Assembly (NCBI RefSeq): GCF_018413645.1
Contig: NZ_JAHCDA010000002.1
Location: forward strand, 124,001 to 188,000
DNA: 64,000 nucleotides
Source: Roseococcus pinisoli
Lineage (GTDB): Bacteria > Pseudomonadota > Alphaproteobacteria > Acetobacterales > Acetobacteraceae
Reading direction: 5' to 3'
Shown here: positions 1 through 64,000 of the stretch, in pieces
Position numbering within the stretch: the first letter of the stretch is position 1
Layout: every line of letters starts with the position of its first letter
Position numbers and translations under genes: made by a program
The notes under the pieces: model-generated
The model's database searches: none
Seen by the model: the letters and a program-made list of their open reading frames with translations, nothing else
What the model was told of the DNA's origin: nothing

Positions 1-2
1 TC

Positions 3-413
3 TACGGGTGGTCGACGCAGGCCGTGCCGCCGAATGGCGAGGCCGTGGCCCTGGCCGCCGAGCTGGTGGGCTACAGCCTGGGCTGGGTCGGCTTCGCGCT
101 GGCCTCGCTGATGCTGGCGCAGCGCGCGCAGCGCGGTGCCGACTGGCCACGCTTCATCGCCGCCTGGAACTGGACGAGCCTCGTCCAATACGCGCTGCTG
201 CTGGTGCTCCTGGTGCCGAGCCTGCTGGGTCTTCCCACCTGGGTGTCGAACGCGCTCGGCCTCGTCGCGGTCGGCTATGCGATCTGGCTGGAATGGTTCG
301 TGACGCGCGTGGCGCTGAACCTGCCCGGCCCGGTGGCGGCCCTCTTCGTCATCATGGACCTGGCCATCGGCCTTTTCGTGGGCGGGCTGACCGACAAGAT
401 CTCCGGCCTCTAG
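3..413 (+). CDS. Integral membrane protein, 5' end outside the window
   Basis: The reading frame is open to the left edge, so the real start is upstream; an internal GTG at 24 is only the first start-like codon. The visible 136 residues are strongly hydrophobic, with about four membrane-spanning stretches (around residues 18-35, 50-80, 85-105 and 112-132) and few charged residues. I do not recognise the family. It ends 12 bases before the 3' end of the convergent truA gene. Confidence 0.6.
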   Translation, partial: YGWSTQAVPPNGEAVALAAELVGYSLGWVGFALASLMLAQRAQRGADWPRFIAAWNWTSLVQYALLLVLLVPSLLGLPTWVSNALGLVAVGYAIWLEWFVTRVALNLPGPVAALFVIMDLAIGLFVGGLTDKISGL

Positions 414-425
414 CGCCTTATCAAG

Positions 426-1190
426 CTAGGCGCGCCAGTCGATCGGCTCGGGGAAGTCCACGCGGAGGAAGCAGAGGCCCTGCGGCGGCGCGGTCTGCCC
501 GGCCAGCTGCCGGTCCCGCCCATCTAGCACCTCGCGCGGCCAGCCGATGGGTTGCCGCCCCAGCCCCACCTCGTAGAGCGTGCCCACGAAATTCCGCACC
601 TGGTGGTGAAGGAAGCTCCGCGCGCTGGCGAGGAGGTGAATCTCCTCGCCCTGGCGCAGGACGTCCAGCCGGTCGAGCGTGCGCAGCGGCGAATCCGCCT
701 GGCAGGAGGCCGCGCGATAGGCGGAGAAGTCGTGCCGGCCCAGCAGAAGCTGCGCCGCGGCGTGCATCGCCTCGTGATCGACCGGCAGGGGGACGTGCCA
801 GACGCGCCCCTCCTCCAGCGCCGGCTTCGCCCGCCGCGCGAGGATCCGGTACCGGTAGTGCCGCCTGAGCGCGGAGAAGCGCGGTGACCATCCCTCCCGC
901 GCCAGGGCGGCGGCGCGGATGGCGATGCGGTGCGGACGGGTATGGAAGTCGAGCGCGGCGCGAAGGCGCTCCGGCGGCAAGTCGGCCGAGAGCGTCATCA
1001 GAACGACCTGGCCCTCGGCGTGGACGCCGGAATCCGTGCGGCCCGAGGCGGTGGCGAGCGGAACCACCCCGCCGTTCAAGCGGGACGCGGCCTCCTCCAG
1101 CGCCTGCTGGACGGACGGGCCCGCGGCCTGGCGCTGCCATCCGTAGAAGGCCGCGCCATCGTATTCGACGAGGAGGGCATAGCTCGGCAT
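426..1190 (-). CDS. truA: tRNA pseudouridine(38-40) synthase TruA
   Basis: TruA isomerises uridine to pseudouridine in the anticodon arm of tRNAs (positions 38-40). The 254-residue protein has the family N-terminus (ALLVEYDGAAFYGWQRQ) and the catalytic motif GRTDSGVHA with the nucleophile Asp53, matching Asp60 of E. coli TruA. I place the start at the ATG at 1190; a longer frame to 1301 adds low-complexity Arg/Pro-rich sequence and would overlap the end of fmt. Last gene of a def-fmt-truA series on this strand. Confidence 0.95.
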   Translation of the reverse strand: MPSYALLVEYDGAAFYGWQRQAAGPSVQQALEEAASRLNGGVVPLATASGRTDSGVHAEGQVVLMTLSADLPPERLRAALDFHTRPHRIAIRAAALAREGWSPRFSALRRHYRYRILARRAKPALEEGRVWHVPLPVDHEAMHAAAQLLLGRHDFSAYRAASCQADSPLRTLDRLDVLRQGEEIHLLASARSFLHHQVRNFVGTLYEVGLGRQPIGWPREVLDGRDRQLAGQTAPPQGLCFLRVDFPEPIDWRA

Positions 1191-1233
1191 CAGCCGAGCC
1201 CCGCCGCGCGACGGGATGAATCGCGGCCCGGCA

Positions 1234-2160
1234 TCAGCCGAGCCGCGTGCCGGCCGGCAGGGAATAGCCGCGCAGCAGGGCTTCGGCCTCCATCGCGCCA
1301 CGGCCCGGGCGCTGCAGCCGGGTGAGGCGCAGCGCGCCCTCGCCGCAGGCGACGGTCAAAGGCGGGCCGGCAAGCACCTCGCCCGGTTGGCCCGAGCCAG
1401 GAGCGGGCTCGGCGGCCAGGACCCGGAGCATCTCGCCCTTGTGAGGGAAATAGGCACCGGGCCAGGGGTTCATCGCCCGCACCCGCGCGTCCAGCGCCGC
1501 GGCCGGCTGCGTCCAGTCCAGCAGCCCGTCGGCCTTGGTGAGCTTGGCCGCATAGGTCACGCCCTCCTCGGGCTGCGGCACGGCCGGCGGGTTCTCGTCC
1601 AGGGCGCGCAGGATGAGCCCGGCGCCCATGGCAGCGAGGGCATCGTGCAGCTCGGGCGTGGTGCTGCGCGGGCCGAGGGCGACGCGGCCCTCCAGTAGCA
1701 TCGGGCCCGTGTCGAGGCCTTCCTCCATCCGCATGATGGTCACGCCGCTTTCGGCATCCCCGTGCAGGATGGCCGCATGGATCGGCGCCGCGCCGCGCCA
1801 GCGCGGCAGCAGGGAGGCATGGATGTTCAGGCAGCCACGCCGGGGCGCGTCCAGCATGGGCTTCGGCAGGATCAGTCCATAGGCCGCGACCACCGCGACA
1901 TCGAGATCCAGCGCGGCGAAGGCCTCGTGCTCGGCCGTGTCGCGCTTCACGCGGGCGGGGGTCCGCACCTCGAGCCCCAGGGCAAGGGCCGCGCGATGGA
2001 CGGGGCAGGGCGTCTCCTGCTGGCCGCGGCCGGCCGGCTTGGGCGGCTGGGTATAGACGGCGCGGATGTCGTGCCCGGCCGCGTGCAGCGCATGCAGGGC
2101 CGGCACGGAGAAATCCGGACTCCCCATGAAGGCGAGGCGGAGCTTGCCGCCGCCGCTCAC
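1234..2160 (-). CDS. fmt: Methionyl-tRNA formyltransferase
   Basis: Fmt transfers a formyl group from 10-formyl-tetrahydrofolate to Met-tRNAfMet, making the initiator tRNA. The 308-residue protein has the usual length. It shows the [10 protein letters not shown] opening, the catalytic Asn112-x-His114 within [13 protein letters not shown], and Asp150 in GLDTGPML. The C-terminal OB-like tRNA-binding domain follows from about residue 205. It lies 27 bases downstream of def, whose product removes the formyl group again; the pair is a common operon in bacteria. Confidence 0.96.
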
Positions 2161-2187
2161 GCGCCGCTTCCCGCCAGGAGGTGGGCG

Positions 2188-2718
2188 CTACTCATCGCGG
2201 GTCCTGGACTTGAGGTCCTTGGCCAGCTTGCGCAGCATCATGTTGCGCTTCAGCGCGGAGAGATGATCGACGAAGAGCACGCCGTTCAGGTGGTCGATCT
2301 CGTGCTGCAGGCAGACGCCGAGCAGGCCGTCCGCCTCCATTTCCCGCTTGGTGCCGTCCAGCTCCAGCCAGCGCAGCTTGATCCGCTCGGGACGCTCGAC
2401 ATCGGCGAACTGGCCGGGGAGGGAAAGGCAGCCTTCCTCCCGCACGGCCATTTCCTTCGTCATGGCGGTGATCTCGGGGTTCACGAGCACCATGGGGGCC
2501 GGCGGCTCCTCCTTGCCGGCGACGTCGACCACGATCAGCCGGAGGTTGGAGCCGATCTGCGGCGCGGCCAGCCCGATGCCGGGGGCGGCGTACATCGTCG
2601 CCAGCATGCGCGGCGCCAGCGCCCGCACGGCGTCGTCGTCGCCGGAGCCGACGGGACGGGCCTTCTGGCGCAGCCGCGCGTCGGGAACCAGCAGGATCGG
2701 GAGTTTTTCGTCGCTCAT
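2188..2718 (-). CDS. def: Peptide deformylase
   Basis: Metalloenzyme that removes the N-formyl group from nascent proteins. All three family motifs are present in its 176 residues: GIGLAAPQIG (47-56), EEGCLS with metal ligand Cys97, and HEIDH with ligands His139 and His143 and catalytic Glu140. The ATG at 2718 is the natural start; a longer overlapping frame at 2776 reads as Arg-rich shadow sequence. First gene of the def-fmt-truA series, divergent from hsp20. Confidence 0.97.
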   Translation of the reverse strand: MSDEKLPILLVPDARLRQKARPVGSGDDDAVRALAPRMLATMYAAPGIGLAAPQIGSNLRLIVVDVAGKEEPPAPMVLVNPEITAMTKEMAVREEGCLSLPGQFADVERPERIKLRWLELDGTKREMEADGLLGVCLQHEIDHLNGVLFVDHLSALKRNMMLRKLAKDLKSRTRDE

Positions 2719-2843
2719 GATCCCGGGGAGGTAGCGCCGCCACTCCAGGCTTGCAACGGCGCGACGCCCGGGCCAAGTCTAACGCGTCCGGGACGCCGCC
2801 TATTCAGGGGAGCCCCGGCATCCTCGCTCATGCAGGAGGCTCA

Positions 2844-3308
2844 ATGTCGCGTTCCTCGGTGTTCGGTTCGCCGCTGTTTCTCGGTTTCGACCATCTCGAG
2901 CAGATGCTCGATCGCGTACAGAAGAATGCCGACGGCTACCCGCCCTATAATATCGAACAGACGGGCGAGGTGCGGCTGCGCATCACGCTGGCCGTCGCCG
3001 GCTTCTCGATGGACGACCTGGCCATCACGCAGGAGGACAACCAGCTTGTCATCCGCGGCCGCCAGCGCGACGACACGGAGGGCCGGATCTTCATCCATCG
3101 CGGCATCGCCGCCCGGCAGTTCCAGCGCGCCTTCGTCCTGGCCGAGGGCATCGAGGTGGAGGGTGCCTTCCTCGACAACGGCCTGCTGCATATCGACCTC
3201 CAGCGGCCGATGCCCGAGGTGAAGGTCCGCGCCATCCCCATCAGCCGCCAGGGTGCGGCGGCGGGCCGGCCCGTGGTGCGCCAGCGCGTGCGCGACGAAG
3301 AGGCCTGA
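2844..3308 (+). CDS. Small heat-shock protein, Hsp20/alpha-crystallin family
   Basis: ATP-independent holdase chaperone of the IbpA type. The alpha-crystallin domain spans roughly residues 35-125: VRLRITLAVAGFSMDDL, then a strand ending in QLVIRGRQ, and the C-terminal NGLLHIDLQRPMP. The ATG at 2844 is chosen because an AGGAGG Shine-Dalgarno sits at 2834-2839; an in-frame start at 2751 adds atypical sequence. A CTTGCAA element at 2750-2756 followed by a C-rich block resembles a sigma-32 promoter, but the match is weak. Confidence 0.92.
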   Translation: MSRSSVFGSPLFLGFDHLEQMLDRVQKNADGYPPYNIEQTGEVRLRITLAVAGFSMDDLAITQEDNQLVIRGRQRDDTEGRIFIHRGIAARQFQRAFVLAEGIEVEGAFLDNGLLHIDLQRPMPEVKVRAIPISRQGAAAGRPVVRQRVRDEEA

Positions 3309-3380
3309 TCGCCCGCCATCCGGTAGGCTGACCTGGCATGCTCTGGTACCTTCGACGCAAAGTCGTCGAAGGGGACGGAA

Positions 3381-4976
3381 ATGAGCATTCGCACTATCGG
3401 CTTCGCCATGGCGGCGGCCCTGCTGCCCATGGCGGCCTCCGCCCAGGGGGCCGCGCTGGCCGCGGACCAGGAGCGCACGCTCTCGATCGGCGCCGGCGCG
3501 CCGGTCACCACCACCGATCCGCATTTCCACAATGTCGGCCCGAACAACGCGCTGACCATGCATATCTACGACCGCCTGGTGGAGCGCGATGGCCGCGCCC
3601 GCCCGCGGCCGAGCCTCGCCACCAGCTGGCGCCCCATCACCGACACCGAATGGGAGTTCAAGCTGCGCGAGGGCGTGACCTGGCATGACGGCCAGCCCTT
3701 CACCGCCGACGACGTGGCCTTCACCTTCGCCCGCGTGCCCAACGTGCCCAATAGCCCGGGCGGCTTCGGCGGCTTCCTGCGCGCGATCACGCGCGTCGAG
3801 GTGAAAGATGCGCACACGCTGCACATCCACACGGCGCGCCCCCATCCGCTGCTGCCGCTCGACCTCGCCTCGGTTTCCATCATCTCGCGCCATGTGGGCG
3901 AGGGGGCTGCGACGGAGGACTACAATTCCGGCCGCGCCGCCATCGGCACCGGCCCCTACCGCCAGATCTCCTACCGGGCCGGCGACCGGGTCGAGCTGCA
4001 GCGCTACGACGCCTATTTCGGCGGGGCCGAGCCCTGGGCGCGCGTCAACTACCGGATGCTGCTGAACGATGCCGGCCGCACCGCGGCGCTGCTGGCCGGC
4101 GACGTCGACATGATCGAGCAGATCCCGACCAGCGACCTTGCGCGCCTGCGCCGCGAGCCGCGGGTTACGGTCAGCGAGATCGCGAGCCTGCGCACCGTCT
4201 ACATGGCGCCCGACTTCTCGCGCGACGGCGGCACGCCGCTCGTCACCGACAATGCCGGCACGCCGCTGCCCGTGAACCCCTTCAAGGACGTCCGCGTGCG
4301 CCGCGCGCTCTCCATGGCGATCAACCGCGATGCCCTGGTGGAGCGCGTGATGGAGGGCGCCGGTATCGCGTCGGCGCAATGGCTGCCCGAAGGCGCCTTC
4401 GGCTACAACCCGGCCGTCCGGCCGCTGCCCTTCGACGCGGACGGCGCGCGTCGGCTGCTGGCCGAGGCGGGCTATCCGCAGGGCTTCCGCCTCACGGTCA
4501 ACACGCCCAATGACCGCTGGCCCAACGATGCCCGCCTGACCCAGGCGGTCGCGCAGATGTGGACCCGCATCGGCGTGCGGGTGAATGTCGAGGCCTCGCC
4601 CTGGACAGCCTTCGTGCCGCGCCGTGCCCGGGTGGAATACGCCATGCAGATCGGCGCCTGGGGCAGCTCGACGGGCGAGGCCTCCAACTACCTCGCCAAT
4701 GTCATCGCCACGAACAACCGGGAGCGCCTGACCGGGGCCAACAACAACGCCCGCTTCTCCAGCCCCGAATTCGACCAGGCCATCGCCAGCGCCTCCTCCA
4801 CCATGGACGACGCGGCGCGCGAGGCCGCGTGGCACGCGCTCGCCGTGCGCTATGCGGAGGAGGTGCCGATGATCCAGCTGCTGCAGCTCACCAATACCTG
4901 GGCGCTGCGGCGGGGGCTGCGCTACGAGCCGCGGATGGACGAGCGCACCGTGGCCATGGGGATTCGACCCGAATAG
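3381..4976 (+). CDS. ABC transporter substrate-binding protein, peptide/nickel (SBP_bac_5) family
   Basis: Periplasmic binding protein of the DppA/OppA type, 531 residues. A signal peptide (about 1-22, cut near ASAQG) is followed by the mature N-terminus with the family pattern TTDPHFHNVGPNNALTMHIYDRL. WEFKLREGVTWHDGQPFTAD is the SBP_bac_5 signature. No permease or ATPase gene lies beside it, so it is an orphan binding protein here or works with a transporter elsewhere. The ligand cannot be read from the sequence; dipeptides, oligopeptides or opines are all possible. Confidence 0.9.
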   Translation: MSIRTIGFAMAAALLPMAASAQGAALAADQERTLSIGAGAPVTTTDPHFHNVGPNNALTMHIYDRLVERDGRARPRPSLATSWRPITDTEWEFKLREGVTWHDGQPFTADDVAFTFARVPNVPNSPGGFGGFLRAITRVEVKDAHTLHIHTARPHPLLPLDLASVSIISRHVGEGAATEDYNSGRAAIGTGPYRQISYRAGDRVELQRYDAYFGGAEPWARVNYRMLLNDAGRTAALLAGDVDMIEQIPTSDLARLRREPRVTVSEIASLRTVYMAPDFSRDGGTPLVTDNAGTPLPVNPFKDVRVRRALSMAINRDALVERVMEGAGIASAQWLPEGAFGYNPAVRPLPFDADGARRLLAEAGYPQGFRLTVNTPNDRWPNDARLTQAVAQMWTRIGVRVNVEASPWTAFVPRRARVEYAMQIGAWGSSTGEASNYLANVIATNNRERLTGANNNARFSSPEFDQAIASASSTMDDAAREAAWHALAVRYAEEVPMIQLLQLTNTWALRRGLRYEPRMDERTVAMGIRPE

Positions 4977-5101
4977 TAACGACCGGGGTTTCCCGGGGCC
5001 GCGGCAAGATGTCTTCGGCCGCATATTTCCCGGAGTTGAAAGAGCGAGGCGCCGCAAGACTGCAACTGGCGCCTCCTCGCCGCCCTCGTTAGTGTCCGCG
5101 C

Positions 5102-6268
5102 ATGACGAAGCCGACCGCCTTCCTCTCGCGCATGCTCGCCTTCCTCGCCACGGTCGGGGTCGTCGTCGCGCTGCTGTATCCGCAGCTGCACCATGCCTTC
5201 GAAGCCAACCCTATCCTGAATGGCTTCATCCTCTTCGTGCTGGCCATCGGGATCGGCTGGAACATCCGCCAGGTCCTCGTGCTCCGCCCGGAGGTCGACT
5301 GGCTGGAGGCGTTCCGCAACCCCCGCCAGGGCGACCCGGCCCAGCCCACGCCGCGGCTGCTGGGGCCGATGGCGAGCATGCTGGCGGCCCGCCGCACGGA
5401 TCGCTTCACCCTCTCCACCGCCGCCATGCGCTCGGTGCTGGACGGCATCTCCTCGCGCCTCGACGAGACGCGCGAGCTTTCGCGCTACATGACGGGGCTG
5501 CTGATCTTCCTGGGCCTGCTCGGCACTTTCTGGGGCCTGCTGCTGACCATCGGCGCCGTGGCCGAGGTGATCGGCGGCATGTCCGTCGGCTCGGGCGACG
5601 TGAACGCACTGTTCAACCAGCTCAAATCGGGCCTGGCCGAGCCGCTGCGCGGCATGGGCGTGGCTTTCTCCTCCTCCATGCTGGGCCTCGCGGGCGCGCT
5701 GGTGCTGGGCTTCCTCGACCTCACGGCCGGCCAGGCGCAGAATCGCTTCTACACCGAGCTCGAGGACTGGCTGGCGGGGCAGACGCGGCTTTCCTCCGGC
5801 GCGCTGGGTGGGGAGTCGGAAGGCGGCAATATGCCGGTCTTCGTGCACGCCCTGCTGGAGCAGACCGCGGAGAATCTCGAGCAGCTCCAGGCGATCATGG
5901 CGCGCGGCGAGGAGGCGCGCGGCACCACCACCCTCGCCATCGGCCAGCTTGCCGAGCAGCTGTCGCTTCTCGGCGACCAGATGCGGACCAACCAGCAGAT
6001 GATGGTCCGCATGGCTGAGCAGCAGGGCCAGCTGGCGCCGCTGCTGCAGCAGCTCGTGGCGGCGCAGGAGCGCAGCGTCATCGACGATGCGACGCGCGGC
6101 CATCTCCGCAACACCGAGCTGCTGCTGGCCCGTCTGCTGGAAGAGGTGGCCTCGGGCCGCGCGCAATCCACCCAGGAACTGCGCAGCGAGATCCGCGTGC
6201 TGACGCGAACCATCATGGCCATCTCCGGCGGGCCGCAGCAGATTCCGGGCGGCCAGTCTGGTGTCTAG
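5102..6268 (+). CDS. MotA/TolQ/ExbB-family proton channel protein with long C-terminal tail
   Basis: A 388-residue inner-membrane protein with helices near residues 10-30, 38-57, 130-160 and 188-208. The last two carry the MotA/TolQ/ExbB signature: GTFWGLLLTIGAVAEVI and PLRGMGVAFSSSMLGLAG. After residue 250 a Gln/Glu/Leu-rich, coiled-coil-prone cytoplasmic tail of about 130 residues follows, longer than in ExbB or TolQ. The next gene overlaps by 8 bases and encodes the expected partner with one membrane helix and an OmpA domain, so the pair probably forms a proton-driven stator-like complex. Its cellular task is unknown; annotation pipelines often call such genes flagellar motor protein. Confidence 0.85.
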   Translation: MTKPTAFLSRMLAFLATVGVVVALLYPQLHHAFEANPILNGFILFVLAIGIGWNIRQVLVLRPEVDWLEAFRNPRQGDPAQPTPRLLGPMASMLAARRTDRFTLSTAAMRSVLDGISSRLDETRELSRYMTGLLIFLGLLGTFWGLLLTIGAVAEVIGGMSVGSGDVNALFNQLKSGLAEPLRGMGVAFSSSMLGLAGALVLGFLDLTAGQAQNRFYTELEDWLAGQTRLSSGALGGESEGGNMPVFVHALLEQTAENLEQLQAIMARGEEARGTTTLAIGQLAEQLSLLGDQMRTNQQMMVRMAEQQGQLAPLLQQLVAAQERSVIDDATRGHLRNTELLLARLLEEVASGRAQSTQELRSEIRVLTRTIMAISGGPQQIPGGQSGV

Positions 6269-8051
6269 GCGCCGCGCGCGTCCTTCGGGTTTCGATCCCT
6301 GGCCGGGCTATGTGGACGCACTCTCCACGCTGCTCATGGTCATCATCTTCGTGCTGCTGGTCTTCGTGCTGGCGCAGGGCTTCCTTTCCACGGCCCTCTC
6401 CAACCGTGACCGCACGCTCGATCGCCTGAATGCTCAGGTCGCGGAGCTCTCGGAGCTTCTGTCGCTGGAGCGCGGGCAGACGGCCGACCTCCAGGCGCTG
6501 CTGACCCGCTCGGCCGCCAATCTGAGCACCACGACGGCCGCCCGTGATGGGCTTGCGGCACAGCTCGGCGCGCTGCGCACCGAGCGTGACGCGCTGGCCG
6601 GCGAGGCGACGAACCTGCGCGAAACGCGCGACCAGCTGACCGATCGCCTGGCCGAGCTGGAGGCGGCGCGCGCTGCCGCCGTCCAGCGCCTCACGCGCGC
6701 CGAAACACAACTCGCCGACGCCTTGGGGCGCGCGGAATCCGCGACGGGCGACGTGGCCCGATCCGTTCAGCGCCTGAACGAGCAGGCGCGCAGCACCGGC
6801 ACCGAGCGTGCCGCGCGCGAGCAGCTGCTCGCCGAGGCGAACCGCAACCTGACGGCGGCCCAGGCGGCCCGCGCCGCGATCGAGCGCAGCCTGGCCGAAG
6901 CCAACCGGGCGCTGACCGCCGAACGCGCGACCCGCGCCGGCGTCGAGCAGCGGCTGGCCGAGGCGGGGCGCAATCTGACGGCCGAGCGGACGGCGCGCGG
7001 CGGGGCGGAGGAACGCTTGGCCGCCGAACAGGCGACGCGAAGCCAGGCCGAAAGGCAGGTCCGCGAGACGACCGGCGCGTTGGAGACGGCACGGCAGGAA
7101 CTGGCCACGCTGCGGCGGCAGGCGACCGAGGCGGCAGCGCGCATCGCGGAAATGGAGCGCCGCATCGCCGCCCTGCAGGCGCAGGCCGAGGAGCTGAACC
7201 GCACCGTCACGGCCGACCGCGCCACGGTCGAGGCGCGCGTCGCCGATCTTGCCCGGCTGCAGCAGGAGGTCGCGCGGCTCAATGCGCTGCGCGAGCAGGC
7301 CGAGCGCGCCGCCCAGGCCGCCGCACAGGCGCAGGCGGCAGCCCAGGCGCAGCTGGCCGGCGAGGCCCAACGCCGCGAGGGCGCCGAGGGCCAGGCCGCC
7401 GAGCAGCAGCGCCTGTCGGAGGCCGCGCGCGCCCAGGTCGCGCTGCTGACGCGCCAGCTCGAGGAGCTGCGCGGCCAGATCAACCGCCTCGCCAATGCGC
7501 TCGACGCCTCTGAATCGCGGGACCGCGAGAACGAGGCGCAGGTCGTGAACCTTCGTGCGCAGCTCAACGCCGCGCTGGCCAGCCGCGTCGAGGAGCTGCA
7601 GCGCTATCGCAGCGAGTTCTTCGGCCGCCTGCGCGAGGTGCTGGGCGACCGGCCGGAGGTCCGCATCGTCGGCGACCGCTTCATCTTCCAGTCCGAGGTG
7701 CTGTTCCCACCGGCCTCGTCCGAGCTCTCGCCGACGGGTCAGGACCAGATCCGCCGCCTCGCGCGCGTGCTACTAGACATCACCGCGCGTATCCCCTCGG
7801 ACATTCCCTGGCTGCTGCGCGTGGACGGCCATGCTGACCGCAACCCGATCCGCAGCAACCGCTACGCCACCAACTGGGAGCTTTCGGCCGCGCGCGCCAT
7901 CGCCGTGGCGAACCTGCTGATGGAGGCGGGGCTGCCGGCGAATCGCGTGGCGGCCGCCGCCTTCGGTGAGCATCAGCCGATCGACCCCGGCGACACGCCG
8001 GAGGCCCTTGCCCGCAACCGCCGCATCGAACTCAGGCTGACCGACCGATGA
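6261..8051 (+). CDS. MotB/ZorB-like protein: one TM helix, very long coiled coil, C-terminal OmpA peptidoglycan-binding domain
   Basis: 596 residues from a GTG start inside the end of the channel gene. The membrane helix is at 21-40, preceded by Asp19 at the place of the proton-carrying Asp of MotB/ExbD (GYVDALSTLLM). Residues 45-455 are an almost uninterrupted Ala/Arg/Glu/Leu coiled coil, including three consecutive 21-residue repeats (three heptads each) at 191-211, 212-232 and 233-253. An OmpA/MotB-like domain fills 463-596, with VDGHADRNPI and the NRRIEL motif that bind diaminopimelate in the family. Expected to anchor a stator complex to the cell wall. The following upp start overlaps its stop by 4 bases. 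Confidence 0.85.
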   Translation: MSRRRARPSGFDPWPGYVDALSTLLMVIIFVLLVFVLAQGFLSTALSNRDRTLDRLNAQVAELSELLSLERGQTADLQALLTRSAANLSTTTAARDGLAAQLGALRTERDALAGEATNLRETRDQLTDRLAELEAARAAAVQRLTRAETQLADALGRAESATGDVARSVQRLNEQARSTGTERAAREQLLAEANRNLTAAQAARAAIERSLAEANRALTAERATRAGVEQRLAEAGRNLTAERTARGGAEERLAAEQATRSQAERQVRETTGALETARQELATLRRQATEAAARIAEMERRIAALQAQAEELNRTVTADRATVEARVADLARLQQEVARLNALREQAERAAQAAAQAQAAAQAQLAGEAQRREGAEGQAAEQQRLSEAARAQVALLTRQLEELRGQINRLANALDASESRDRENEAQVVNLRAQLNAALASRVEELQRYRSEFFGRLREVLGDRPEVRIVGDRFIFQSEVLFPPASSELSPTGQDQIRRLARVLLDITARIPSDIPWLLRVDGHADRNPIRSNRYATNWELSAARAIAVANLLMEAGLPANRVAAAAFGEHQPIDPGDTPEALARNRRIELRLTDR

Positions 8052-8680
8052 GCACGCCCTTCCACATCCCCGACCACGCCCTGCTGCGCGCCAAGCTCAC
8101 CCGCCTGCGCCGGCGCGAGACGGACACCGTCACCTTCCGCCGCGCCCTGGCCGAGGTCGGCGCCATTCTGACCAGCGAGGCCCTGCGCGACCTCGACGAG
8201 GTGGAGACGGGCATCGAGACGCCGGTCGGCCCCATGCGCGCGCCGGCCCTGGCGGCGCCGGAGCCCTGCCTGGTCGCCATTCTGCGCGCCGGCCTCGGGC
8301 TGCTGGAGGGCGCGCGCATGGTCCTGCCGGAGGCGCCGGTCGGCCATCTCGGCCTGGTGCGGGACGAACACACGCTGCGGCCCACCGAATACGTCGTGCG
8401 CCTGCCGCGCGACCTCCCCGCGCGGGGCGCGCTGGTGCTGGATCCCATGCTGGCCACGGGCGGCTCCGCCATCCAGGCCATTCATCGCGTGAAGCAGGCC
8501 GGCGCGACGCTGATCCGCTTCGCCTGCGTGGTGGCCGCGCCCGAGGGGCTGGCGGCCTTCCGGGCCGCGCATCCGGACGTGCCGGTCACGGCCGGCGCGC
8601 TCGACGAGAGGCTCAACGAGAAGGGCTATATCGTGCCCGGCCTGGGCGATGCCGGCGATCGGTGCTTCGGGACGGAATGA
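8048..8680 (+). CDS. upp: Uracil phosphoribosyltransferase
   Basis: Salvage enzyme making UMP from uracil and PRPP. The 210-residue protein has normal length, the PRPP loop VLDPMLATGGSA (130-141), the ILRAGLGLLEG segment (78-88), and the C-terminal uracil-binding segment GYIVPGLGDAGDR. It is coupled by 4-base overlaps both to the coiled-coil OmpA gene before it and to the GNAT gene after it, so the four genes are probably one transcript even though their functions look unrelated. Confidence 0.95.
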   Translation: MSTPFHIPDHALLRAKLTRLRRRETDTVTFRRALAEVGAILTSEALRDLDEVETGIETPVGPMRAPALAAPEPCLVAILRAGLGLLEGARMVLPEAPVGHLGLVRDEHTLRPTEYVVRLPRDLPARGALVLDPMLATGGSAIQAIHRVKQAGATLIRFACVVAAPEGLAAFRAAHPDVPVTAGALDERLNEKGYIVPGLGDAGDRCFGTE

Positions 8681-9192
8681 GCCTGGTTCCCGAACTCCGC
8701 ACCGCACGCCTGCGGCTGCGCGGTTTCGTCGAGGCCGATCTCGACCCCTTCGCGGCGATGCAGGCGGAGCCCGGCTTCATGCGCCATCTCGGCGTCGGCC
8801 CGTCTGCCGGGCGGCCGCGGACGCGCGCGGAGACCTGGGCCACCATGGCGGGCCAGCTGGGGCAATGGGCGCTGCGCGGCAGCGGATTCTGGGCCATTGA
8901 GCATGAGGGCCGCTTCATCGGTCGGGCCGGCATCCTGAATCCCGAGGGATGGCCCATGCCGGAGCTGGCCTATGGCATCGCGCCGGCGGAGTGGGGGCGG
9001 GGCTTCGCCTTGGAAGCTGCCTCGGCCGCGCTGGGCTGGGCCCGCGAGAACCTGCCGGCGCCGCCCGTCAGCTTCATCCACCCGGACAACCATCCCTCGC
9101 AGCGGCTGGCGGAACGACTGGGGGCGGCGCAGGACGGCATGATCGATCTGCCGGGCGTCCAGGTTCAACTGTGGCGCTACCCACCCGCCTGA
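8677..9192 (+). CDS. GNAT-family N-acetyltransferase (RimJ/RimL type)
   Basis: 171 residues starting at an ATGA overlap with the stop of upp. The N-terminal LRTARLRLRGFVEADLDPFAAM and the later ELAYGIAPAEWGRGFALEAASAAL fit the RimJ/RimL-type fold that acetylates small molecules or protein N-termini with acetyl-CoA; the segment EWGRGFALEA is the pyrophosphate-binding loop. The substrate is unknown. A longer frame from a GTG at 8662 is possible but less likely than the coupled start. Confidence 0.85.
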   Translation: MSLVPELRTARLRLRGFVEADLDPFAAMQAEPGFMRHLGVGPSAGRPRTRAETWATMAGQLGQWALRGSGFWAIEHEGRFIGRAGILNPEGWPMPELAYGIAPAEWGRGFALEAASAALGWARENLPAPPVSFIHPDNHPSQRLAERLGAAQDGMIDLPGVQVQLWRYPPA

Positions 9193-9245
9193 GGGCAGGC
9201 ATCACCCTTGTCCCTCGCGGTGGTTTGGCCGAAACGATGGCGCGT

Positions 9246-9260
9246 GTTCACGTCTCGTTC
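9246..9260 (+). promoter_or_regulatory. SOS box (alphaproteobacterial LexA site) upstream of dinB
   Basis: GTTCACGTCTCGTTC is an exact GTTC-N7-GTTC, the LexA operator of alphaproteobacteria, ending 22 bases before the dinB ATG at 9283. It predicts DNA-damage induction of polymerase IV and argues against the longer in-frame start at 9208, which would place the operator inside the coding sequence. Confidence 0.85.
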
Positions 9261-9282
9261 TGGTGGTGATAGGTTGTCCCGC

Positions 9283-10419
9283 ATGAATGGCGCGGCGCAT
9301 CGCAAGGTCATCCACGTGGACATGGACGCCTTCTTCGCGTCGGTGGAGCAGCGTGACGATCCCGCCTTGCGCGGCCGGCCGGTCGCCGTCGGCCATCCGG
9401 CTGCCCGGGGTGTCGTGGCCGCCGCGAGCTATGAGGCCCGGGAGTTCGGCGTGCGCTCCGCGCTGCCCTCGGTGACGGCGCTGCGGCGGTGCCCCGACCT
9501 CGTCTTCGTGCCGCCGCGCTTCGAGGTCTATCGGGCGGTGTCGCGGCAGATCCATGGGATCTTCGCCGGGTACACGGCGCTGATCCAGCCGCTTTCGCTC
9601 GACGAGGCCTATCTCGACGTGACGGCGAATTTGCGCGGACTGCCCACGGCCTGGGCCACCGCCAGGGAGATCCGCGCCCGTATCCTGGAGGAGACCGGGC
9701 TGACCGCCTCGGCCGGCATTTCCTACAACAAGTTCCTGGCGAAGCTCGCCTCGGACCAGCGCAAGCCCAATGGTCAGTTCGCCGTGACGCCCGAGATGGG
9801 GCTGGCCTGGGTGGAGACGCTGCCCGTCGCGCGCTTCCACGGCGTGGGCCCGGTGACGGCCAAGCGCATGCAGGCGCTGGGCATCGAGACCGGCGCCGAC
9901 CTCAGGGCCAAGTCCCTGGCCTTCCTGCAGGAGCATTTCGGCAGCGCGGCCGAATGGTACTACGGCATCGCGCGCGCGCAGGACGATCGGCCGGTCAACC
10001 CGGACCGGACCCGGAAATCCTCCGGCTCGGAGACCACCTTCGATCGCGACCTGCTGGAGGCGGCCGAGATCGAGGCGGGCGTGCTGCGGATGGCCGATGA
10101 CGTCTGGGCCTGGTGCCAGAAGGCCCAGGCCTTCGGGCGGACCGTGACGGTGAAGCTGAAATTCGCGGATTTCCGCCAGATCACCCGCAGTCGCAGCCAT
10201 TCCGGCGCGGTGACCGACCATGGGCAGCTCCGGCAGATGAGCCTGGACCTCATCCGCTCGATCTACCCGCCGCGGAAAGGCATCCGGCTGGTCGGGGTGA
10301 CGGTGTCGAATTTCGGGGCGGCGCGCGATGAGGGCGGCAGCCTGCCGTTGTTCGATCTGGGCGAGGGGGCGTCACCACCTCAGGCATCGGGCATGGCGAT
10401 CCGGCGGGTCGGGTCGTAA
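9283..10419 (+). CDS. dinB: DNA polymerase IV (Y-family translesion polymerase)
   Basis: Error-prone translesion polymerase. In the 378-residue product the catalytic acidic residues are visible: Asp13 in HVDMDAFFASVEQ and Asp107-Glu108 in SLDEAYLDV; Phe18 is at the steric-gate position. The helix-hairpin-helix stretch VARFHGVGPVTAKRMQALGI and the little-finger domain (from about residue 245) follow. The usual beta-clamp motif is expected near the C-terminus, and PLFDLG is a plausible version. Regulation by LexA is supported by the SOS box just upstream. Confidence 0.96.
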   Translation: MNGAAHRKVIHVDMDAFFASVEQRDDPALRGRPVAVGHPAARGVVAAASYEAREFGVRSALPSVTALRRCPDLVFVPPRFEVYRAVSRQIHGIFAGYTALIQPLSLDEAYLDVTANLRGLPTAWATAREIRARILEETGLTASAGISYNKFLAKLASDQRKPNGQFAVTPEMGLAWVETLPVARFHGVGPVTAKRMQALGIETGADLRAKSLAFLQEHFGSAAEWYYGIARAQDDRPVNPDRTRKSSGSETTFDRDLLEAAEIEAGVLRMADDVWAWCQKAQAFGRTVTVKLKFADFRQITRSRSHSGAVTDHGQLRQMSLDLIRSIYPPRKGIRLVGVTVSNFGAARDEGGSLPLFDLGEGASPPQASGMAIRRVGS

Positions 10420-10428
10420 GCTTTCCCC

Positions 10429-11454
10429 ATGTCGCTTTCCCTCTCCATCCTCGACCAGTCCACCATCGTCTCGGGACGCGACGCCGCCCAGGCCATCCAG
10501 GAGACGATGGAGGTCGCACAGCTGGCCGATCGCCTGGGCTATGCCCGCTACTGGCTGGCGGAGCACCATAACAGCCGCAGCCATGCGGGCTCCGCGCCCG
10601 AGATCGTGATCTCGGCCATTGCCGCCACCACGCGGCGCATCCGCGTGGGCAGCGCGGGCATCATGCTGCCGCACTACTCCGCGTTGAAGGTCGCCGAGCA
10701 GTTCCGCGCGCTGGAAGCGGTGGCGCCCGGCCGCATCGATCTCGGCCTCGGCCGCGCTCCGGGCAGCGACGGCCGCACGGCCTATGCGCTGAACCCCAAT
10801 GCCGCGACGGCCGCCGACAACTTCCCTGCCGCCGTGCGGGACTTGCTGGGATGGCTCGGCGACGGCCTGCCCGAGCAGCATCCCTACCGCGAAGTGCGGG
10901 CGAGCCCCGAGGTGCCGACCTTCCCGGAGGTCTGGATCCTCGGCAGCAGCAACTACGGCGCCCAGGTCGCGGCCTTCTTCGGGCTGCCCTACTGCTTCGC
11001 CCACTTCATCACCGACGGCCAGGGCTGCGCGGAGGCGCTGGGCATCTATCGCGAGACCTTCCGCGAGCTGCGCGGGCAGAAGGCGCACGCTGCCATCGGC
11101 GTCTATGCGCTGGCCGCCGACACCGCGGAGGAGGCGGAGCGGCTCTTCAGCTCCCGCGCACTTTGGCGCCTGCATCGGGACCGCGGGATCTTCCCGCCGC
11201 TGCCCACGGCCGAGGAGGCCGCCGCCTATCCTTATACCGAGGCCGAGCTGGCGAAGATCGCGCGGATGCGCACGCGCGCCATGATCGGAACGCCCGGGCA
11301 GGTCCGGGCGCGCATCTCGGCCCTGGCGGAGGAGCTCGGCGTGCAGGAGGTGGCGATCCTCACGCCCTGCCACGATGCGGAGGCCCGCCGGCGCAGCGTC
11401 ACGCTCATCGCCGAGGCCTTCGAGCTGACGGGAGGCCTTGTGCCATGCGCCTGA
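10429..11454 (+). CDS. LLM-class flavin-dependent oxidoreductase (luciferase-like, MsnO8 type)
   Basis: 341-residue bacterial-luciferase-fold protein that would use reduced FMN. Family features are LSILDQSTI at the N-terminus, YWLAEHHNSRSHAGSAPEI, the RIRVGSAGIMLPHYSALKVAEQF segment, and RIDLGLGRAPGSD. The substrate is not predictable. It begins 10 bases after dinB and overlaps the next gene by 10 bases, so it may be co-transcribed with both. Confidence 0.9.
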   Translation: MSLSLSILDQSTIVSGRDAAQAIQETMEVAQLADRLGYARYWLAEHHNSRSHAGSAPEIVISAIAATTRRIRVGSAGIMLPHYSALKVAEQFRALEAVAPGRIDLGLGRAPGSDGRTAYALNPNAATAADNFPAAVRDLLGWLGDGLPEQHPYREVRASPEVPTFPEVWILGSSNYGAQVAAFFGLPYCFAHFITDGQGCAEALGIYRETFRELRGQKAHAAIGVYALAADTAEEAERLFSSRALWRLHRDRGIFPPLPTAEEAAAYPYTEAELAKIARMRTRAMIGTPGQVRARISALAEELGVQEVAILTPCHDAEARRRSVTLIAEAFELTGGLVPCA

Positions 11455-12299
11455 TCCAACGGACCGCTGCTGCCATGGCGATGCTCCTGGCCTGCGGGCT
11501 GGGCGCGGCCCAGGCCCAGGCCCAGGCCCAGGAGGGACCGGTCGTGGTGTCGGCGCGCGACGGCTCGACGCGGCCGCTCGACGCAAGGCCGACGGAGCGC
11601 TCCGTCGTGACCTTCCGCGACGTGCTGCGCGCGGTCTATCCGGATCTGCAGGCGGATGGCCGCGCCGCCGCCAATGCCTCAGCGGGCGGGGACACGCCGC
11701 CCGGCCCGGCCGGGATCGACCTGGCCAACGCGTCGGCGAGTTTCGCGATCCTCTCGGAGGGCGAGCGCGACCATGTGGCGATGACCCTGGCCGGCGTCCT
11801 GGTCATGGCCGAGGTCGCGCCCGAGTTCCGGCCCACCAACGCACTGCCGATACGGACCGAGCGCGAGGGCGATCCCACGATCACGCAGATGCTGCTGTTG
11901 GGGGAAGGGCGGCCGGCGGCCGTGATCCTCAACACCCGCCAAGACGGCGAGAGGAGCATCGCCCGGTACCTCATCGCGGCCCCGATCGACGGACAGCTGC
12001 GGCAGGTCTTCGAGGGGCCGCTACTCTATTCGGTCGATACTCTGGAGCGCGGCTGCGAACCGCGCCGCATCGAGCAGCGGATGCTGCCCGTCGCCCTGCG
12101 GGATGCGCAACGCGACGGCTACGCCGAATTGTCCCTCACGGTGCGGGTGGCCCGCATCTGCATCCGGCGCGGCCGTCCGCGCACCCAGGGTACGACCGTC
12201 CATTACGCCCGGCTGCGCTGGGATTCGGCGCAGTCGCGCTACCTCGGCTCGCTGGATGCGCTGGAGCGGCGGAACGAGCAGCGGATGGCCGCGCCCTGA
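11445..12299 (+). CDS. Secreted protein of unknown function
   Basis: 284 residues with a signal peptide of about 25 residues (two Arg/Gln-rich residues, then AMAMLLACGLGAAQAQAQAQ). The Gln-Ala repeat at the cleavage region comes from a short GCCCAG repeat in the DNA near 11510-11530. The mature part has no motif I know; it has a Cys pair only in the last third (GCEP and RICIRRG). The start at 11445 is set by the signal peptide and the overlap with the monooxygenase gene. Confidence 0.7.
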   Translation: MRLIQRTAAAMAMLLACGLGAAQAQAQAQEGPVVVSARDGSTRPLDARPTERSVVTFRDVLRAVYPDLQADGRAAANASAGGDTPPGPAGIDLANASASFAILSEGERDHVAMTLAGVLVMAEVAPEFRPTNALPIRTEREGDPTITQMLLLGEGRPAAVILNTRQDGERSIARYLIAAPIDGQLRQVFEGPLLYSVDTLERGCEPRRIEQRMLPVALRDAQRDGYAELSLTVRVARICIRRGRPRTQGTTVHYARLRWDSAQSRYLGSLDALERRNEQRMAAP

Positions 12300-12417
12300 C
12301 GCGCGGTTTTCCCGCCTGAATCGGCCCATTAGGCGGGCGGAAGCCGGGCGCCGTGGCTTGACGCATCGACCGTTGCGGAGGACGGTCGGGGCAATCAACA
12401 AGGCAGTTTTCGTCTCC

Positions 12418-13443
12418 ATGGCAGCACCCAGCAGCGCGCCCGCCGCCGCGCAATCCTTCCCCGAGCAGGTTCGCAGACTGGCTCCCGGCCTGGCCCTTTG
12501 CCTCGCCATCGCGGCCCTTGCCATCTACGTCCGCAACCTCACCGGAATCGCGGCGCTGAACCCGGTCGTGGTCGCGCTGGTGGTGGGTGTCGGCCTCGGC
12601 ACCTTCATCGGCCGCCCTGCGGTGATCAAGCCGGGCATCAGCTTCGCCGTGCGGCCGCTGCTGCGCTTCGCCATCGTGCTGCTGGGCCTGCAGGTGACGC
12701 TGGGCATGCTGGCGGGGCTCGGCCTCGGCGCCCTGGTGCTGGCGGTTCTCGTGGTCGGGCTGACGCTGCCCTTCACCATCTGGCTCGGCCGGGTGATGGG
12801 CGTGGACGAGAAGCTCGCCGTCCTCATCGGCACGGGCACCGCCATCTGCGGCGCCTCGGCCATCGTCGCCGCGAACCAGGTGGTGCGCGGCGAGGACGAG
12901 GACGTCACCTATTCGCTGGCCGTCATCACCCTCTGCGGCACGGTGTCGCTGATCCTCTTCCCCTATCTCGGCAGCCTGCTGGGCATGACGGGCGAGACCT
13001 ATGGCCTTTGGGCCGGCGCCGCGATCCATGAGGTGGTGCAGGCGGTGGGCGCCGCGGCCGCCGGCGGACCCGATGCCTCGCAGAGCGGCACGGTGATGAA
13101 GCTGGCGCGCGTCTTCCTCCTGGCGCCCGCGGTCGTGGCGCTCGGATGGTGGGTGGCGCGGCAGCACCACGGCCAGGCGGGCCATGCCAAGGCGCCCGTG
13201 CCATGGTTCGCCTTCGGCTTCCTGGCGCTGGTCGTCCTGGGCAGCACCGGCCTCGTGCCGAAGGAGGCCGTGGAGGCCTCGCGCTTCGTCGTGCCGATCA
13301 TGCTGGCCGCCTCGGTGGCGGCGCTCGGCCTGCAGACGGACCTGCGCGCGCTGCACAAGCGCGGTGCGGCGCCGCTGCTCCTGGGTGTCGCGAGCACGAT
13401 CTTCATCGCGCTGCTGGCCCTGGTCGGCGTCTCGATCATCTGA
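12418..13443 (+). CDS. YeiH-family putative sulfate exporter (UPF0324)
   Basis: 341-residue integral membrane protein with about ten helices. It carries the family's conserved blocks: LRFAIVLLGLQVTLG (around 83-97), GTGTAICGASAIVAANQVV, and WAGAAIHEVVQAVGAA. Members are annotated as sulfate or sulfonate exporters from gene neighbourhoods; direct evidence is limited, and no sulfur genes lie nearby here. The ATG at 12418 gives the usual length; upstream in-frame starts extend into the preceding gene. Confidence 0.85.
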   Translation: MAAPSSAPAAAQSFPEQVRRLAPGLALCLAIAALAIYVRNLTGIAALNPVVVALVVGVGLGTFIGRPAVIKPGISFAVRPLLRFAIVLLGLQVTLGMLAGLGLGALVLAVLVVGLTLPFTIWLGRVMGVDEKLAVLIGTGTAICGASAIVAANQVVRGEDEDVTYSLAVITLCGTVSLILFPYLGSLLGMTGETYGLWAGAAIHEVVQAVGAAAAGGPDASQSGTVMKLARVFLLAPAVVALGWWVARQHHGQAGHAKAPVPWFAFGFLALVVLGSTGLVPKEAVEASRFVVPIMLAASVAALGLQTDLRALHKRGAAPLLLGVASTIFIALLALVGVSII

Positions 13444-13509
13444 CCATCGATGGGGAGCGGCGAGGACCGCCGTTCCCCCCGACAAGGCGGCGCGCCCCGC
13501 GGCGCGCCG

Positions 13510-14421
13510 TCAACCTCCGAAGAGCTCCCGCGGCAGATTCTCGGCGACGTGGTCGATGAAGGCCCGCACCCGACGCGGTACCTGGCCGCCGCCGACATGG
13601 ACGGCATGGACCATCTCCAGGTCGCCGGGATTAAACGCCTCCAGCACCGGCACCAGCGCCCCTGCGTCGATATCAGCGGCCACGTGGAAGCGCCCCAGCC
13701 GCGCGATCCCCGTGCCCGCCAGCGCCATCTGCCGCACCGTCTCGCCGTTATTCGCGAGCAGGTTGCCTGACACCGGCAGCTCGATCGCCCGGTCCTCCTC
13801 CCGGAAGAGCCAGCCGTTGCGGCCGCGGCGGAAGTTGAAGCCGAGGCAGTTATGCGCGGCCAGCTCCGCGGGCGCGGCCGGCGTGCCGCGTCGCGCGAGA
13901 TAGGCGGGCGACGCGCAGACCACGGCGCGGCTCTGCCCGAGCTTGCGCGCGACCAGACCGCTATCCGGCAATGCGCCCATGCGGATGGCGAGGTCGGCGC
14001 GCTGTGCCAGCAGGTCCACGACATCGTCGGTGAGGCTGAGATCCACCGTCACATCGGGATGGCGTTCCAGGAAGGTGGGGATGAGCGGGGCCAGGAACAT
14101 ACCGCCGAAGGGCACGGAGGCGCTGACGCGCAGCCGGCCGCGCACGGCGCCGCCGGTCGCTTCCTGGTCGGCCTCGTTCAGCTCGCGGAGGATGCGCTCG
14201 GCCGCGCGATGATAGGCCTCGCCCTCGTCGGTCAGCGTCAGGGCGCGCGTGGTCCGCAGCAGCAGCCGCGCGCCCAGCCGTCCCTCAAGCCGCGCAATCA
14301 ACTTGCTGACAGCGGAAGGCGTCAGGTCCAGGCTGCGGGCGGCAGCGGAAAAGCCGCCCTCGCGCACCACCCGGCAGAAGACTTCCATCTCGCCAGAACG
14401 CTCCATGAGGATGCGCGGCAT
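13510..14421 (-). CDS. LysR-family transcriptional regulator
   Basis: 303 residues. An N-terminal winged helix-turn-helix (MEVFCRVVREGGFSAAARSL, then SKLIARLEGRLGARLLLRTTR) is followed by the effector-binding domain from about residue 95. The FRRGRNGWLFREE region and overall pattern are of the common CrgA-like LysR subgroup. It is divergent from the SDR gene starting at 14520, its most likely target, and a dyad lies directly at its start codon. Confidence 0.92.
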   Translation of the reverse strand: MPRILMERSGEMEVFCRVVREGGFSAAARSLDLTPSAVSKLIARLEGRLGARLLLRTTRALTLTDEGEAYHRAAERILRELNEADQEATGGAVRGRLRVSASVPFGGMFLAPLIPTFLERHPDVTVDLSLTDDVVDLLAQRADLAIRMGALPDSGLVARKLGQSRAVVCASPAYLARRGTPAAPAELAAHNCLGFNFRRGRNGWLFREEDRAIELPVSGNLLANNGETVRQMALAGTGIARLGRFHVAADIDAGALVPVLEAFNPGDLEMVHAVHVGGGQVPRRVRAFIDHVAENLPRELFGG

Positions 14422-14440
14422 TTGTGATTCTCATTCACAA
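14422..14440. promoter_or_regulatory. Candidate LysR operator between lysR and the SDR gene
   Basis: TTGTGATTCTCATTCACAA is a perfect 6-bp dyad with a 7-bp spacer, next to the ATG of the LysR gene and about 80 bases from the divergent SDR gene. LysR sites typically contain T-N11-A within such dyads. The position suits autorepression and control of the neighbour; the assignment is inference. Confidence 0.5.
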
Positions 14441-14519
14441 GTGATGATCCGCTGTAGGAAATAGTCGCGGCGCCCGGCGAACACCAGCTTCCCGTCACCC
14501 TCGGATTCAGGACACGGAC

Positions 14520-15392
14520 ATGCAGATCTTCCTCACCGGCGCCAACGGCTTCATCGGCGGCGCCATCGCCTCCCGCCTCGTCGCGGACGGCCATAGGGTG
14601 CGCGGGCTGGTGCGCGACCAGGCGAAGGCCGAGGCCGTGGCGGCGCATGGCGTGGTGCCGGTCATCGGCGCGCTTGGGGATGCCGGGCTGCTGCGGGCCG
14701 AGGCCGCCGCAGCGGAAGCCGTGGTCAACGCCGCCAGCAGCGACAATCGTGGCGCCGTGGAAGCCCTTCTCGCCGGCCTCGAGGGCTCCCAAAAGCCCTT
14801 CCTGCACACCAGCGGCAGCAGCCTCGTGGGCGACGAGGCCATGGGCGAGCCCTCCGACCGCATCTTCCATGAGGACACGCCGATCGTCCCCGAGCCCGAC
14901 AAGGTCGCGCGCGTTGCCATCGACACGCTGATCCGCGGCGCCGGCGGCGTCGTGCTGTGCAACACGATGATCTATGGCCATGCCATGGGTGAGCCGGCGG
15001 AGAGCGTGCAGGTGCCCCGCCTCGCCAGGCAGGCACGGGCCTCGGGCATTGCGCGCTATATCGGCCGCGGACTGAACCGCTGGTCCAACGTCCACATCGC
15101 CGACGTCGCGGATCTCTATGCGCTCGCGCTGGAAAAGGCGCCGCGCGGCAGCTTCATGTACGTGGAGAGCGGCGAGGAGGAGCTGGGCAACGTCGCCCGC
15201 GCCATCGCCACGCGCCTCGGGTTGGGAGAGGCGCAGCCCTGGTCGGCCGAGGAAGCCATCGCGACCTGGGGCCGCGAGATGGCGGTCTTCGGCCTCGGCT
15301 CCAACAGCCGCGTGCGCGGCCGGCTTGCGGGCGAGCTGGGCTGGAAGCCCCGGCGGCGTTCGATCACGGAATGGATCCGCGAAGAGCTGTAA
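14520..15392 (+). CDS. NAD(P)-dependent epimerase/dehydratase-like protein (atypical SDR)
   Basis: 290 residues with a Rossmann NAD(P)-binding motif at the N-terminus (FLTGANGFIGG, residues 4-14) and the extended-SDR segment HTSGSSLVGDEAMGEPSD. A canonical YxxxK catalytic pair is not obvious, which is why I call it atypical; VHIADVADLYALALE is the usual C-terminal extended-SDR block. The substrate is unknown. Probably controlled by the divergent LysR protein. Confidence 0.85.
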   Translation: MQIFLTGANGFIGGAIASRLVADGHRVRGLVRDQAKAEAVAAHGVVPVIGALGDAGLLRAEAAAAEAVVNAASSDNRGAVEALLAGLEGSQKPFLHTSGSSLVGDEAMGEPSDRIFHEDTPIVPEPDKVARVAIDTLIRGAGGVVLCNTMIYGHAMGEPAESVQVPRLARQARASGIARYIGRGLNRWSNVHIADVADLYALALEKAPRGSFMYVESGEEELGNVARAIATRLGLGEAQPWSAEEAIATWGREMAVFGLGSNSRVRGRLAGELGWKPRRRSITEWIREEL

Positions 15393-15450
15393 CGCACGCC
15401 GTCGCGAGGTGGAGGCCCGGTCATGCGCGGCTGCATGACCGGGAGGCGCC

Positions 15451-16656
15451 TCAGCTGCGGCGCTGCCAGCGTAGCGCCATCCAGAAGCAGGCCTGGGAGA
15501 CGATCCCCGCCGCGGCGAGGACGAGCGCGGCGGAGAACATCGGGTTGGAGCCAAGCCCGGCCAGCGCCGCGCAGGTCGCGCCCACGCCCATCTGGATCGC
15601 GCCGTACAGTCCCGAGGCCGAGCCGATCACCTGCGGATTGACGCTGAGCGCCTGCGCCATGGCGGTCGGCGAGGCGAAGCCCAGCCCGATCGCGAAGGCG
15701 AACATACAGGTCATCACCAGCACGACGCTGAGATTGCCGGTGAGCGTCGCGCCCAGAAGGATCAGCGTGGAGATGGCGCTGGCGAGGTTCCCGCGCACCA
15801 TCAGCTTCACCATCGAGACGCGGCCGAGCATCCGGCTGACCAGTGCGCTGCCGAGCCACATGCCGAAGACCAGCAGCGCGAGATAGAAACCGGTCTCGTG
15901 CGGCGGGCGATGGAACTGGTGGGTGAAGATGAAAGGGGCAGCGGCGATGAAGGCGAAGACCGCCGTCGTCGCGCAGCCGCCGCCGATGGCGTAGCCCAGG
16001 AAGGCGGGCGAGCGGATGAGCTGGACGCAATGCCGCAGGAAGGAACTGCCGTCGCCGGAATCCGCCGGACGCGTCTCGGGCAGGCTCCGCCAGGCGAGCA
16101 CGAGGTTCACGAGGCCGAACACGCCGAGCGCCATCAGGATGGAGCGCCAGCCGGTGGTCTCCGTCATCAGGGTGCCGAGGAGCGGGGCGATGGCCGGGCC
16201 CACGGTGATCATGAGGTTCATCACGGCCAGTCGGCGCGCGGTATCGGTAGGCGCGGAGGTGTCGCGCACGATCGTGCGTCCCAGCACCAGCCCGGCGCAT
16301 CCGCCCAGGGCCTGGAAGAGGCGTGCGGCGATCAGCGCGCCCGGCCCCGTGGCGAAGGCGGCCGCGAAGCCGGAGATGGCGTAGATCACCAGCCCCACCA
16401 TCAGCACCGGGCGGCGGCCGAAGCGGTCGGAGGCCGGGCCGTAGATAAGCTGGCCGAAGGCGAGGCCGTAGATGTAGAGGCTGATCGTCATCTGCATTGT
16501 GCCGATGCTGGCGCCGAGATCCTCCGCCGCGCGGGGCAGGGCCGGCACGAAGATGTGCATGGCCAGCGTGCCGCTGAAGGTGAAGAGCGCGAGCATCCAG
16601 AGCGGCACGCTGAGGCGCGAGGTGGCCTCCGGCGGTTCCTGCACAACGTCCCTCAT
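15451..16656 (-). CDS. MFS drug-resistance transporter, Bcr/CflA family
   Basis: 401-residue transporter with 12 predicted helices. The first loop GPASDRFGRRPVLMVGLVIY is the major-facilitator motif between helices 2 and 3, and ALPRAAEDLGASIGTMQMTISLY is typical of Bcr/CflA exporters. Its start overlaps the end of the HlyD-like gene by 4 bases, making it the last gene of the marR-FUSC efflux operon. Drug range unknown. Confidence 0.9.
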   Translation of the reverse strand: MRDVVQEPPEATSRLSVPLWMLALFTFSGTLAMHIFVPALPRAAEDLGASIGTMQMTISLYIYGLAFGQLIYGPASDRFGRRPVLMVGLVIYAISGFAAAFATGPGALIAARLFQALGGCAGLVLGRTIVRDTSAPTDTARRLAVMNLMITVGPAIAPLLGTLMTETTGWRSILMALGVFGLVNLVLAWRSLPETRPADSGDGSSFLRHCVQLIRSPAFLGYAIGGGCATTAVFAFIAAAPFIFTHQFHRPPHETGFYLALLVFGMWLGSALVSRMLGRVSMVKLMVRGNLASAISTLILLGATLTGNLSVVLVMTCMFAFAIGLGFASPTAMAQALSVNPQVIGSASGLYGAIQMGVGATCAALAGLGSNPMFSAALVLAAAGIVSQACFWMALRWQRRS

Positions 16657-17540
16657 GGTGTGGCCGTCGCGGCTTCTGGGCGGGGCTGGACCTCGACCGT
16701 CGCGGTCAGGCCGGCCACCAGCAGCACGCCCTCCGGCACCTCGCCGAGCTCGATGCGCACGGGCACGCGCTGGGCGAGGCGCACCCAGGTGAAGCTCGGA
16801 TTGATGTTGGCGACGAGGCCGGCGCTGCGCTCGCGATCCTCGATGGCGGAGGCGAAGCTCTGCACATGGCCCGTCAGCGCGGGCGACTGGCCCATGAGGT
16901 GGATGGTGACCGGGTCACCGATGCGGATGCGCGGCAGCTTGGTCTCCTCGAAATAGCCCTCGACGCGGAGGGAAGCGGAATCCACCAGCGCCATCACCGC
17001 CTGTCCGGAGGCGACGTAGTCGCCGGGCCGCAGCGAGAGGTTGGTCACCGTGCCGCTCACCGAGGCATGCACCTCGGAACGTGCGAGGTTCAGCTCGGCG
17101 AGATGCTGGTCGGCCGTGGCCTGGTCGAGCGCGGCGCCGGCCTGCGCGACGGCGGTGCGCGCCTGCTCCGTCGCCTGGCGCGAGACGACTTCGCGGATCT
17201 GTTCATAGCGGGTGAGGTCGCGGCGTGCCTGCTCCAGCGCGGCGCGGCGGCCTTCCAGCGCGGCGGTGGCCTGCTGCAGCGCGATCTCGAAGCGCTGGCG
17301 GTCAATGCGGAAGAGCACGTCGCCCCGATGCACGGCGGCATTGTCGCGCACCAGGACCTCGCTCACGAGGCCGGAGACATCCGGCGCCACCCCGATGACG
17401 TCGGCGCGCACACGGGCATCGCGTGTCCAGGGCTCGTGCAGGTAGTGGTTCCAGAGCCCGTGGGCGACGACGCCGGCGCCGGCGACCATGCAGAGGGTGA
17501 GGGCGACGCTCGCCGCGCGCTTCAGCAGCGGGCGCATCAC
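16653..17540 (-). CDS. HlyD/EmrA-family membrane fusion protein (AaeA-like)
   Basis: 295-residue periplasmic adaptor with an N-terminal membrane anchor (about 10-30). Biotinyl-lipoyl-like halves are visible as TRDARVRADVIGVAPDVSGLV and SGTVTNLSLRPGDYVASGQ, separated by a helical hairpin (about 85-165), then a beta-barrel region. It overlaps both neighbours by 4 bases. With the DUF1656 and FUSC proteins it matches the aaeXAB arrangement that exports aromatic acids in E. coli. Confidence 0.9.
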   Translation of the reverse strand: MMRPLLKRAASVALTLCMVAGAGVVAHGLWNHYLHEPWTRDARVRADVIGVAPDVSGLVSEVLVRDNAAVHRGDVLFRIDRQRFEIALQQATAALEGRRAALEQARRDLTRYEQIREVVSRQATEQARTAVAQAGAALDQATADQHLAELNLARSEVHASVSGTVTNLSLRPGDYVASGQAVMALVDSASLRVEGYFEETKLPRIRIGDPVTIHLMGQSPALTGHVQSFASAIEDRERSAGLVANINPSFTWVRLAQRVPVRIELGEVPEGVLLVAGLTATVEVQPRPEAATATP

Positions 17541-17749
17541 GCTATCCCCCGCGCGAGCGTCCAGGCCGTGCCCAGCAGGATCACGTAGAGCGACAGGTTG
17601 AACAGCGCGCGGTGCCAGACGAAGGCATAGAGCCCGGTCCAGGCCAGCCCGCGCCGCACCAGCTGCATGGCGAGGTAGCAGGCCGCCATCAGCACCAGGA
17701 AGGAGGGAACGAAGACGCCATAGACGTCGATCTCGGAAGGCATGGTCAT
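17537..17749 (-). CDS. DUF1656 small membrane protein (AaeX-like)
   Basis: 70 residues with two predicted membrane helices (about 12-30 and 50-67). The opening EIDVYGVFVPSFLVLM and the central RRGLAWTGLYAFVWHRALFN are the DUF1656 pattern. Such proteins accompany FUSC/HlyD efflux pairs; their role is not known. It lies 1 base after the FUSC gene and overlaps the adaptor gene by 4 bases. Confidence 0.85.
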   Translation of the reverse strand: MTMPSEIDVYGVFVPSFLVLMAACYLAMQLVRRGLAWTGLYAFVWHRALFNLSLYVILLGTAWTLARGIA

Positions 17750-17750
17750 C

Positions 17751-19781
17751 CTATTCGGCGGCCATCAGGACCGCGGGTTGCAAGAAATCGGCGGAAGGCC
17801 CGGCGGCGCCGGGGAAGAGGCCGCGGCGCAGGCCGACCAGCGCCTGGGCGGCATCGCGCGCGGCAATGCCCGGCTCCCCGGCGACGGCGGCGATGCCGGC
17901 GTCGATCGCCTCGATCAGCTCGGGCGACGGCGTGGCGCCGGCCTCCAGCTTGTGGAAATGCGCGGCGATGCCCTGGAAGACCCGGTCGATCGGACCGTGC
18001 GCCGTGGACGGCAGGGCGCGCCGGTCGCGCTGCAGGTCGAGCAGGTTGTAGCCAACCCGGAGCTCGGCCAGGCCGTCGATACCGGCCAAGGCGCGATTGT
18101 CGTTGGAGGCCAGGCGCGGCACGAGCTGGCTAAGGCGGTCCATCGTCCGGCCCACCAGTGCCGCGTGGTTCCGCCGGCGCGCGCCCGAGGCGAGCTCGGC
18201 GAGGTCGGCCCAGCCCGCGCGCACCAGCCGCCGGGCGGCGAGGCCGGCGCCGAAGGGCCGCGTCGCCAGCGTCCAGACCAGCGCGAAGAAGACGCCGCCG
18301 AGCACGGCGAGGCCGCCATCCACGTAGTCCGCGAAATCGCCGCCATAGCGGCTCTGCACGGCCAGCGAGCCCGCGCCGTTGGTGGCGAGCATCATGGTGA
18401 TGAGGAAGTATTGCGGCCGCGGGACCAGCAGGCCGATGAGCAGGAAGGGCGGCGCCAGCACCAGCGCCAGCATCTCGAAATCCTGCACCATGGGCAGCAC
18501 GGCGAAGATGTAGGCGCCGGCCCCGATCAGCGCGACGCCGGTCCAGACCAGCATGGTGCGCATCGATGTCGCCGGCTGGTCCATGGCGCCGAAGAAGCAG
18601 CAGGCGACGGCGGTGATGGCCATGAAGAAGGCGCCGCCCGTCCAGCCGCTGTAGATCCAGAGCATCCCGGCCAGGAAGGTGGCGAGGACCGTAGAGCCGG
18701 CGGAGAAGGTGAGCATCGCGTGATCGTGATGGCGGGTGCCGCCGACCATCGGGCGGCGACGATAGCTCGCCTGCGGCACCGCGGCGGGGCGACCCTCGGC
18801 GAGCTCGCGCTGCTGGACGCGGCAGTCGCGCCAGAGCGTCACCAGCTCGGTCAGGCGCGCGACGAGGCTCGAGCGCACGAGGCCGTCCCATTGGCGCAGC
18901 TCCTCGCGCGGCGGATCGAGGGCCGCGAGGCGTGCGAGCAATGGCCCGGCGGCCTCGGGCGCGGCGTCGCCGGCGATCCATGCCGCGATGTCCTGCGTGA
19001 GGTCGTGCAGCTCCGGCGGCAGCCCGCCGGTCTCCAGCCGAAGCGCGGAGAGGCGGTCGGCGACGGAGGAGAGCACCGGCAGCAGCAGAAGCATCCGCCC
19101 GCGCAGCTCCCGCGCGCGGCCCGCCATGTCATGCGCCTCGCCGTCGTAGGAGAGCTGGCTCACCAGCATGTCGAGTGCGGCGATGTCGCCCGCGAGGCGC
19201 TGGCGTGAGGTGGCGGGCGCCTCGCCGGTCAGGATCTCCTGCGCCCAGGCGCCGGCATCCTTGAGCCAGGCGGCGAAGCGCTGGCCGAGGACGGGGCCGA
19301 TGCTGACCGGCAGCACGATGGCGCCGACCACGCTGGCGCAGGTGATGCCGAGCAGGATCTCCTGCGTGCGGGCCAACGCCACATCGAAGATGGTGGAGGG
19401 CGCGGAGAGCGCCGGCAGCGCGATCAGCGGCAGGGTGTAGCCGGCCAGCATGAAGACGTAGCCGCGCGGCGAGCGGTCCATCATCGCGAGATACATGAAG
19501 CCGCCAGCCCAGAGGGCGATGGCGAAGGTCAACAGCTCCGGCGCATTGACCAGCGCGGGCACGAGCACGACGGCGCCGACCGCGCCGATGAAGGTGCCGG
19601 CCGCTCGGAAGATGGCCTTGGAGGTGGTGGCGCCCGAAAGCGGGTTCATCACGACATAGACCGTCGTCATGGCCCAGTAGGGCCGCGGCAGGTCGATGGC
19701 GAGCGCGATGTAGAGCGCCAGCATCGCCGCGGCGAAGGCCTTGGCCGAGAAGAGCCAGTCGCGGAGGGTCGGAAGGGTCAC
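17751..19781 (-). CDS. FUSC-family efflux protein (AaeB-like)
   Basis: 676-residue inner-membrane exporter. It has two groups of about five membrane helices (roughly 12-160 and 350-500) separated by soluble helical regions; PYWAMTTVYVVMNPLSGATTSKAIFR near the N-terminus is the FUSC signature region. In E. coli AaeB acts with the AaeA adaptor to export hydroxylated aromatic acids; here the same partners follow in order. Overlaps the marR stop by 4 bases. Confidence 0.9.
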   Translation of the reverse strand: MTLPTLRDWLFSAKAFAAAMLALYIALAIDLPRPYWAMTTVYVVMNPLSGATTSKAIFRAAGTFIGAVGAVVLVPALVNAPELLTFAIALWAGGFMYLAMMDRSPRGYVFMLAGYTLPLIALPALSAPSTIFDVALARTQEILLGITCASVVGAIVLPVSIGPVLGQRFAAWLKDAGAWAQEILTGEAPATSRQRLAGDIAALDMLVSQLSYDGEAHDMAGRARELRGRMLLLLPVLSSVADRLSALRLETGGLPPELHDLTQDIAAWIAGDAAPEAAGPLLARLAALDPPREELRQWDGLVRSSLVARLTELVTLWRDCRVQQRELAEGRPAAVPQASYRRRPMVGGTRHHDHAMLTFSAGSTVLATFLAGMLWIYSGWTGGAFFMAITAVACCFFGAMDQPATSMRTMLVWTGVALIGAGAYIFAVLPMVQDFEMLALVLAPPFLLIGLLVPRPQYFLITMMLATNGAGSLAVQSRYGGDFADYVDGGLAVLGGVFFALVWTLATRPFGAGLAARRLVRAGWADLAELASGARRRNHAALVGRTMDRLSQLVPRLASNDNRALAGIDGLAELRVGYNLLDLQRDRRALPSTAHGPIDRVFQGIAAHFHKLEAGATPSPELIEAIDAGIAAVAGEPGIAARDAAQALVGLRRGLFPGAAGPSADFLQPAVLMAAE

Positions 19782-20245
19782 GTCGCCGGTTCCGGAACCT
19801 TCGACGGGTCGAGCGCCTGGAAGACGCGCAGCGTGGCGGCGATGTCGGCGTCGCTGATGTCCTGCAGCAGCCGCTCGCGCAGCTCCATCAGCACATGCTC
19901 GACGCGCTCGGTGAGCGCTTCGCCCTCCGGCGTCAGCCAGATGGTCTTGGCGCGGCGGTCTTCCGGGTCGTCGCGGCGCTCCAGCAGCCCGGCCGCCTCC
20001 AGCTGGTCGAGGAGGCGCACGAGGGAAGGGCCCTCGATCCCGATATGGGCGGCCAGCACCACCTGGCGCACGCCGCCGCCGAGGCGACCCACCCAGATGA
20101 GGGGCGCGGCCCGTGCTTCGGAAAGGCCGTGCTCCGTCATGGCCTGCTCGGCCAGTCGGCGCCAGCGGCGGCTGGTCTGCAGGAGGAGGGCGGTCAGCCG
20201 ATGTCTGTCGGAAAGCTCGATCACCTTCCGAATATACGCATCCAC
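19778..20245 (-). CDS. MarR-family transcriptional regulator
   Basis: 155 residues with the MarR winged helix: VVLAAHIGIEGPSLVRLLDQLEAAGLLERRDDPEDRRAKTIWLT covers the recognition helix and wing with the DxR motif. The annotated start is GTG; it heads the marR-FUSC-DUF1656-HlyD-MFS operon and very probably represses it until an aromatic or drug ligand binds. A perfect dyad lies 10 bases upstream. Confidence 0.92.
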   Translation of the reverse strand: MDAYIRKVIELSDRHRLTALLLQTSRRWRRLAEQAMTEHGLSEARAAPLIWVGRLGGGVRQVVLAAHIGIEGPSLVRLLDQLEAAGLLERRDDPEDRRAKTIWLTPEGEALTERVEHVLMELRERLLQDISDADIAATLRVFQALDPSKVPEPAT

Positions 20246-20255
20246 ATGATTAGGA

Positions 20256-20270
20256 TGCTATCTATTAGCA
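20256..20270. promoter_or_regulatory. Candidate MarR operator upstream of the efflux operon
   Basis: TGCTATCTATTAGCA is a perfect 5-5-5 inverted repeat just upstream of the marR start. A second short palindrome, ATTGTTGCAAT, is at 20277-20287. The region between marR and the end of pdxY is much more AT-rich than its surroundings, as expected of a promoter. Binding by the MarR protein is inference. Confidence 0.45.
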
Positions 20271-20304
20271 GATGAAATTGTTGCAATGCAGCATGATGGG
20301 AAAG

Positions 20305-21153
20305 TCAGCAGGATTCGGCTTCGAACACCTGGCTCGGCGCCACGAATTCCTCCTGCGCCGCGACGAGAAGGATCTCGCGCGAGCCGGCCTCCGCCGTGCG
20401 CCGAAGCAGGCCGAAAATGGAGGAGCAGGCCTTGGAGAGCGCCGTCGCCACGTCGCCCGACTGCAGGCGGTGGAAGAGGAAGAGGGCCGCGATGGCGTCG
20501 CCCGCGCCGTTGACGGAGATCGGCAGCTCGGGCGTCGTCACCCGGAAGAACTTCCCGCCTTCCGCGGCCAGCATGCCGATCCGGCCCGGCGGCATGTCGG
20601 GGAGCGCGAGGCTGGTGAGCAGGACGCAGCGCGGGCCCATCGCCTGCAGCGCCGTGACGGCCGCCTTCGCACTCTCGAGATCCGTGACCTTGCCGCCGGT
20701 CAGCCATTCCAGTTCGAAGCGGTTGGGCGTCGCGATATCGGCCAGAGGGAGGGCACGCTCGCGGAAGAATTCGGGGATGCCCGGGCGGACATAGATGCCG
20801 CTTTCGTCGTCGCCCAGGACGGGATCGCAGCACCAGAGGGCGGCGGGATTGGCGGCCTTCACCTCGGCCACGGTCTCCAGGATCGCCTCGCCGATCGCGG
20901 CATCGCCCATGTAGCCGGTCAGCACCGCGTCGCAGCGCGGCAGCACGCCGCGCTCGGCGATGCCGCGCAAACAATCGCGCACGAGCGGCGCGCCGAAGAC
21001 CTGTCCGCGCCAGGCGCCGTAGCCGGTGTGGTTGCTGAACTGCACCGTGTTGACGGCCCAGACCTCGGCGCCCAATCGCTGCAACGGAAACACCGCCGAG
21101 GCGTTGCCGACATGCCCATAGGCGACCCAGGACTGAATCGAGAGGATGTTCAT
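20305..21153 (-). CDS. pdxY: Pyridoxal kinase PdxY
   Basis: PfkB-superfamily kinase phosphorylating pyridoxal to pyridoxal 5'-phosphate in B6 salvage. The 282-residue form starting at the ATG at 21153 has family length: ILSIQSWVAYGHVGNASAVFPLQRLG at the N-terminus, DPVLGDDESGIYV (110-122) and the anion-hole motif NGAGD with catalytic Asp219. The frame extends to 21438, but the extra 95 residues are Arg/Pro-rich and not conserved in type. Confidence 0.92.
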   Translation of the reverse strand: MNILSIQSWVAYGHVGNASAVFPLQRLGAEVWAVNTVQFSNHTGYGAWRGQVFGAPLVRDCLRGIAERGVLPRCDAVLTGYMGDAAIGEAILETVAEVKAANPAALWCCDPVLGDDESGIYVRPGIPEFFRERALPLADIATPNRFELEWLTGGKVTDLESAKAAVTALQAMGPRCVLLTSLALPDMPPGRIGMLAAEGGKFFRVTTPELPISVNGAGDAIAALFLFHRLQSGDVATALSKACSSIFGLLRRTAEAGSREILLVAAQEEFVAPSQVFEAESC

Positions 21154-21385
21154 TGCGTGCGGAGCATGGAGGCGACGGCCTGCGGGCGCCAGTCCAGGGC
21201 AAGGCCGTGGCCGCGCCGCACGCTTTATTTTCTCGGCAGGCAGGCCGGCCGAGGGTATGACCGCGGCATGACGCATTATCCCCTTGAGGGCCGCTTGCCC
21301 CACCTGGGGGGCTGGCGCTGCCAAAGGCAATGAAGGCCTCGTTTGCTGATCTCCCGGCCTCCGCCGAGGGAGCCTTCGTGCGCAC

Positions 21386-22250
21386 ATGATGACGCCGGAC
21401 GACCTGGCCTTCCTCGCCTTGAGGAGCCTTGCCTGCATCCTTTGCTTCTATGCCGGTTGGCGCTCCTTTCGGCAGGCCTACACCTATCGGGAACATCACG
21501 AGCGCTTCGTCCGGGCCGTCTTCGGCGGCGTGCTCGCCGTCCTGCTCGGCGTCCTCGCCATCGCCATCGGGCTATGGGAGGCCTTCGTCCGGCCCGGGGA
21601 TCCCATCGGCTTCAAGGAATGGATCTACACGGTCATCCTGATCGTGTTGCCGGCCTTCTTCCTCAACCTGCTGGACAGCTTCGCGCAGCGCGACGTGCTG
21701 GAGCGCAAGCTGGCCGAGGCCGCCTATCATGATTCGCTGACCGGTCTGCCCAACCGCGCGGGCCATGCCGCGCTGGCCGGCTATGCCCTGGCACAGTCCC
21801 ACGCTGCGGGGCGGCCGGCCTCCATCGCCACGCTGGATGTCGACCACTTCAAGTCGATCAACGACGGCTGGGGCCATGCGGCGGGCGACGCGGTGCTCCG
21901 CGCCATCGCCAGTTCGCTCCGCCAGAACCTCCGCGACGGCGACGTGGTCAGCCGCGCGGGCGGCGAGGAGTTCAACATCCTGCTGCGGCGTGGCGCCGAC
22001 CGAGGCGCTGCCCCTCGTCGACCGGCTTCGCGAGGCCGTGGCACGCGATGTCGCGCATCCCGGCGCGCCCCTGGCGCGGGTTTCGATCTCGGGCGGCGTC
22101 GCCCTGGTCGAGGGCGAGGGGCCCGGTGCCATCGAGGCAGCGACGCGGCTGGCCGATACCGCGCTCTACGAAGCCAAGAATGCGGGCCGCGACCGCGTGG
22201 TGATCGCCAGCCCCTGCCTCTCCGAAAAGGCCGAGGCGCGCGGGGCCTGA
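21386..22250 (+). pseudogene. GGDEF diguanylate cyclase with a frameshift
   Basis: Membrane N-terminus (about three helices to residue 95), linker, then a GGDEF domain: DSLTGLPNRAG, TLDVDHFKSINDGWGHAAGD and the active-site loop RAGGEEF are intact. Directly after the loop the frame fails: in the current frame the remainder is Arg/Gly nonsense running to 22297, while the +1 frame continues with VDRLREAVA, VSISGGVA and ADTALYEAKNAGRDRV, exactly the expected C-terminal half. One extra base around 21986-21989 (GCGGCG context) explains it. Either a real inactivating mutation or an assembly error. Confidence 0.8.
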
Positions 22251-22271
22251 CGGGCCCGCGCGGCCCTCGTC

Positions 22272-23423
22272 TCAGCCCGCGAATTCGCGGCGGATAGCCT
22301 CGCTCTGCCCGCCGAGGGCCGGCACCGGCCCATACTCACGCGGGCCGTCGCTGAAGCGCGGCGCCGGGCAGACCACGGAGACGGGACCCTTCTCGGTTTC
22401 GACGGTCATCCGTCGCAGGGCCTTGTGCTCCTTCAGCCCGTGCACGTCGTTCACGAAGCCATAGGCCGTGTTCGCCTTGCCCAGCCGCGCCACGCATTCC
22501 TCGCGGGTCAGCACGCCGAAGACGCTGGCGATATGCGCGTCCACGCTCGGCCGGTTCGCCACGCGCTGCACGTTGAGGCGATAGCCTTCGCGCGTGATGA
22601 GCTCCTTGTCCTGCATGAAGTGCTCGGCGAAGAGCGCCCATTCGCGCTCGTTCTGGATTGAGATCAGGATCAGCGCGCCGTCCTTGGTCTCGAAGGCGCC
22701 GTAGGGGCAGAGCGAGGGATGCGCGAGGCCTATGCGCTGCGGCTCCTTGCCCGTGCCCTCGAGGTAGAGCAGCGGCACGTTCATCCAGTCCGCCATGCCG
22801 TCGAAAAGGCTGACGCCGATGCCCTTGCCCTTGCCGGTGATGCCGCGCTCGATCAGCGCCTCCAGCACTGCGGCATGCGCGTTCATGCCGCAGGCGATGT
22901 CGCAGGCCGAGACGCCGACGCGGCCCGGGCCCTCGGGCCGGCCGGTGACCGAGGCCAGCCCGCTCTCGGCCTGGACCAGCAGGTCATAGGCCTTCATGCC
23001 GGCATATTCGCCCTCCTCGCCGTAGCCGCTGATGTCGACGGTGATGAGGCGAGGATGCTTCTCGCGCAGCTCCTTCGCGCCGAAGCCCGCGCGTGCCATC
23101 GCGCCGGGTGCCAGGTTCTGGATGAAGACGTCGGCCTTGCCGAGCAGGCTGGCCAGCAGCGCCTTGTCCGTCGGGTTCTTGATGTCGAGGCAGAGGCTTT
23201 CCTTGCCGCGATTCAGCCAGACGAAATAGGTCGAGAGGCCCTTGCAGGCAGCGTCGTAGCCGCGGGCGAAATCGCCTTCCGCGCGCTCGATCTTGATCAC
23301 GCGCGCGCCGGCATCGGCGAGCTTCATGGAGCAGAGGGGGGCGGCGACGGCCTGCTCCATCGCGACGACGAGGAGGCCGGCCAAGGGCTTGTTGGCGGAG
23401 GGCTTGTTCATGCGTGGGATCAT
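22272..23423 (-). CDS. CaiB/BaiF-family CoA transferase (class III)
   Basis: 383-residue enzyme moving CoA between carboxylic acids. Family blocks: VVAMEQAVAAPLCSMKLADAGARVIKIE at the N-terminus, LCLDIKNP, and the catalytic Asp175 in SACDIACGM. Substrates are not predictable; the near acyl-CoA dehydrogenase on the same strand suggests an organic-acid degradation theme, though RidA and DUF305 genes lie between. An internal Met at residue 5 could also be the start. Confidence 0.9.
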   Translation of the reverse strand: MIPRMNKPSANKPLAGLLVVAMEQAVAAPLCSMKLADAGARVIKIERAEGDFARGYDAACKGLSTYFVWLNRGKESLCLDIKNPTDKALLASLLGKADVFIQNLAPGAMARAGFGAKELREKHPRLITVDISGYGEEGEYAGMKAYDLLVQAESGLASVTGRPEGPGRVGVSACDIACGMNAHAAVLEALIERGITGKGKGIGVSLFDGMADWMNVPLLYLEGTGKEPQRIGLAHPSLCPYGAFETKDGALILISIQNEREWALFAEHFMQDKELITREGYRLNVQRVANRPSVDAHIASVFGVLTREECVARLGKANTAYGFVNDVHGLKEHKALRRMTVETEKGPVSVVCPAPRFSDGPREYGPVPALGGQSEAIRREFAG

Positions 23424-23608
23424 CCGATGGAAGTGACAGGTCCGCCAGACGCCGGGCGGGCGCGCGGGAAGGTCATCGCGGGACGGCGAGGGCCGCAGGG
23501 CGGCAAGGGCGGATCATGGGTTTCCTCGTCTGGTTGACGCGGATCATGCCATTGCTCCCCGGTCACGTTAAGCCGAGGATCGCGCCTCCATTCAGGAGGA
23601 ATGTCCTT

Positions 23609-23950
23609 ATGATCACCCGTATCCCCGGCACCACCGCCACGCGCAGCCGGGTCATCGTGCACAACGGCATCGTCACCACCGTGACGACCTCGCCCGACAA
23701 GACCGAGGACATGTACGTCCAGGCCAAGGGCGCGCTGGCCGCCATCGAGAAGAACCTGGCCGATGCCGGTTCCTCCAAGGCGAAGATCCTGACGGCGATC
23801 TGCTACTGCGCCGACATGTCCCGCAAGGCCGAGCTCAACAAGGCCTGGGACGAATGGGTCGACACCTCCAACGTCCCGATGCGGGCGGTGCTGGGCGTGT
23901 CGCTGGAGGGCAAGGACCTCATCGAGATCATCTGCACCGCCGTCGCCTGA
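23609..23950 (+). CDS. RidA-family protein (enamine/imine deaminase type)
   Basis: 113 residues of the YjgF/YER057c/UK114 fold. Arg92 in PMRAVLGV corresponds to the carboxylate-binding Arg of active RidA deaminases, and LIEIICTAVA is the usual C-terminal strand. The ATG at 23609 follows an AGGAGG at 23594-23599 with good spacing, so longer frames are rejected. RidA removes reactive enamines such as aminoacrylate; this paralogue's substrate is not established. Confidence 0.88.
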   Translation: MITRIPGTTATRSRVIVHNGIVTTVTTSPDKTEDMYVQAKGALAAIEKNLADAGSSKAKILTAICYCADMSRKAELNKAWDEWVDTSNVPMRAVLGVSLEGKDLIEIICTAVA

Positions 23951-23963
23951 AGGGGCGTGGCCT

Positions 23964-23987
23964 GAAGGGGCGCCGAAGCGCCCCTTC
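23964..23987. terminator. Stem-loop between convergent genes
   Basis: GAAGGGGCGC-CGAA-GCGCCCCTTC is a perfect 10-bp stem with a tetraloop between the convergent RidA and DUF305 genes. There is no T run on either side, so it may act as a weak bidirectional terminator or RNA-stabilising hairpin. Confidence 0.6.
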
Positions 23988-23994
23988 GCGGGTA

Positions 23995-24810
23995 TCAGTG
24001 ATGATGCTGGTGCCCGCCGGCCGGGGCTGCCGGCGCCGCGTGCTGCGGCGTCGCATGTTGAAGCGTCGGGGCGGCCTCGGCGGCCGGTGCCGGCGTGGCA
24101 TGGGCGCCATGGCTCATGCCCTCCATGCCATGGACCATGGCGGGATCGACGGCGATGGCCGAGGCGTCGCCCGGATAGGCCGACACCACCTGCCGCATGA
24201 GCGCGATCTCCTGCGTCTGGTCGGTGATGATGTCCACGTTCATCAGGCTCAGGAAGCCGTTCCGCACGGCGGGATCCGCGTGATAGGCCTGTGCCATCTC
24301 CACCGCCGCCTGGTGATGGATGATCATGGCCTTGGCGAAGAGCACGTCGCGCTCGCTCACCGGCCCCATCGCATAGCCCATACTGGAAGGCGCCGGCGCG
24401 CGCAGGAAGCCCTGGGCCTGCGTCATCCCCTCGGTCGCGACGGGCTGCAGCACGATGCCGAAGGGCAGCCGCAGCGGCGGCGCATCGAGATTGGCGCTCA
24501 CCTGGTTCAGCATGCCGATCTCGAACTCCTGGTTCACGACGATCGCGCGCGCAAGGGCCTGGAGCAGCGGGCTGCTGCGGCCCGCATCCGCCAGGTATTC
24601 GCGGCTCATGCTGAGGGCTCCGGCGTGATGCGGCATCATGCCCGCGACATAGTCGCGATCCGCCTTCTGCGCCGTCTCCGAGCGCGCGGCGAACCAGGTG
24701 CTGGTGATGGGCGCGTCGCCGGGCTGGTAGCCGTCCTCGATGGCGGCGAAGGCCGGTGCCGCGGCAATCATGGCGGCCGCGGCCAGGAAGGCGATCCGGG
24801 GGTGGCGCAT
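23995..24810 (-). CDS. DUF305-family periplasmic protein with His-rich tail
   Basis: 271 residues, signal peptide to about residue 22 (AAAPAFA). Two ferritin-like DUF305 halves are seen from their paired motifs: AGMMPHHAGALSMSREYL and AKAMIIHHQAAVEMAQAY, each with His-His at the helix that binds metal in the family. The C-terminal 60 residues are rich in His, Met, Ala and Pro and end in HHH, suggesting copper or another metal as ligand. Function inferred only. Confidence 0.85.
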   Translation of the reverse strand: MRHPRIAFLAAAAMIAAAPAFAAIEDGYQPGDAPITSTWFAARSETAQKADRDYVAGMMPHHAGALSMSREYLADAGRSSPLLQALARAIVVNQEFEIGMLNQVSANLDAPPLRLPFGIVLQPVATEGMTQAQGFLRAPAPSSMGYAMGPVSERDVLFAKAMIIHHQAAVEMAQAYHADPAVRNGFLSLMNVDIITDQTQEIALMRQVVSAYPGDASAIAVDPAMVHGMEGMSHGAHATPAPAAEAAPTLQHATPQHAAPAAPAGGHQHHH

Positions 24811-24929
24811 GGGACGTTCTCCTCGATCCTGGACCGAAGGAGGCGCGCCCCTCCGGTGCCGCCGGAAAGGCGACGCCGGAGGAAATGGCCCCTGACCCTA
24901 TGGGAAGGTCAAGCGCCTCGATAAGCACC

Positions 24930-26099
24930 TCAGTAGCTGCGCGGCATTCCCAGCACATGCTCGCCCAGGAAGCTGAGGATGAGGTTCGTGCTGATGGGCG
25001 CCACCTGGTAGAGCCGCGCTTCGCGGAACTTGCGCTCCACGTCGTATTCCTCGGCGAAGCCGAAGCCGCCATGGGTCTGCACGCAGGCCTCGGCCGCCGC
25101 CCAGGCCGCATCCGCCGCGAGCATCTTGGCGGTGTTGGCCTCCTCACCGCAGGGCAGGCCGGCCTCGAACTTCTCCAGGCCCTTGTGCAGCAGCGCCTCG
25201 GCCGCGCGCATCTGAGCATAGGCCTTGGCGATGGGGAACTGCACGCCCTGGTTCTGGCCGATCGGCCGGCCGAAGAGCACGCGCTCCTTGGCATAGGCGA
25301 CCGACTTCTGCGTGAACCACTTGGCGTCGCCGATGCTCTCGGAGGCGATGAGCAGGCGCTCGGCGTTCATGCCGTCCAGGATGTAGCGGAAGCCCTTGCC
25401 CTCGACGCCCACGAGGTTCTCGGCCGGAACCTCCATGTTGTCGAAGAAGACCTCGCAGGAATTGTGGTTCATCATCGTGCGGATGGGCCGGATGGTGAGG
25501 CCGTTACCCAGCGCCTGGCGCATGTCCACGATGAAGGTCGAGAGGCCCTCGGTCTTCTTCGTCACCTGGTCCTTCGGCGTGGTGCGGGCCAGCAACAGCA
25601 TCAGGTCCGAATGCTCGGCGCGGCTGGTCCAGATCTTCTGGCCATTCACGATGTACTTGTCGTTGCCCTGCTTCACCGCCGTCGTGCGCAGGTTGGTCGT
25701 GTCCGTGCCGCTGGTGGGCTCGGTGACGCCGAAGGCCTGCAGGCGCAGCGAGCCATCGGCGATGCCGGGCAGGTAGCGCTCCTTCTGCTCGGCGCTGCCG
25801 TGCTTGAGGATGGTGCCCATGATGTACATCTGGGCGTGGCAGGCCGCGCCGTTGCAGCCTTCCGCATGCACGGTCTCGAGGATCGCCGAGGCGGCCGAGA
25901 GGCCGAGGCCGGCGCCGCCGAACTCCTCGGGGATGAGGGCGCCGAGATAGCCCGCCTCGGTCAGCGCCTTCACGAATTCGGTCGGGTAGCCGCGCCGCGC
26001 GTCCAGCTCGCGCCAGTATTCGCCGGGGAAGCGGGCGCAGAGCTTGCGCACCTCCTCGCGAATCTCGGCATGCGGAAGGGTATTGGCGTTGGCGTCCAT
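24930..26099 (-). CDS. Acyl-CoA dehydrogenase-family protein
   Basis: 389 residues with the flavoprotein dehydrogenase fold: PEEFGGAGLGLSAASAILE, FGVTEPTSGTDTTNLRT (FAD/substrate loop) and ACVQTHGGFGFAEEYDVER. Near the C-terminus, where most members have YEGT with the catalytic Glu, this protein reads LYQVAPISTNLIL, so that Glu is absent; some family branches share this motif. The ATG at 26099 is preferred over 26192, which adds unrelated sequence. The LysR gene just upstream is on the same strand. Confidence 0.9.
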   Translation of the reverse strand: MDANANTLPHAEIREEVRKLCARFPGEYWRELDARRGYPTEFVKALTEAGYLGALIPEEFGGAGLGLSAASAILETVHAEGCNGAACHAQMYIMGTILKHGSAEQKERYLPGIADGSLRLQAFGVTEPTSGTDTTNLRTTAVKQGNDKYIVNGQKIWTSRAEHSDLMLLLARTTPKDQVTKKTEGLSTFIVDMRQALGNGLTIRPIRTMMNHNSCEVFFDNMEVPAENLVGVEGKGFRYILDGMNAERLLIASESIGDAKWFTQKSVAYAKERVLFGRPIGQNQGVQFPIAKAYAQMRAAEALLHKGLEKFEAGLPCGEEANTAKMLAADAAWAAAEACVQTHGGFGFAEEYDVERKFREARLYQVAPISTNLILSFLGEHVLGMPRSY

Positions 26100-26192
26100 G
26101 GGAACCTTCGTGAGTGACACTGGCGTGGCGATTGTCGCGCGGGAACCTGCGCCCGGCCAGCCATCGATCAAAATACAATTCCGGACAATCAC

Positions 26193-27137
26193 CTATGCCG
26201 GATTTATATCGTCGCCGAGCAGCTGGCCGTCCCAGATCCCCTCCTGAACCATCGCGGCAACCTCCTGCCGCAGCGCCTGCTCGAAGCGGCGAACGGCGTT
26301 CGAGGCCTGCCGGCCGAGCGGCTGTGCGATCACGAGCTTGCGCGAGAGGTGCGGCTCGATGATGGGCGCAGCGCCCAGCAGCCCCGCGGCGACTTCCTCA
26401 TGCACCGAAGCCAGCGGCAGGATGGTGGAGCCGAGGCCGCGCTGCACCAGGCCCTTCAGCACCTGCAGCGCATCGGCTTCGACGGCGATACGCAGCGCGA
26501 TGCCATGGGCGCGAGCCTCCCGTTCGATCAGGCGGCGCAGCCCATGCTGCGGCCCAGGCAGGACCAGTTTCTCGCGCGCCACCTCGGCGAAGGGGATGGC
26601 GTGGTGCGGGGAGGGTGCGAGGCCGGCCGGGGTCACGAGGCAGAGACTTTCCACCAGCAGTGGAGACAGGCGCATGCTTGCATTTGCCTCGGTGCCGTAG
26701 ACGACGGCGATGTCAACCTCGCCGGCATGCAGCCAATCCAGCAGATAGCCGCTGAAGGCCGGCACGGCACGCAGCGTGACCTCCGGATAGCGCGCCATGA
26801 AGCGCTCGATCAGCCGCGTCGCCAGGATGTCGCCGACCGTGGGCGGCATGCCGAAGACGACCCGGCCGCGCACGGCGCCGGCTTCCTGGTTGAGGTCGGC
26901 GCGCGTCTCCTCGAGCTGGCGGAGAATATTGCCCGCCCGCGCCCGCAGGAGCTCGCCCGCGGCGGTCAGCGCCATGCCGCGGCCGTGCCGGTCGAAGAGG
27001 GGGATCTTGAGCTCCTCCTCCAGCAGGCGGATCTGTCGGCTGAGGGCGGGCTGGGCGATGCGCAGCCGGTCCGACGCCTTGCTGAGGCTGCCGAGGTCCG
27101 CGACCTGGATGAAGGTGTTGAGCTGCCGGAGATCCAT
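26193..27137 (-). CDS. LysR-family transcriptional regulator
   Basis: 314 residues from MDLRQLNTFIQVADLGSLSKAS, a standard LysR N-terminus with the winged helix in the first 60 residues; effector domain from about residue 85. It is divergent from the TPP decarboxylase pair at 27237 and upstream of the acyl-CoA dehydrogenase gene, either of which may be its target. A longer start at 27158 would run into the dyad at 27143-27161, so I use 27137. Confidence 0.92.
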   Translation of the reverse strand: MDLRQLNTFIQVADLGSLSKASDRLRIAQPALSRQIRLLEEELKIPLFDRHGRGMALTAAGELLRARAGNILRQLEETRADLNQEAGAVRGRVVFGMPPTVGDILATRLIERFMARYPEVTLRAVPAFSGYLLDWLHAGEVDIAVVYGTEANASMRLSPLLVESLCLVTPAGLAPSPHHAIPFAEVAREKLVLPGPQHGLRRLIEREARAHGIALRIAVEADALQVLKGLVQRGLGSTILPLASVHEEVAAGLLGAAPIIEPHLSRKLVIAQPLGRQASNAVRRFEQALRQEVAAMVQEGIWDGQLLGDDINPA

Positions 27138-27142
27138 CGAAC

Positions 27143-27161
27143 GATATAAGATCGGCATATC
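27143..27161. promoter_or_regulatory. Candidate LysR operator in the divergent promoter region
   Basis: GATAT-N9-ATATC (19 bp) lies 6 bases upstream of the LysR ATG in an AT-rich tract that continues to about 27190 with AATATTATAGTTATGG, a likely promoter. Size and placement suit a LysR T-N11-A site; not proven. Confidence 0.45.
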
Positions 27162-27236
27162 TCAATCAGCAATATTATAGTTATGGCAATGGTCTGCCCC
27201 ACCTAGCCTGCGCGCCGCAGAACAAGGGCAGGACCC

Positions 27237-27776
27237 ATGACGATCCCCGAAACCGCGACCGCCGTCGCCCCCTGGCGCGACGAGGTCTTCGCCGTGCTCA
27301 AGGGCGCCGGCGTGAAGCACGTCGCCTATGTGCCGGATGCCGGGCACGCCACCGCCATCCGCCTCGCGGAGGCCGATCCCGACATCAACGCCGTGGTGCT
27401 CACCACGGAGGAGGAGGGCATCGGCTATCTCGCCGGCGCCTGGCTGGGCGGGGAGCGTGGCGCGCTGCTCATGCAGTCGAGCGGCGTGGGCAATTGCATC
27501 AACACCCTGGCGCTGCCGGCCGTGGCGCGCCTGCCGCTGCTGATGGTCGTGACCATGCGCGGCGACTGGGCCGAGTTCAACAACTGGCAGAACCCGATGG
27601 GCCAGGCGACCGAGGCGGCGCTGCGCCTCATGGGCGTGATGACCTGGCGCGCCGACCGGCCCGAGGATGTCGGGCCGTTGCTGCGTGGTGCGGCGACCAT
27701 GGCCTTCGAGGGCGATGCTGCCTGCGCGGTGCTGCTCGGCCAGCGGCTTATCGGCGAGAAGGAGTGGGTGAAGTGA
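27237..27776 (+). CDS. TPP-dependent decarboxylase, alpha (pyrimidine-binding) subunit, sulfopyruvate/phosphonopyruvate type
   Basis: 179 residues corresponding to the N-terminal half of TPP 2-oxoacid decarboxylases. VLTTEEEGIGYLAGAWLGG contains the conserved Glu that activates thiamine, and SSGVGNCINTLALPAVARLPLLMVVTMRG is typical of ComD-like sulfopyruvate decarboxylase alpha and phosphonopyruvate decarboxylase. The beta half follows with a GTGA overlap. Which 2-oxoacid is used cannot be decided here. Confidence 0.88.
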   Translation: MTIPETATAVAPWRDEVFAVLKGAGVKHVAYVPDAGHATAIRLAEADPDINAVVLTTEEEGIGYLAGAWLGGERGALLMQSSGVGNCINTLALPAVARLPLLMVVTMRGDWAEFNNWQNPMGQATEAALRLMGVMTWRADRPEDVGPLLRGAATMAFEGDAACAVLLGQRLIGEKEWVK

Positions 27777-28360
27777 GCGCGGGTGGACATCTGGACCGGC
27801 GGCAGGTCGTCGCCGAACTCCTGAAGGATCGCGGCGACCTGGTGGTGGTGACCGGCCTCGGCTCACCCTCCTACGACGTGATGGCGGCGGGCGATCACGA
27901 CCTCAACTATTACCTTTGGGCCGCCATGGGCAGCGCGGCGATGGTCGGCCTTGGCATTGCCACCGCGCAGCCAGAGCGGCCGGTGCTGGTCGTCACGGGC
28001 GATGGTGAGCAGCTGATGGGCTTCGGCGCGCTCGCCACCATCGCGGTGCGGCGGCCGCGCAACCTCGCGATCGTCGTGCTCGACAACGGGCATTTCGGCG
28101 AGACGGGGATGCAGCCGAGCCATGCGGGCCAGGGCATCGAGCTGGCGAAGGTCGCGGCTGTCTGCGGCTTTCCGGTGGCCGAGACCGTCGTCGAGGCTTC
28201 CGGCATCGCGACCCTGCGCCAGCGCATCCATGCACGGGCGGGGCTGAGCTTCGCCACCGTGAAGATCGCCGCCGACAACCCGCCCCGTGCCCTGCCGCCG
28301 CGCGACGGTGTGCAGGTGAAGAACCGCTTCCGCGCGGCGCTGGGCTTCCCGACGGCCTAG
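27773..28360 (+). CDS. TPP-dependent decarboxylase, beta (cofactor-binding) subunit
   Basis: 195 residues from a GTG overlapping the alpha stop. It has the TPP/Mg motif: GDGEQLMGFGALATIAV, then about 26 residues after GDG the Asn of VVLDNGHFGETG. Together with the alpha subunit it makes a split ComDE-like enzyme. LysR regulation from the divergent gene is likely. Its stop overlaps the convergent DUF533 gene by 4 bases. Confidence 0.88.
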   Translation: MSAGGHLDRRQVVAELLKDRGDLVVVTGLGSPSYDVMAAGDHDLNYYLWAAMGSAAMVGLGIATAQPERPVLVVTGDGEQLMGFGALATIAVRRPRNLAIVVLDNGHFGETGMQPSHAGQGIELAKVAAVCGFPVAETVVEASGIATLRQRIHARAGLSFATVKIAADNPPRALPPRDGVQVKNRFRAALGFPTA

Positions 28361-29115
28361 GCCGCCGGAGGCCCCACGATCTCCGCCTGCCGGTCGAGAT
28401 GGGCCACCAACTCGGCCGGCAGCTTCAGCCGGTGGGCGAGGGCCTGGAGATAGGCCCGCTCGGCGGGATCGTCCGGATCCACGGCGAGCCGCGAGACGAT
28501 GTAGATCTCCGAGGCCTGCTCCGGCGTCGTCGCGGCCGCCGCGACTTCGCTGACGCTGACCGGCGCATCGATCGTGTCGAAGACGAAGGCCTTGGCCTCG
28601 GCGTCGAGGCCGGCCTCCTCCACCTGGGCGAAGATGCGGCGCCGCTCCTCCGCGTCGATATGCCCGTCCGCCCGCGCGGCACCGATCATGGCGCGGACCA
28701 GGGCGAGCTCGAAGGCCTCGCCATTCGCGGCCGGCGCGGCGCTGGGCAGGAAGCGCGGCTCCGCCGTCGCGATCTCCGCCGGGGTGACCGGCGGCGCGGC
28801 GGCGGGTTGCCGGCCGGCCTGCCAGTTCCGGAAGGCCCGGTCGGCCAGGGCGCCCAGCACCGCCGCGCCGCCATGGCTCACCAGGCCGCCGCCGAGCTTT
28901 CGGCCCTTCTTCCCCAGGAAGAGGGAGATCAGCCCGCCGGCTGCCGCCGCGCCGGCCAGGGCGCCTGTGCCGCCCTGGCCCAGGACGTCTCGGGCCGCAT
29001 CGGAGATGCCGCCGAGCGCCCCGCCCGGATTGGTCCAGGGCGAGGACGCTGCTTGGCCGGGTCGCGAGACACTGGCAGGGAGGAACTGGTCCAGGAGGGC
29101 TTTGGCGTCGATCAT
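28357..29115 (-). CDS. DUF533/TerB-like protein (YebE type)
   Basis: 252 residues. A Gly/Ala-rich membrane-associated N-terminal half (LAGAAAAGGLISLFLGKKGRK, 52-72) is followed by a TerB-like helical domain from about residue 130 (ALVRAMIGAARADGHIDAEERRRIF), with the acidic loop of tellurite-resistance TerB proteins. YebE-type proteins respond to envelope stress in enterics; the role here is unknown. Confidence 0.85.
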   Translation of the reverse strand: MIDAKALLDQFLPASVSRPGQAASSPWTNPGGALGGISDAARDVLGQGGTGALAGAAAAGGLISLFLGKKGRKLGGGLVSHGGAAVLGALADRAFRNWQAGRQPAAAPPVTPAEIATAEPRFLPSAAPAANGEAFELALVRAMIGAARADGHIDAEERRRIFAQVEEAGLDAEAKAFVFDTIDAPVSVSEVAAAATTPEQASEIYIVSRLAVDPDDPAERAYLQALAHRLKLPAELVAHLDRQAEIVGPPAA

Positions 29116-29184
29116 GCCCCAAAGATCGGAAGCTCCCGGACTTACGGCAAGATGACCGGGAATTTATATGCCCGGCGCAGGAGG

Positions 29185-30150
29185 TCAGTCCGCCTGGACC
29201 TGGTTGTCCCGCACCACCTGGCCCCAGAGCGCGATCTGGCGGTCCAGGAAGGGACGCAGCACCTCCGGTCCGCCGAGGACGAGGCGGGCCTGCTGGCTTT
29301 CCGTCATGGTGCGGTTCACCCGCTCGTCGCGGAAGCTCTCCTGTAGCGCCGTCACCATGCGCTGCTGCATGGGCGCGGGCGTGCCGTGCGGGGCGAAGAC
29401 GCCCCACCACGCCTCGGCCTCGAGGCCGGGGAAACCGCTCTCGATGGCCGTCGGCACGTCGCGCAGGGCGGGCAGGCGCTCGGGGCCGAACTGCACCACG
29501 GGGCGCAGATTGCCGGAGGTGATCTGCGGGGCCACCAGCGCCGCGCTGCCGATCATCATCTCCACATGCCCGGCGACCGTGTCGTTCACCGCAAGGCCGC
29601 CGCCGCGATAGGGCAGGTGGGCCATGCGCACGCCGGCTCGGGCGCCGAGCATCACCATGGTCAGGTGGCCCAGCGTGCCGTTGCCCGTGCTGCCATAGTT
29701 GATGGCGTCAGGCCGCGCCTTGGCCGCGTTCACGATGTCCGCGAGGTTGCGGTAGGGCTTGTCCGGCCGCACGGCGATCACGTAGGGCGCGCCGCCGATC
29801 AGCAGCACGGGATCGAGATCGCCGGTCAGGTTGAAGGGCAGATTGGGCAGCAGCGCCGGAAGCGTCGCGTGGCTATCGAAGGTCAGGAGCCAGGTGTTGC
29901 CGTCAGGCCGCGCCGTCGCCACCGCGCCGGTTCCGAGCGAGCCGGCCGCGCCGCTGCGATTCTCGACCACGACCGGCACGCCCAGTCGCTGCGTGAGGCC
30001 GGGACTGACGATCCGCGCCACCGCATCGGTGCTGCCGCCGGCGGCAAAGGGGACGATGATGCGGATGGCGCCGGACGGCCAGGACTGAGCGCGGGCGACG
30101 GCAGGCGCGGCGAGGGGCGCGGCCAGGAGGGCGCGGCGTGAGACGGTCAT
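29185..30150 (-). CDS. Tripartite tricarboxylate transporter substrate-binding protein (Bug/TctC family)
   Basis: 321-residue periplasmic solute-binding protein with a twin-Arg-like signal (VSRRALLAAPLAAPAVARAQ). The Bug pattern is clear: IRIIVPFAAGGSTDAVARIV, VVENRSGAAGSLGTGAVA, INYGSTGNGTLGHLTM and MLGARAGVRMAHLPYRGG. Orphan: no TctA/TctB membrane genes are adjacent. Ligands in the family are carboxylates. Confidence 0.93.
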   Translation of the reverse strand: MTVSRRALLAAPLAAPAVARAQSWPSGAIRIIVPFAAGGSTDAVARIVSPGLTQRLGVPVVVENRSGAAGSLGTGAVATARPDGNTWLLTFDSHATLPALLPNLPFNLTGDLDPVLLIGGAPYVIAVRPDKPYRNLADIVNAAKARPDAINYGSTGNGTLGHLTMVMLGARAGVRMAHLPYRGGGLAVNDTVAGHVEMMIGSAALVAPQITSGNLRPVVQFGPERLPALRDVPTAIESGFPGLEAEAWWGVFAPHGTPAPMQQRMVTALQESFRDERVNRTMTESQQARLVLGGPEVLRPFLDRQIALWGQVVRDNQVQAD

Positions 30151-30250
30151 GGATCGTTTCCTCGGTCGTTCGTTGATTTTGCGACCGTTGCTGCCACAAC
30201 CGCTCCGCCCTGGCCATCTCGGGATTTTGCCGAGCGACGCGCGGCCGTGA

Positions 30251-30700
30251 TCAGGCGGCGAGGAGGTGCTTCGCGATCTGGTCGACGGGAAGCTTGGTGA
30301 GGTCCTTGGCGAGCTCCTCCGAGACGATCTCCTTCACGGCGGCGCTCAGCTTTCCGCGCAGCACGCCGAGCGCCCGTGGCGGCGCCACCAGCAGAAGCTC
30401 CTTGATCTCCTGCCCACGCACGGCTTCGTCGAGCATGGCGGCCACCCGAACCAGGAAGTCCGTCTCGGCCTGGTCGTGCAGGTCGCCCTCATCGGTGGCG
30501 CTGCGCGCGGCGCCGTCCGAAGAGCGGAGGCGGCCCGGCCTGTCGGTGCCGAGCTCGCGACTTGGCGGCTGCGGATTGTCGATGGCGGAGACGGTGGCGA
30601 GCCTGGGGCTCAGGGCGTCGCCTTCGTTGCGCAGCAGAAGGGCCTTGGTGCCGTCGCAGACCAGGACACCGATCCGGGCGGGCAGGGGATAGGGCTTCAT
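30251..30700 (-). CDS. Host-attachment-family protein (PF10116-like)
   Basis: 149 residues. WVLVCDGTKA-type opening (IGVLVCDGTKALLLRNEGD), a central HDQAETDFLVRVAAML and LLLVAPPRALGVLRGKLSAAVKEIVSEELAKDLTKLPVDQIAKHL match the family first named from an Agrobacterium attachment locus; it resembles the eRF1 domain-3 fold. The molecular role is not known. Start chosen at 30700 near a GGAGGTCC ribosome-binding region at 30704-30710. Confidence 0.85.
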   Translation of the reverse strand: MKPYPLPARIGVLVCDGTKALLLRNEGDALSPRLATVSAIDNPQPPSRELGTDRPGRLRSSDGAARSATDEGDLHDQAETDFLVRVAAMLDEAVRGQEIKELLLVAPPRALGVLRGKLSAAVKEIVSEELAKDLTKLPVDQIAKHLLAA

Positions 30701-30764
30701 GGGGGACCTCCGTCGCATTCGCGTTCCGGAGGTTAATCGCCCGCGGCCGGCAGAGTTGCCCCGG

Positions 30765-31223
30765 TCAGGGCCTGGCGATGGTCGGCGCGAGGATCGCGAC
30801 GATATCCTGTCCCGCGTCCCGGTGGCCCATAGGGCGGAGGTCGATCCGCGTCTCGGCCAGCCCGCCCGCCACCAGGGCGTCCTTCACCGCGCGGGCGCGG
30901 GCGAGGGATAGGCGCCGGGTCGTGGAGAGATCATCCCCTGAGCCGACCTCGGCGATCACCGTCACGCGGCCCACGCTGCCGGTGTTCAGAACGCCGCCGA
31001 TGCGAAGGAGCGCCGCGCGCCGGGGCGCGGGGATTTCTTCGCTGCCCGTCTCGAAGGCGACGTGCCAGACGCCCCGTTCCGGCGAGGTGACGCCGCGGGC
31101 CAGCGGGATATTAGGCAGCGGCGGGAGGGGCGCCGGCGGCGCACCGCCTGTCGGACCGGGCATCTGCGCTGCAGCGAGACCCGGCAGAAGGAGAGCGGCA
31201 GAGAGAAGCGCGCGGCGGCGCAT
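30765..31223 (-). CDS. Small periplasmic OmpA-like domain protein
   Basis: 152 residues: signal peptide (RRRALLSAALLLPGLAAAQ), a Pro-rich linker, then an OmpA/MotB-like fold from about residue 52 (VAFETGSEEIPAPRRAALLRIGG, LSLARARAVKDALVAGGLAETRIDLRPMG). The usual Asp and Arg that hold peptidoglycan are not in clear canonical positions. It overlaps suhB by one base. Confidence 0.75.
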   Translation of the reverse strand: MRRRALLSAALLLPGLAAAQMPGPTGGAPPAPLPPLPNIPLARGVTSPERGVWHVAFETGSEEIPAPRRAALLRIGGVLNTGSVGRVTVIAEVGSGDDLSTTRRLSLARARAVKDALVAGGLAETRIDLRPMGHRDAGQDIVAILAPTIARP

Positions 31224-32074
31224 CAGCCCGCCGCGCTGCGGCCCTTGGCCGCCGCCGAGATGCTATCCTGCACCACGTCCCGAAGCTTGCCGTGCAGGTG
31301 CTGGTTACCGGCCACGACATTGCCCTCGGCATAGGGATCGCCGCCATCGGGCGAGGTGACGATGCCGCCGGCCTCGCGCACCAGGATGATCCCGGCCGCG
31401 ATGTCCCACTTGTGCAGCACCAGCTCCCAATAACCGTCGTAGCGGCCGGCCGCCGTCCAGGCGAGGTCGAGCGCCGCCGCGCCGAAGCGGCGGATGCCCG
31501 CCACCTGCGGCATCAGCCGCACGAGCGCATGGGCGAATTCCGGCTTCTTCGGCGTCGAGGCGAAGGGGATGCCCGTGGCGAAGAGCGCCGTGTTCATCTC
31601 ACGCCGGCCGGAAACGCGCAGGCGCTTGTCGTTCAGGAAGGCGCCCATGCCCTTCTCGGCCCAGAAGAGCTCGTCGGCGACGGGGTTGTACACCACGCCG
31701 GCCACGATCTCGGACTTGTCCTCCGAGATGCGCTTCTCGATGCCGACGCTGATCGCCCAGTGGGGGATGCCGTGCAGGAAGTTGGTGGTGCCGTCGAGCG
31801 GGTCCACGACCCAGCGCCACTCCCAGTCTGCATCGCCCGACACGCCGCTTTCCTCCATGAGGAAGGCGAAGCCCGGGCGGGCCTTGCCGAGATCCTCGCG
31901 AAGGGTCTGCTCGGCGCGCAGGTCGGCCTGGCTGACGAAGTCGCCGGGGCCCTTCATCGAGACCTGCAGCTGCTCGACCTCGGTGAAGTCGCGCAGCAGT
32001 CGCCGCCCGGCCTTGCGGACGGCGGAGACCACGACGTTCAGGGCCGGGGAAAGGCGGGGAGAGGAGCCGGACAT
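31223..32074 (-). CDS. suhB: Inositol-1-monophosphatase family protein
   Basis: 283 residues of the Mg-dependent IMPase fold. Metal ligands are visible: Glu74-Glu75 in FLMEESG, DPLDGTTNF (91-99), and WDIAAGIILVREAGG in the C-terminal half. In bacteria SuhB also takes part in rRNA antitermination. It lies 3 bases after efp on the same strand, a common alphaproteobacterial order. Confidence 0.93.
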   Translation of the reverse strand: MSGSSPRLSPALNVVVSAVRKAGRRLLRDFTEVEQLQVSMKGPGDFVSQADLRAEQTLREDLGKARPGFAFLMEESGVSGDADWEWRWVVDPLDGTTNFLHGIPHWAISVGIEKRISEDKSEIVAGVVYNPVADELFWAEKGMGAFLNDKRLRVSGRREMNTALFATGIPFASTPKKPEFAHALVRLMPQVAGIRRFGAAALDLAWTAAGRYDGYWELVLHKWDIAAGIILVREAGGIVTSPDGGDPYAEGNVVAGNQHLHGKLRDVVQDSISAAAKGRSAAG

Positions 32075-32077
32075 GGA

Positions 32078-32647
32078 TCAGCCCTTGGCGCGCTCCACGT
32101 AGGAGGCGTCCTCGGTGCGGACGACGATGCGCTCGCCGGTGGTGATGAAGGGGGGAACCATGGTCTTGATGCCGTTCACGAGGAGGGCCGGCTTGTAGGA
32201 GGAGGAGGCGGTCTGCCCCTTCACGACCGGGTCGGCCTCGGCGATCTCGAGCGTGACCAGCTCGGGCAGGTCCATGGCCACCGGGTCGCCTTCGATAAGG
32301 CGGACGTTCACGGTCATGTTCTCCTGCAGGAAGGGCAGGCGATCGCCGAGAATGGTGTTGGGGACCTGGGTCTGCTCGAAGGTCTCGGGGTCCATGAGGA
32401 CCAGCATCTCGCCCTCGGCGTAGGAGTAGGTGAACTCCTTGTCCTCGGTGGTCAGGCGTTCGACCACATCGGCGGTCCGCCAGCGCTGGTCCTTCTTCGC
32501 CCCGGTCTTGATATTGCGCATGTCGACCTGGATGATCGCATTGCCCTTGCCGGGAATCATGATGTTCTGGCGGATGATGGTGTAGCGCTGGCCTTCGAAT
32601 TCGATGACCATGCCGGCGCGCATCTGATTGGCCTGCATCTTCGCCAT
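32078..32647 (-). CDS. efp: Translation elongation factor P
   Basis: 189 residues; EF-P relieves ribosome stalling at polyproline. Lys34 in MIPGKGNA is at the position that E. coli modifies with beta-lysine, so an EpmA-type modification is possible. KOW-like N-terminal domain and two OB domains follow in normal length. The frame extends to 33712, but the extension is antisense shadow of the gene at 32801 onward. First gene of efp-suhB-OmpA-like. Confidence 0.97.
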   Translation of the reverse strand: MAKMQANQMRAGMVIEFEGQRYTIIRQNIMIPGKGNAIIQVDMRNIKTGAKKDQRWRTADVVERLTTEDKEFTYSYAEGEMLVLMDPETFEQTQVPNTILGDRLPFLQENMTVNVRLIEGDPVAMDLPELVTLEIAEADPVVKGQTASSSYKPALLVNGIKTMVPPFITTGERIVVRTEDASYVERAKG

Positions 32648-32800
32648 GGGCGTGGCCCCTGTATTTCTATGGGTTGAGCTGAGGCGGGACGGCTTACACG
32701 CGCGAGGGCTTCCGGGCAACCGTGCCCCGGGCGATGAGGGCCCGGAGGCGATATCGAGACTTGCCAGCCGGGGCCTATCGGGCATGATCCATTCCAAATA

Positions 32801-33562
32801 ATGGGAAATGTCATGCGCTGGATCGCCTGCCAGATCGTTCTCACGGTTGCCCTGCTGGCGACGCCCGCCCGCAGCCAGGACGATTTCGGGCTCCGCTGGT
32901 TCAACAACTCGGCCTCGATGATCCAGGGCTATATGGGCCAGGCAGCGATGGCGAGCGTCGCCAATGCCCAGGCCCGCCGAGTGGCCCGTGAAAGCCGCCG
33001 CCGGGAGCAGACGCCCGCCCTGCGGGAGCGTGCCGGGCGCGAGAACATCCTGATCGTGGGGAATGACCGTACAGTCTCCCGACAGGCGCGCGCGCGTTTC
33101 GTGGACGACCTTGTTCGCTCGCAGCCCCAGGCGCGTCCTCAGCTGGAGGCGGCGCTCGCCTCGGACTGGCAGGCCGGATATGCGCGGGAGATCGCGCGGC
33201 CGAACGGCCTCGACCCGCGGAACCTGGCCGATAGCCATGCCGCCTATCTGATCGCCAGTTGGGCCGTGGTGAACGACGTCGCAACCATTTCTCCCCGGGG
33301 GATCGCGGCGGTTCGCGACGCCATCCGCGCCGATCTGGCGGCCCGCCCGGAGATCGCGCAACTCACGCCCGCTCAGCGCCAGGGCCTGGCGGAGTTCCTG
33401 AACTACAACACCGTGCTGGTGATGGCCCAGCGCGTGAGGATCCAGAGCGGCGACCGGGCGCTTCAGGCGGAGGCGGCGCGCCATTATGCGGCGCAGTTCT
33501 CCCGACAGGGCGTGGATCTCGCGGCGCTTCGACTGACCGATGACGGCTTTATCACGCGCTGA
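32801..33562 (+). CDS. Secreted protein of unknown function (DUF6683-like)
   Basis: 253 residues with an N-terminal signal peptide (cut near PARSQ). The mature protein is helical and rich in Arg and Ala; the blocks LADSHAAYLIASWAVVNDV and LTPAQRQGLAEFLNYNTVLVMAQ remind me of DUF6683 secreted proteins, but I am not sure. ATGs at 32801 and 32813 are both possible starts. Divergent from efp. Confidence 0.65.
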   Translation: MGNVMRWIACQIVLTVALLATPARSQDDFGLRWFNNSASMIQGYMGQAAMASVANAQARRVARESRRREQTPALRERAGRENILIVGNDRTVSRQARARFVDDLVRSQPQARPQLEAALASDWQAGYAREIARPNGLDPRNLADSHAAYLIASWAVVNDVATISPRGIAAVRDAIRADLAARPEIAQLTPAQRQGLAEFLNYNTVLVMAQRVRIQSGDRALQAEAARHYAAQFSRQGVDLAALRLTDDGFITR

Positions 33563-33632
33563 TCCCATGAAATCTGTTGGCCATGCTTGCCGATGTGGAG
33601 AACGATAGGGACGCCATCCAATTGGGTATCCA

Positions 33633-34034
33633 ATGATGCAATCCGTCGCAGATTTGGTGGTGAAGGTGGATGCCGCGCGCCGGCGGCTGACCCTGCAATT
33701 CGGGATGAGCACGGATGGTGCAGCGTATCGTCGTGCGATGTCGGGCTGGCTGGAATCGAGTCCTGAGGCGGTCGGCTATGACTGGCTCTACGATCTGCGC
33801 CGCTACGGGGGCTCGGTGCACCACGACGACGTGACGGCCTTCGCCGCGACCTATGAACAGTTGGCACAGGGCCGCGATGAGGGGGCAAGGTCCGTCTTCG
33901 TGTCGCCGGATTCCGGTTTCCGGCTGTGGGTGCAGGCCTGCGCCCTCCGATTTCCGCGCCGGATTTTTGCTGTCGTCGAGACCTTGGCGGAGGCGGAGCG
34001 GGAGTTGGCGAAGGGGCGTCAGCGTCCCGGTTGA
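33633..34034 (+). CDS. Small cytoplasmic protein, possibly STAS/SpoIIAA-like
   Basis: 133 residues. The alternating pattern YDWLYDLRRYGGSV, then ARSVFVSPDSGFRLWVQACALRFPRRIFAVVETLAEAERELAKG resembles SpoIIAA-like domains (strand, helix, then a final helix after the TLAEA motif). That is a weak fold-level impression; no catalytic motif is seen. No operon partner. Confidence 0.55.
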   Translation: MMQSVADLVVKVDAARRRLTLQFGMSTDGAAYRRAMSGWLESSPEAVGYDWLYDLRRYGGSVHHDDVTAFAATYEQLAQGRDEGARSVFVSPDSGFRLWVQACALRFPRRIFAVVETLAEAERELAKGRQRPG

Positions 34035-34193
34035 CCTGCCAGATGCGCGTCGGCCCGGATGACGCCATCGCCTCCTTGGGCACGTCACGCAGGCGCTGAG
34101 CCCGCCGTAGTTGGGGAAGGATGGTTCTGCGGCACGGCTGGCCAGCGCGATTCTCCCATGCTCCGGTGTCGCATCAGATCCAAGGAACTCCGG

Positions 34194-34991
34194 ATGCATC
34201 CTCACGCGCTCAACCTGCCCCGGGGCCGCACGCTGCCAGGCGCCGTCGGCCACAATCGCGGTGTCGTCCGACCGAACTACGCCTTCCTGCCTCCCGAGGG
34301 CGTGCTGAAGAGCCGGTTGCCGCAATACGACGCCACCGTCGTCCGCTTCCTGGCCGCGCCGGTTCTCGGCGCACGATTCGCTCAGTTCGTACTGGAGATC
34401 GAGGCGGGCGGCGGGACGCGGGCGCCCATCGTCGAGGCGGGGATCCAGCATTTCTACTACGTGCTGTCGGGCAGCGTCGTCGCGAAGGTGGACGATTCCG
34501 CTGAGAAGGAGCTGACCGCCGGCGGCTTCCTCTATGCCCCGCCGGGCGTGCCGCTTTCCATTCGAAACCAGGGAAGTGCTGGCGCGCGCGTGCTGGGGCT
34601 GCGCAAGCGCTACGAGGCCATCGACCTGCCGCCGCCCGCGCCGATCCTCTCCCATCAGGACGAGGTGCCGCGCACCAACCATACCGGTCTGGATGGGCGC
34701 GGCTTCCAGCACCTGCTGCCGTTCGGAGACCTGGCCTTCGATTTCGAGATGAACCTGATGTGGTTCTCGCCGGGCACCTTCTTCCCCGCGGTGGAGACGC
34801 ACATCATGGAGCACGGGCTCTACATGCTGCAGGGGCAGGGGCTCTACCTGCTGGGCACGGAATGGCACGAGATCTGGGCCGAGGACTTCATCTGGATGGG
34901 GGCCTATTGCCCACAGCAATTCTACCCGACCGGGCCCGATGAGGCGGCCTATCTGCTTTACAAGGACGTGAACCGGGACGTGGCGCTTTAG
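34194..34991 (+). CDS. allE: (S)-ureidoglycine aminohydrolase (bicupin)
   Basis: 265 residues in two cupin halves. The second half carries the Mn-site pattern VETHIMEHGLYMLQGQG, and the ending GAYCPQQFYPTG...YLLYKDVNRD is characteristic of ureidoglycine aminohydrolases, which release ammonia from (S)-ureidoglycine in allantoin breakdown. No other allantoin genes are nearby. The ATG at 34194 has an AAGGA about 7 bases upstream; earlier in-frame starts give atypical sequence. Confidence 0.88.
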   Translation: MHPHALNLPRGRTLPGAVGHNRGVVRPNYAFLPPEGVLKSRLPQYDATVVRFLAAPVLGARFAQFVLEIEAGGGTRAPIVEAGIQHFYYVLSGSVVAKVDDSAEKELTAGGFLYAPPGVPLSIRNQGSAGARVLGLRKRYEAIDLPPPAPILSHQDEVPRTNHTGLDGRGFQHLLPFGDLAFDFEMNLMWFSPGTFFPAVETHIMEHGLYMLQGQGLYLLGTEWHEIWAEDFIWMGAYCPQQFYPTGPDEAAYLLYKDVNRDVAL

Positions 34992-35139
34992 CGCCGTTCC
35001 GGGGCGAGCACACAGAGCGCGCGTCCTCCTGGCGAGGATGGGCGTTTTGTTTTCCAGTCGCATCGAATCGCGTCGCCCGGCGTTAACCCTATGCGCTGAA
35101 CGACGTTCGCAGGCGCCACCCCACATAAGGATACGCGCC

Positions 35140-35637
35140 ATGGCCAGAACCAAGACCATCGACGATCTATTTTACGACACGCTCAAGGACATCTACTACG
35201 CCGAGCGTAAGATCCTGAAGACGCTGCCCAAGATGGCCCGCGCCGCTGAATCCGAGAAGCTCAAGGCGGCGTTCGAAAAGCACAGGATGCAGACCGAGGG
35301 GCAGATCGAGCGCCTCCAGCAGGTCTTCGAAATCATTGGCAAGCGGGCCGTCGGCAAGACCTGCGACGCCATCGAAGGCATCGTCGCCGAAGGCGAAGAG
35401 ATCATCGAGGAGTATGCGGGAACGCCGGCCCTGGATGCTGGCCTCATCTCTTCCGCCCAGGCGGTCGAACACTACGAGATGACCCGCTACGGAACGTTGA
35501 AGCGTTGGGCGCAGGTCCTAGGGCATAGCCAGGCGGTGGCTCTTCTCGATGCGACGCTGAAGGAGGAAGGCCAGACCGACAAGGATTTGACAGTCCTCGC
35601 CGACGCTGGCGTAAACCAGATGGCGAAAGCAGGCTGA
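35140..35637 (+). CDS. DUF892 ferritin-like protein (YciE/YciF family)
   Basis: 165 residues. TIDDLFYDTLKDIYYAERKILKTLPKM is the classic opening, and the paired Glu/His ligands of a di-iron ferritin-like bundle appear in AEGEEIIEEYAG and AQAVEHYEMTRYGTL. These proteins are usually stress-induced; function unclear. The ATG at 35140 matches the family N-terminus, and a terminator follows. Confidence 0.92.
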   Translation: MARTKTIDDLFYDTLKDIYYAERKILKTLPKMARAAESEKLKAAFEKHRMQTEGQIERLQQVFEIIGKRAVGKTCDAIEGIVAEGEEIIEEYAGTPALDAGLISSAQAVEHYEMTRYGTLKRWAQVLGHSQAVALLDATLKEEGQTDKDLTVLADAGVNQMAKAG

Positions 35638-35659
35638 ATCCACCTGCAAAATGCGATTG

Positions 35660-35692
35660 GCCCGGCCGGAAGAGACCCGCGCCGGGCTTTTT
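35660..35692 (+). terminator. Rho-independent terminator after the DUF892 gene
   Basis: GCCCGGC at 35660-35666 pairs with GCCGGGC at 35681-35687, followed by TTTTT. Located 23 bases after the DUF892 stop codon. Confidence 0.8.
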
Positions 35693-35784
35693 GCGGCCGG
35701 TCCTCGATGCGCATCCGACGTGCCGTCGCCCTACGGGCTGCGGCCCACCTGGGCGCTGCGACTTCAATCCATTAGCCTCTCCGA

Positions 35785-36438
35785 ATGCCCGATCTCACCC
35801 AGCTCGCTCTCTTTTCCGCCTCGGCGCTCCTGCTGGCGGTCACGCCCGGGCCAGGCATTTTCTACGTCGCTGCCCGGACGCTTTCTGGCGGGCGCTCTGA
35901 AGGTATTGCGTCCAGCTTCGGCACAGGAATTGGCGGCATGGTACACGTGCTCGCCGGCGGAATCGGCGTTTCAGCCATCGTGCTTGCCAGCGCAGAACTG
36001 TTCACCGGACTGAAGCTGCTCGGCGCGGTCTACCTCATTTGGATCGGCTTCCGCACGATCCAGGCTGCACGCCGCGAGTCATCCCTCATCGTAGAGAGTG
36101 GAGCCTCGTCTGCTTCGGTCGGCTCGAGCCGTGCCTTCCGAGAAGGTATCCTGGTTGAGGCTCTCAATCCAAAGACAGCAGTCTTTTTCCTGGCGTTCGT
36201 TCCGCAGTTCGTGGAGCCGGTGCAAGGCCATGTAGCTCTACAGTTCCTGGTCCTTGGTTCCGTATCTGTGGCGTTGAACACTCTCATTGATGTTCTCGTC
36301 GCCCTGGCGGCCGGGCGAATTCGTGATGGAGCTGCGGCACGGCCTGCCCTGATTCAACGGCTCCGGGTCGGATCGGGGGTGTCCATGGTGGCGCTCGGCG
36401 TCGGCCTGGCGTTGGTCAGGCGGCCGGCGGCCAATTAG
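35785..36438 (+). CDS. LysE/RhtB-family amino-acid exporter
   Basis: 217-residue membrane protein with about six helices. The N-terminal LLLAVTPGPGIFYVAARTLSGGRSEGI contains the family's PGP motif, and GVKLLGAVYLIWIGF-type sequence (TGLKLLGAVYLIWIGFRTIQ) and EALNPKTAVFFLAFVPQFV follow. Substrate unknown. An inverted repeat GATCTT/AAGATC lies just after the stop at 36442-36462. Confidence 0.92.
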   Translation: MPDLTQLALFSASALLLAVTPGPGIFYVAARTLSGGRSEGIASSFGTGIGGMVHVLAGGIGVSAIVLASAELFTGLKLLGAVYLIWIGFRTIQAARRESSLIVESGASSASVGSSRAFREGILVEALNPKTAVFFLAFVPQFVEPVQGHVALQFLVLGSVSVALNTLIDVLVALAAGRIRDGAAARPALIQRLRVGSGVSMVALGVGLALVRRPAAN

Positions 36439-36655
36439 CGAGATCTTGCGGCGCGTAAGATCGCGATGCCCTTCGGGGCTCACACGCATTTGGCTACCCA
36501 TCCTCCTCGCGGCGGTGCAGGCGTTCTTATGTTGTGGCGATGGAGTGAGAACGGCGTCCGGCGTCGCGATCGGTCATGCCGGATGGCTGCGGAGCAACTT
36601 CAGACGGTGCAGGTTGTTGCTCTGAGAGGCCACAGCTTTCCTTAGGAAATGCATC

Positions 36656-36928
36656 ATGACGAGCCAATCAGACATCGTTGAGCAGCGTATTCGCGAAACC
36701 GCATTCAAACTCTGGCAGCAGGCCGGCAGTCCGGAAGGACAAGACGAGATTTTCTGGCATCGCGCCAAGGAAGATATCGCTGCGCAAGAAGCTAAACTGG
36801 ATAACGAACTCCGAGGTACCTTTCCCGCGAGTGACGCATCGTCTTCGTCCGGCGCGGCGAGTCCAAGCACCAATGCGGAGCACACCGCGCTGCCCAGCGG
36901 GCTGATATCAAAGCCTGCTGATCGGTAG
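36656..36928 (+). CDS. DUF2934 small protein
   Basis: 90 residues. RIRETAFKLWQQAGSPEGQDEIFWHRAKEDI is the DUF2934 core; FPASDASSSS is also common in such proteins. The remainder is Ser/Ala-rich and probably disordered. Base composition is clearly less GC-rich than the neighbouring host genes, suggesting a different origin. Function unknown. Confidence 0.8.
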   Translation: MTSQSDIVEQRIRETAFKLWQQAGSPEGQDEIFWHRAKEDIAAQEAKLDNELRGTFPASDASSSSGAASPSTNAEHTALPSGLISKPADR

Positions 36929-36965
36929 GTTGAACGGTGGCCGAAGTTCGTGGTGGGATGGAGAA

Positions 36966-37535
36966 ATGATCCGCCGTTCTTTCGTTATACTGGCTTTCCT
37001 CGCCGCCTCTCTTTCACAGGCCGCAGCTCAGGGTGACGATATTCGACGCTCGCTTGGTGAGGCTCAGCGCGCCTATCAGAGCGGCGACCTCGGTGCGACC
37101 CGGATAGCGCTGGAGGAGGCGCTGCAATTGCTGGCCCAGCGGCGCGCGGCCGGGCTCGCCCGGTCATTGCCCGGGCCACTCCCAGGTTGGGCCGCGACGG
37201 ATGTCCCGGACAGTATGCAGGCAGACCTGACCGATGGAACCAGTGCGAGCCGCAGCTATCGCAACGCTGGCGGCCAGAGCGTGCAGGTTTCGCTGACCAT
37301 CGACAACCCGATGACGGCTCAGTTCGCCATGATCCTGACCAATCCAGGCATGGCCGGAAGCATGGGACGGCTGATTCGTATCGGCGACCGGCGCGCGCTG
37401 CAGATCGCGGATGATGTAATTCAAATGCCGGTGGACAATCGTATCCTGGTGACGATCACAGGCGATGGGCCAAATGAGGCGAAGCTTGCGTACGCGCGTG
37501 CGATCGATATCGCTCAGCTGATCACGCGCAACTGA
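36966..37535 (+). CDS. Secreted protein of unknown function
   Basis: 189 residues with a signal peptide (IRRSFVILAFLAASLSQAAAQ). The mature part has a short helical segment (RAYQSGDLGATRIALEEALQLL) resembling one TPR, then a beta-rich region with PLPGWAATDVPDSM and AGGQSVQVSLTIDNPMTAQFAMILTNP. I do not recognise a named family. ATG at 36966 is preferred because it opens the signal peptide. Confidence 0.7.
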   Translation: MIRRSFVILAFLAASLSQAAAQGDDIRRSLGEAQRAYQSGDLGATRIALEEALQLLAQRRAAGLARSLPGPLPGWAATDVPDSMQADLTDGTSASRSYRNAGGQSVQVSLTIDNPMTAQFAMILTNPGMAGSMGRLIRIGDRRALQIADDVIQMPVDNRILVTITGDGPNEAKLAYARAIDIAQLITRN

Positions 37536-37837
37536 GCGGCGTGAGGCGCCACGACTCATCCTCAACGGTTGAGCGGCATTTCCGGAACAACTCCTCCATG
37601 GGGATTTCCAGGCGGGCAAATCCAAACGGCGAGGGGAGGGGCTTGGTTGCCACGGCTTTTGGTAGCCTTGCGCCTGCAGACCGCCGAGCCGGACAGCATA
37701 GAATCATGAACGAATGGGGAACAAGGGCGCCAGGAATTCGTGCCACTTTGCCGCGATAGTTCCTGGATTGATCTGCATTTTCGTGACCGACCTGGGCTTG
37801 CCAGTCTGAGGCGATCCCCCTAGAAGCGCCTCACTTC
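37536..37837. other. Intergenic region before the tRNA-Thr remnant
   Basis: About 300 bases with no convincing gene on either strand; short frames here lack a ribosome-binding site and family-like sequence. The end nearest the tRNA (37770-37835) presumably holds the tRNA promoter, but I see no strong consensus. Confidence 0.5.
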
Positions 37838-37876
<39 letters not shown>

Positions 37877-37916
37877 CGGTGTCCTACGGCGCCAAACCCT
37901 CAGAAAACCTAGCCTT

Positions 37917-39026
37917 TCAAGCGACGCTCGAATTGCGTTGCCACTGTGGTGTCAGCCCCCAAATTTGCCGAATTGAGGCGGCGTGGTGCCCTGGCAGCGA
38001 GTGGGCATAGCATTCGACCTGACCCACCGACGCCCAGCCGCCATCGTCGCGAAGCCGCAGCAGATCCTTGTGGATGACGTGATGCCAACTGGCCCATGTG
38101 TGGCGCAGGGCGTGGGGGCCGATTTCGGGGATCCAGCGCCGCTTCGGTCGCCCAGCGACCTTCCATTCCTGCCACCTTCCGCCGACCCCGGCCCGCTGGC
38201 AGGTCGTTGCCCATGGCGTGCGTAGCTGGCCACCGCCGTTATCACTGGCCCTGTACGGCTCTCTGTCCACGCGCCTGAACACGCGCCCTTCGCGATGCGG
38301 AAGGGCGGCCAGCATGGCAACGGCGGCCGGGTACAAATCTACCACACGGCGTTTCCCGGCCTTGGTCGTCTCCGGCAGCAGGATGGCAAGCCGCGCCGAC
38401 AGATCCACTTGGGCCCAATCGAGGGTTAGGGTCTCGCCAACTCGGCAGCCCGTGCAGGCGAACCACACCACCAGAGGCCGAAAGGCGGGCGGGGCTCGCT
38501 CGATCATCAGGGCCACGGTTTCGGGCGTTTGCGGCTTCGGGGTCGCCTCCTCCAACTCGGGCGACTTGATACGCGGTTCGGGGCCCCATCCCATCCAAGC
38601 GGCGTGGGACATGACCGCGCGAACGGGCACGATAATGTTCCGGACGACCGTGGACGCTGCCGCGCCTGGACGCAGGATCGCATCAACCGCCACCCCAACG
38701 GACGCCTGGTTAATCTCGTCGAGCGGCGTATCGCCAAAGTGCTCCGTCAACCGGTCAAGCAGTTTGAGAGTGCCGGCCGACCGGTCTTCGTGGCGGATGT
38801 ATTCGGCTACGGCTTCGCCCCACCCTCGAACTGCAGGACGTTCGCCGATGTGCGCGTCCCGGATGATCTTGGCTTCGATGAGGCGGAGCTCTTCTGCCGC
38901 AGCAGTTGGCTTATCAGATCCCGCGCGACGGCGGATCCTGACACCTTTCGCCGCGCCGGCAGGGGTGACGGTGCCGGTAATCCATAGACCTTCGTGGCCA
39001 GGGCGCCGGACGAGTTTGAGGGGCAT
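37917..39026 (-). CDS. int: Tyrosine-recombinase integrase
   Basis: 369 residues. Catalytic residues visible: Arg195 in TGCRVGETLTLDW, Lys in the beta-hairpin region (TTKAGKRRVVDL), His305-x-x-Arg308 in HALRHTWASW, Trp331 at the second His/Trp position (GGWAS) and nucleophile Tyr340 in VECYAHSLPG. N-terminal MPLKLVRRPG and the core-binding domain (66-150) are typical of alphaproteobacterial phage integrases. It reads toward the tRNA-Thr attachment site; its 5' end overlaps the xis frame by 220 bases. Confidence 0.95.
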   Translation of the reverse strand: MPLKLVRRPGHEGLWITGTVTPAGAAKGVRIRRRAGSDKPTAAAEELRLIEAKIIRDAHIGERPAVRGWGEAVAEYIRHEDRSAGTLKLLDRLTEHFGDTPLDEINQASVGVAVDAILRPGAAASTVVRNIIVPVRAVMSHAAWMGWGPEPRIKSPELEEATPKPQTPETVALMIERAPPAFRPLVVWFACTGCRVGETLTLDWAQVDLSARLAILLPETTKAGKRRVVDLYPAAVAMLAALPHREGRVFRRVDREPYRASDNGGGQLRTPWATTCQRAGVGGRWQEWKVAGRPKRRWIPEIGPHALRHTWASWHHVIHKDLLRLRDDGGWASVGQVECYAHSLPGHHAASIRQIWGLTPQWQRNSSVA

Positions 39027-39202
39027 GCGGCCTCCAGGGCGGCGAGGGCGGCGTCATCATAGCGGATTTGGCCGCCGACACGTCGAGTAGGGATGTGGTG
39101 AGACCGCTCCATGCGCTGGAGCGTCCGCACGCTGATCGTGAGTTGTCGGGCGACTTCCTCCCGGGATAGCCATCGGGGCAGGGTATCACCCATCGTCGTC
39201 AC
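38807..39202 (-). CDS. Excisionase-like HTH (MerR/Xis type) protein
   Basis: 131 residues in the longest form. Residues 9-55 form the DNA-binding domain of the helix-turn-helix 17/Xis type: WLSREEVARQLTISVRTLQRMERSHHIPTRRVGGQIRYDDAALAAL. The remainder is Ser/Ala/Arg-rich and overlaps the start of int by 220 bases in another frame, which is unusually long. The HTH portion is convincing; the tail could be translated without being under selection. Start at 39202 or 39193. Confidence 0.7.
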   Translation of the reverse strand: MTTMGDTLPRWLSREEVARQLTISVRTLQRMERSHHIPTRRVGGQIRYDDAALAALEAACPSNSSGALATKVYGLPAPSPLPARRKVSGSAVARDLISQLLRQKSSASSKPRSSGTRTSANVLQFEGGAKP

Positions 39203-39512
39203 CTCCCGCGCGGTCGACGGCGGCGGCGAGCAACTTGGCGTGCTGGTCGGTCATGCCGAGTTGCTGCGGGTAACAGATGCCATCGCTCTCGCGCTCGATC
39301 TCGACGTACCCTTCCGGCAGTGCGCGTAGGAAGGCGGCGATGGCGACGGCCGCCGCGTGGGTGTGCATTAAGCACTCCGCTGAATCGCGCTGGCCTCGGA
39401 GGCTGTCGAGCTGACAGTCGCGGCACATACCGCCGCCCGCGTCTCCCTCGAGCACCGGGCAGATGGCGCGCGTGGCTGCTTCCAGCGCCTCCCTAACCGC
39501 ATCACCCGCCAT
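39186..39512 (-). CDS. Small phage protein with Cys cluster, unknown function
   Basis: 108 residues, acidic. The segment ICPVLEGDAGGGMCRDCQLDSLRGQRDSAECLMH has four Cys that might bind zinc; HTHAAAVAIAAFLRALPEGY follows. It overlaps both neighbours slightly, fitting the compact leftward operon. No family recognised. Confidence 0.65.
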   Translation of the reverse strand: MAGDAVREALEAATRAICPVLEGDAGGGMCRDCQLDSLRGQRDSAECLMHTHAAAVAIAAFLRALPEGYVEIERESDGICYPQQLGMTDQHAKLLAAAVDRAGGDDDG

Positions 39513-39822
39513 CGCCCGCCTCCTCGGCGAAATCCTCGAAGCGAGCCAGCATTTGTCGGTTCATCTCGAAGGCGTCGACAAAGTCTCCGTCGATAAAAAG
39601 GTCGATGAGAAGGTCGCCCTCCACGCCTACCGGCTCGCCGAACTCGGCTTTCGCGGCTTCGAAGGCCTCCCGAGCCTTCACCGCCGACATAAGGAAATTT
39701 CGTTCTGTCTTATGCGGACCGACCTCGCAATCATCTTCGTCTAGAAGGGCGCAGACATGCAGGCCCGTGTCGCAAGGATAGTATTGCGCATCCAGCTTCT
39801 CGATGAGTTCCGATCTATTCAT
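39502..39822 (-). CDS. Small acidic phage protein, unknown function
   Basis: 106 residues, rich in Asp and Glu, with Cys in YYPCDTGLHVCALLDEDDCEVG. No family recognised. It overlaps the next gene by 8 bases and the preceding frame by 11, as other genes of the leftward operon do. Confidence 0.65.
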   Translation of the reverse strand: MNRSELIEKLDAQYYPCDTGLHVCALLDEDDCEVGPHKTERNFLMSAVKAREAFEAAKAEFGEPVGVEGDLLIDLFIDGDFVDAFEMNRQMLARFEDFAEEAGDGG

Positions 39823-40051
39823 CGCCAGCCTCCATGCGATCGAGCTCGGCCCGGACGGCGAGGCCGAGGGGGGTGAGGTACCAGTACCGGCGGTTGGACG
39901 GGTATGGCCTCCTGACTAATCCGCGCTCGGAGAGTTGCCCCGCGATGCCGGCGGTTGCGCACCAAGCGAGGTCGCGGAACATCGGATCGGCGAGCGCCTT
40001 GGCCTGCGCCGGGCTGAGCCCGCGCGCGATGGTGGCGGGGTCGGGGGTCAT
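39815..40051 (-). CDS. Small winged-helix-like phage protein
   Basis: 78 residues. IAGQLSERGLVRRPYPSNRRYWYLTPLGLAVRAEL looks like the recognition helix and wing of a winged-helix DNA-binding fold (xxLxxxGLVxRxxx...YxLTPxGxxxR). Coupled to the methyltransferase gene by a 4-base overlap. A regulatory role is a guess. Confidence 0.65.
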   Translation of the reverse strand: MTPDPATIARGLSPAQAKALADPMFRDLAWCATAGIAGQLSERGLVRRPYPSNRRYWYLTPLGLAVRAELDRMEAGDE

Positions 40052-40719
40052 GCTGGCGCTCCGAACAGCAGCCCTTGGCGCTGCACCTCGGTAAGTCGGC
40101 GCAGGGCGACGCCGAAATACCGAGGATCAATCTCGCACCCGATAAACTCTCGCCCGGCAGATACGGCCGCCTCGCCGGTGCTTCCGCTCCCCATAAACGG
40201 ATCGCCCACCGGGCCGTTCGGCAGTTTGCGGAGGAGGCGCTGCAGGAGAGCGACCGGCTTCTCATTCGGATGCAGTCGGCCGTTGCTCGCCATGGACTGC
40301 ACGGGCGGGTGGTAGATCACCGCGCCCTCGTCCCGTGAGCCGACGAACCCCTTGCCCAGCACATAGATTTCTTCGGTGCTTGGCTTCCATGGGATGTCCA
40401 GCGCGCCCATGCCCAGGGCCGCCCCCTTGTCCCAGATCAGCCGCGCGCGGGTGCCTGGCGGGCGCGGGGCCTTGTCGCTCCCGAAGACCAGCATGGGCAC
40501 GTCGGGCAGGCCGCGCAGCACTTGGTCGCGGACGGCGACTGTCTCGTCGCCCCGGATGGTGCCCTCGGCCCAGAGGTGGGCGGTGGCATATCCGCTCCGG
40601 TAACCAATCCCGAACGGCGGATCGGTGAGGATCGAGCCGACCCGGGCGAACATCTCGAGCGCGTCACGGGCATCGCCATGGATCAGCGTGGCCAGCCCGA
40701 CGCGATGGATTTCCAGCAT
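40048..40719 (-). CDS. DNA methyltransferase (N4/N6, beta-class order)
   Basis: 223 residues. Catalytic motif IV DPPFGIG (33-39) precedes the AdoMet-binding motif I DPFMGSGST (173-181), the beta-class order of site-specific adenine or N4-cytosine methyltransferases. HPNEKPVALLQRLL before motif I is typical of the family. The target-recognition part (40-150) is short, so the site cannot be guessed. The ATG at 40719 fits; a longer frame to 41052 is Arg-rich. No restriction partner is adjacent, so it is probably an orphan phage enzyme for protection or regulation. Confidence 0.9.
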   Translation of the reverse strand: MLEIHRVGLATLIHGDARDALEMFARVGSILTDPPFGIGYRSGYATAHLWAEGTIRGDETVAVRDQVLRGLPDVPMLVFGSDKAPRPPGTRARLIWDKGAALGMGALDIPWKPSTEEIYVLGKGFVGSRDEGAVIYHPPVQSMASNGRLHPNEKPVALLQRLLRKLPNGPVGDPFMGSGSTGEAAVSAGREFIGCEIDPRYFGVALRRLTEVQRQGLLFGAPA

Positions 40720-41099
40720 CACGCCCCTCCCTCGGCCTGCGCGGCGAGCACGCGGAGGGCGGCGGATCGGCGAGCGAGAGGTTCGGACCGCCCAATTCCG
40801 ACAAGGTGCCCCGGCAGAGCTACAGCGGTCCATATCGTGCCCGAGCGCACTGTCTGCACGATATCCTCTTGCTCCAGCGCGGCGTCGAGGGAACGAGTAA
40901 AAGCGGGCAGCTCGACGGCGTAGGAGGTGCGGCGCAGGGCCCCATCGGGGAAGAAGACGCCGACTTGGTGCCATTCCCCTGCGGCGTCCTGGTCCCAGCC
41001 AATGGCCCGCGCGATATCCTCGTCGTTGCGGCGGTCCCAAGCGGGGCCGCACGTTTCCAAGCGCTCCGCGAGCGCCAGCAGCGTCGCGCGTTCAGCCAT
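40719..41099 (-). CDS. Phage protein of unknown function
   Basis: 126 residues. The N-terminal half, LLALAERLETCGPAWDRRNDEDIARAIGWDQDAAGEWHQVG, has the look of short early proteins of alphaproteobacterial phages that start with a leucine-rich helix and contain a DxxIAxAIGW segment. Touches the methyltransferase start by one base. Function unknown. Confidence 0.65.
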   Translation of the reverse strand: MAERATLLALAERLETCGPAWDRRNDEDIARAIGWDQDAAGEWHQVGVFFPDGALRRTSYAVELPAFTRSLDAALEQEDIVQTVRSGTIWTAVALPGHLVGIGRSEPLARRSAALRVLAAQAEGGA

Positions 41100-41670
41100 C
41101 GGCCTGCTCCCCGGTCGTGGGCGTGCGGGCGAGCAGCTTGGCCAGCATGAGGCGCGTGACGGTCAGGGTCTCGGCCATGTCCGCCTCGCCCTCCTCCGCT
41201 GCGGTCCTTATCCCGACATCGAGCAAGGACAGGACATCCGCCCGATTGCGCTCCCGCTCTTCCTCGCGCGCCTGCTCCAGCGCGGTGGCCAGCGCCGCGC
41301 CGAGGTCGGGCGGCGGGGTGAGGGCTTGCAGTGCGGCCAGTCGGGCAGCATCGCGTCTGCGCCCATACTCCTCGGGTGCCATGGCGATGGCTTCGGCGGG
41401 CGCGGTCGCCGGGAGCGTCCAAAAGCACTCCTCGGCCGAATCCCGCCCCATGGCCCACGCAGCGCCGAGGTCGGCGTCGGTGCGGACGGGGCCGAGGTAG
41501 GCCCAACCTTCGGCGGCCAGGTCGAACGGAGGCACCTCCTCGCCGGAGCATGGGGCACGCCAAGACCGCGTCGCAGCGATCCATTCCGTTGGCGCGTCGT
41601 CTATCCAGTGCCACCCATCCTGCTCCGGATTGACCGGCACGCCGTCCCAGGGCGTCGCGAGCGGGCTCAT
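41092..41670 (-). CDS. Phage protein of unknown function
   Basis: 192 residues. N-terminal part is Trp-rich (QDGWHWIDDAPTEWIAATRSW), then a long helical stretch rich in Glu and Ala (ALATALEQAREEERERNRADVLSLLD). No family recognised. Overlaps both neighbours, in the leftward operon. Confidence 0.65.
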   Translation of the reverse strand: MSPLATPWDGVPVNPEQDGWHWIDDAPTEWIAATRSWRAPCSGEEVPPFDLAAEGWAYLGPVRTDADLGAAWAMGRDSAEECFWTLPATAPAEAIAMAPEEYGRRRDAARLAALQALTPPPDLGAALATALEQAREEERERNRADVLSLLDVGIRTAAEEGEADMAETLTVTRLMLAKLLARTPTTGEQADG

Positions 41671-42524
41671 GCGCGCGCCTCCATCCGCAGAACCATTTGG
41701 AGCCGGAACACCTCCCTCAGCGGCAGCCCATGCTTACGGGCCACCTCAGCCGGATCAGCGCGCCGCCGAGACAGGTCCATCCGGGCACCGTCGTACTTGC
41801 GGGCCGTCACCGCATCCGCGATCGCGGGGCTGGGCTCGATGATGGGTTCGGGCGGTGCAGCAGCCGCAGCTTCCGCCTCGCGGACCCGACACAGGCGCTC
41901 CATGTCCGCGCGGTGGGCGGCGCGCTCCTGGCGCCGGAGCTCGGCGGCCGGCTTGTCCTCCTTGGCCGGCTTCGGCGGGGCAACGAGCTTAGGCGGCTTC
42001 GGCGGCCGGGCTCCGGATCGATGAGCACGCCGGCGCCGGTTGGAGCGCGCCTTGACCAGCCGCTGGCGCGCCAAGCGCTGCTCGGCCTCCTCCGCAGTCC
42101 ACACGCGCGGGAGGCGTCGCAGCCCGAGCTTTTGCGCGTGCGCGCGCACGGTCTTCGGGTTCTTGAGCGGCGGGCCGGCCATTGCGGATAGCGTGGTCCA
42201 GATCTCCACCTCAGCGACGCCGGCCGGGTATGCCTCACGCATGTAGGCCGCACGCTCGGGAGTCATGCACTCCTGTGCCCCTCGCTTTTTCTTGAGCCCA
42301 GGCGTGTCGCGGTGGGCAGCCCGGGAGTGCTCAGGCGAGAGCCGCAGGCCGAGGACATGCATGCGCCATGCGACCTGCTGCCACCGGGTGATGGGCGCGC
42401 CCGGCAGCTCGTTGAGCGGGACGACGCAGCTACGGCGCGCGCTGCCGCCCTTGACCAGCTCGGCCAGCAGCGCGTCGCGGGCCGGGTTCCAGACGCGGAG
42501 GGCAGGGGCGGGGGCGGGGGTCAT
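41667..42524 (-). CDS. Phage protein with basic linker, possible DNA-binding
   Basis: 285 residues. N-terminal half contains two stretches that resemble GcrA/SANT-like helices (ARDALLAELVKGGSARRSCVVPLNELPGAPITRWQQVAWRMHVLGL and TVRAHAQKLGLRRLPRVWTAEEAEQRLA). The middle is Arg/Lys/Pro-rich, and the end RRADPAEVARKHGLPLREVFRLQMVLRM looks like a further helix-turn-helix. DNA binding is likely but unproven. Confidence 0.65.
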   Translation of the reverse strand: MTPAPAPALRVWNPARDALLAELVKGGSARRSCVVPLNELPGAPITRWQQVAWRMHVLGLRLSPEHSRAAHRDTPGLKKKRGAQECMTPERAAYMREAYPAGVAEVEIWTTLSAMAGPPLKNPKTVRAHAQKLGLRRLPRVWTAEEAEQRLARQRLVKARSNRRRRAHRSGARPPKPPKLVAPPKPAKEDKPAAELRRQERAAHRADMERLCRVREAEAAAAAPPEPIIEPSPAIADAVTARKYDGARMDLSRRRADPAEVARKHGLPLREVFRLQMVLRMEARA

Positions 42525-43384
42525 GCGCCCTGCTCCGCGTTCGCCAGAGCATCGAGGCGGTCCTCGATTTCCCCCAGCGCGCCTGTCTCGAAGGACGGAT
42601 CGTCGGCGGCCACGGCCTCGATATGCGGCCGCATCGCTTCGCGCCAGCTCGCCACCGCGGTCGCGGACTCCAGCTTGCCCAGCTCCCGCATGAACCACCG
42701 CTGCCAGTGTTGAAGCGACGGGCAGTCGATGACCGAGGTGTCGGCCATGATCAGGGTGTACTTCTGCTCGGGCGCCGGCGGCGCGCTCGGAAGGCGCTCG
42801 GCCGTGCTGGTGATGGTCGGGCCAGCAGCCGGAGGCATCTGGTCGCGCGGGGCCTCGGGGGAGAATTCCTCCGGAGCATAGACGCCCAGCATGACCTCCG
42901 GCGCCCAGCGGCGCCCCCAGACGCGGCTCACGCTGTAGATGAGCTGCTGATCAGGCTGCTTGGCCCACATCTGGTTCGTGGTCTTCACATCCTTCAGCTT
43001 CACGGCCGCCGTCTTCGGCTTTGTCTCTCCTCGGATCCGGCCAGTGCAGGTGCAGGTGCGCTCCTCGCCGTCGCCGGCGAATTCATAGTCCAGTCGGCCG
43101 TCGAGGATCCCGCAGCTTTGAATGGCCGCGGCCACCAGCTTGCCCTCGAACATGAGCTTGCCCTGGATAACGCTGGTGCTTTGGGCCACAGCGAAGGGGC
43201 TCATGTTCCAGCGGGACGCCTGCTCGATGACCATGAGGCAATCGGACGGGCTGCCCTGCAGCGCCTTGGGCACGAGGGAGCCGCGGCACATCATATCGGC
43301 GAGCCGCATAGCCTCGGAAAGATTGCTGGGCGCCAGAGAGGAGATGGCGCTGGTCGGCCGGTCGGCCGGGACGATCGCGTTCAT
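42521..43384 (-). CDS. recT: RecT-family single-strand annealing protein
   Basis: 287 residues. The core LADMMCRGSLVPKALQGSPSDCLMVIEQASRWNMSPFAVAQSTSVIQGKLMFEGKLVAAAI is the RecT-family pattern (PF03837). Anneals complementary DNA during phage recombination. The ATG at 43384 is used; the longer frame is shadow. The Gp157-like gene is immediately upstream with a 4-base overlap, a pairing seen in many phages. I see no RecE-type or other exonuclease beside it. Confidence 0.88.
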   Translation of the reverse strand: MNAIVPADRPTSAISSLAPSNLSEAMRLADMMCRGSLVPKALQGSPSDCLMVIEQASRWNMSPFAVAQSTSVIQGKLMFEGKLVAAAIQSCGILDGRLDYEFAGDGEERTCTCTGRIRGETKPKTAAVKLKDVKTTNQMWAKQPDQQLIYSVSRVWGRRWAPEVMLGVYAPEEFSPEAPRDQMPPAAGPTITSTAERLPSAPPAPEQKYTLIMADTSVIDCPSLQHWQRWFMRELGKLESATAVASWREAMRPHIEAVAADDPSFETGALGEIEDRLDALANAEQGA

Positions 43385-43836
43385 GCCTTGCGGCTCCTCA
43401 CGAACAGAGAAGGGGACGAGTTGCTGATGACGGCGCCGGGCACCGTCTCGCCGGCGTCGAGCGCGGCCTTGATGGCGGCCGTGTCGGGCTTGGGCGGCTG
43501 TGGCACCAGGAAGCGCTCGGGCAGCAGCGCCGGGTCCGTGATCCGGACGCGCGCCGTCTCCGAGTAGCCAATGGTGTGCGTGCCCGTCGAAAAGGAGGGC
43601 GCGCCCAGGTCGGCCATGACGGACAGCAGCGCCTCGCGGACCTGCTTGGCCAAGGCGTCGGGGCGCGCGGCGAAGCTCTCGATGGCGACGAGTGCACGGC
43701 CCGCCCGGAGGAGGGTGGCCTCCACCTCCTGAGCGTCGTGGGCGTCGGCGGCCAGGATGCGCAGCGCCCGCGGCAGGTCGGCATCGAGCATGATCGCGGA
43801 CAGCGGCCCGCGGATCGGGGCGGCGTGGTCCGTCAT
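43381..43836 (-). CDS. Siphovirus Gp157-like protein
   Basis: 151 residues. The C-terminus RVRITDPALLPERFLVPQPPKPDTAAIKAALDAGETVPGAVI matches the well-known end of Gp157-family proteins (PDxxAIKxALKAGExVPGAxL). N-terminal half is helical. The role is unknown, though members were once linked to phage resistance in Streptococcus. Typically adjacent to RecT or SSB genes, as here. Confidence 0.8.
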   Translation of the reverse strand: MTDHAAPIRGPLSAIMLDADLPRALRILAADAHDAQEVEATLLRAGRALVAIESFAARPDALAKQVREALLSVMADLGAPSFSTGTHTIGYSETARVRITDPALLPERFLVPQPPKPDTAAIKAALDAGETVPGAVISNSSPSLFVRSRKA

Positions 43837-44096
43837 GCCCGCATGCCCCTATAAGCCTCGGCCTCACGGAGCGCCTGGCAGGCCGCCTCTGTCTCGCCGC
43901 TCGCGGCCTCCTCCAGCGCATCGCCGAGCGCGCAGGTCTGCATGCTGCCGGTGTCGGCGCCGAGCTGCTTGAGGCGGACCGCGGCCATCTGCAGGATGAT
44001 GCGCACTTCGGTCGGCGGCATCCCGATTGGGGACCGGTCGAACGGTGACGGCGACATCGGCGCGCCGTGGCTGTGGTGCATTCCGTCACGCGGCAT
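43833..44096 (-). CDS. Small phage protein, unknown function
   Basis: 87 residues starting at MPRDGMHHSHGAPMSPSP; helical second half (TEVRIILQMAAVRLKQLGADTGSMQTCALGDALEEA). Coupled to the Gp157-like gene by 4 bases. The frame continues further upstream but that part overlaps the previous gene and is Arg-rich. Confidence 0.6.
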   Translation of the reverse strand: MPRDGMHHSHGAPMSPSPFDRSPIGMPPTEVRIILQMAAVRLKQLGADTGSMQTCALGDALEEAASGETEAACQALREAEAYRGMRA

Positions 44097-44337
44097 GTCG
44101 AATGTCCTCCAGCGCGCGCAACTGCGCGGTGTTCCATTCCAGGCGATCGGTGGCTTCGCGGATGCGCTCAGCGATGCGGCGCTGCGCGGGGTGGCCGATG
44201 GGCAGGCCGCCCCGCCTCGCAACGGCTTCTGCGATGTCCACTCGGGCGCGCTCGACGCCGTTGAGGTACCGGGCGCGGGAGGCCGGCTCGCGCCAGTCCT
44301 CGTGATCGGCGGCGATCTCGGTGCGGAGGGCCATCAC
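44086..44337 (-). CDS. Small phage protein, unknown function
   Basis: 83 residues, mostly helical and charged (ARYLNGVERARVDIAEAVARRGG, RRIAERIREATDRLEWNTAQLRALED). No family recognised. Overlaps the next gene by 11 bases and the previous by 4. Confidence 0.6.
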   Translation of the reverse strand: MMALRTEIAADHEDWREPASRARYLNGVERARVDIAEAVARRGGLPIGHPAQRRIAERIREATDRLEWNTAQLRALEDIRHAA

Positions 44338-44507
44338 GCCGCCTCCAGCCTGTCGGCTTCGCGCTCCGCTTGTGCCGCCTCGCGCAACCAGTGCATCGCG
44401 TCGGCGGGGCGCTTGGCCGCGAGGCGCCGGGCGGTGTCAGCGAGGCGGCGCCAACCCGAGGCGCGTTGGAGGCGGTCCTCGGCGTCTGGCAGAAGCATGC
44501 CGGCCAT
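44334..44507 (-). CDS. Very small phage protein, unknown function
   Basis: 57 residues ([20 protein letters not shown]...), a helical Ala/Arg/Glu-rich peptide. It fits exactly between its neighbours, with a 4-base overlap downstream and a 1-base overlap with the pentapeptide gene, which supports translation. Confidence 0.55.
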   Translation of the reverse strand: MAGMLLPDAEDRLQRASGWRRLADTARRLAAKRPADAMHWLREAAQAEREADRLEAA

Positions 44508-45178
44508 CACGCCACCTCCCCGGTCGCCGCGGCGATGGCGGCGCGGAACTCCGTGATCCAGTCGTCCGCAATCTTGGCGGCCGAGTTGGTCTCCGGCGTG
44601 TCGCCCTTGCGGATCGCGCCGAAGAACACCTCGATGGGCCGTTCGGCGTCGCGGTAGCCCAGCGTGGTGACGCTGACGCCGCGCACATTGGCGATGGTGC
44701 CGACAAGGCACGCGCACTCGCCCGTGTAGGTGCTGCCGTCCACACGCCCCTCTCGCAGGGCCAGCTGGAGGGCCGGCACCTCGGGGATCGCCTTGAGCAG
44801 CACGTCCCACATGTCGTTGCGGACCGCACTCAGGTCCGCGCCGCGCAGGTACGCGCCGCGCAGGTCCGCGCCGCTCAGGTCCGCGTCGCGCAGGTCCGCG
44901 CCGCGCAGGTCCGCGTCGCGCAGGTCCGAGCCGCTCAGGTCCGCGTCGCGCAGGTCCGCGCCGCGCAGGTCCGCGTCGCGCAGGTCCGAGCCGCTCAGGT
45001 CCGAGCCGCTCCGAACGGCCGCCTCAACGCAGAGGCGCATCGTGTCGGACTGGCCCTCGAACAGGACCGAGTCCGTGTAGCGATGGCGGATTGTGAAGAG
45101 CGCGCTCACGACGCCACCGCCGCCTTTTGGCGGCAACGGAACGCCGCTCTCAATCCGGTACTGCGCTGTCTCCGACAT
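44507..45178 (-). CDS. Pentapeptide-repeat phage protein
   Basis: 223 residues. Residues 59-115 hold about twelve A/S-D-L-x-x pentapeptides ([20 protein letters not shown] and variants), predicted to fold as a right-handed quadrilateral helix. A C-terminal domain follows: [40 protein letters not shown]. First gene of the leftward operon, with a good GAGGAG site upstream and the GGCC operator array beyond. Pentapeptide proteins can mimic DNA and inhibit gyrase; no such role is shown here. Confidence 0.85.
44881..45000. repeat. Perfect 60-bp tandem duplication in the pentapeptide gene
   Basis: Bases 44881-44940 and 44941-45000 are identical over 60 bp, encoding four pentapeptides each. The surrounding 44836-45015 consists of degenerate 15-bp units (CAGGTCCGCG plus variable bases). 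Perfect identity points to recent expansion or contraction by slippage. Confidence 0.95.
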
Positions 45179-45211
45179 TTCGCGATCTCCTCAGCGGCCG
45201 AGTGGCCGTGG

Positions 45212-45265
45212 GGCCATTATGGCCATGTCGGCCAGCAATGCAAGGCCAAAATGGCCAATTTGGCC
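45212..45265. promoter_or_regulatory. Phage operator array, oL-like (GGCC boxes at 9-bp spacing)
   Basis: Two triplets of GGCC: at 45212, 45221, 45230 and at 45244, 45253, 45262, each exactly 9 bp apart. Adjacent boxes form 13-bp dyads such as GGCCATTATGGCC, GGCCAAAATGGCC and GGCCAATTTGGCC. They lie between the divergent pentapeptide gene (leftward arm) and the gene at 45371. The same motif recurs beside cI and cro, so this is probably the repressor's second operator. Confidence 0.8.
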
Positions 45266-45370
45266 TTGCCCCTGATTTGGCGATTTCGCCCCTGCAGGAA
45301 TTGCTTGATCAGGCAGAACGGATCGCCTATCGAAATCGAACAAAGCAGGAACAAACCGAAGGAGCATGAG

Positions 45371-45709
45371 ATGGCCGCGACTGCAAAATCCCGAGTTCGC
45401 CCCCTCGACAATGCCGTGATGCGCATCATCCAGCTCGCCGGCCGCGGCGCCGCGCCGAGCCGCATGGCGCGGGAAATCGAGCTGATCATCAGTGAGTGGG
45501 AGCAGGAGCTAGGCGGCGAGATCGAACCCACCCGCGAGCGCGTCGATGGCCTGCACGAGATGCTCGTCTCGGGCGTGGCCGACGCTGAGGAGCAGGTCAG
45601 CGACGTCGATCGTGGCGATCCTGCGGCGCTACGCCAGGCGCAGACTACGCTTGCCGGTCTGACGACCTGCCGAGATGCGGCGTTGCGCTGGCTCGAGCGC
45701 CACGGTTAG
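45371..45709 (+). CDS. Phage protein of unknown function
   Basis: 112 residues, helical and acidic (IIQLAGRGAAPSRMAREIELIISEWEQELGGEI). AAGGAG at 45359-45364 precedes the ATG, so the long upstream extension of the frame is rejected. It is transcribed rightward from the operator region, convergent with the cI operon. No family recognised. Confidence 0.65.
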   Translation: MAATAKSRVRPLDNAVMRIIQLAGRGAAPSRMAREIELIISEWEQELGGEIEPTRERVDGLHEMLVSGVADAEEQVSDVDRGDPAALRQAQTTLAGLTTCRDAALRWLERHG

Positions 45710-45782
45710 GGCCGGCTGCTGGCGGCCCTAGGCGCAAAAAACGCCGGCCGGAGCGGGCGGTGGTGAATGGAAAGGCGCCAGT

Positions 45783-46124
45783 CTACCCCAGGAAGAACTT
45801 CATGACGCCGCCAGCTGCAAGGACAGCAAACACGAAGCCGATCATGGTCAGAGTAGAAGGAAGCTGGGAGACCCGGCCGTCAAGCCGTGCCACATCAGTC
45901 TCAAGCTTCCGTCCCGCCGCGTCGATGCGGTTCAAGACCGGCTCAAGTCGGCCCAACGTTGTTCTGATGTCGCCGACGCCTGTCTCCAGCTTGAGCAGGC
46001 GCTCGAGGGTGTCATCGGGTGGCATACCTCCATCATGAGGTCCGCTGGGCGCGCCTTCAAGGCTGCGGCCTCGGTTTCGGCGGTGATCCGGCCAATCATG
46101 GTAATGGATTTTGCTACTGCTCAT
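45783..46124 (-). CDS. Small coiled-coil protein with C-terminal membrane helix (XhlA-like)
   Basis: 113 residues: a coiled-coil region (TLERLLKLETGVGDIRTTLGRLEPVLNRIDAAGRKLETDVARLDGRV) then one membrane helix (TMIGFVFAVLAAGGVMKFFL). This architecture is like haemolysin XhlA or spanin/holin-associated proteins, but the place at the end of the cI operon argues for a lysogenic role such as superinfection exclusion. The ATGA overlap with the previous gene supports this start; MPPDD at 46025 is an alternative. Confidence 0.65.
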   Translation of the reverse strand: MSSSKIHYHDWPDHRRNRGRSLEGAPSGPHDGGMPPDDTLERLLKLETGVGDIRTTLGRLEPVLNRIDAAGRKLETDVARLDGRVSQLPSTLTMIGFVFAVLAAGGVMKFFLG

Positions 46125-46411
46125 CGGGGCCCTGCACCGCCGCTAGGCGTGTCCTCCTCGCGTTTCAATATGGCGACGATGTGCTGACGCACGTAGCCGC
46201 AGTTGGTGCATGTGAAAAGATATGTCGGGCGCTCTTCAATATGCCGCGTCGCCATGTTCACGACTGGCAGTAAGGCCATGCTGTAGAACCAATCAGCTCT
46301 CTCACAGGCAGGGCATCCGGTTTTCACGTGCCGACGATTGAGATCGTCGACTGCCTCCATAATTCCTATATTTGACCCAGGAGGATGGCTCGCCGTGGTG
46401 TCCTTGCTCAC
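46121..46411 (-). CDS. Small zinc-ribbon-like phage protein
   Basis: 96 residues with two Cys pairs: GCPACERADWF and FTCTNCGYVRQH, a CxxC-(about 35)-CxxC ribbon likely to bind zinc. Overlaps both neighbours by 4 bases in the cI operon. Function unknown. Confidence 0.7.
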   Translation of the reverse strand: MSKDTTASHPPGSNIGIMEAVDDLNRRHVKTGCPACERADWFYSMALLPVVNMATRHIEERPTYLFTCTNCGYVRQHIVAILKREEDTPSGGAGPR

Positions 46412-46593
46412 TTCTTTCCCTTTCTATCCGGCGCCATATCCCCCTCATTCCTATTCACCATCCCCCGAGCCGCAACGAGCAGCCCCGTCTGTTGATCCGT
46501 CGTTAGCTTGTCCCAGAGCGCGAGGATCTCCGCCCGGCCCGCGAAGCCGAGCGTGGGGAGTGGGTGAGAGATGGCGTCGAGCCGGGTGGTCAT
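46408..46593 (-). CDS. Small phage protein in the cI operon, unknown function
   Basis: 61 residues from MTTRLDAISHPLPTLGF; helical, Lys-rich end (DRKGKK). The start overlaps the cI stop as ATGA, and the stop overlaps the next gene by 4 bases, so it is translationally coupled. No family recognised. Confidence 0.6.
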   Translation of the reverse strand: MTTRLDAISHPLPTLGFAGRAEILALWDKLTTDQQTGLLVAARGMVNRNEGDMAPDRKGKK

Positions 46594-47279
46594 TGCGCCC
46601 ATTCGCGCCAGTGAAGCGCGCGCCAAAGCTCCTTCACCCGAGCGCGGTCTATCGTTCGCTCCACGGCAGGGTTGTACTGTCGGAAGACAACCGAATGGTT
46701 GTCGCCGCGAACATACTCCTTGAGGTAGGCGGAGGGCTGCTCGCCCGGGCCCTCTTCCACGAGGACGACGGCATACGCGCCTGGCGTTACTGGTCGGTTC
46801 TTGGAGACGTACACCACATCGCCAGGCTCCCAGACTCCAACCATGCTGTCGCCCGCCACAAATAGGGCGAAGATACCAGGGACGCCGACGAGCTTCGCGG
46901 GAGTGTCCACGTAGTCAAGCGGGTGCCCGGTCGCCAAATTGACGATGAACTGGCCGTCTGAGCCGCAAGACACCGTTCCCAGGACCTCCGTTGTCGCGGC
47001 CAAAGGAAGCCGCTTTGGTTCCATTGGAACCCGAAGTTGGAGCGGTTGTACATCACTGCCGAGGGCATATTCCAAGGCAGGTATTGGCGCCCCCTCGCTG
47101 GCGAGCAGATCGTCCGGCCGGACTGATAGCGCGGGCGCGAACATGTCCGCCCAGTGCCGGCGCATCTCTCGCTTGGCACCCACCAGCTTGCTGATCGTGC
47201 TCGGGTCGACCTTGCACGTGCGCGCGAGTTCAGCGGCGCTCACTCCTCGCGCGTCCATGATTTCTTTGAGGCGGCTCAT
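46590..47279 (-). CDS. CI-like phage repressor (HTH plus S24/LexA peptidase domain)
   Basis: 229 residues. N-terminal HTH: VSAAELARTCKVDPSTISKLVGAKREMRRHW (13-43). C-terminal S24 domain: nucleophile Ser145 in FVAGDSM, general-base Lys187 in SAYLKEY, and EPGDVVYV between them. A Cys105-Gly106 pair in the linker is a possible autocleavage site, so RecA-dependent induction is expected. Start at 47279: no Shine-Dalgarno is visible and operator boxes begin 3 bases away, so the message may be leaderless. Confidence 0.92.
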   Translation of the reverse strand: MSRLKEIMDARGVSAAELARTCKVDPSTISKLVGAKREMRRHWADMFAPALSVRPDDLLASEGAPIPALEYALGSDVQPLQLRVPMEPKRLPLAATTEVLGTVSCGSDGQFIVNLATGHPLDYVDTPAKLVGVPGIFALFVAGDSMVGVWEPGDVVYVSKNRPVTPGAYAVVLVEEGPGEQPSAYLKEYVRGDNHSVVFRQYNPAVERTIDRARVKELWRALHWREWAQ

Positions 47280-47281
47280 TT

Positions 47282-47362
47282 GGCCGGTTTGGCCATAACC
47301 ATCAATGGTGTCACGGGCCGAATTGGCCTTGACATTATCTGGCCAAATTGGCCATTCTGGCC
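47282..47362. promoter_or_regulatory. Phage operator region between cI and cro, oR-like
   Basis: Seven GGCC boxes in three groups at exact 9-bp spacing: 47282/47291, 47316/47325, and 47341/47350/47359. Dyads include GGCCGGTTTGGCC, GGCCGAATTGGCC and GGCCAAATTGGCC. A TTGACA at 47329-47334 is a likely -35 of the cro promoter with a -10 near 47353-47358, placing the start of transcription at or near the cro ATG. Three operators between divergent repressor genes copy the lambda oR plan. Confidence 0.82.
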
Positions 47363-47364
47363 CC

Positions 47365-47568
47365 ATGACGCTCTCAGAGTTCATCGCGGCGCAGGACTGG
47401 TCGATGGCCGATGCCGCCAAGGCATTTGGATTGGATCACCCCCGGACCGTCCACCGATACGCATCGGGCGAGCGCATCCCGCGCCCTGAGGTCATGCGGC
47501 GCATTGTCCACGCGACCGGCGGCAAGGTGACGCCGGGTGATTTCTACCATGCGCCGGCCGCCGACTGA
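47365..47568 (+). CDS. Cro-like HTH regulator
   Basis: 67 residues: SMADAAKAFGLDHPRTVHRYASGERIPRPEVMRRI is a Cro/XRE helix-turn-helix of the YdaS or Cro type. It starts 2 bases after the last GGCC box, has no Shine-Dalgarno, and opens the rightward early arm. Expected to compete with CI for the GGCC operators. Confidence 0.85.
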   Translation: MTLSEFIAAQDWSMADAAKAFGLDHPRTVHRYASGERIPRPEVMRRIVHATGGKVTPGDFYHAPAAD

Positions 47569-47575
47569 CATGACC

Positions 47576-47833
47576 TCACCGGGCCACCATAGCCACCGCG
47601 CCCAACAGCAGGACGAGGCCCAGCATCCCGTCCGGCGGCAGGCGCCCCAGGACCGCGGCGCCCAGGCGACGCGCAGCGACGGCGCCAGCATCCCTGACGG
47701 CAATCACGCCGCCGGCGTCGTCGCGACCAATCCCGCGGAGCGCGCCGCGCGCAATGGGAGACAGGCGGCTGCAACCGCCTGCGCTCCGAACCACTGCACT
47801 GAGGACTGCTTGCTCCATGCCCCTTTGTCGCAT
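47576..47833 (-). CDS. Possible small membrane protein antisense to the early arm
   Basis: 85 residues on the strand opposite to cro. Codon third positions are strongly G/C and the end MLGLVLLLGAVAMVAR is a plausible membrane helix; the plus-strand frames here look like non-coding His/Gln/Arg-rich sequence. No clear ribosome-binding site is seen (an internal ATG at 47818 is possible). It fills an otherwise empty 276-base gap. Confidence 0.4.
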   Translation of the reverse strand: MRQRGMEQAVLSAVVRSAGGCSRLSPIARGALRGIGRDDAGGVIAVRDAGAVAARRLGAAVLGRLPPDGMLGLVLLLGAVAMVAR

Positions 47834-47844
47834 GGAGCCGAGAC

Positions 47845-48222
47845 ATGAAGTTGTCCGAGTTGGCCACGAACGTGGCGCGATCCACCCAAGCCGCTGTCCG
47901 AGACTACGTCGCCGAGCACGGCCGGGAGCGGGGTTTCGCGCTCTTCGCCCGTCACGTCGGTATCAGCGAGCGCCGCGCGCGGAGCCTTGCTGAGGGCACG
48001 GCCGGTCGCATCGACGCCGCCGAATACATCGCCGCGCAGCAAGCGCGCGCCGAAATCCTGCGTCTGCGGATCGCCCGCGCGCAGCTCCACCTTCAGGAAA
48101 TTGAGAGCGCGCATGGAATGGATCTGGAGCAGGACCGGGGCGGCTCTGCTCCGGCTAACTGGCTGGTTGGCGGCTGCGGCGACGCTGTGCCTGCGCCACA
48201 GCAAGCAGTGGCTGGAGCCTAG
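47845..48222 (+). CDS. Phage early protein, possible regulator in the cII position
   Basis: 125 residues. N-terminal 85 residues are helical: GFALFARHVGISERRARSLAEGTAGRIDAAEYIAAQQARAEILRLRIARAQLHL looks like an HTH plus a helix. The last 40 residues are Gly/Ala/Pro-rich and overlap the next gene by 110 bases. Position right of cro suggests a CII-type role, but similarity to CII is not evident. Confidence 0.6.
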   Translation: MKLSELATNVARSTQAAVRDYVAEHGRERGFALFARHVGISERRARSLAEGTAGRIDAAEYIAAQQARAEILRLRIARAQLHLQEIESAHGMDLEQDRGGSAPANWLVGGCGDAVPAPQQAVAGA

Positions 48223-48340
48223 AGGCACATGGGCCGCGGCACTGTCCCTGCTGACCTATGCGGGCATCGTGGCCGGACCAGCGATCGTGCTGGCGCTGAT
48301 CGTGCTCGGCTGCCTCTGGCTCATCGGGGTGACGCGATGA
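48113..48340 (+). CDS. Small membrane protein overlapping the preceding gene
   Basis: 75 residues starting MEWIWSRTGAALLRL with two hydrophobic stretches (about 12-25 and 38-72, the second ending LIVLGCLWLIGVTR). It overlaps the preceding gene in another frame by 110 bases and the next by 4 bases (ATGA), which supports translation. Holin-like in size but placed in the early arm; role unknown. Confidence 0.55.
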   Translation: MEWIWSRTGAALLRLTGWLAAAATLCLRHSKQWLEPRGTWAAALSLLTYAGIVAGPAIVLALIVLGCLWLIGVTR

Positions 48341-48537
48341 GCACCACCCCGATCCCAGACGACGCGCAACTGCCCGACGGGCTGTGGGCGCAGATCCTGC
48401 AGCTGGTACGCGCCGGCCAAGACAGCCTCGAGATCTCGATCGCCACCGGCATCAGCCGGGCGCGCGCCGAGCGCTATCGCCGGGAGCTGTCGTTCAAGCC
48501 GGCTGGCAAATCCTCAAAACTGCGGAGATCGCCATGA
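48337..48537 (+). CDS. Small HTH-like early protein
   Basis: 66 residues; GQDSLEISIATGISRARAERYRREL reads as a helix-turn-helix (isATGISRARAERY is the turn and recognition helix). Coupled to both neighbours by 4-base overlaps. Function unknown. Confidence 0.6.
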   Translation: MSTTPIPDDAQLPDGLWAQILQLVRAGQDSLEISIATGISRARAERYRRELSFKPAGKSSKLRRSP

Positions 48538-48833
48538 CCGACACCGACCACGACGCCGCGGCCAGCCGCGCCCGGCAGGCCGCTGATCCCGATTCCGACG
48601 TGGGCGGCATCGCCGCCGACCGGCTGCGCTCCATCATCGAGCGCATCGAGCGGCTGGAGGAGGAGCGCAAGGCCCTCGCCGACGACATCAAGGACATCTT
48701 CAGCGAGGCCAAGTCCGCGGGCTTCGACGTGAAGGTGGTCCGCCAGATCATCCGCATCCGCAAGCAGGAACCCGCCGAGGTGGAGGAGCAGGAGACACTG
48801 CTCGATCTCTACCGCCGCGCGCTGGGCATGTGA
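48534..48833 (+). CDS. gapR: GapR-family (DUF2312) nucleoid-associated protein, phage copy
   Basis: 99 residues. VGGIAADRLRSIIERIERLEEERKALADDIKDIFSEAKSAGFDVKVVRQIIRIRK and the ending LLDLYRRALGM match GapR (DUF2312). Caulobacter GapR is a coiled-coil protein that clamps overtwisted DNA and helps topoisomerases at replication and transcription fronts. Here it lies in the phage replication arm directly before an HTH gene, RusA and the O-like initiator, so a role in phage replication is a fair inference. Confidence 0.92.
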   Translation: MTDTDHDAAASRARQAADPDSDVGGIAADRLRSIIERIERLEEERKALADDIKDIFSEAKSAGFDVKVVRQIIRIRKQEPAEVEEQETLLDLYRRALGM

Positions 48834-48835
48834 CG

Positions 48836-49051
48836 ATGGCCGAGCTGCTGAAAGAGCACGAGGTCGTCAGGCATCTCGAAGATGAGTGCGCCGCGGCCGG
48901 CAGCCAAAGCGCCTGGGCCGCGGCTCACGGCGTCTCCCACAAGACCGTCAACGACGTGATCTGGTCCCGCCGCGCGCCCAGCAAGGCGATCCTGACGGCG
49001 CTCGGGCTGCGCAAGGTCACGCGATACACCGCACTTCGAGGGCCGGCCTGA
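48836..49051 (+). CDS. Phage HTH protein (XRE-like small regulator)
   Basis: 71 residues. GSQSAWAAAHGVSHKTVNDVIWSRRAPSKAILTALGLRKVTRY is a familiar phage HTH pattern (GS..AWA..HGVS...VNDV...RR.P...IL.ALGL). An in-frame GTG at 48830 overlaps the GapR stop and is an alternative start. Stop overlaps the rusA start by one base. Confidence 0.75.
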   Translation: MAELLKEHEVVRHLEDECAAAGSQSAWAAAHGVSHKTVNDVIWSRRAPSKAILTALGLRKVTRYTALRGPA

Positions 49052-49524
49052 TGCTCGTGCAGACCGACATCCCGCTGGCGCGGGAGATCGACGGCCTGGC
49101 CGGCAAGGGGCCGCCGATCGTCATCACCGTGCCGGGCGAGATCCGCGGTAAGGGTCGCCCCCGCTTCTCGGCGCGCGGCGGCCGGCCCCGGGCCTACACG
49201 GACACCAAGACCGCGACCGCGGAAAACTGGGTCAAGTGCTGCGCGCTGGAAGTCGCGCCGCCCGCGCCGCTCGCCGGCGCCCTGGCGCTGGCCGTGGAGG
49301 TCGTTGTCCGCGTCCCGGCCAGTTGGCCCAAGGGCATGCGCGCCCTGGCTCTCAGCGGCCTCCTGCGGCCCACCAGCAAGCCCGACCTGGACAACGTCAT
49401 CAAGCTCATCGCGGACGCGCTCAACGGCGTGATCTGGGAGGATGACAAGCAGATCGTCGAGGTCCGGGCCCGCAAGTCCTTCGGCGACGCGCCGCGCGCG
49501 GTGCTGGAGGTTCGCGCCCTTTGA
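49051..49524 (+). CDS. rusA: RusA-family Holliday-junction endonuclease
   Basis: 157 residues. The catalytic block KPDLDNVIKLIADAL (110-124) with Asp112 and Asp114, and IWEDDKQI with Asp131/Asp132, are the RusA signature; PRFSARGGRPRAYTD is the earlier loop. Resolves branched DNA made by recombination or replication, complementing RecT of the leftward arm. Start at ATG 49051. Confidence 0.92.
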   Translation: MLVQTDIPLAREIDGLAGKGPPIVITVPGEIRGKGRPRFSARGGRPRAYTDTKTATAENWVKCCALEVAPPAPLAGALALAVEVVVRVPASWPKGMRALALSGLLRPTSKPDLDNVIKLIADALNGVIWEDDKQIVEVRARKSFGDAPRAVLEVRAL

Positions 49525-50327
49525 GCATGGCCGCGCTCCGCTGGGTTCGGGCTCTGCGGTGCACGCCGCCGCAGAAGCTCGTCCTGTGGGCGCTGGCCGA
49601 CCAAGCCAACGACGCCGGCGAGGCATGGCCGTCTGTGGCGGGGCTCGTTGAGGCGACGTGCCTGTCCGAGCGATCGGTCCAGGGCGCGGTGCTCGAGCTG
49701 CGGAAAAAGGGGCTGCTGGAGACCACCATTGGGGGCGGGAGGCACCGCACCACGACCTATCGGCTGGCGCTCGAAACCCCGCAGGAGCTGCACCATACCC
49801 CGCAGGACGTGCGGGGTAACGGGGCTCAAGGAACCCCGCAGGACGTGCATGAAACCCCGCAGCAGGTGCGGGAAACCCCGCAGGACGTGCGCCAAACCCC
49901 GCAGGAGCTGCACCCGAACCCTCATAACCCTCAAGAACCCTCAGAACCCTCAATCACTGAGCGCGTGCCGACGGTGCGCATTGCGGGGTTCGACGACTGG
50001 TGGCGGGCCTACCCCCGGAAGGTCGGGAAGGGCGCGGCGAGGGTGGCCTACACGGCTGCCGTGAAGCGCGGCGTCAGCGAGGCCGAGTTGGCCCAGGCGC
50101 TTCAGCGCCAGCAGTGGCCGGCCGAGGAGCGCTTCATCCCCCACGCCCGGACCTGGCTGACCCAGGACCGCTGGCTGGATGAGCCCGGACACGCCTCCGC
50201 TAAGGCCGAAAGCCTCACCGACACGATCGCGAACCTCCTGGCCGACCCGATGGGGCAGGGGCCGCCGCGGCATTTCCGCGACCGAGCCGATTTCGAAGGG
50301 ACTGCCGAGGAGATTTTCCGTGTCTGA
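49521..50327 (+). CDS. Replication initiator-like HTH protein (lambda O analogue)
   Basis: 268 residues. N-terminal winged helix of the helix-turn-helix 36 type: TPPQKLVLWALADQANDAGEAWPSVAGLVEATCLSERSVQGAVLELRKKGLLE (15-67). A central low-complexity linker repeats TPQ(E/D)(L/V)(H/R) six times, encoded by DNA iterons; the C-terminal domain has FDDWWRAYPRKVGKGAARVAY, typical of phage replication proteins. TTG at 49521 overlaps the rusA stop; ATG at 49527 is the alternative start. Confidence 0.8.
   Translation: MSMAALRWVRALRCTPPQKLVLWALADQANDAGEAWPSVAGLVEATCLSERSVQGAVLELRKKGLLETTIGGGRHRTTTYRLALETPQELHHTPQDVRGNGAQGTPQDVHETPQQVRETPQDVRQTPQELHPNPHNPQEPSEPSITERVPTVRIAGFDDWWRAYPRKVGKGAARVAYTAAVKRGVSEAELAQALQRQQWPAEERFIPHARTWLTQDRWLDEPGHASAKAESLTDTIANLLADPMGQGPPRHFRDRADFEGTAEEIFRV
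49777..49952. other. Probable phage replication origin: iterons inside the initiator gene
   Basis: Six copies of CCCCGCAG followed by GA(C/G) begin at 49777, 49798, 49834, 49855, 49876 and 49897: spacing 21, 36, 21, 21, 21 bp, two helical turns apart. Immediately after are four AACCCTCA copies at 49917, 49926, 49936 and 49945, a locally less GC-rich tract that could serve for unwinding. Layout matches lambda, where the origin lies within gene O. Confidence 0.75.
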
Positions 50328-51057
50328 CCAAGCCATCGCACTGCCCAGCCTGAAGATCTCCCAGCCTCTCGCCGAGGCTATCCGGGACGCCGCGAAGGGC
50401 GCCCATCCCGAGGCCGGCCTGAACCCGCTGGCGCCCTCGCTGCGGCCGGAAGCCGAGAAGGCGCATGCGCGGCTCAACGCCATCCTCGCGCCGTCGGACC
50501 CCGCCGTCATCGTCCAGTGGATCGCCCCTCTGGCCGCGCTCCTGGGCTCCAAGCCCGGCACACCGAAGGGCGAGGAGCTGCGCATCAACGTGCAGGCCAT
50601 GGCGATGGTGCTGGCCGATCTGCCGGCCTGCTGCTGGACCGCGGAAAACCAGCGCAGCGCTGGCCGCCAGTTCCAGTATTGGCCGAGCCCCAAGGAGATC
50701 ACCGACGTCGTGCTGGGCACGGCCCGGCCATTCCAGGAGGAGCGCCTGGCGCTTGCTCGCCTGCTGCGGATCGAGCCTCGCCGCGGCAGCCCGGAGGAGC
50801 GCGCCGAAACCCCCGAGGAGAAGGCCGCCCACGCCGAGCTGAACCGCGCGACCGTCCAGGCCCTCAAGGACGCGGCCGCCCAGCGCGAGCGCGAAGCCAC
50901 GCCGAGCGGCGGCAAGCTCGGGCCGAATACCATCAGCGCACAGCAGCGCATCGCCACCTATCGCCGTCTCGGCCAGCACGCCGTCGCGGACGCGATCGCA
51001 CGCAGCAACGGCCTGGAGGATGCCGCCTCGCCCGGCTGCCGGGTGGGAGGGGTGTGA
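50320..51057 (+). CDS. Phage early protein in the helicase-loader position
   Basis: 245 residues from a GTG that overlaps the O-like gene by 8 bases. Mostly helical; conserved-looking block AVIVQWIAPLAALLG and CCWTAENQRSAGRQFQYWPSPKEITDVV. No Walker motif, so not an ATPase of the DnaC type. The position after the initiator is that of lambda P; function as loader is a guess. Confidence 0.65.
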   Translation: MSDQAIALPSLKISQPLAEAIRDAAKGAHPEAGLNPLAPSLRPEAEKAHARLNAILAPSDPAVIVQWIAPLAALLGSKPGTPKGEELRINVQAMAMVLADLPACCWTAENQRSAGRQFQYWPSPKEITDVVLGTARPFQEERLALARLLRIEPRRGSPEERAETPEEKAAHAELNRATVQALKDAAAQREREATPSGGKLGPNTISAQQRIATYRRLGQHAVADAIARSNGLEDAASPGCRVGGV

Positions 51058-51272
51058 TGGTGAGCGAAGACGCCATGGAGGCCCAAGATCAGGCCCTCGC
51101 GCTCGTTGTGGGTGAGGAGGCTTGGGATGTCGCCGCCGAGGCCTATTGGCTCGCGACACAGGCAGGTCGCCCCCATCGCGACGCTCTGCGCTGCGCCCTC
51201 ATCGGCGCGCAAAAGGCGGCGCACTTCATCCTGCGCAGACGGCCGCTCGAAAATGCGGAGATCGACGCATGA
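51057..51272 (+). CDS. Small phage protein, unknown function
   Basis: 71 residues, helical (GEEAWDVAAEAYWLATQAGRPHRDALRCALIGAQKAAHFIL). A GGGAGGGG purine run directly precedes the ATG, which overlaps the upstream stop by one base. No family recognised. Confidence 0.6.
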   Translation: MVSEDAMEAQDQALALVVGEEAWDVAAEAYWLATQAGRPHRDALRCALIGAQKAAHFILRRRPLENAEIDA

Positions 51273-51315
51273 CCCCCGAAACCACGCGCGCGCGGTGAAA
51301 CCGAAGGAGGATCTG

Positions 51316-51474
51316 ATGGACATCCAGGACCAGGAACTCGAGGACGCTCTGACGGAAGCCATGAGGGTGCTCGTCTCCGTGATGGCTCGCCGGAAGCGCC
51401 GCAAGGATCTGCTGGCGAAGGCGGCGGCCAAGGCCAAGGCCAGCGAGACCACGCAGCCGCCGGTGCCGGCATGA
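51316..51474 (+). CDS. Very small basic phage protein, unknown function
   Basis: 52 residues: acidic first half (MDIQDQELEDALTEAM) and Lys/Ala-rich second half (ARRKRRKDLLAKAAAKAKA). AAGGAGG at 51304-51310 is a strong ribosome-binding site. Overlaps the next gene by 4 bases. Confidence 0.6.
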   Translation: MDIQDQELEDALTEAMRVLVSVMARRKRRKDLLAKAAAKAKASETTQPPVPA

Positions 51475-51803
51475 CCGCCCAAAGCACCGATGCCGCCCAG
51501 CGCAGCGCGCATGTGACGCGCGGGCCGGCTGCCCAGGACAGCGCCAGTGTCGTCCGCGAGTGGCGCGAGGACGGCAAGCTGGTCGCCTGCGCGGAGGGCG
51601 TGGCGCTGTTGCGGGAGGAGCTGGAGGAGGCGAGGGCGGAGAACGCTCGGCTGCGCGCGTGCCTGGCGAGCATCGTGGACGACGACTGGCACATGGTGAC
51701 GCTGAAGAAGCCCGGCCCTTGGGCGCATCGAGCCAGCCTCGCCCTTGCCGGTCGTGAGCCGGAGCACATGGGCGACATTCTGGCCAGGGAGCCGACGCCA
51801 TGA
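51471..51803 (+). CDS. Small phage protein with coiled coil, unknown function
   Basis: 110 residues. GVALLREELEEARAENARLRACLASI is a short coiled coil; DDDWHMVTLKKPGPWAHRASLAL follows. Overlaps both neighbours by 4 bases. No family recognised. Confidence 0.6.
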   Translation: MTAQSTDAAQRSAHVTRGPAAQDSASVVREWREDGKLVACAEGVALLREELEEARAENARLRACLASIVDDDWHMVTLKKPGPWAHRASLALAGREPEHMGDILAREPTP

Positions 51804-52351
51804 AAGACCCTCTCCGCAGCCGGGGCGTGGTGAGCGAGCCGAGGCCCGTGAAGGAGGTGGTGAAGGCGATGCGTCGCCAGATCGGCCGCTTCGATGAGGA
51901 TAGGCAGAACCTGTTTCGGGAGAACAGCCGCCTCACCGCCGAGCGCGACGAAGCCCGCGCCAACTTCGGCCGGGCCCTCGCCGCCGGCGCCAAGGCCGAG
52001 CAGGAGCGTGACGCGGCGCTGGCCCGCGCAATGACGGAGGGGCAGATGACCGCTTGTGCCGAGGCTTATCAGGCCGTCGGGCGCATGGCTGATGCACTGG
52101 GCATCTTCGAGCATGAGCAGGTGCAGAACCTCCTAACCAATCTCGACGCTATGGCCGGCGGTGAGGCGCCTCCCCACCGGGACGAACCGGCGCTGGATGT
52201 GCCTAACGTCTGCGCCCGCGTGGCCGAGCTGGAGGAGGGGCTGGGGCAGATCCTCGCGCTGGTCTGCCCTGTGCCGCTCGCCGCGACGGAATTCGAGGTC
52301 GAGCGCATCGCCCGCGCCCTTCTCCCGCCGCCGCCCGAGGAGGGGACGTGA
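51800..52351 (+). CDS. Coiled-coil phage protein, unknown function
   Basis: 183 residues. Residues 20-80 are a charged coiled coil (VVKAMRRQIGRFDEDRQNLFRENSRLTAERDEARANF); a second short one is near VCARVAELEEGLGQIL. No family recognised. Coupled to its neighbours. Confidence 0.6.
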   Translation: MKDPLRSRGVVSEPRPVKEVVKAMRRQIGRFDEDRQNLFRENSRLTAERDEARANFGRALAAGAKAEQERDAALARAMTEGQMTACAEAYQAVGRMADALGIFEHEQVQNLLTNLDAMAGGEAPPHRDEPALDVPNVCARVAELEEGLGQILALVCPVPLAATEFEVERIARALLPPPPEEGT

Positions 52352-52581
52352 TGCCGCAAGCAGATCCAGAACTCCGCGCCGAATGGCCGGGCGGCGACGA
52401 TGAGGCCACCAGCTATCTCGAGGAGCGCGGATACGTGCTCCTGCGGACATGGGACTACGTCATCCCGCCATTCCACCAGATCACCGACCGCGAACTGAGC
52501 GCGATCCTATACCTGCAAGACGAATGGGATTGGGGAGGCTTCGTCCGCGCGCCCTACATCGGAGGAGACCCCCATGCCTGA
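52351..52581 (+). CDS. Small acidic phage protein, unknown function
   Basis: 76 residues, rich in Trp, Tyr, Asp and Glu (EERGYVLLRTWDYVIPPFHQITDRELSAILYLQDEWDWGG). GAGGAGGGG precedes the ATG; a GTG three bases earlier is an alternative. No family recognised. Confidence 0.6.
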   Translation: MPQADPELRAEWPGGDDEATSYLEERGYVLLRTWDYVIPPFHQITDRELSAILYLQDEWDWGGFVRAPYIGGDPHA

Positions 52582-53050
52582 CGACATCGCGACGCACATG
52601 CTGGCCCGTGGCGCGCGGCCCGTGACGATCCGAGCGCCGCTCTACGACGCTGAGACTGGCCTGGAGCGCATGCAGCGCGCCGCGGCCTACCGGCAGCCGA
52701 TGGATCACCCCGACGCGCCCAAGATCGACCGGCTCCATGCGGCCGGCCATCTGGACGCGCGGCAGTACGCCAACGCCTGCGCCGTCCTGCGGCTCATGCG
52801 CGTCGTCGAGCGCTCCAAAGGCGTGGCTGAGATCCTGCGCGATCGAGGGAGCCCCGGCGGGGACGAGGCCGGGCCGGAGGACGAGTGGCGCCGGCTAATC
52901 GAGCGTGGCGGCGTGGGCATGCAGGCGCTGTGCATGCTGCTGCGCGATGAGGCGCTGGGCCCGTTCATGTTCCTGCGAGCGCAGAGGTATCTCGACACGC
53001 TCGACTGGATCGTGGCGTCGTGGGACGGTGAGCGCTGGCGAGGCGAGTGA
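52574..53050 (+). CDS. Phage protein of unknown function, last gene of the early arm
   Basis: 158 residues, helical. Blocks: IDRLHAAGHLDARQYANACAVLRLMRVVERSKGVAEIL and MQALCMLLRDEALGPFMFLRAQRYLDTLDWIV. Its place at the end of the early arm, before a terminator and the late genes, is where antiterminators (Q-type) sit, but no similarity to them is evident. Confidence 0.6.
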   Translation: MPDDIATHMLARGARPVTIRAPLYDAETGLERMQRAAAYRQPMDHPDAPKIDRLHAAGHLDARQYANACAVLRLMRVVERSKGVAEILRDRGSPGGDEAGPEDEWRRLIERGGVGMQALCMLLRDEALGPFMFLRAQRYLDTLDWIVASWDGERWRGE

Positions 53051-53122
53051 TCGTGCTTGACGACCACGCCAGCCGTTCCTTAGAGTGATTCCCGAGGCGC
53101 CCTAACTGCGTCCAGATTTCCG

Positions 53123-53155
53123 AGCCCGCTGCCATCCCGGCACGCGGGCTTTTTT
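53123..53155 (+). terminator. Rho-independent terminator between early and late genes
   Basis: AGCCCGC at 53123-53129 pairs with GCGGGCT at 53144-53150, followed by TTTTTT. It lies about 70 bases after the last early gene and just before the Gp49-like gene, a position where late antitermination could act. Confidence 0.85.
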
Positions 53156-53172
53156 GTGTTCGCAGCCAGGAG

Positions 53173-53523
53173 ATGAAGATGCGAAATGAAGATGCGGTGG
53201 AGACCGAAATCCAGGCCAAAGGGCTGACCGCTCCGCGCCTCACGCCCGCGCTGATCGATGAGACGATCGTGGGCGAGTATTACTTCCGCGCGTCGGACGC
53301 GGCGGCGCAGGCCGGTGCGCCGGGTCTCCTGGCGCTGGAATGTCTGACGCTCTGCGTGCTGGTCCTCAAGAACGGCTTCACCGTCACCGGCGAGAGCGCC
53401 TGCGCGTCGCCCGAGAACTTCGACGCCGCGCTCGGCCGCAAGATCGCCCGCGACAATGCGCGCAACAAGATCTGGGCGCTTGAGGGCTACCAGCTCAAGA
53501 CGCGCCTGGCTGCCGCCGCCTAA
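53173..53523 (+). CDS. Gp49-like family phage protein
   Basis: 116 residues. LTLCVLVLKNGFTVTGESACASPENFDAALGRKIARDNARNKIWALEGYQLKTRL is the Gp49/Gp66 family pattern (PF13876), common just before terminase genes in phages of many hosts. Function unknown. The block is complete and of normal length. Confidence 0.85.
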   Translation: MKMRNEDAVETEIQAKGLTAPRLTPALIDETIVGEYYFRASDAAAQAGAPGLLALECLTLCVLVLKNGFTVTGESACASPENFDAALGRKIARDNARNKIWALEGYQLKTRLAAAA

Positions 53524-53525
53524 CC

Positions 53526-53888
53526 ATGGGCGGCCGAACCTCAGGTACGCGCACCGGCAACGGGCCCGGGAAGGGCGACGGCTGGGGCGGTGGGGCTAAG
53601 GGCGCGGGCCAGACCGGCGCCGGCCCTGGGCGCCCCAAGCGCGACGTGGCGGCGCTGATCGCCGCGAGCCGCGAAGAGCGGGTGCAGGCGCTCAAGGACC
53701 ACCTGCTCAACCTGGCCATGGGCGCCGAGCGCGAAGAAACGCAGCTGTCGGCCACCGTCGCGCTGTTGAACCGCGAAGAGGGCATGCCGGTCGCCCGGAA
53801 CGAGGTTTCGGCGCCCGGCGGCGGCCCGCTGGTGATCGAGAGGCGCATCGTTGACCCTGCTGCGGATCGAGACCCCACGGGCGTATGA
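53526..53888 (+). CDS. Small terminase-like protein (DUF5681-like N-terminus)
   Basis: 120 residues. Gly-rich N-terminus with a GPGRPKRDVAALI motif like DUF5681/small terminase proteins, then a helical segment (EERVQALKDHLLNLAMGAEREETQLSATVALLNREEGMP). Its position 2 bases after the Gp49-like gene and overlapping TerL by 38 bases fits the DNA-recognising terminase subunit. Sequence similarity is modest. Confidence 0.65.
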   Translation: MGGRTSGTRTGNGPGKGDGWGGGAKGAGQTGAGPGRPKRDVAALIAASREERVQALKDHLLNLAMGAEREETQLSATVALLNREEGMPVARNEVSAPGGGPLVIERRIVDPAADRDPTGV

Positions 53889-55104
53889 GCCGTTCCTGCG
53901 GCCCTCGCGCTATAAGGGCGCCAAGGGCGGGCGCGGGTCGGGCAAGAGCCACTTTTTCGCGGAACTAGGCGTCGAGCGGTCGCTGATGCGGCCGGGCTCG
54001 CGCGGCGTCTGCATTCGAGAGGTGCAGAAGACCCTCAAGGAGAGCGCTAAGAGGCTGATTGAGGACAAGATCAAGGCGCTCGGCGTCGCGGATCGGTTCA
54101 CCGTCCTCAACACTGAGATCAAGACGCCCGGCGGGGGCGTGATCCTGTTCCAGGGCATGCAGGACCACACCAGCGAGAGCATCAAGTCGCTGGAGGGCTT
54201 CGATTGGGCTTGGGTTGAGGAGGCGCAGACGTTGTCGGCGCGATCGCTCGAGATGCTGCGGCCGACCATTCGCGCGGAGGACTCTGAGATCTGGTTCTCC
54301 TGGAACCCGCGCAACGCCAGCGACCCGGTTGACCAGCTTCTAAGCGGCCCGGAGCCGCCGCCGGACGCGATTGTCCGGCACGTCAACTACACGGATAACC
54401 CCTTCTTTACCGCAGTGCTCGAATCCGAACGTGCCCTCGATGAGCGGGCTCGGCCCGGGCGCTATGGGCACGTCTGGCTTGGCCAATACGAGCCCGTCGC
54501 CATCGGCGCGATCTGGGATCGCCTCATGCTCCACCGCAACCGGCGGGCGGAGATGCCAGCGCTCAAGCGCATCGTGGTGTCGGTGGACCCGGCGGTGTCT
54601 TCGGAGCGCGGTTCGGACGAGCACGGCATCGTGGTCTGCGGGGTGGGCGAGGATGGCCGGGGCTATGTGCTGGCCGACTACACGACCAAGGGCGGGCCGC
54701 GGCAATGGGCCGATCGCGCCGTCGCGGCGCTGGACCAGTTCGACGCGGACGCCATCGTGATTGAGCGCAACCAGGGCGGCGACATGTGTCGCCACACGCT
54801 TGAGAGCGTCCGGCCGAGCGTGAGGGTGATCGAGGTGACGGCCACGCGCGGCAAGCATGTGCGGGCCGAGCCGATCGCCGCGCTCTACAGCCTGGACCGG
54901 GTGTCGCACGTCGGCACGCACGCCAGGCTTGAGGATCAAATGTGCCAGATGACGGCCGGTGGATACGAGGGCGAGGGGAGCCCGGACCGCGTGGACGCGC
55001 TGGTGTGGGGCATGACCGAGCTTTTCCGCGCCGTGGTGCGTGGGCCGGGGAAACCGGCGCCGAAGGTGCAGCAATACGGGGGCGCTGGCTCATGGATGGG
55101 GTGA
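53851..55104 (+). CDS. terL: Large terminase subunit (PBSX type)
   Basis: 417 residues. ATPase: Walker A GGRGSGKS (26-33), Walker B WAWVEEAQ with Glu123-Glu124, and SWNPRNASDPVDQLL. Nuclease: SVDPAVSSERGSDEHGI and IVIERNQGGDM, then PDRVDALVWGMTELF. Packages DNA into the prohead. The start is probably TTG at 53851, an unusual codon; no in-frame ATG or GTG stands before the conserved TPRAYEPFLRPSRYKG. Confidence 0.93.
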   Translation: MTLLRIETPRAYEPFLRPSRYKGAKGGRGSGKSHFFAELGVERSLMRPGSRGVCIREVQKTLKESAKRLIEDKIKALGVADRFTVLNTEIKTPGGGVILFQGMQDHTSESIKSLEGFDWAWVEEAQTLSARSLEMLRPTIRAEDSEIWFSWNPRNASDPVDQLLSGPEPPPDAIVRHVNYTDNPFFTAVLESERALDERARPGRYGHVWLGQYEPVAIGAIWDRLMLHRNRRAEMPALKRIVVSVDPAVSSERGSDEHGIVVCGVGEDGRGYVLADYTTKGGPRQWADRAVAALDQFDADAIVIERNQGGDMCRHTLESVRPSVRVIEVTATRGKHVRAEPIAALYSLDRVSHVGTHARLEDQMCQMTAGGYEGEGSPDRVDALVWGMTELFRAVVRGPGKPAPKVQQYGGAGSWMG

Positions 55105-55110
55105 TCGTGC

Positions 55111-56961
55111 ATGCCTGACGACATCCTTCGCACCGCGCTCGACCAGTTTCAGCAGTCGCAGTCGGCGTCCGGCGCCAATCGTCGCGACGCCATCGCCGAC
55201 ATTGAATTCGCACGCCTGGGCGAGCAATGGCCGGCCGCCATCCGGCGCCAGCGCCAGCTCGAGGGCCGCCCGGTCCTGACCATCAACCGCCTGCCGAGCC
55301 TTATCCGGCAGGTCGTCAACGACGCGCGGCAGAATAAGCCGGCCATCTCGGTGCATCCTGTGGACGGCGGCGCGGATTACGACACGGCCGAGGTGATCGG
55401 CGGCCTCCTGCGCGCCATCGAGCGCAACAGCAACGCGGGCGTGGCTTACGACACCGCGATCGATCACGCCGTCACGGGCGGCTTCGGCTTTTTCCGCATC
55501 GAGGTGGATTATGCCCACCCCGAGAGCTTCGACATGGACGCGCGGATCTCCCGCATCGCCAACCCGCTGAGCGTCTATTGGGACACGGCGAGCATGGAGG
55601 TGGACGCCAGCGATTGGCGCTATGCCTTCGTCTCGGACTTCATGCCGCGGACCGAACTCCAGCGGAAATACCCCAAGGCCGCGCCGTCCTCTTGGGATGG
55701 CGGCAGCGGCGACCAGCCGCCGGACTGGGGCGACACCGAAGCGGTGAGGGTGGCAGAGTACTGGTCCCGCGAGAGCGACAGCCAGAAGATCTATGGCTTC
55801 GAGGACGGCTCGGTCTACAGCGAGGCCCTGCTGATCGAGGCGGCCAAGCGTATGGCGATGTCGCTGGGCTACGACCAGGAGACGGTCCGGAGCGCGCCCA
55901 AGGCCCTGCTGCTGCGCGAGCTCTTCAGCCAGACCGGCCGCGCGCCGGCGAGGGAGCGCGACGCCGAGACGCACAAGGTCACGCGCCGCGTCATCACGGC
56001 CAACGAGATCCTCGAGGAGACGAGCTGGCCTGGCACTACCATCCCGATCTGCCCGGTGTGGGGCGAGGAGATCGTGGTCAGGGGCATCCGGCATTTCCGG
56101 GGCCTCATCCGCGACGCGCGCGACCCGCAGGCGATGCTCAATTTCTGGCGCTCGGCCAGCACGGAGTTGGTGGCCCTGGCGCCGCGTGCGCCGTGGCTGA
56201 TCGATGAGGACGCGCTACCCGAGGGCGAGGAGCTGGCGAAGTGGCTCACGGCCAACACGCGCAGCCATGCCTACCTGACCTTCAGGGGGCGCGGCGCGGG
56301 TGGCCAGATGCCTTCCCGCGTGCCTTTCGCCGGTGTGCCTGCCGGGGCGCTCCAGGAGGCGCTGAACGCCTCCGATGACCTCAAGAGCGTCACGGGCATC
56401 TTCGACGCGGCGCTTGGTGCGCGCGGCAACGAGACGAGCGGCCGGGCCATCAATGCGCGGCAGCGGCAGAGCAACACGAGCACGTTCCATTTTATCGACA
56501 ACCTCTCGCGCGCCATCCAGTACTGCGGGCGGTGCCTCGTGGAGATCGTGGGCGGCCTCTATTCGCAGCGCCAGGCGATCCAGATCCTCGGCCCGGACAT
56601 GACGCCCAAGGTGGTGCAGCTTGCGCAGGGCGGCGGTGGCGCGCTGAACCCGGAAGGGCAGCCGCGCCTCTATGACCTCTCGGTCGGGCGCTACGACGTG
56701 ACGGTCAAGACGGGCCCGAGCTACGCCACGCAGCGCGAGGAGGCCGCCAACTCGCTGATGGAGTTGGTGCGGGCCTATCCGGCCGCGGCGCCGGTCCTGG
56801 GCGATCTGATCGTCCGCAACATGGATTGGCCCGACGCCGACGAGGCGGCCAAGCGGATCCAGATGCTCCAGCAGATGATGTTGCAGCAGCAGGGCATGCT
56901 TCCGCCGCCAGGCGGCCCCGGCCCACAAGGAATGCCCCCGGCGGCGCTGCCCCCCGGGTAA
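55111..56961 (+). CDS. Portal protein (P22 type)
   Basis: 616 residues. ARLGEQWPAAIRRQRQLEGRPVLTINRLPSLIRQVVNDARQNKPAISVHPVD is the P22-like portal start; GGFGFFRIEVDY and GNETSGRAINARQRQSNTSTFHFIDNLSRAIQYCGRC are also typical of the family. The C-terminus is Gln/Pro-rich (MLQQMMLQQQGMLPPPGG). Forms the dodecameric entry channel of the head. Starts 6 bases after TerL. Confidence 0.93.
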   Translation: MPDDILRTALDQFQQSQSASGANRRDAIADIEFARLGEQWPAAIRRQRQLEGRPVLTINRLPSLIRQVVNDARQNKPAISVHPVDGGADYDTAEVIGGLLRAIERNSNAGVAYDTAIDHAVTGGFGFFRIEVDYAHPESFDMDARISRIANPLSVYWDTASMEVDASDWRYAFVSDFMPRTELQRKYPKAAPSSWDGGSGDQPPDWGDTEAVRVAEYWSRESDSQKIYGFEDGSVYSEALLIEAAKRMAMSLGYDQETVRSAPKALLLRELFSQTGRAPARERDAETHKVTRRVITANEILEETSWPGTTIPICPVWGEEIVVRGIRHFRGLIRDARDPQAMLNFWRSASTELVALAPRAPWLIDEDALPEGEELAKWLTANTRSHAYLTFRGRGAGGQMPSRVPFAGVPAGALQEALNASDDLKSVTGIFDAALGARGNETSGRAINARQRQSNTSTFHFIDNLSRAIQYCGRCLVEIVGGLYSQRQAIQILGPDMTPKVVQLAQGGGGALNPEGQPRLYDLSVGRYDVTVKTGPSYATQREEAANSLMELVRAYPAAAPVLGDLIVRNMDWPDADEAAKRIQMLQQMMLQQQGMLPPPGGPGPQGMPPAALPPG

Positions 56962-57048
56962 CCAGACGGCGGCATCGTGCCGCCTGCTGCGTCGAGAGAC
57001 GCCGCTTTCTCAGCGCCGGAACCCCGGCCCGATAGACCAAGGTGCAAA

Positions 57049-58011
57049 ATGTCCGAATCCGTTGCGACCGCCCCGGAAGGGGAGATCGCCGAAGAGGTCG
57101 TGCAGCCCATTGCTGCCGAGGAACAGCCCCGCTCACCGGAGGAGATCGCAGCCGCGCTCGATCCCGAGGAGCCGGCTGAGGCCGCGGCAGAGACGACGCC
57201 CGAAGCGGCGCCGGAGCCCGAGGAAGAGGTCGAGTTTGACCTTGGCGGGACGAAGCTGAAGGTCCCGAAAAGCGCCATCCCCGAGGACGTGGCGGGCAAG
57301 CTGCACGACTGGTCCAAGGCGGCGCAGCGTGGTCACACACAGCGGTCCCAGGAGGTCGCGGACCTCCGCCGCGCCGCCGAGGCCGAGCTTGGGGAGGCCC
57401 AGAAGCTCCGCCGCGTCTCGGGCGAGGTGCAGGAGGCATTCGGCCGCGGTCTGGCGGTCAAGAACGAGATCACAGCGCTGGAGCGGGCCGTCGCCGACGG
57501 CAATCTCTGGCAGACCAACCCGGACGAGGCGCGGCGGGCATCCGACACGCTGACCCGGAAGCGAATGGAGCTCCAGCAGATCGCGGAGCAGGTGGCGGCC
57601 GGCGAGACTGCGCTGGAGCACGCGGATCGGCAGCGAGCCGATGCCAGCGCGAGCCAGCAGCGGGAGCAGACGGAACGCATGGCGACGGAAGGTCGAGAGA
57701 TCGTCCGGAAAGCCATACCGACTTTCGACGCGACGGCCGAAGCGGAATTGGTCGCCTACGTGACCAAGGACTACGGCCTCAGCGAGGAGCAGGCGAAATC
57801 CTGGCCGCTCAATCCCGTGACCGCAATCATGGCCCACAAGGCGATGATGTGGGACCGGGCACAGCAGCAGGCGCAGCCGCTCAAGCCCCCTCCCGCCGCG
57901 CCCGCTGCGCCCATCAAGGGCTTGCAGACCAAGGCCGCCGGCGTCCCGACCGACCCCGAGCACATGACCATGGATCAGTACGTCGCGTGGCGGAAAAGCC
58001 AGCGGCACTGA
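57049..58011 (+). CDS. Scaffold-like protein
   Basis: 320 residues, very acidic and Ala/Glu-rich at the N-terminus, then a long coiled coil (120-230: VADLRRAAEAELGEAQKLRRVSGEVQEAFG). The C-terminus is basic (MDQYVAWRKSQRH), as in scaffolding proteins that bind coat through a short basic end. Position between portal and coat matches P22 gp8. No sequence similarity claimed. Confidence 0.75.
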   Translation: MSESVATAPEGEIAEEVVQPIAAEEQPRSPEEIAAALDPEEPAEAAAETTPEAAPEPEEEVEFDLGGTKLKVPKSAIPEDVAGKLHDWSKAAQRGHTQRSQEVADLRRAAEAELGEAQKLRRVSGEVQEAFGRGLAVKNEITALERAVADGNLWQTNPDEARRASDTLTRKRMELQQIAEQVAAGETALEHADRQRADASASQQREQTERMATEGREIVRKAIPTFDATAEAELVAYVTKDYGLSEEQAKSWPLNPVTAIMAHKAMMWDRAQQQAQPLKPPPAAPAAPIKGLQTKAAGVPTDPEHMTMDQYVAWRKSQRH

Positions 58012-58094
58012 GTGCTCACAACCTGAGATGAAAGGGCCGACGCTCGCGACAACCGCCTCCGATGGGGCGGCTGCCGTGAACGCCGGCGGATAGC

Positions 58095-59336
58095 ATGGCG
58101 AATACCACTCTGACCGCGGACATCGTCGCCAAAGAGGCGGTGATGATCCTCGAAAACAACCTCGTGATGGGCAATCAGGTCTACCGAGGCTACGAGGACG
58201 AGTTCTCCAAGAACATCAACGGCTACGAGGTGGGCGACACCATCTCGATCCGGCGCCCGACGGACTTCACGGTCCGTAACGGGCCCGTGCTGTCCTCGCA
58301 GGACGTCGTGGAGGGCAAGACCTCCCTGACCGTCAACATGCGCAAGGGCATCGACTTCGAGTTCACGTCGCAGGATCTGACGCTCAAGATCGGCGACCTG
58401 TCCGAGCGCGTCATCCGGCCGGCCATGATCCAGCTGGGCAACCAGGTCGATGTCGACCTGATGAACCTGTACCAGCAGGTGCCCAACTGGGTCGGCACGC
58501 CCGGCGAAGTCGTTAACTCCTACGCCGACTACGCCAAGGCGCCGGAGCGGATGGACGAGCTGGCGGTCCCGACCGCGCAGCGATCCTCGGTGCTGTCGCC
58601 GTCCGACCACTGGGGCCTGCTGGGCAGCCAGACGGGGCTCTACATCGAGAGCGCGGCCAAGGGCGCGTACCGCGAGGGAAGCCTGGGCCGGATCGGCGGC
58701 ATCGACACCTACATGAGCCAGAACGTGCCGACGCATGTCGTGGGCGTGAAGTCGGGCACGCCGCTGATCAACGGCGCCGGCCAGGATGTCACCTACGACA
58801 GCGTGAAGAACACCAATACGCAGTCGCTGGTGACCAAGGGCTGGACCAACAGCGTCACGGGCATCCTCAAGGCCGGCGACGTCATCACCATCGCGGGCGT
58901 CTTCGCGGTGAACCCGGTGACCAAGGCGGTGCTGCCATTCCTGCGGCAGTTCACGGTGGTGGCCGACGCCAATTCTGGCGCCTCCACCGGCCCGGCGACG
59001 CTCACGATCACGCCGGCCATCATCATCAGCGGCGCGTTCAAGACCTGCTCGGCCTCGCCCGCCGCCGACGCCCCGATCAACGTGATGGGCACGGGCGGCA
59101 CCGGCTACCGGCAGAACATGGCGTTCCACCGTAACGCCTTCGCCCTGGCGATGGTGCCGCTCAAGTCGCCGCCCGGCGCCGTTGAGGTGTCGCGCCAGTC
59201 CTACAAGGGCGTGAGCGTCCGTGTGATCCCGGTCTACGACGGCATCAACGACGTCTCGAAGTGGCGCCTGGACATCCTCTACGGCGTCAAGGCGATCGAC
59301 CCGCGCCTGGCCGTCCGCTTCAGCGGCTCGCCGTAA
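58095..59336 (+). CDS. Major capsid protein (P22 gp5 type)
   Basis: 413 residues, close to P22 coat (430). TADIVAKEAVMILENNLVMGNQVYRGYEDEF, GDTISIRRPTDFTVRNG and KTSLTVNMRKGIDFEFTSQDLTLKIGDLSERVIRPAM match the P22 coat family (PF11651). An Ig-like inserted region (about 255-320) is likely. SVRVIPVYDGINDVSKWRLDILYGVKAIDPRLAVRFSG is the conserved C-terminus. Confidence 0.94.
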   Translation: MANTTLTADIVAKEAVMILENNLVMGNQVYRGYEDEFSKNINGYEVGDTISIRRPTDFTVRNGPVLSSQDVVEGKTSLTVNMRKGIDFEFTSQDLTLKIGDLSERVIRPAMIQLGNQVDVDLMNLYQQVPNWVGTPGEVVNSYADYAKAPERMDELAVPTAQRSSVLSPSDHWGLLGSQTGLYIESAAKGAYREGSLGRIGGIDTYMSQNVPTHVVGVKSGTPLINGAGQDVTYDSVKNTNTQSLVTKGWTNSVTGILKAGDVITIAGVFAVNPVTKAVLPFLRQFTVVADANSGASTGPATLTITPAIIISGAFKTCSASPAADAPINVMGTGGTGYRQNMAFHRNAFALAMVPLKSPPGAVEVSRQSYKGVSVRVIPVYDGINDVSKWRLDILYGVKAIDPRLAVRFSGSP

Positions 59337-59347
59337 GGGCCGCGCCG

Positions 59348-60064
59348 ATGACCCTGCTCACGATCGCCCAGGCCGTCATGGACGAGAGCAATCTCGTGCG
59401 CTCGGGAGCGGTCATCGGCAACCAGGACCCGGAGGTTCAGAAGATCCTCCGCTTCGCCAACCGGATCGGTGGCGACCTCCTTGCGCGCGGGGCCTGGCAG
59501 GCCCTTCGCGCTCGGAAAGACTTGGTGGCGGTGCCTGCGGAAGCGCAGGCCGCCGCTTTCCCCGACGATTTCGGCCGCATGGCCCCCGAGACGTTCTGGG
59601 ATCAGGCGCGTGGCCTCGTGGCCGGCCCGGTCAGCCCGGTCCAATGGGCGGGGCTCGGCGCCTCTGGCCCTATCGGGACGCAGCGGTACTGGACGCGGCG
59701 CGGCAACGATCTGCTGCTCTACCCCACGCCGGCCGCCGGCCAGCTGCTGTCCTACGAATACTACTCCAGCCATTTTTGCGCCTCGGCTGACGGGCTCACG
59801 ACCCGCGCCGCGTGGCAGGCCGACACAGACGTTGGCCGGCTCCCTGAGGAGCTCTTCATCCTGGGCATCGTAGCGCTCCTGACTGAGACGGAGGGCGACG
59901 TGCGCGCCCCGGCGGCGAGGGCGGCCTACGAAAGCCGCGTGCGCGCCGAGGCGCGGAATGACCTCGCATCGCCCGGCGTTATGACTTCCGGCGACATCTT
60001 CGGTCAGCGCCGCCACTTCGCCGGCGCGCCGGTCCCTGACGGGGCGCAGCACCTATGGCCGTAG
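59348..60064 (+). CDS. Head-tail adaptor, P22 gp4-like (by position and length)
   Basis: 238 residues. AQAVMDESNLVRSGAVIGNQDPEVQKILRFANRIGGDLL and WTRRGNDLLLYPTPAAGQLLSYEYYSSHF are typical of neck/tail-accessory proteins found after coat in P22-like phages. P22 gp4 also has muramidase activity; no such motif is evident here. Overlaps the next gene by 10 bases. Confidence 0.75.
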   Translation: MTLLTIAQAVMDESNLVRSGAVIGNQDPEVQKILRFANRIGGDLLARGAWQALRARKDLVAVPAEAQAAAFPDDFGRMAPETFWDQARGLVAGPVSPVQWAGLGASGPIGTQRYWTRRGNDLLLYPTPAAGQLLSYEYYSSHFCASADGLTTRAAWQADTDVGRLPEELFILGIVALLTETEGDVRAPAARAAYESRVRAEARNDLASPGVMTSGDIFGQRRHFAGAPVPDGAQHLWP

Positions 60065-61569
60065 GCCCCGGGCTCCTGCGCACGCTGACGCCGCCGGTGG
60101 GTGGCTGGGACACGCGCAGCGCGATCGCCGACATGGCGGCCGACAACGCCATCAAGCTCGACAACTGGTTCCCGCGCGCGACGGATGTCGTGATGCGCCG
60201 CGGCTCCCAGCAGCACTCCTCCGGCATGCCGGGCGCGGTCGACACCCTGCTGCGCTACTCCCCTCCGGCCGGCGCGCAGGTGCTTTTCGGCGCGTCCGGT
60301 AGCGGCATCTACAATGTGACGGGTGTCGGAGCCGTTGGTGCGCCGGTCGTATCCGGCCTTACCAACGCGCGCTGGCAGTCCACCCAGGTCACGAACTCCG
60401 GCGGCCACTTCCTCTTTGCCTGCAACGGCAGCGACCCCGCCCAGCTCTACAACGGCACGGCTTGGTCGGCCGCGGCGATCACGGGCCTCAGCACGTCGTC
60501 GATCGTGTGGTGCAACCTGCATCAGCGGCGTCTGTGGTTCGGCGCGAGCGGCAGCCTCAAGGCCTGGTATCTCGCCGCCGATGCCATCGCGGGGGCGGCC
60601 ATTGGCTACGACCTTGGCCCGCTCTGCCGGCTGGGTGGGCATCTGGTGGGCATGGTGTCCTGGAGCCGAGACGGCGGCGCCGGGCCGCAGGATCTGGCGG
60701 TCTTCCTCACCAGCGAGGGCGAGGTGCTGGTCTTCACCGGCACGGACCCGGCCGCGGCTGCGACATGGGCTTTCGTAGGCAAATTCGAGATCGGCCGGCC
60801 GGTTGGCCGGCGGTGCTTCGTGCGCGCTGCGTCCGACGTGGTGATCATCACGCAGGACGGGTTCCAGCCGATCTCGATGATGCTGCCGGTGGACCGCGTG
60901 CAGGCGGAAAAAGCGTCCCTGTCGGCGCAGATCGACCCAACCGTGCGCCAGGCCGTGCGTGACTGGGGCAGTAATTTCGGGTGGGAAATCCTGCTCTACC
61001 CCCGCGGGTCCATGATGATCTGCAACGTGCCGGCCAACGGTGGCGCGCAGCAGTATGTCTTCAACACGGTGACGACCAAGCCGTGCCGCTTCACCGGCCT
61101 CGGGGCCCGCTGCTGGGGGCTGCTCAACGACGAGGCCTACTTCGGGACGGCCGATGGGCGCGTGGTGCGGTTCGATGTCGGCTCCTCGGACGAGGGGCGG
61201 GACATCCCGGCGGAAGCGCTCCAGGCGTTCAACTATTTCGGCTCGGCTGGGATCATGAAGGCGTTCAAGCGCGCCGAGCCCGTTTTCGAAGCCGGCGCCG
61301 CACCGCGCGTTGCGGTCGATCTGGCGCTGGACTTCAACACCATGGCGCCTCCACCGATCATCCTGGACCCGCCGGCGCCCACGGCCGGCATCTGGGACGT
61401 GTCGCGCTGGGGCGAGGGCCGTTGGGGCGGCCAGGCGATCTGGCGCGGTTGGCGGGGCGTGCGGGGCAGGGGGCGGTCTGCGGCCGTGCGCCTGCGCGCG
61501 ACCAGCCGCGAGGCCACGCCGGCCTGGCTGGCGACGAATATCCTGTTCACGCCTGAGGGGCGCCTGTGA
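60055..61569 (+). CDS. Tail accessory/DNA-stabilisation protein, P22 gp10-like (beta-propeller)
   Basis: 504 residues, beta-rich with Gly and aromatic residues throughout. LTPPVGGWDTRSAIADMAADNAIKLDNWFPRATDVVMRRGSQQH at the N-terminus is a common start of such phage proteins; SWGRDGG-type blades (MVSWSRDGGAGPQDLAVFLTSEGEVLVFTG) repeat. Position fits P22 gp10, which closes the portal after packaging. Similarity is structural impression plus position. Confidence 0.7.
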   Translation: MAVGPGLLRTLTPPVGGWDTRSAIADMAADNAIKLDNWFPRATDVVMRRGSQQHSSGMPGAVDTLLRYSPPAGAQVLFGASGSGIYNVTGVGAVGAPVVSGLTNARWQSTQVTNSGGHFLFACNGSDPAQLYNGTAWSAAAITGLSTSSIVWCNLHQRRLWFGASGSLKAWYLAADAIAGAAIGYDLGPLCRLGGHLVGMVSWSRDGGAGPQDLAVFLTSEGEVLVFTGTDPAAAATWAFVGKFEIGRPVGRRCFVRAASDVVIITQDGFQPISMMLPVDRVQAEKASLSAQIDPTVRQAVRDWGSNFGWEILLYPRGSMMICNVPANGGAQQYVFNTVTTKPCRFTGLGARCWGLLNDEAYFGTADGRVVRFDVGSSDEGRDIPAEALQAFNYFGSAGIMKAFKRAEPVFEAGAAPRVAVDLALDFNTMAPPPIILDPPAPTAGIWDVSRWGEGRWGGQAIWRGWRGVRGRGRSAAVRLRATSREATPAWLATNILFTPEGRL

Positions 61570-62012
61570 CGCTGGTCTTCGCCGCCACGCCGGAAGAGGC
61601 CGCGCTGGTGACGGCGTGGATGGTGGAGCGCATCCCGCACATGGGCGGCGGCGACTTCGGCCCGGCTGTCGTGGCCGGCGTGGTGCGCGACGGCGAGCTC
61701 GCCGCGGGCGTGGCGTTCCATGACTGGCAGGAAGCGGCCCGGACATTGCAGGTCAGCATCGCGGGCGAGGGGGCTTGGGCCACGCGCGGCGTGTTCCGGG
61801 CGCTGTTCCACTACGCCTTCGCGACGGCCGGCGCCGAGAAGCTCTGGTGCCACATGCGGCACGACCGGCCCGATGTCCTGAAATTCAACAAGCGCCTGGG
61901 TTTCCGGCGTGAGGCCACGCTGCGGCACCACCTTGGGCGCGGCGTGCATGCGGTCGTCGCATCGATGATGCGCAACGAATGGCGCAAGTCGCCTTGGTAT
62001 TGGGAGGCCTGA
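61566..62012 (+). CDS. GNAT-like virion-locus protein (T7 gp13/DUF2833 type possible)
   Basis: 148 residues from a GTG overlapping the previous stop. VVAGVVRDGELAAGVAFHDWQEAARTLQVSIAGEGAWATRGVFRALFHYAF and HDRPDVLKFNKRLGFRREATLRHHLG follow the strand order of a GNAT acetyltransferase, including the LGFxxE ending. Such genes occur inside virion modules of short-tailed phages. Whether it acetylates anything is unknown. Confidence 0.75.
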   Translation: MTLVFAATPEEAALVTAWMVERIPHMGGGDFGPAVVAGVVRDGELAAGVAFHDWQEAARTLQVSIAGEGAWATRGVFRALFHYAFATAGAEKLWCHMRHDRPDVLKFNKRLGFRREATLRHHLGRGVHAVVASMMRNEWRKSPWYWEA

Positions 62013-62015
62013 GAC

Positions 62016-63098
62016 TTGGGCAAGAAAGCACCCTCCATGCCGGCCGCGCCGGACCCCGTTGCGACGGCGCAAGCCCAGACGCAAAGCAACCTGGAGACCG
62101 CCCGGTTCAACGCCAATGCCAACCGGGTCAACCAGGTTACGCCCTTCGGCACGCAGACCTGGACGAACAACGCCCTCAGCTCCGAGGATCTGGACCGCAT
62201 TCAGGCCGCGGAGATCGAAGCTGCGCGCGCCCGCGGCGACACCTCATTCGACCCGGCCGCTTGGCGCCAGAGCGCGGAGAAGCAGGGCCAGGACCGCTGG
62301 ACTTCGACGGTCACGCTCTCGCCGGCCGAGCAGCGCCAGCTCGAGCTGTCCAACCAAGGGCAGGAGCTTTACGGCACCATCGCGCTCGAGCAGCTACGCC
62401 GCGCGCAGGGCATGCTTTCGGAGCCGTTCAATCCAGGGGTTCCGGACCGCACAGGGCAGATCCGGACCGATTTCCGGACCGGCTTGGATTTCGGCCAGTT
62501 CGGAGATCCGAACGCGACCCGCGACCGCGTGGAGGAGGCGCTGAATGCGCGCCTCGCCCCCCAGCAGCAGCGCGATCGCGAGGCTCTCGACACCCGGCTT
62601 GCCAACCAAGGTCTCACCATGGGGTCCGAGGCCTGGAATGCCGCGCAGGACGCTTACGGGCGGAGCGTCAACGATGCCCGGCTTGCCGTGACGGCGCAGG
62701 GACGTGCGGAGCAGGAATCGCTCTACAACATGGCGTTGGGCGCGGGCAATTTTTACAACCAGGGCCTGCAATTCGGGAACGCGGCGGTTGGCCAGCAGGC
62801 CAACATGGATCAGGCTCGCTTCCAGCAGCAACTCGCGATCCGGAACCAGCCGCTCAACGAGGCGTCGGCGCTGCTCTCAGGGCAGCAGGTGCAGATGCCG
62901 CAGTTCCAGCAGGTGCCGCAGGTGAGCATGGCGCCGACGGACGTGATCGGCGCCACGAACAGCGCCTATGCGGGCCAGATGCAGGGCTACAACGCGCAGA
63001 TGCAGCAGTACAACGCGCAGATGCAGGGGATGTACCAGCTCGGCGGGCAGGTGCTGGGGGCGGGCCTGAAATGGGGCCTAGGGGGCTTCGGGAAGTAG
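62016..63098 (+). CDS. Gln/Asn-rich virion protein, possible ejection protein
   Basis: 360 residues from a TTG start with GGGAGG about 9 bases upstream. Gln and Asn-rich helical body (DPVATAQAQTQSNLETARFNANANRVNQVTPFG, QGLTMGSEAWNAAQDAYGRSVNDARLAVTAQGRAEQESLYNMALG) and a hydrophobic Gly-rich end (LGGQVLGAGLKWGLGGFG). The MQ/YNAQMQ repeat near 322-340 is notable. Such proteins in podoviruses are ejected or internal virion proteins; exact role unknown. Confidence 0.7.
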   Translation: MGKKAPSMPAAPDPVATAQAQTQSNLETARFNANANRVNQVTPFGTQTWTNNALSSEDLDRIQAAEIEAARARGDTSFDPAAWRQSAEKQGQDRWTSTVTLSPAEQRQLELSNQGQELYGTIALEQLRRAQGMLSEPFNPGVPDRTGQIRTDFRTGLDFGQFGDPNATRDRVEEALNARLAPQQQRDREALDTRLANQGLTMGSEAWNAAQDAYGRSVNDARLAVTAQGRAEQESLYNMALGAGNFYNQGLQFGNAAVGQQANMDQARFQQQLAIRNQPLNEASALLSGQQVQMPQFQQVPQVSMAPTDVIGATNSAYAGQMQGYNAQMQQYNAQMQGMYQLGGQVLGAGLKWGLGGFGK

Positions 63099-63109
63099 CT
63101 AGAGCGCGG

Positions 63110-63313
63110 TCACATACAACGGACGATGCCTCCGAAGTTCTGACACCTGACTTGTTGTTGGGCCTGCGCTGGGGCCGGCGCCGGATCGGTGAAGCGGACA
63201 GGCTCTGGGGACCAATCTCTCATCGAAGCCGCGGCGCGATCAGCGCTCCACGACATGCCGCAGCCGGTGAGGGCGACGAGAAGCATAACGCCGGTCAGAG
63301 CCAGTTTCGTCAT
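63110..63313 (-). CDS. Small lipoprotein, unknown function
   Basis: 67 residues with a lipoprotein signal: TKLALTGVMLLVALTGCG, lipobox LTGC with lipidated Cys18. The C-terminus CQNFGGIVRCM has two Cys that could form a disulfide. Convergent with the late genes; overlaps the stop of the next leftward gene by 4 bases, so the two probably form a unit. Confidence 0.7.
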   Translation of the reverse strand: MTKLALTGVMLLVALTGCGMSWSADRAAASMRDWSPEPVRFTDPAPAPAQAQQQVRCQNFGGIVRCM

Positions 63314-64000
63314 CGGGCCACATCCCTCTCGATAAGTGTACGGATCGATTGTTGATAATCAGGACTCGTATAGGAAAGGGCCCGCTCTCTCCAGTTTTCA
63401 ACGCCGCCAGGGGAAGAGGAAATATGATCCACTAGGCGCGAAACACGGGGCGAGGGCAGCCGCGGCAGTAAGCAATCAGCACCGAGTTGCGCCGAGTTAC
63501 GTGTCGTTTGTATGACCTCAGTTGACGAGGAGTTGATTGTCAGAGTTGTGGATCTACACGAACCTATGTGGTTAGCGATGATCTCGTTGTCGCTCCAATT
63601 TATGACGGGGTAATGCACGGCGTGCATAGACAATGTTGGCAAAAACATCGAGCTAGACAATTCAGCATTAAAGATGGTGCAGGACATATCGGCGCGCCGG
63701 CAGAAGATTTCTGATGTGTTGACGGGAGAATAAATAGCCTCACCGTCTATAATCCATCTTCCGGACGCAAATCCAAAATCCCGCCTAATGCTGACTAGAT
63801 TTGTGCCCATTGGGTTGATCAGGCTGAGCAAGTAGTAATTAGATCGATTTTGCAGTTCATCGAATTGACCGACGGAAAGTTGCCCTGTTTCGGGTTGCCC
63901 TAAAGATTTCTGAAAGGTCCTGACGGCCGCGCCGAACTCCGCGCTCACAGCCATTGTGGGCGGCCCATTGAAGAAATAGAGCCGACGAAGGTGTGACGTG
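63310..64000 (-). CDS. Peptidoglycan-binding-like protein, 5' end outside the window
   Basis: The frame is open at the right edge: upstream of the ATG at 63954 the codons continue as LYFFNGPPT. With FGAAVRTFQKSLGQPETGQLSVGQFDEL this resembles a PG_binding_1 repeat (xxLGYYxGPxxG...xAVRxFQ...LGxxxTGxLxxxQ). The C-terminal part has five Cys and no known motif. Base composition is about 50% GC by counting sample lines, far below the phage and host genes around it, so it is probably recently acquired (moron-like). Confidence 0.65.
   Translation of the reverse strand, partial: TSHLRRLYFFNGPPTMAVSAEFGAAVRTFQKSLGQPETGQLSVGQFDELQNRSNYYLLSLINPMGTNLVSIRRDFGFASGRWIIDGEAIYSPVNTSEIFCRRADMSCTIFNAELSSSMFLPTLSMHAVHYPVINWSDNEIIANHIGSCRSTTLTINSSSTEVIQTTRNSAQLGADCLLPRLPSPRVSRLVDHISSSPGGVENWRERALSYTSPDYQQSIRTLIERDVAR

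Follow-up and report, generated by a model that had tools for sequence, protein, structure and literature searches.

Two short stretches of the window, that is, the 64,000-nucleotide segment of the Roseococcus pinisoli contig NZ_JAHCDA010000002.1 analysed here, carry the tetranucleotide GGCC at regular 9-bp steps, and the question is what these boxes are. In the left stretch, GGCC occurs at 45212, 45221 and 45230 and again at 45244, 45253 and 45262, as two runs of three; in the right one the boxes form groups of two, two and three, at 47282 and 47291, at 47316 and 47325, and at 47341, 47350 and 47359. Both stretches together contain eight 13-bp dyads, GGCC-N5-GGCC, made by the 9-bp steps. The phasing that a preliminary description had noticed in 45212-45265 and 47282-47362 is thereby borne out, as is its grouping in twos and threes; its tally of 12 grouped boxes out of 13 becomes 13 out of 13 on recount. 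As judged from the sequence, the boxes are very probably the oL and oR operators of a lambda-like prophage switch, in a bacterium related to the acetic-acid bacteria.

Phage lambda has divergent cI and cro genes and operator sites of 17 bp placed inside the early promoters, with oR made of three primary dyads and oL of two. The window shares with it the divergent CI-type repressor and Cro-type HTH genes, several related dyads in both oR and oL inside the early promoters (read by eye), numbering three and two primary ones, respectively, and the recombination genes Gp157 and RecT on the same strand downstream of PL, in a predicted left operon (Table 1). The likeness to lambda oL and oR that had been proposed is thus supported by the CI, Cro, Gp157 and RecT neighbours and by the layout in relatives described below. 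The repressor joins an HTH (HTH_26, E 6.2e-8) to a Peptidase_S24 domain (E 9.6e-9), as in S24-type phage repressors; in the alignment of repressors S145 is invariant, and K187 and G106 are nearly so, and these residues are candidates for the catalytic Ser, the catalytic Lys and the Gly of the cleavable bond (Ala/Cys-Gly). The S24 domain suggests that CI is released by RecA-stimulated self-cleavage.

Table 1. Features of the probable immunity region, with window coordinates
Feature	Coordinates	Strand	Basis
RecT gene, left operon	42521..43390	-	E 2.6e-11; phrog_561, E 7.2e-59
Gp157/Gam-like gene, left operon	43381..43836	-	profile matches
Pentapeptide-repeat gene, first after PL	44507..45178	-	PF00805, E 1.7e-23
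Two further GGCC boxes, 8-bp steps, downstream of PL	45196..45207		
OL1' dyad GGCC-attat-GGCC, overlapping OL1; spacer holds inferred PL -10	45212..45224		
Inferred PL -10 CATAAT, 16-nt spacer	45216..45221	-	read from sequence
OL1 dyad GGCC-atgtc-GGCC, within PL spacer	45221..45233		box positions and relatives
PL -35 TTGCAT	45238..45243	-	read from sequence
OL2 dyad GGCC-aaaat-GGCC, abutting PL -35	45244..45256		box positions and relatives
Additional dyad, sharing a box with OL2 on its PL-distal side	45253..45265		box positions
CI-like repressor, 229 aa, HTH and Peptidase_S24	46590..47279	-	HTH_26, Peptidase_S24, phrog_4
OR3 dyad GGCC-ggttt-GGCC, adjoining cI start codon	47282..47294		box positions
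OR2 dyad GGCC-gaatt-GGCC, abutting PR -35	47316..47328		box positions and relatives
PR -35 TTGACA	47329..47334	+	read from sequence
OR1 dyad GGCC-aaatt-GGCC, within PR spacer	47341..47353		box positions; O1 position conserved
OR1' dyad GGCC-attct-GGCC, one box common with OR1; spacer holds inferred PR -10	47350..47362		
Inferred PR -10 CATTCT, 18-nt spacer, 6 nt before cro ATG	47353..47358	+	read from sequence
Cro-like HTH protein (HTH_3), 67 aa, without Shine-Dalgarno, inferred leaderless	47365..47568	+	profile matches

As for the promoters, the second early one, as read, points left, toward the pentapeptide gene. The sites very probably lie at the two early promoters, and no -35/-10 pair for the 45371 gene, which had been paired with the pentapeptide gene, was seen inside the boxes. 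A sigma-70 scan reported nothing in the region that reached its threshold; it also missed PR and PL, so it is uninformative on a 45371 promoter. Weighing against the promoter reading, both inferred -10s are weak matches, and the PR spacer measures 18 nt. At the position expected for the PRM -10 this phage reads CAAACC, a poor match, and CATNAT occurs there in 5 of the 15 rows having OR3 at -13/-14 (hand count).

Positions, motif, conservation and layout are direct readings of the sequences. From 209 genomes with a repressor match, 30 matches were made into loci, of which 15 plus one viral contig were examined; GGCCN5GGCC occurs in 9 of these 16 repressor upstream regions, the window's own copy being among the 16. 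Relatives (order Acetobacterales) keep the succession O2 dyad, -35, spacer with the O1 dyad, -10. The centres of the primary dyads are 34 and 25 bp apart in oR and 23 bp in oL; L003 (repressor 69% identical), L017 and L018 repeat OR3, OR2 and OR1 at 34 and 24 bp, with OR2 at the equivalent place and, in L018, reading AGCC..GGCC. The position of OR3, with CC at -13 from the cI ATG, recurs in 13 of 40 cI-side rows, the window's own counted. An oL with two dyads flanking TTGAC or similar was found in 11 relatives' loci (L290-L294 are near-duplicates), the sequence between O2 and O1 being TTGAC in nine, TTGAG in L283 and TTGCC in L120; the PL -35 lies directly against O2 in the window, L281, L282, L284 and L120, and does not in L283, L290-L294 and L233. 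In these 11 loci there is no 9-bp counterpart of the extra dyad overlapping OL2, and none was seen of the boxes at 45196 and 45204, which adjoin the left stretch at 8-bp steps and were absent from the preliminary description.

Beyond the GGCC type, the sites belong to a wider group characterized by CC-N5-GG dyads between divergent cI and cro and by starts without a Shine-Dalgarno sequence, both of which are found in the window. Across 64 cro upstream regions (9 of 73 rows were dropped for a non-ATG start, weak E-value or short flank), CCAN3TGG occurs 63 times against 2.9 ± 1.9 in shuffled sequences, and CCN5GG 126 times against 30.9, row counts here and below covering phylogenetically non-independent sequences. 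A held-out set from other families of the class (23 loci, 19 rows) gave 10 against 0.5 and 23 against 5.9, respectively; CCN6GG (15 against 6.0) and CCN7GG (13 against 6.2) were raised too. The outer bases around the CCA-N3-TGG core vary by lineage. In L017 the operators are the same and the HTH, compared over residues 2-66, is 54% identical, although the C-terminal part has diverged strongly, which argues that the HTH tracks the operator. Two further Cro-profile searches, of 385 and 397 genomes, supplied the held-out rows and brought no new GGCC-type oR to notice. The resulting operator code for a group of alphaproteobacterial temperate phages, CC-A-N3-T-GG plus lineage-specific outer bases, describes operators that we have not found described, and being readable it might allow immunity groups to be predicted from sequence.

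Regarding the start sites, all but one of 35 TTGAC occurrences lie 34-38 nt before the cro ATG, and Shine-Dalgarno-like sequences are rare (6 of 64 cro rows, 2 of 40 cI rows, the latter being what was left of 44 once 4 in which no cI ATG could be assigned had been set aside, with the ATG nearest the HTH taken); among the held-out rows, 6 of the 9 TTGAC occurrences are at 34-37 nt, and 2 of 19 rows have a Shine-Dalgarno-like sequence. The cI and cro messages probably begin at or beside their AUG and look leaderless. On the cI side, 15 of the 40 rows have their CC at -13/-14 and 12 have it at -21 to -23, and in 11 CC-N5-GG is absent within 30 nt of the ATG; upstream of cro, 39 of the 126 dyads have their start at -19 to -26, and a dyad at -13/-14 is present in 4 of 64 rows, in three of them besides O1. 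The dyads thus appear to favour two phases before the ATG, with CC at -22 (in the spacer) or at -13 (on the -10).

We infer from these data that CI and Cro bind the dyads, and the best explanation, held with good confidence, is an oL/oR switch in which O1 and O1' share a half-site. The S24-type CI, and probably Cro as well, would bind as a dimer to 13-bp odd dyads of consensus GGCC-A-www-T-GGCC; with O2 against the -35 and O1 filling the spacer at both early promoters, occupancy of the two would shut PR and PL, and OR3, covering the cI start, would tune cI. Since the cI and cro messages probably start at or beside their AUG, the -10, the operator and the start codon would be packed in about 25 bp. 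This phage fills both phases at PR, and the arrangement at PL matches. GGCC reads the same on both strands, so that the right half-site of O1 can double as the left half-site of O1', whose spacer, ATNNT, would belong to the -10; having one half-site in common, O1 and a working O1' would be mutually exclusive registers of one dimer, giving a tighter cover of the -10 and not two bound dimers.

The 9-bp overlap is best read as an added dyad whose spacer is the inferred -10. Eight lineages were hand-scored for it (the window, L003/L281, L017/L282, L010/L283, L018/L284, the L217/L290-294 group, L233 and L120), while L005/L006, L007, L008 and L012/L278, in which no oL was recognized, were left out. 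The phasing sought in related prophages was found in part: the overlap is present at both PR and PL in three of the eight lineages and at neither in five. Besides the window, the carriers are L017, with OL1' equivalent in L282, and L010, with OL1' equivalent in L283 and GGCG as third box at PR; if this GGCG is scored absent, two lineages have the box at both promoters and one at PL only. The association between PR and PL gives a Fisher value of 1/56 (hand count, post hoc), or 3/28 with the GGCG absent. A third box always conserved as a 9-bp operator was rejected: its step from O1 differs in L018, L233, the L217 group, L005, L006 and L008, and it is missing altogether in L003 and L007.

These variable steps bear on an alternative that we regard as possible though not favoured, namely that the box after the -10 is no half-site but belongs to the start site of a leaderless promoter as a GC-rich discriminator element, which leaves the remaining operator reading unchanged; the 9-bp overlap would then be a by-product of a discriminator that happens to read GGCC. 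In GGCC-type oR the ATG-side box keeps to -4 to -6 although its step from O1 is 9, 11, 12 or 14, and across relatives it follows the ATG more than O1 (right box at -15 to -19), a behaviour that a start-site element would explain no worse than a half-site. In addition, among 38 rows without GCC-type dyads, the last 8 nt before the ATG contain GGC in 11 (3.6 expected) and GGCC in 3 (0.8 expected). PL, however, has no start codon there, yet the three PR carriers of the 9-bp box have the PL box, and the five other lineages readable at both promoters have it at neither; moreover, the carriers are scattered on the tree, with L018, the sister of L017 (support 90/81), lacking the box, and OR3 shows the same -15/-6 geometry as a dyad.

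A bolder reading, either one dimer toggling between two registers about the self-palindromic half-site, with the -10 clear in one and covered in the other, or more than one dimer on the triple box, is speculative and rather unlikely. If true, either variant would make the -10 part of a graded operator, a device available only to phages with a half-site that equals its reverse complement. Less likely still is the model first put forward, in which overlapping tandem boxes seat several dimers together, side by side or as a filament. It could draw on the three-box runs at 9 bp and the extra overlapped dyad at OL2, and on a passage about UmuDAb that mentions a band above the main shift (PMC11332147); against it, two dimers would need the same 4-bp half-site, L003 lacks the overlap with a repressor 69% identical, and the 9-bp runs here are of at most three boxes, parted by 14 to 25 bp, or by 8 bp at 45204-45212.

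The preferred reading, with shared half-sites at O1/O1', can be set beside known switches. Unlike lambda, the window has 13-bp GGCC dyads, a further dyad that overlaps O1 at each early promoter and a cro that is seemingly leaderless too; the overlap noted as differing from lambda is indeed seen, on the inferred -10, whereas the primary dyads are separated as they are in lambda. The C repressor of Rhizobium phage 16-3, whose record annotates oL and oR, is S24-type and 35.3% identical over 57% of the query, but its operators are of ACAA/TTGT type, 14 bp (OR) or 12 bp (OL), two per region, non-overlapping and without a CC-N5-GG core, a type to which the GGCC dyads of the window do not belong. The telomere phages PY54, phiKO2 and N15 likewise have a CI/Cro switch; the available portion of their description reports leaderless cI and cro messages of PY54, found by RACE, a leaderless lambda cI mRNA and operator specificity in peripheral base pairs, and in that portion overlapping dyads with a common half-site were not found described (PMC4488713). 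UmuDAb of Acinetobacter, S24-family, has a 21-bp arm-core-arm operator with a non-palindromic core, for which half-sites and overlapping sites were considered (PMC11332147); it regulates a DNA-damage regulon and is not a phage switch, whereas in the window each GGCC box is palindromic and each neighbouring pair is a full dyad. The two operator sites that share four bases at the presumed transcription start are a compact variant of a well-known design; operator, -10 hexamer and start codon seem to have merged here, which makes this a concrete example and a clean test case for the effect of overlapping dyads with a common half-site.

Finally, the frequency of the pattern was considered. The window contains 25 copies of GGCCN5GGCC, 8 of them in the two stretches, compared with 8.25 (sd 2.65) after shuffling. 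When these were cut out as 45190-45270 and 47275-47365, they held 8 box pairs at step 9, and the remaining 995 boxes showed no preference for it (17 pairs, against 26, 17 and 27 at steps 6, 8 and 12), so the objection that such phasing is equally frequent elsewhere finds no support in the window. These are also its only places with four dyads within 85 bp; 200 Markov-1 resamples gave two three-dyad places. Such clusters are not confined to operators: the 170 loci chosen for a related GGCC pattern contain 11 of at least four dyads, one being the oR of L176, while the others look like tandem repeats or GC-rich sequence, their spacer A/T ranging from 0/20 to 22/30; 49 protein-picked viral loci (401 kb) have none, and four with three dyads, each at an oR (L232 and L276, both of one contig, L233 and L234). 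Chance or GC-rich coding bias has next to no probability, even with GGCC as common as 1010 copies in the window and those 11 clusters, one an operator, in 1.40 Mb, given that 0 of 200 resamples gave a four-dyad cluster and that the sites are intergenic, with AT-rich spacers and positions and layout kept in relatives.

In the whole genome (4.79 Mb), the triple GGCCN5GGCCN5GGCC is found at 36 places, three of them in these stretches, where 8 to 10 of the 10 spacer bases are A/T, compared with at most 6 in the others (hand count); GGCC[AT]5GGCC is found at 6 places, 4 of them here. A chromosomal regulon using the same sites is unsupported: each of the two other AT-rich matches sits in a long ORF, and the 8-kb stretches around them contain no match to the CI or Cro profile. 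Scans for the DNA pattern of two dyads flanking a TTG -35, which yielded the 170 loci (93 viral and 77 genome stretches, L080 being chosen from them by eye), were poor finders; 139 of 182 motif matches had at most 5 A/T per 10 spacer bases, unlike operators. Among these loci the motif lies beside an A1-type Cro in L035, L185 and L176 and at oL in L120, and L143, L066 and L119 have weaker HTH or Cro profile matches within 1 kb of it.

The two GGCC-rich stretches, 45212-45265 and 47282-47362, are quite likely the oL and oR operators of a lambda-like switch. They carry, at the positions given in the preliminary description, 13 GGCC boxes, which form eight GGCC-N5-GGCC dyads; the boxes do occur in groups of two or three, but this holds for all 13 of them, and the earlier count of 12 was too low. 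The window has 25 such dyads against 8.25 expected, eight of them in the two stretches, and the 9-bp phasing is not general: outside, step 9 accounts for 17 pairs among 995 boxes, similar to other steps. Four dyads within 85 bp occurred in none of 200 Markov-1 resamples, and three dyads in two. Comparable clusters numbered 11 in 1.40 Mb of loci, chosen for a related pattern; one is an operator (in the relative L176), and the others read as repeats or GC-rich stretches. Genome-wide, the triple box GGCCN5GGCCN5GGCC is found at 36 places, three of them in the two stretches, while dyads with five A/T in the spacer occur at six, four of them in the stretches; the remaining two lie within ORFs (297 and 381 aa), and the CI and Cro profiles matched nothing in the 8-kb stretches around either.

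Features of the immunity region
Feature	Position	Strand	Remarks
Two extra GGCC boxes	45196, 45204		8-bp steps; adjoin the stretch 45212-45265
Extra dyad overlapping OL2	45253-45265		
Small ORF, cI-oL interval	45371-45709	+	mechanical ORF call
Three small ORFs, cI-oL interval	46408-46626, 46121-46411, 45783-46124	-	mechanical ORF calls
CI-like repressor, 229 aa	46590-47279	-	HTH_26 and Peptidase_S24 domains
Cro-like HTH_3 protein, 67 aa	47365-47568	+	

As for the operator rule across the family, the Cro profile A1 retrieved 73 upstream regions, and 64 were kept (ATG start, good score, sufficient flank). In these, the dyad core CCAN3TGG was counted 63 times, where shuffles give 2.9 ± 1.9, and CCN5GG was counted 126 times (shuffles: 30.9); CC-GG at spacers 2-4 and 6-9 showed no rise in the 64 regions (highest at spacer 6, 38 against 32.0). 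Perfect 4-bp inverted repeats rise most at the odd spacers 1, 3, 5 and 7, and less at 11 and 12. The 19 held-out regions, from other families of the class, gave 10 against 0.5 for CCAN3TGG and 23 against 5.9 for CCN5GG, with spacers 6 and 7 raised more weakly. By eye, the outer bases vary (GGCC/GGCC, TACC/GGTA, TATCC/GGATA, GTCC/GGAC, TGCC/GGCA); also by eye, the GGCC-group repressors closest to the window have in common the recognition-helix motif [ST]T..K, and those of the TACC type QA[QE]I.RL. That the motif tracks the outer bases is a lead only, because two relatives break the pairing: L120 has GGCC-like operators with another motif, and L215 has GTCC, yet ST..K.

GGCCN5GGCC is present in 9 of 16 repressor upstream regions, the window's own included, and the three-dyad oR recurs in L003, L017 and L018 with spacings of 34 and 24 bp, where the window has 34 and 25. 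The L004 operator, TGCC-AATAT-GGCA, leaves the 13-bp frame unchanged. The L017 repressor (1501-2157) has an HTH near that of the window (54% over residues 2-66), a strongly diverged C-terminal S24 part and the same operators; this combination suggests domain exchange. In the viral contig L080 (reverse complement, ~470-1076), GGCCAAGTTGGCC flanks TTGACA on both sides upstream of a pentapeptide-repeat gene, like in the window; nearby are a small Cro-like ORF matching none of the profiles used and an HTH-like ORF in which no S24 part is visible. The operator is shared with the window, and the immunity genes apparently differ.

Regarding promoters, at PL of 11 related loci two dyads enclose TTGAC (nine loci), TTGAG (L283) or TTGCC (L120); the -35 abuts O2 in the window, L281, L282, L284 and L120, and not in the remaining loci compared. 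Upstream of cro, 35 of 64 regions contain TTGAC; its distance to the ATG is 34-38 nt in 34 of the 35 occurrences (held-out regions: 34-37 nt in 6 of 9). SD-like strings are rare for cro (6/64; held-out 2/19) and cI (2/40); this rarity and the TTGAC-ATG distance of cro make both genes probably leaderless, like cI and cro of PY54, for which RACE evidence is reported (PMC4488713). With the ATG closest to the HTH taken as the start, the CC of the cI-side dyad lies at -13/-14 in 15 of 40 regions, at -21 to -23 in 12 and elsewhere within 30 nt in two; 11 have no dyad within 30 nt. For cro, the range -19 to -26 contains 39 of the 126 dyads, and a dyad at -13 or -14 is found in four regions (window, L017, L010, L215), in three of them additional to O1. 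The two preferred phases are 9 bp apart.

At both PR and PL of the window, a third box completes a second dyad whose spacer holds the putative -10 (CATTCT and CATAAT, respectively). The operator core A-N3-T coincides with the conserved A and T of the -10, and therefore a single sequence is able to serve as both. Sharing a box requires a half-site that reads identically on both strands; this holds for GGCC and fails for TACC and TATCC. Three lineages, the window, L017/L282 and L010/L283 (the L010 PR box being GGCG), carry the overlap at both promoters, and five others lack it at both; this post hoc hand count gives a Fisher value of 1/56, or 3/28 if L010 PR is scored as lacking it. In the tree, of which several forks are weak, the three lineages do not cluster, and L017 is sister to L018. 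The competing reading, with real support on the cro side, takes the third box as a GC-rich start-site element. Family knowledge and geometry suggest that CI and Cro would bind the dyads, cooperatively and with a RecA-driven release of repression, and that overlapping dyads would be mutually exclusive registers; one dimer in alternative registers seems likelier than a pair of dimers or a filament, since the pair would require the same four base pairs.

Phage 16-3 is related by repressor similarity, and its annotated operators are ACAA/TTGT-type, unlike the GGCC dyads of the window; a 2025 paper reports that phiLM21-like prophages have no operators matching those of lambda or 16-3 exactly (PMC12429752). 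A literature search, with most subscription journals outside its reach, listed no publication about GGCC operators from phages of this kind.

For the extra dyad at OL2, the 11 relatives' loci compared at oL show no 9-bp counterpart. Of five near-duplicate prophages, four (L290-L293, not L294) have one more GGCC box, starting 14-15 bp upstream of OL2, which belongs to no N5 dyad. The window's boxes at 45196-45207 lie downstream of PL, inside the putative 5' leader of the pentapeptide message. The left operon encodes a pentapeptide-repeat protein, a Gp157/Gam-like protein and RecT, and the right side an O-like replication initiator. Four small ORFs (45371-46626) separate cI from oL, a distance of only ~0.4 kb in the relative L281; by analogy with lambda rex, they are possibly lysogeny cargo. 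Finally, the pentapeptide gene contains, at 44831-45009, 11.9 copies of near-identical 15-bp repeats with a 60-bp higher-order unit (97% matches), a sequence pattern that suggests recent expansion.
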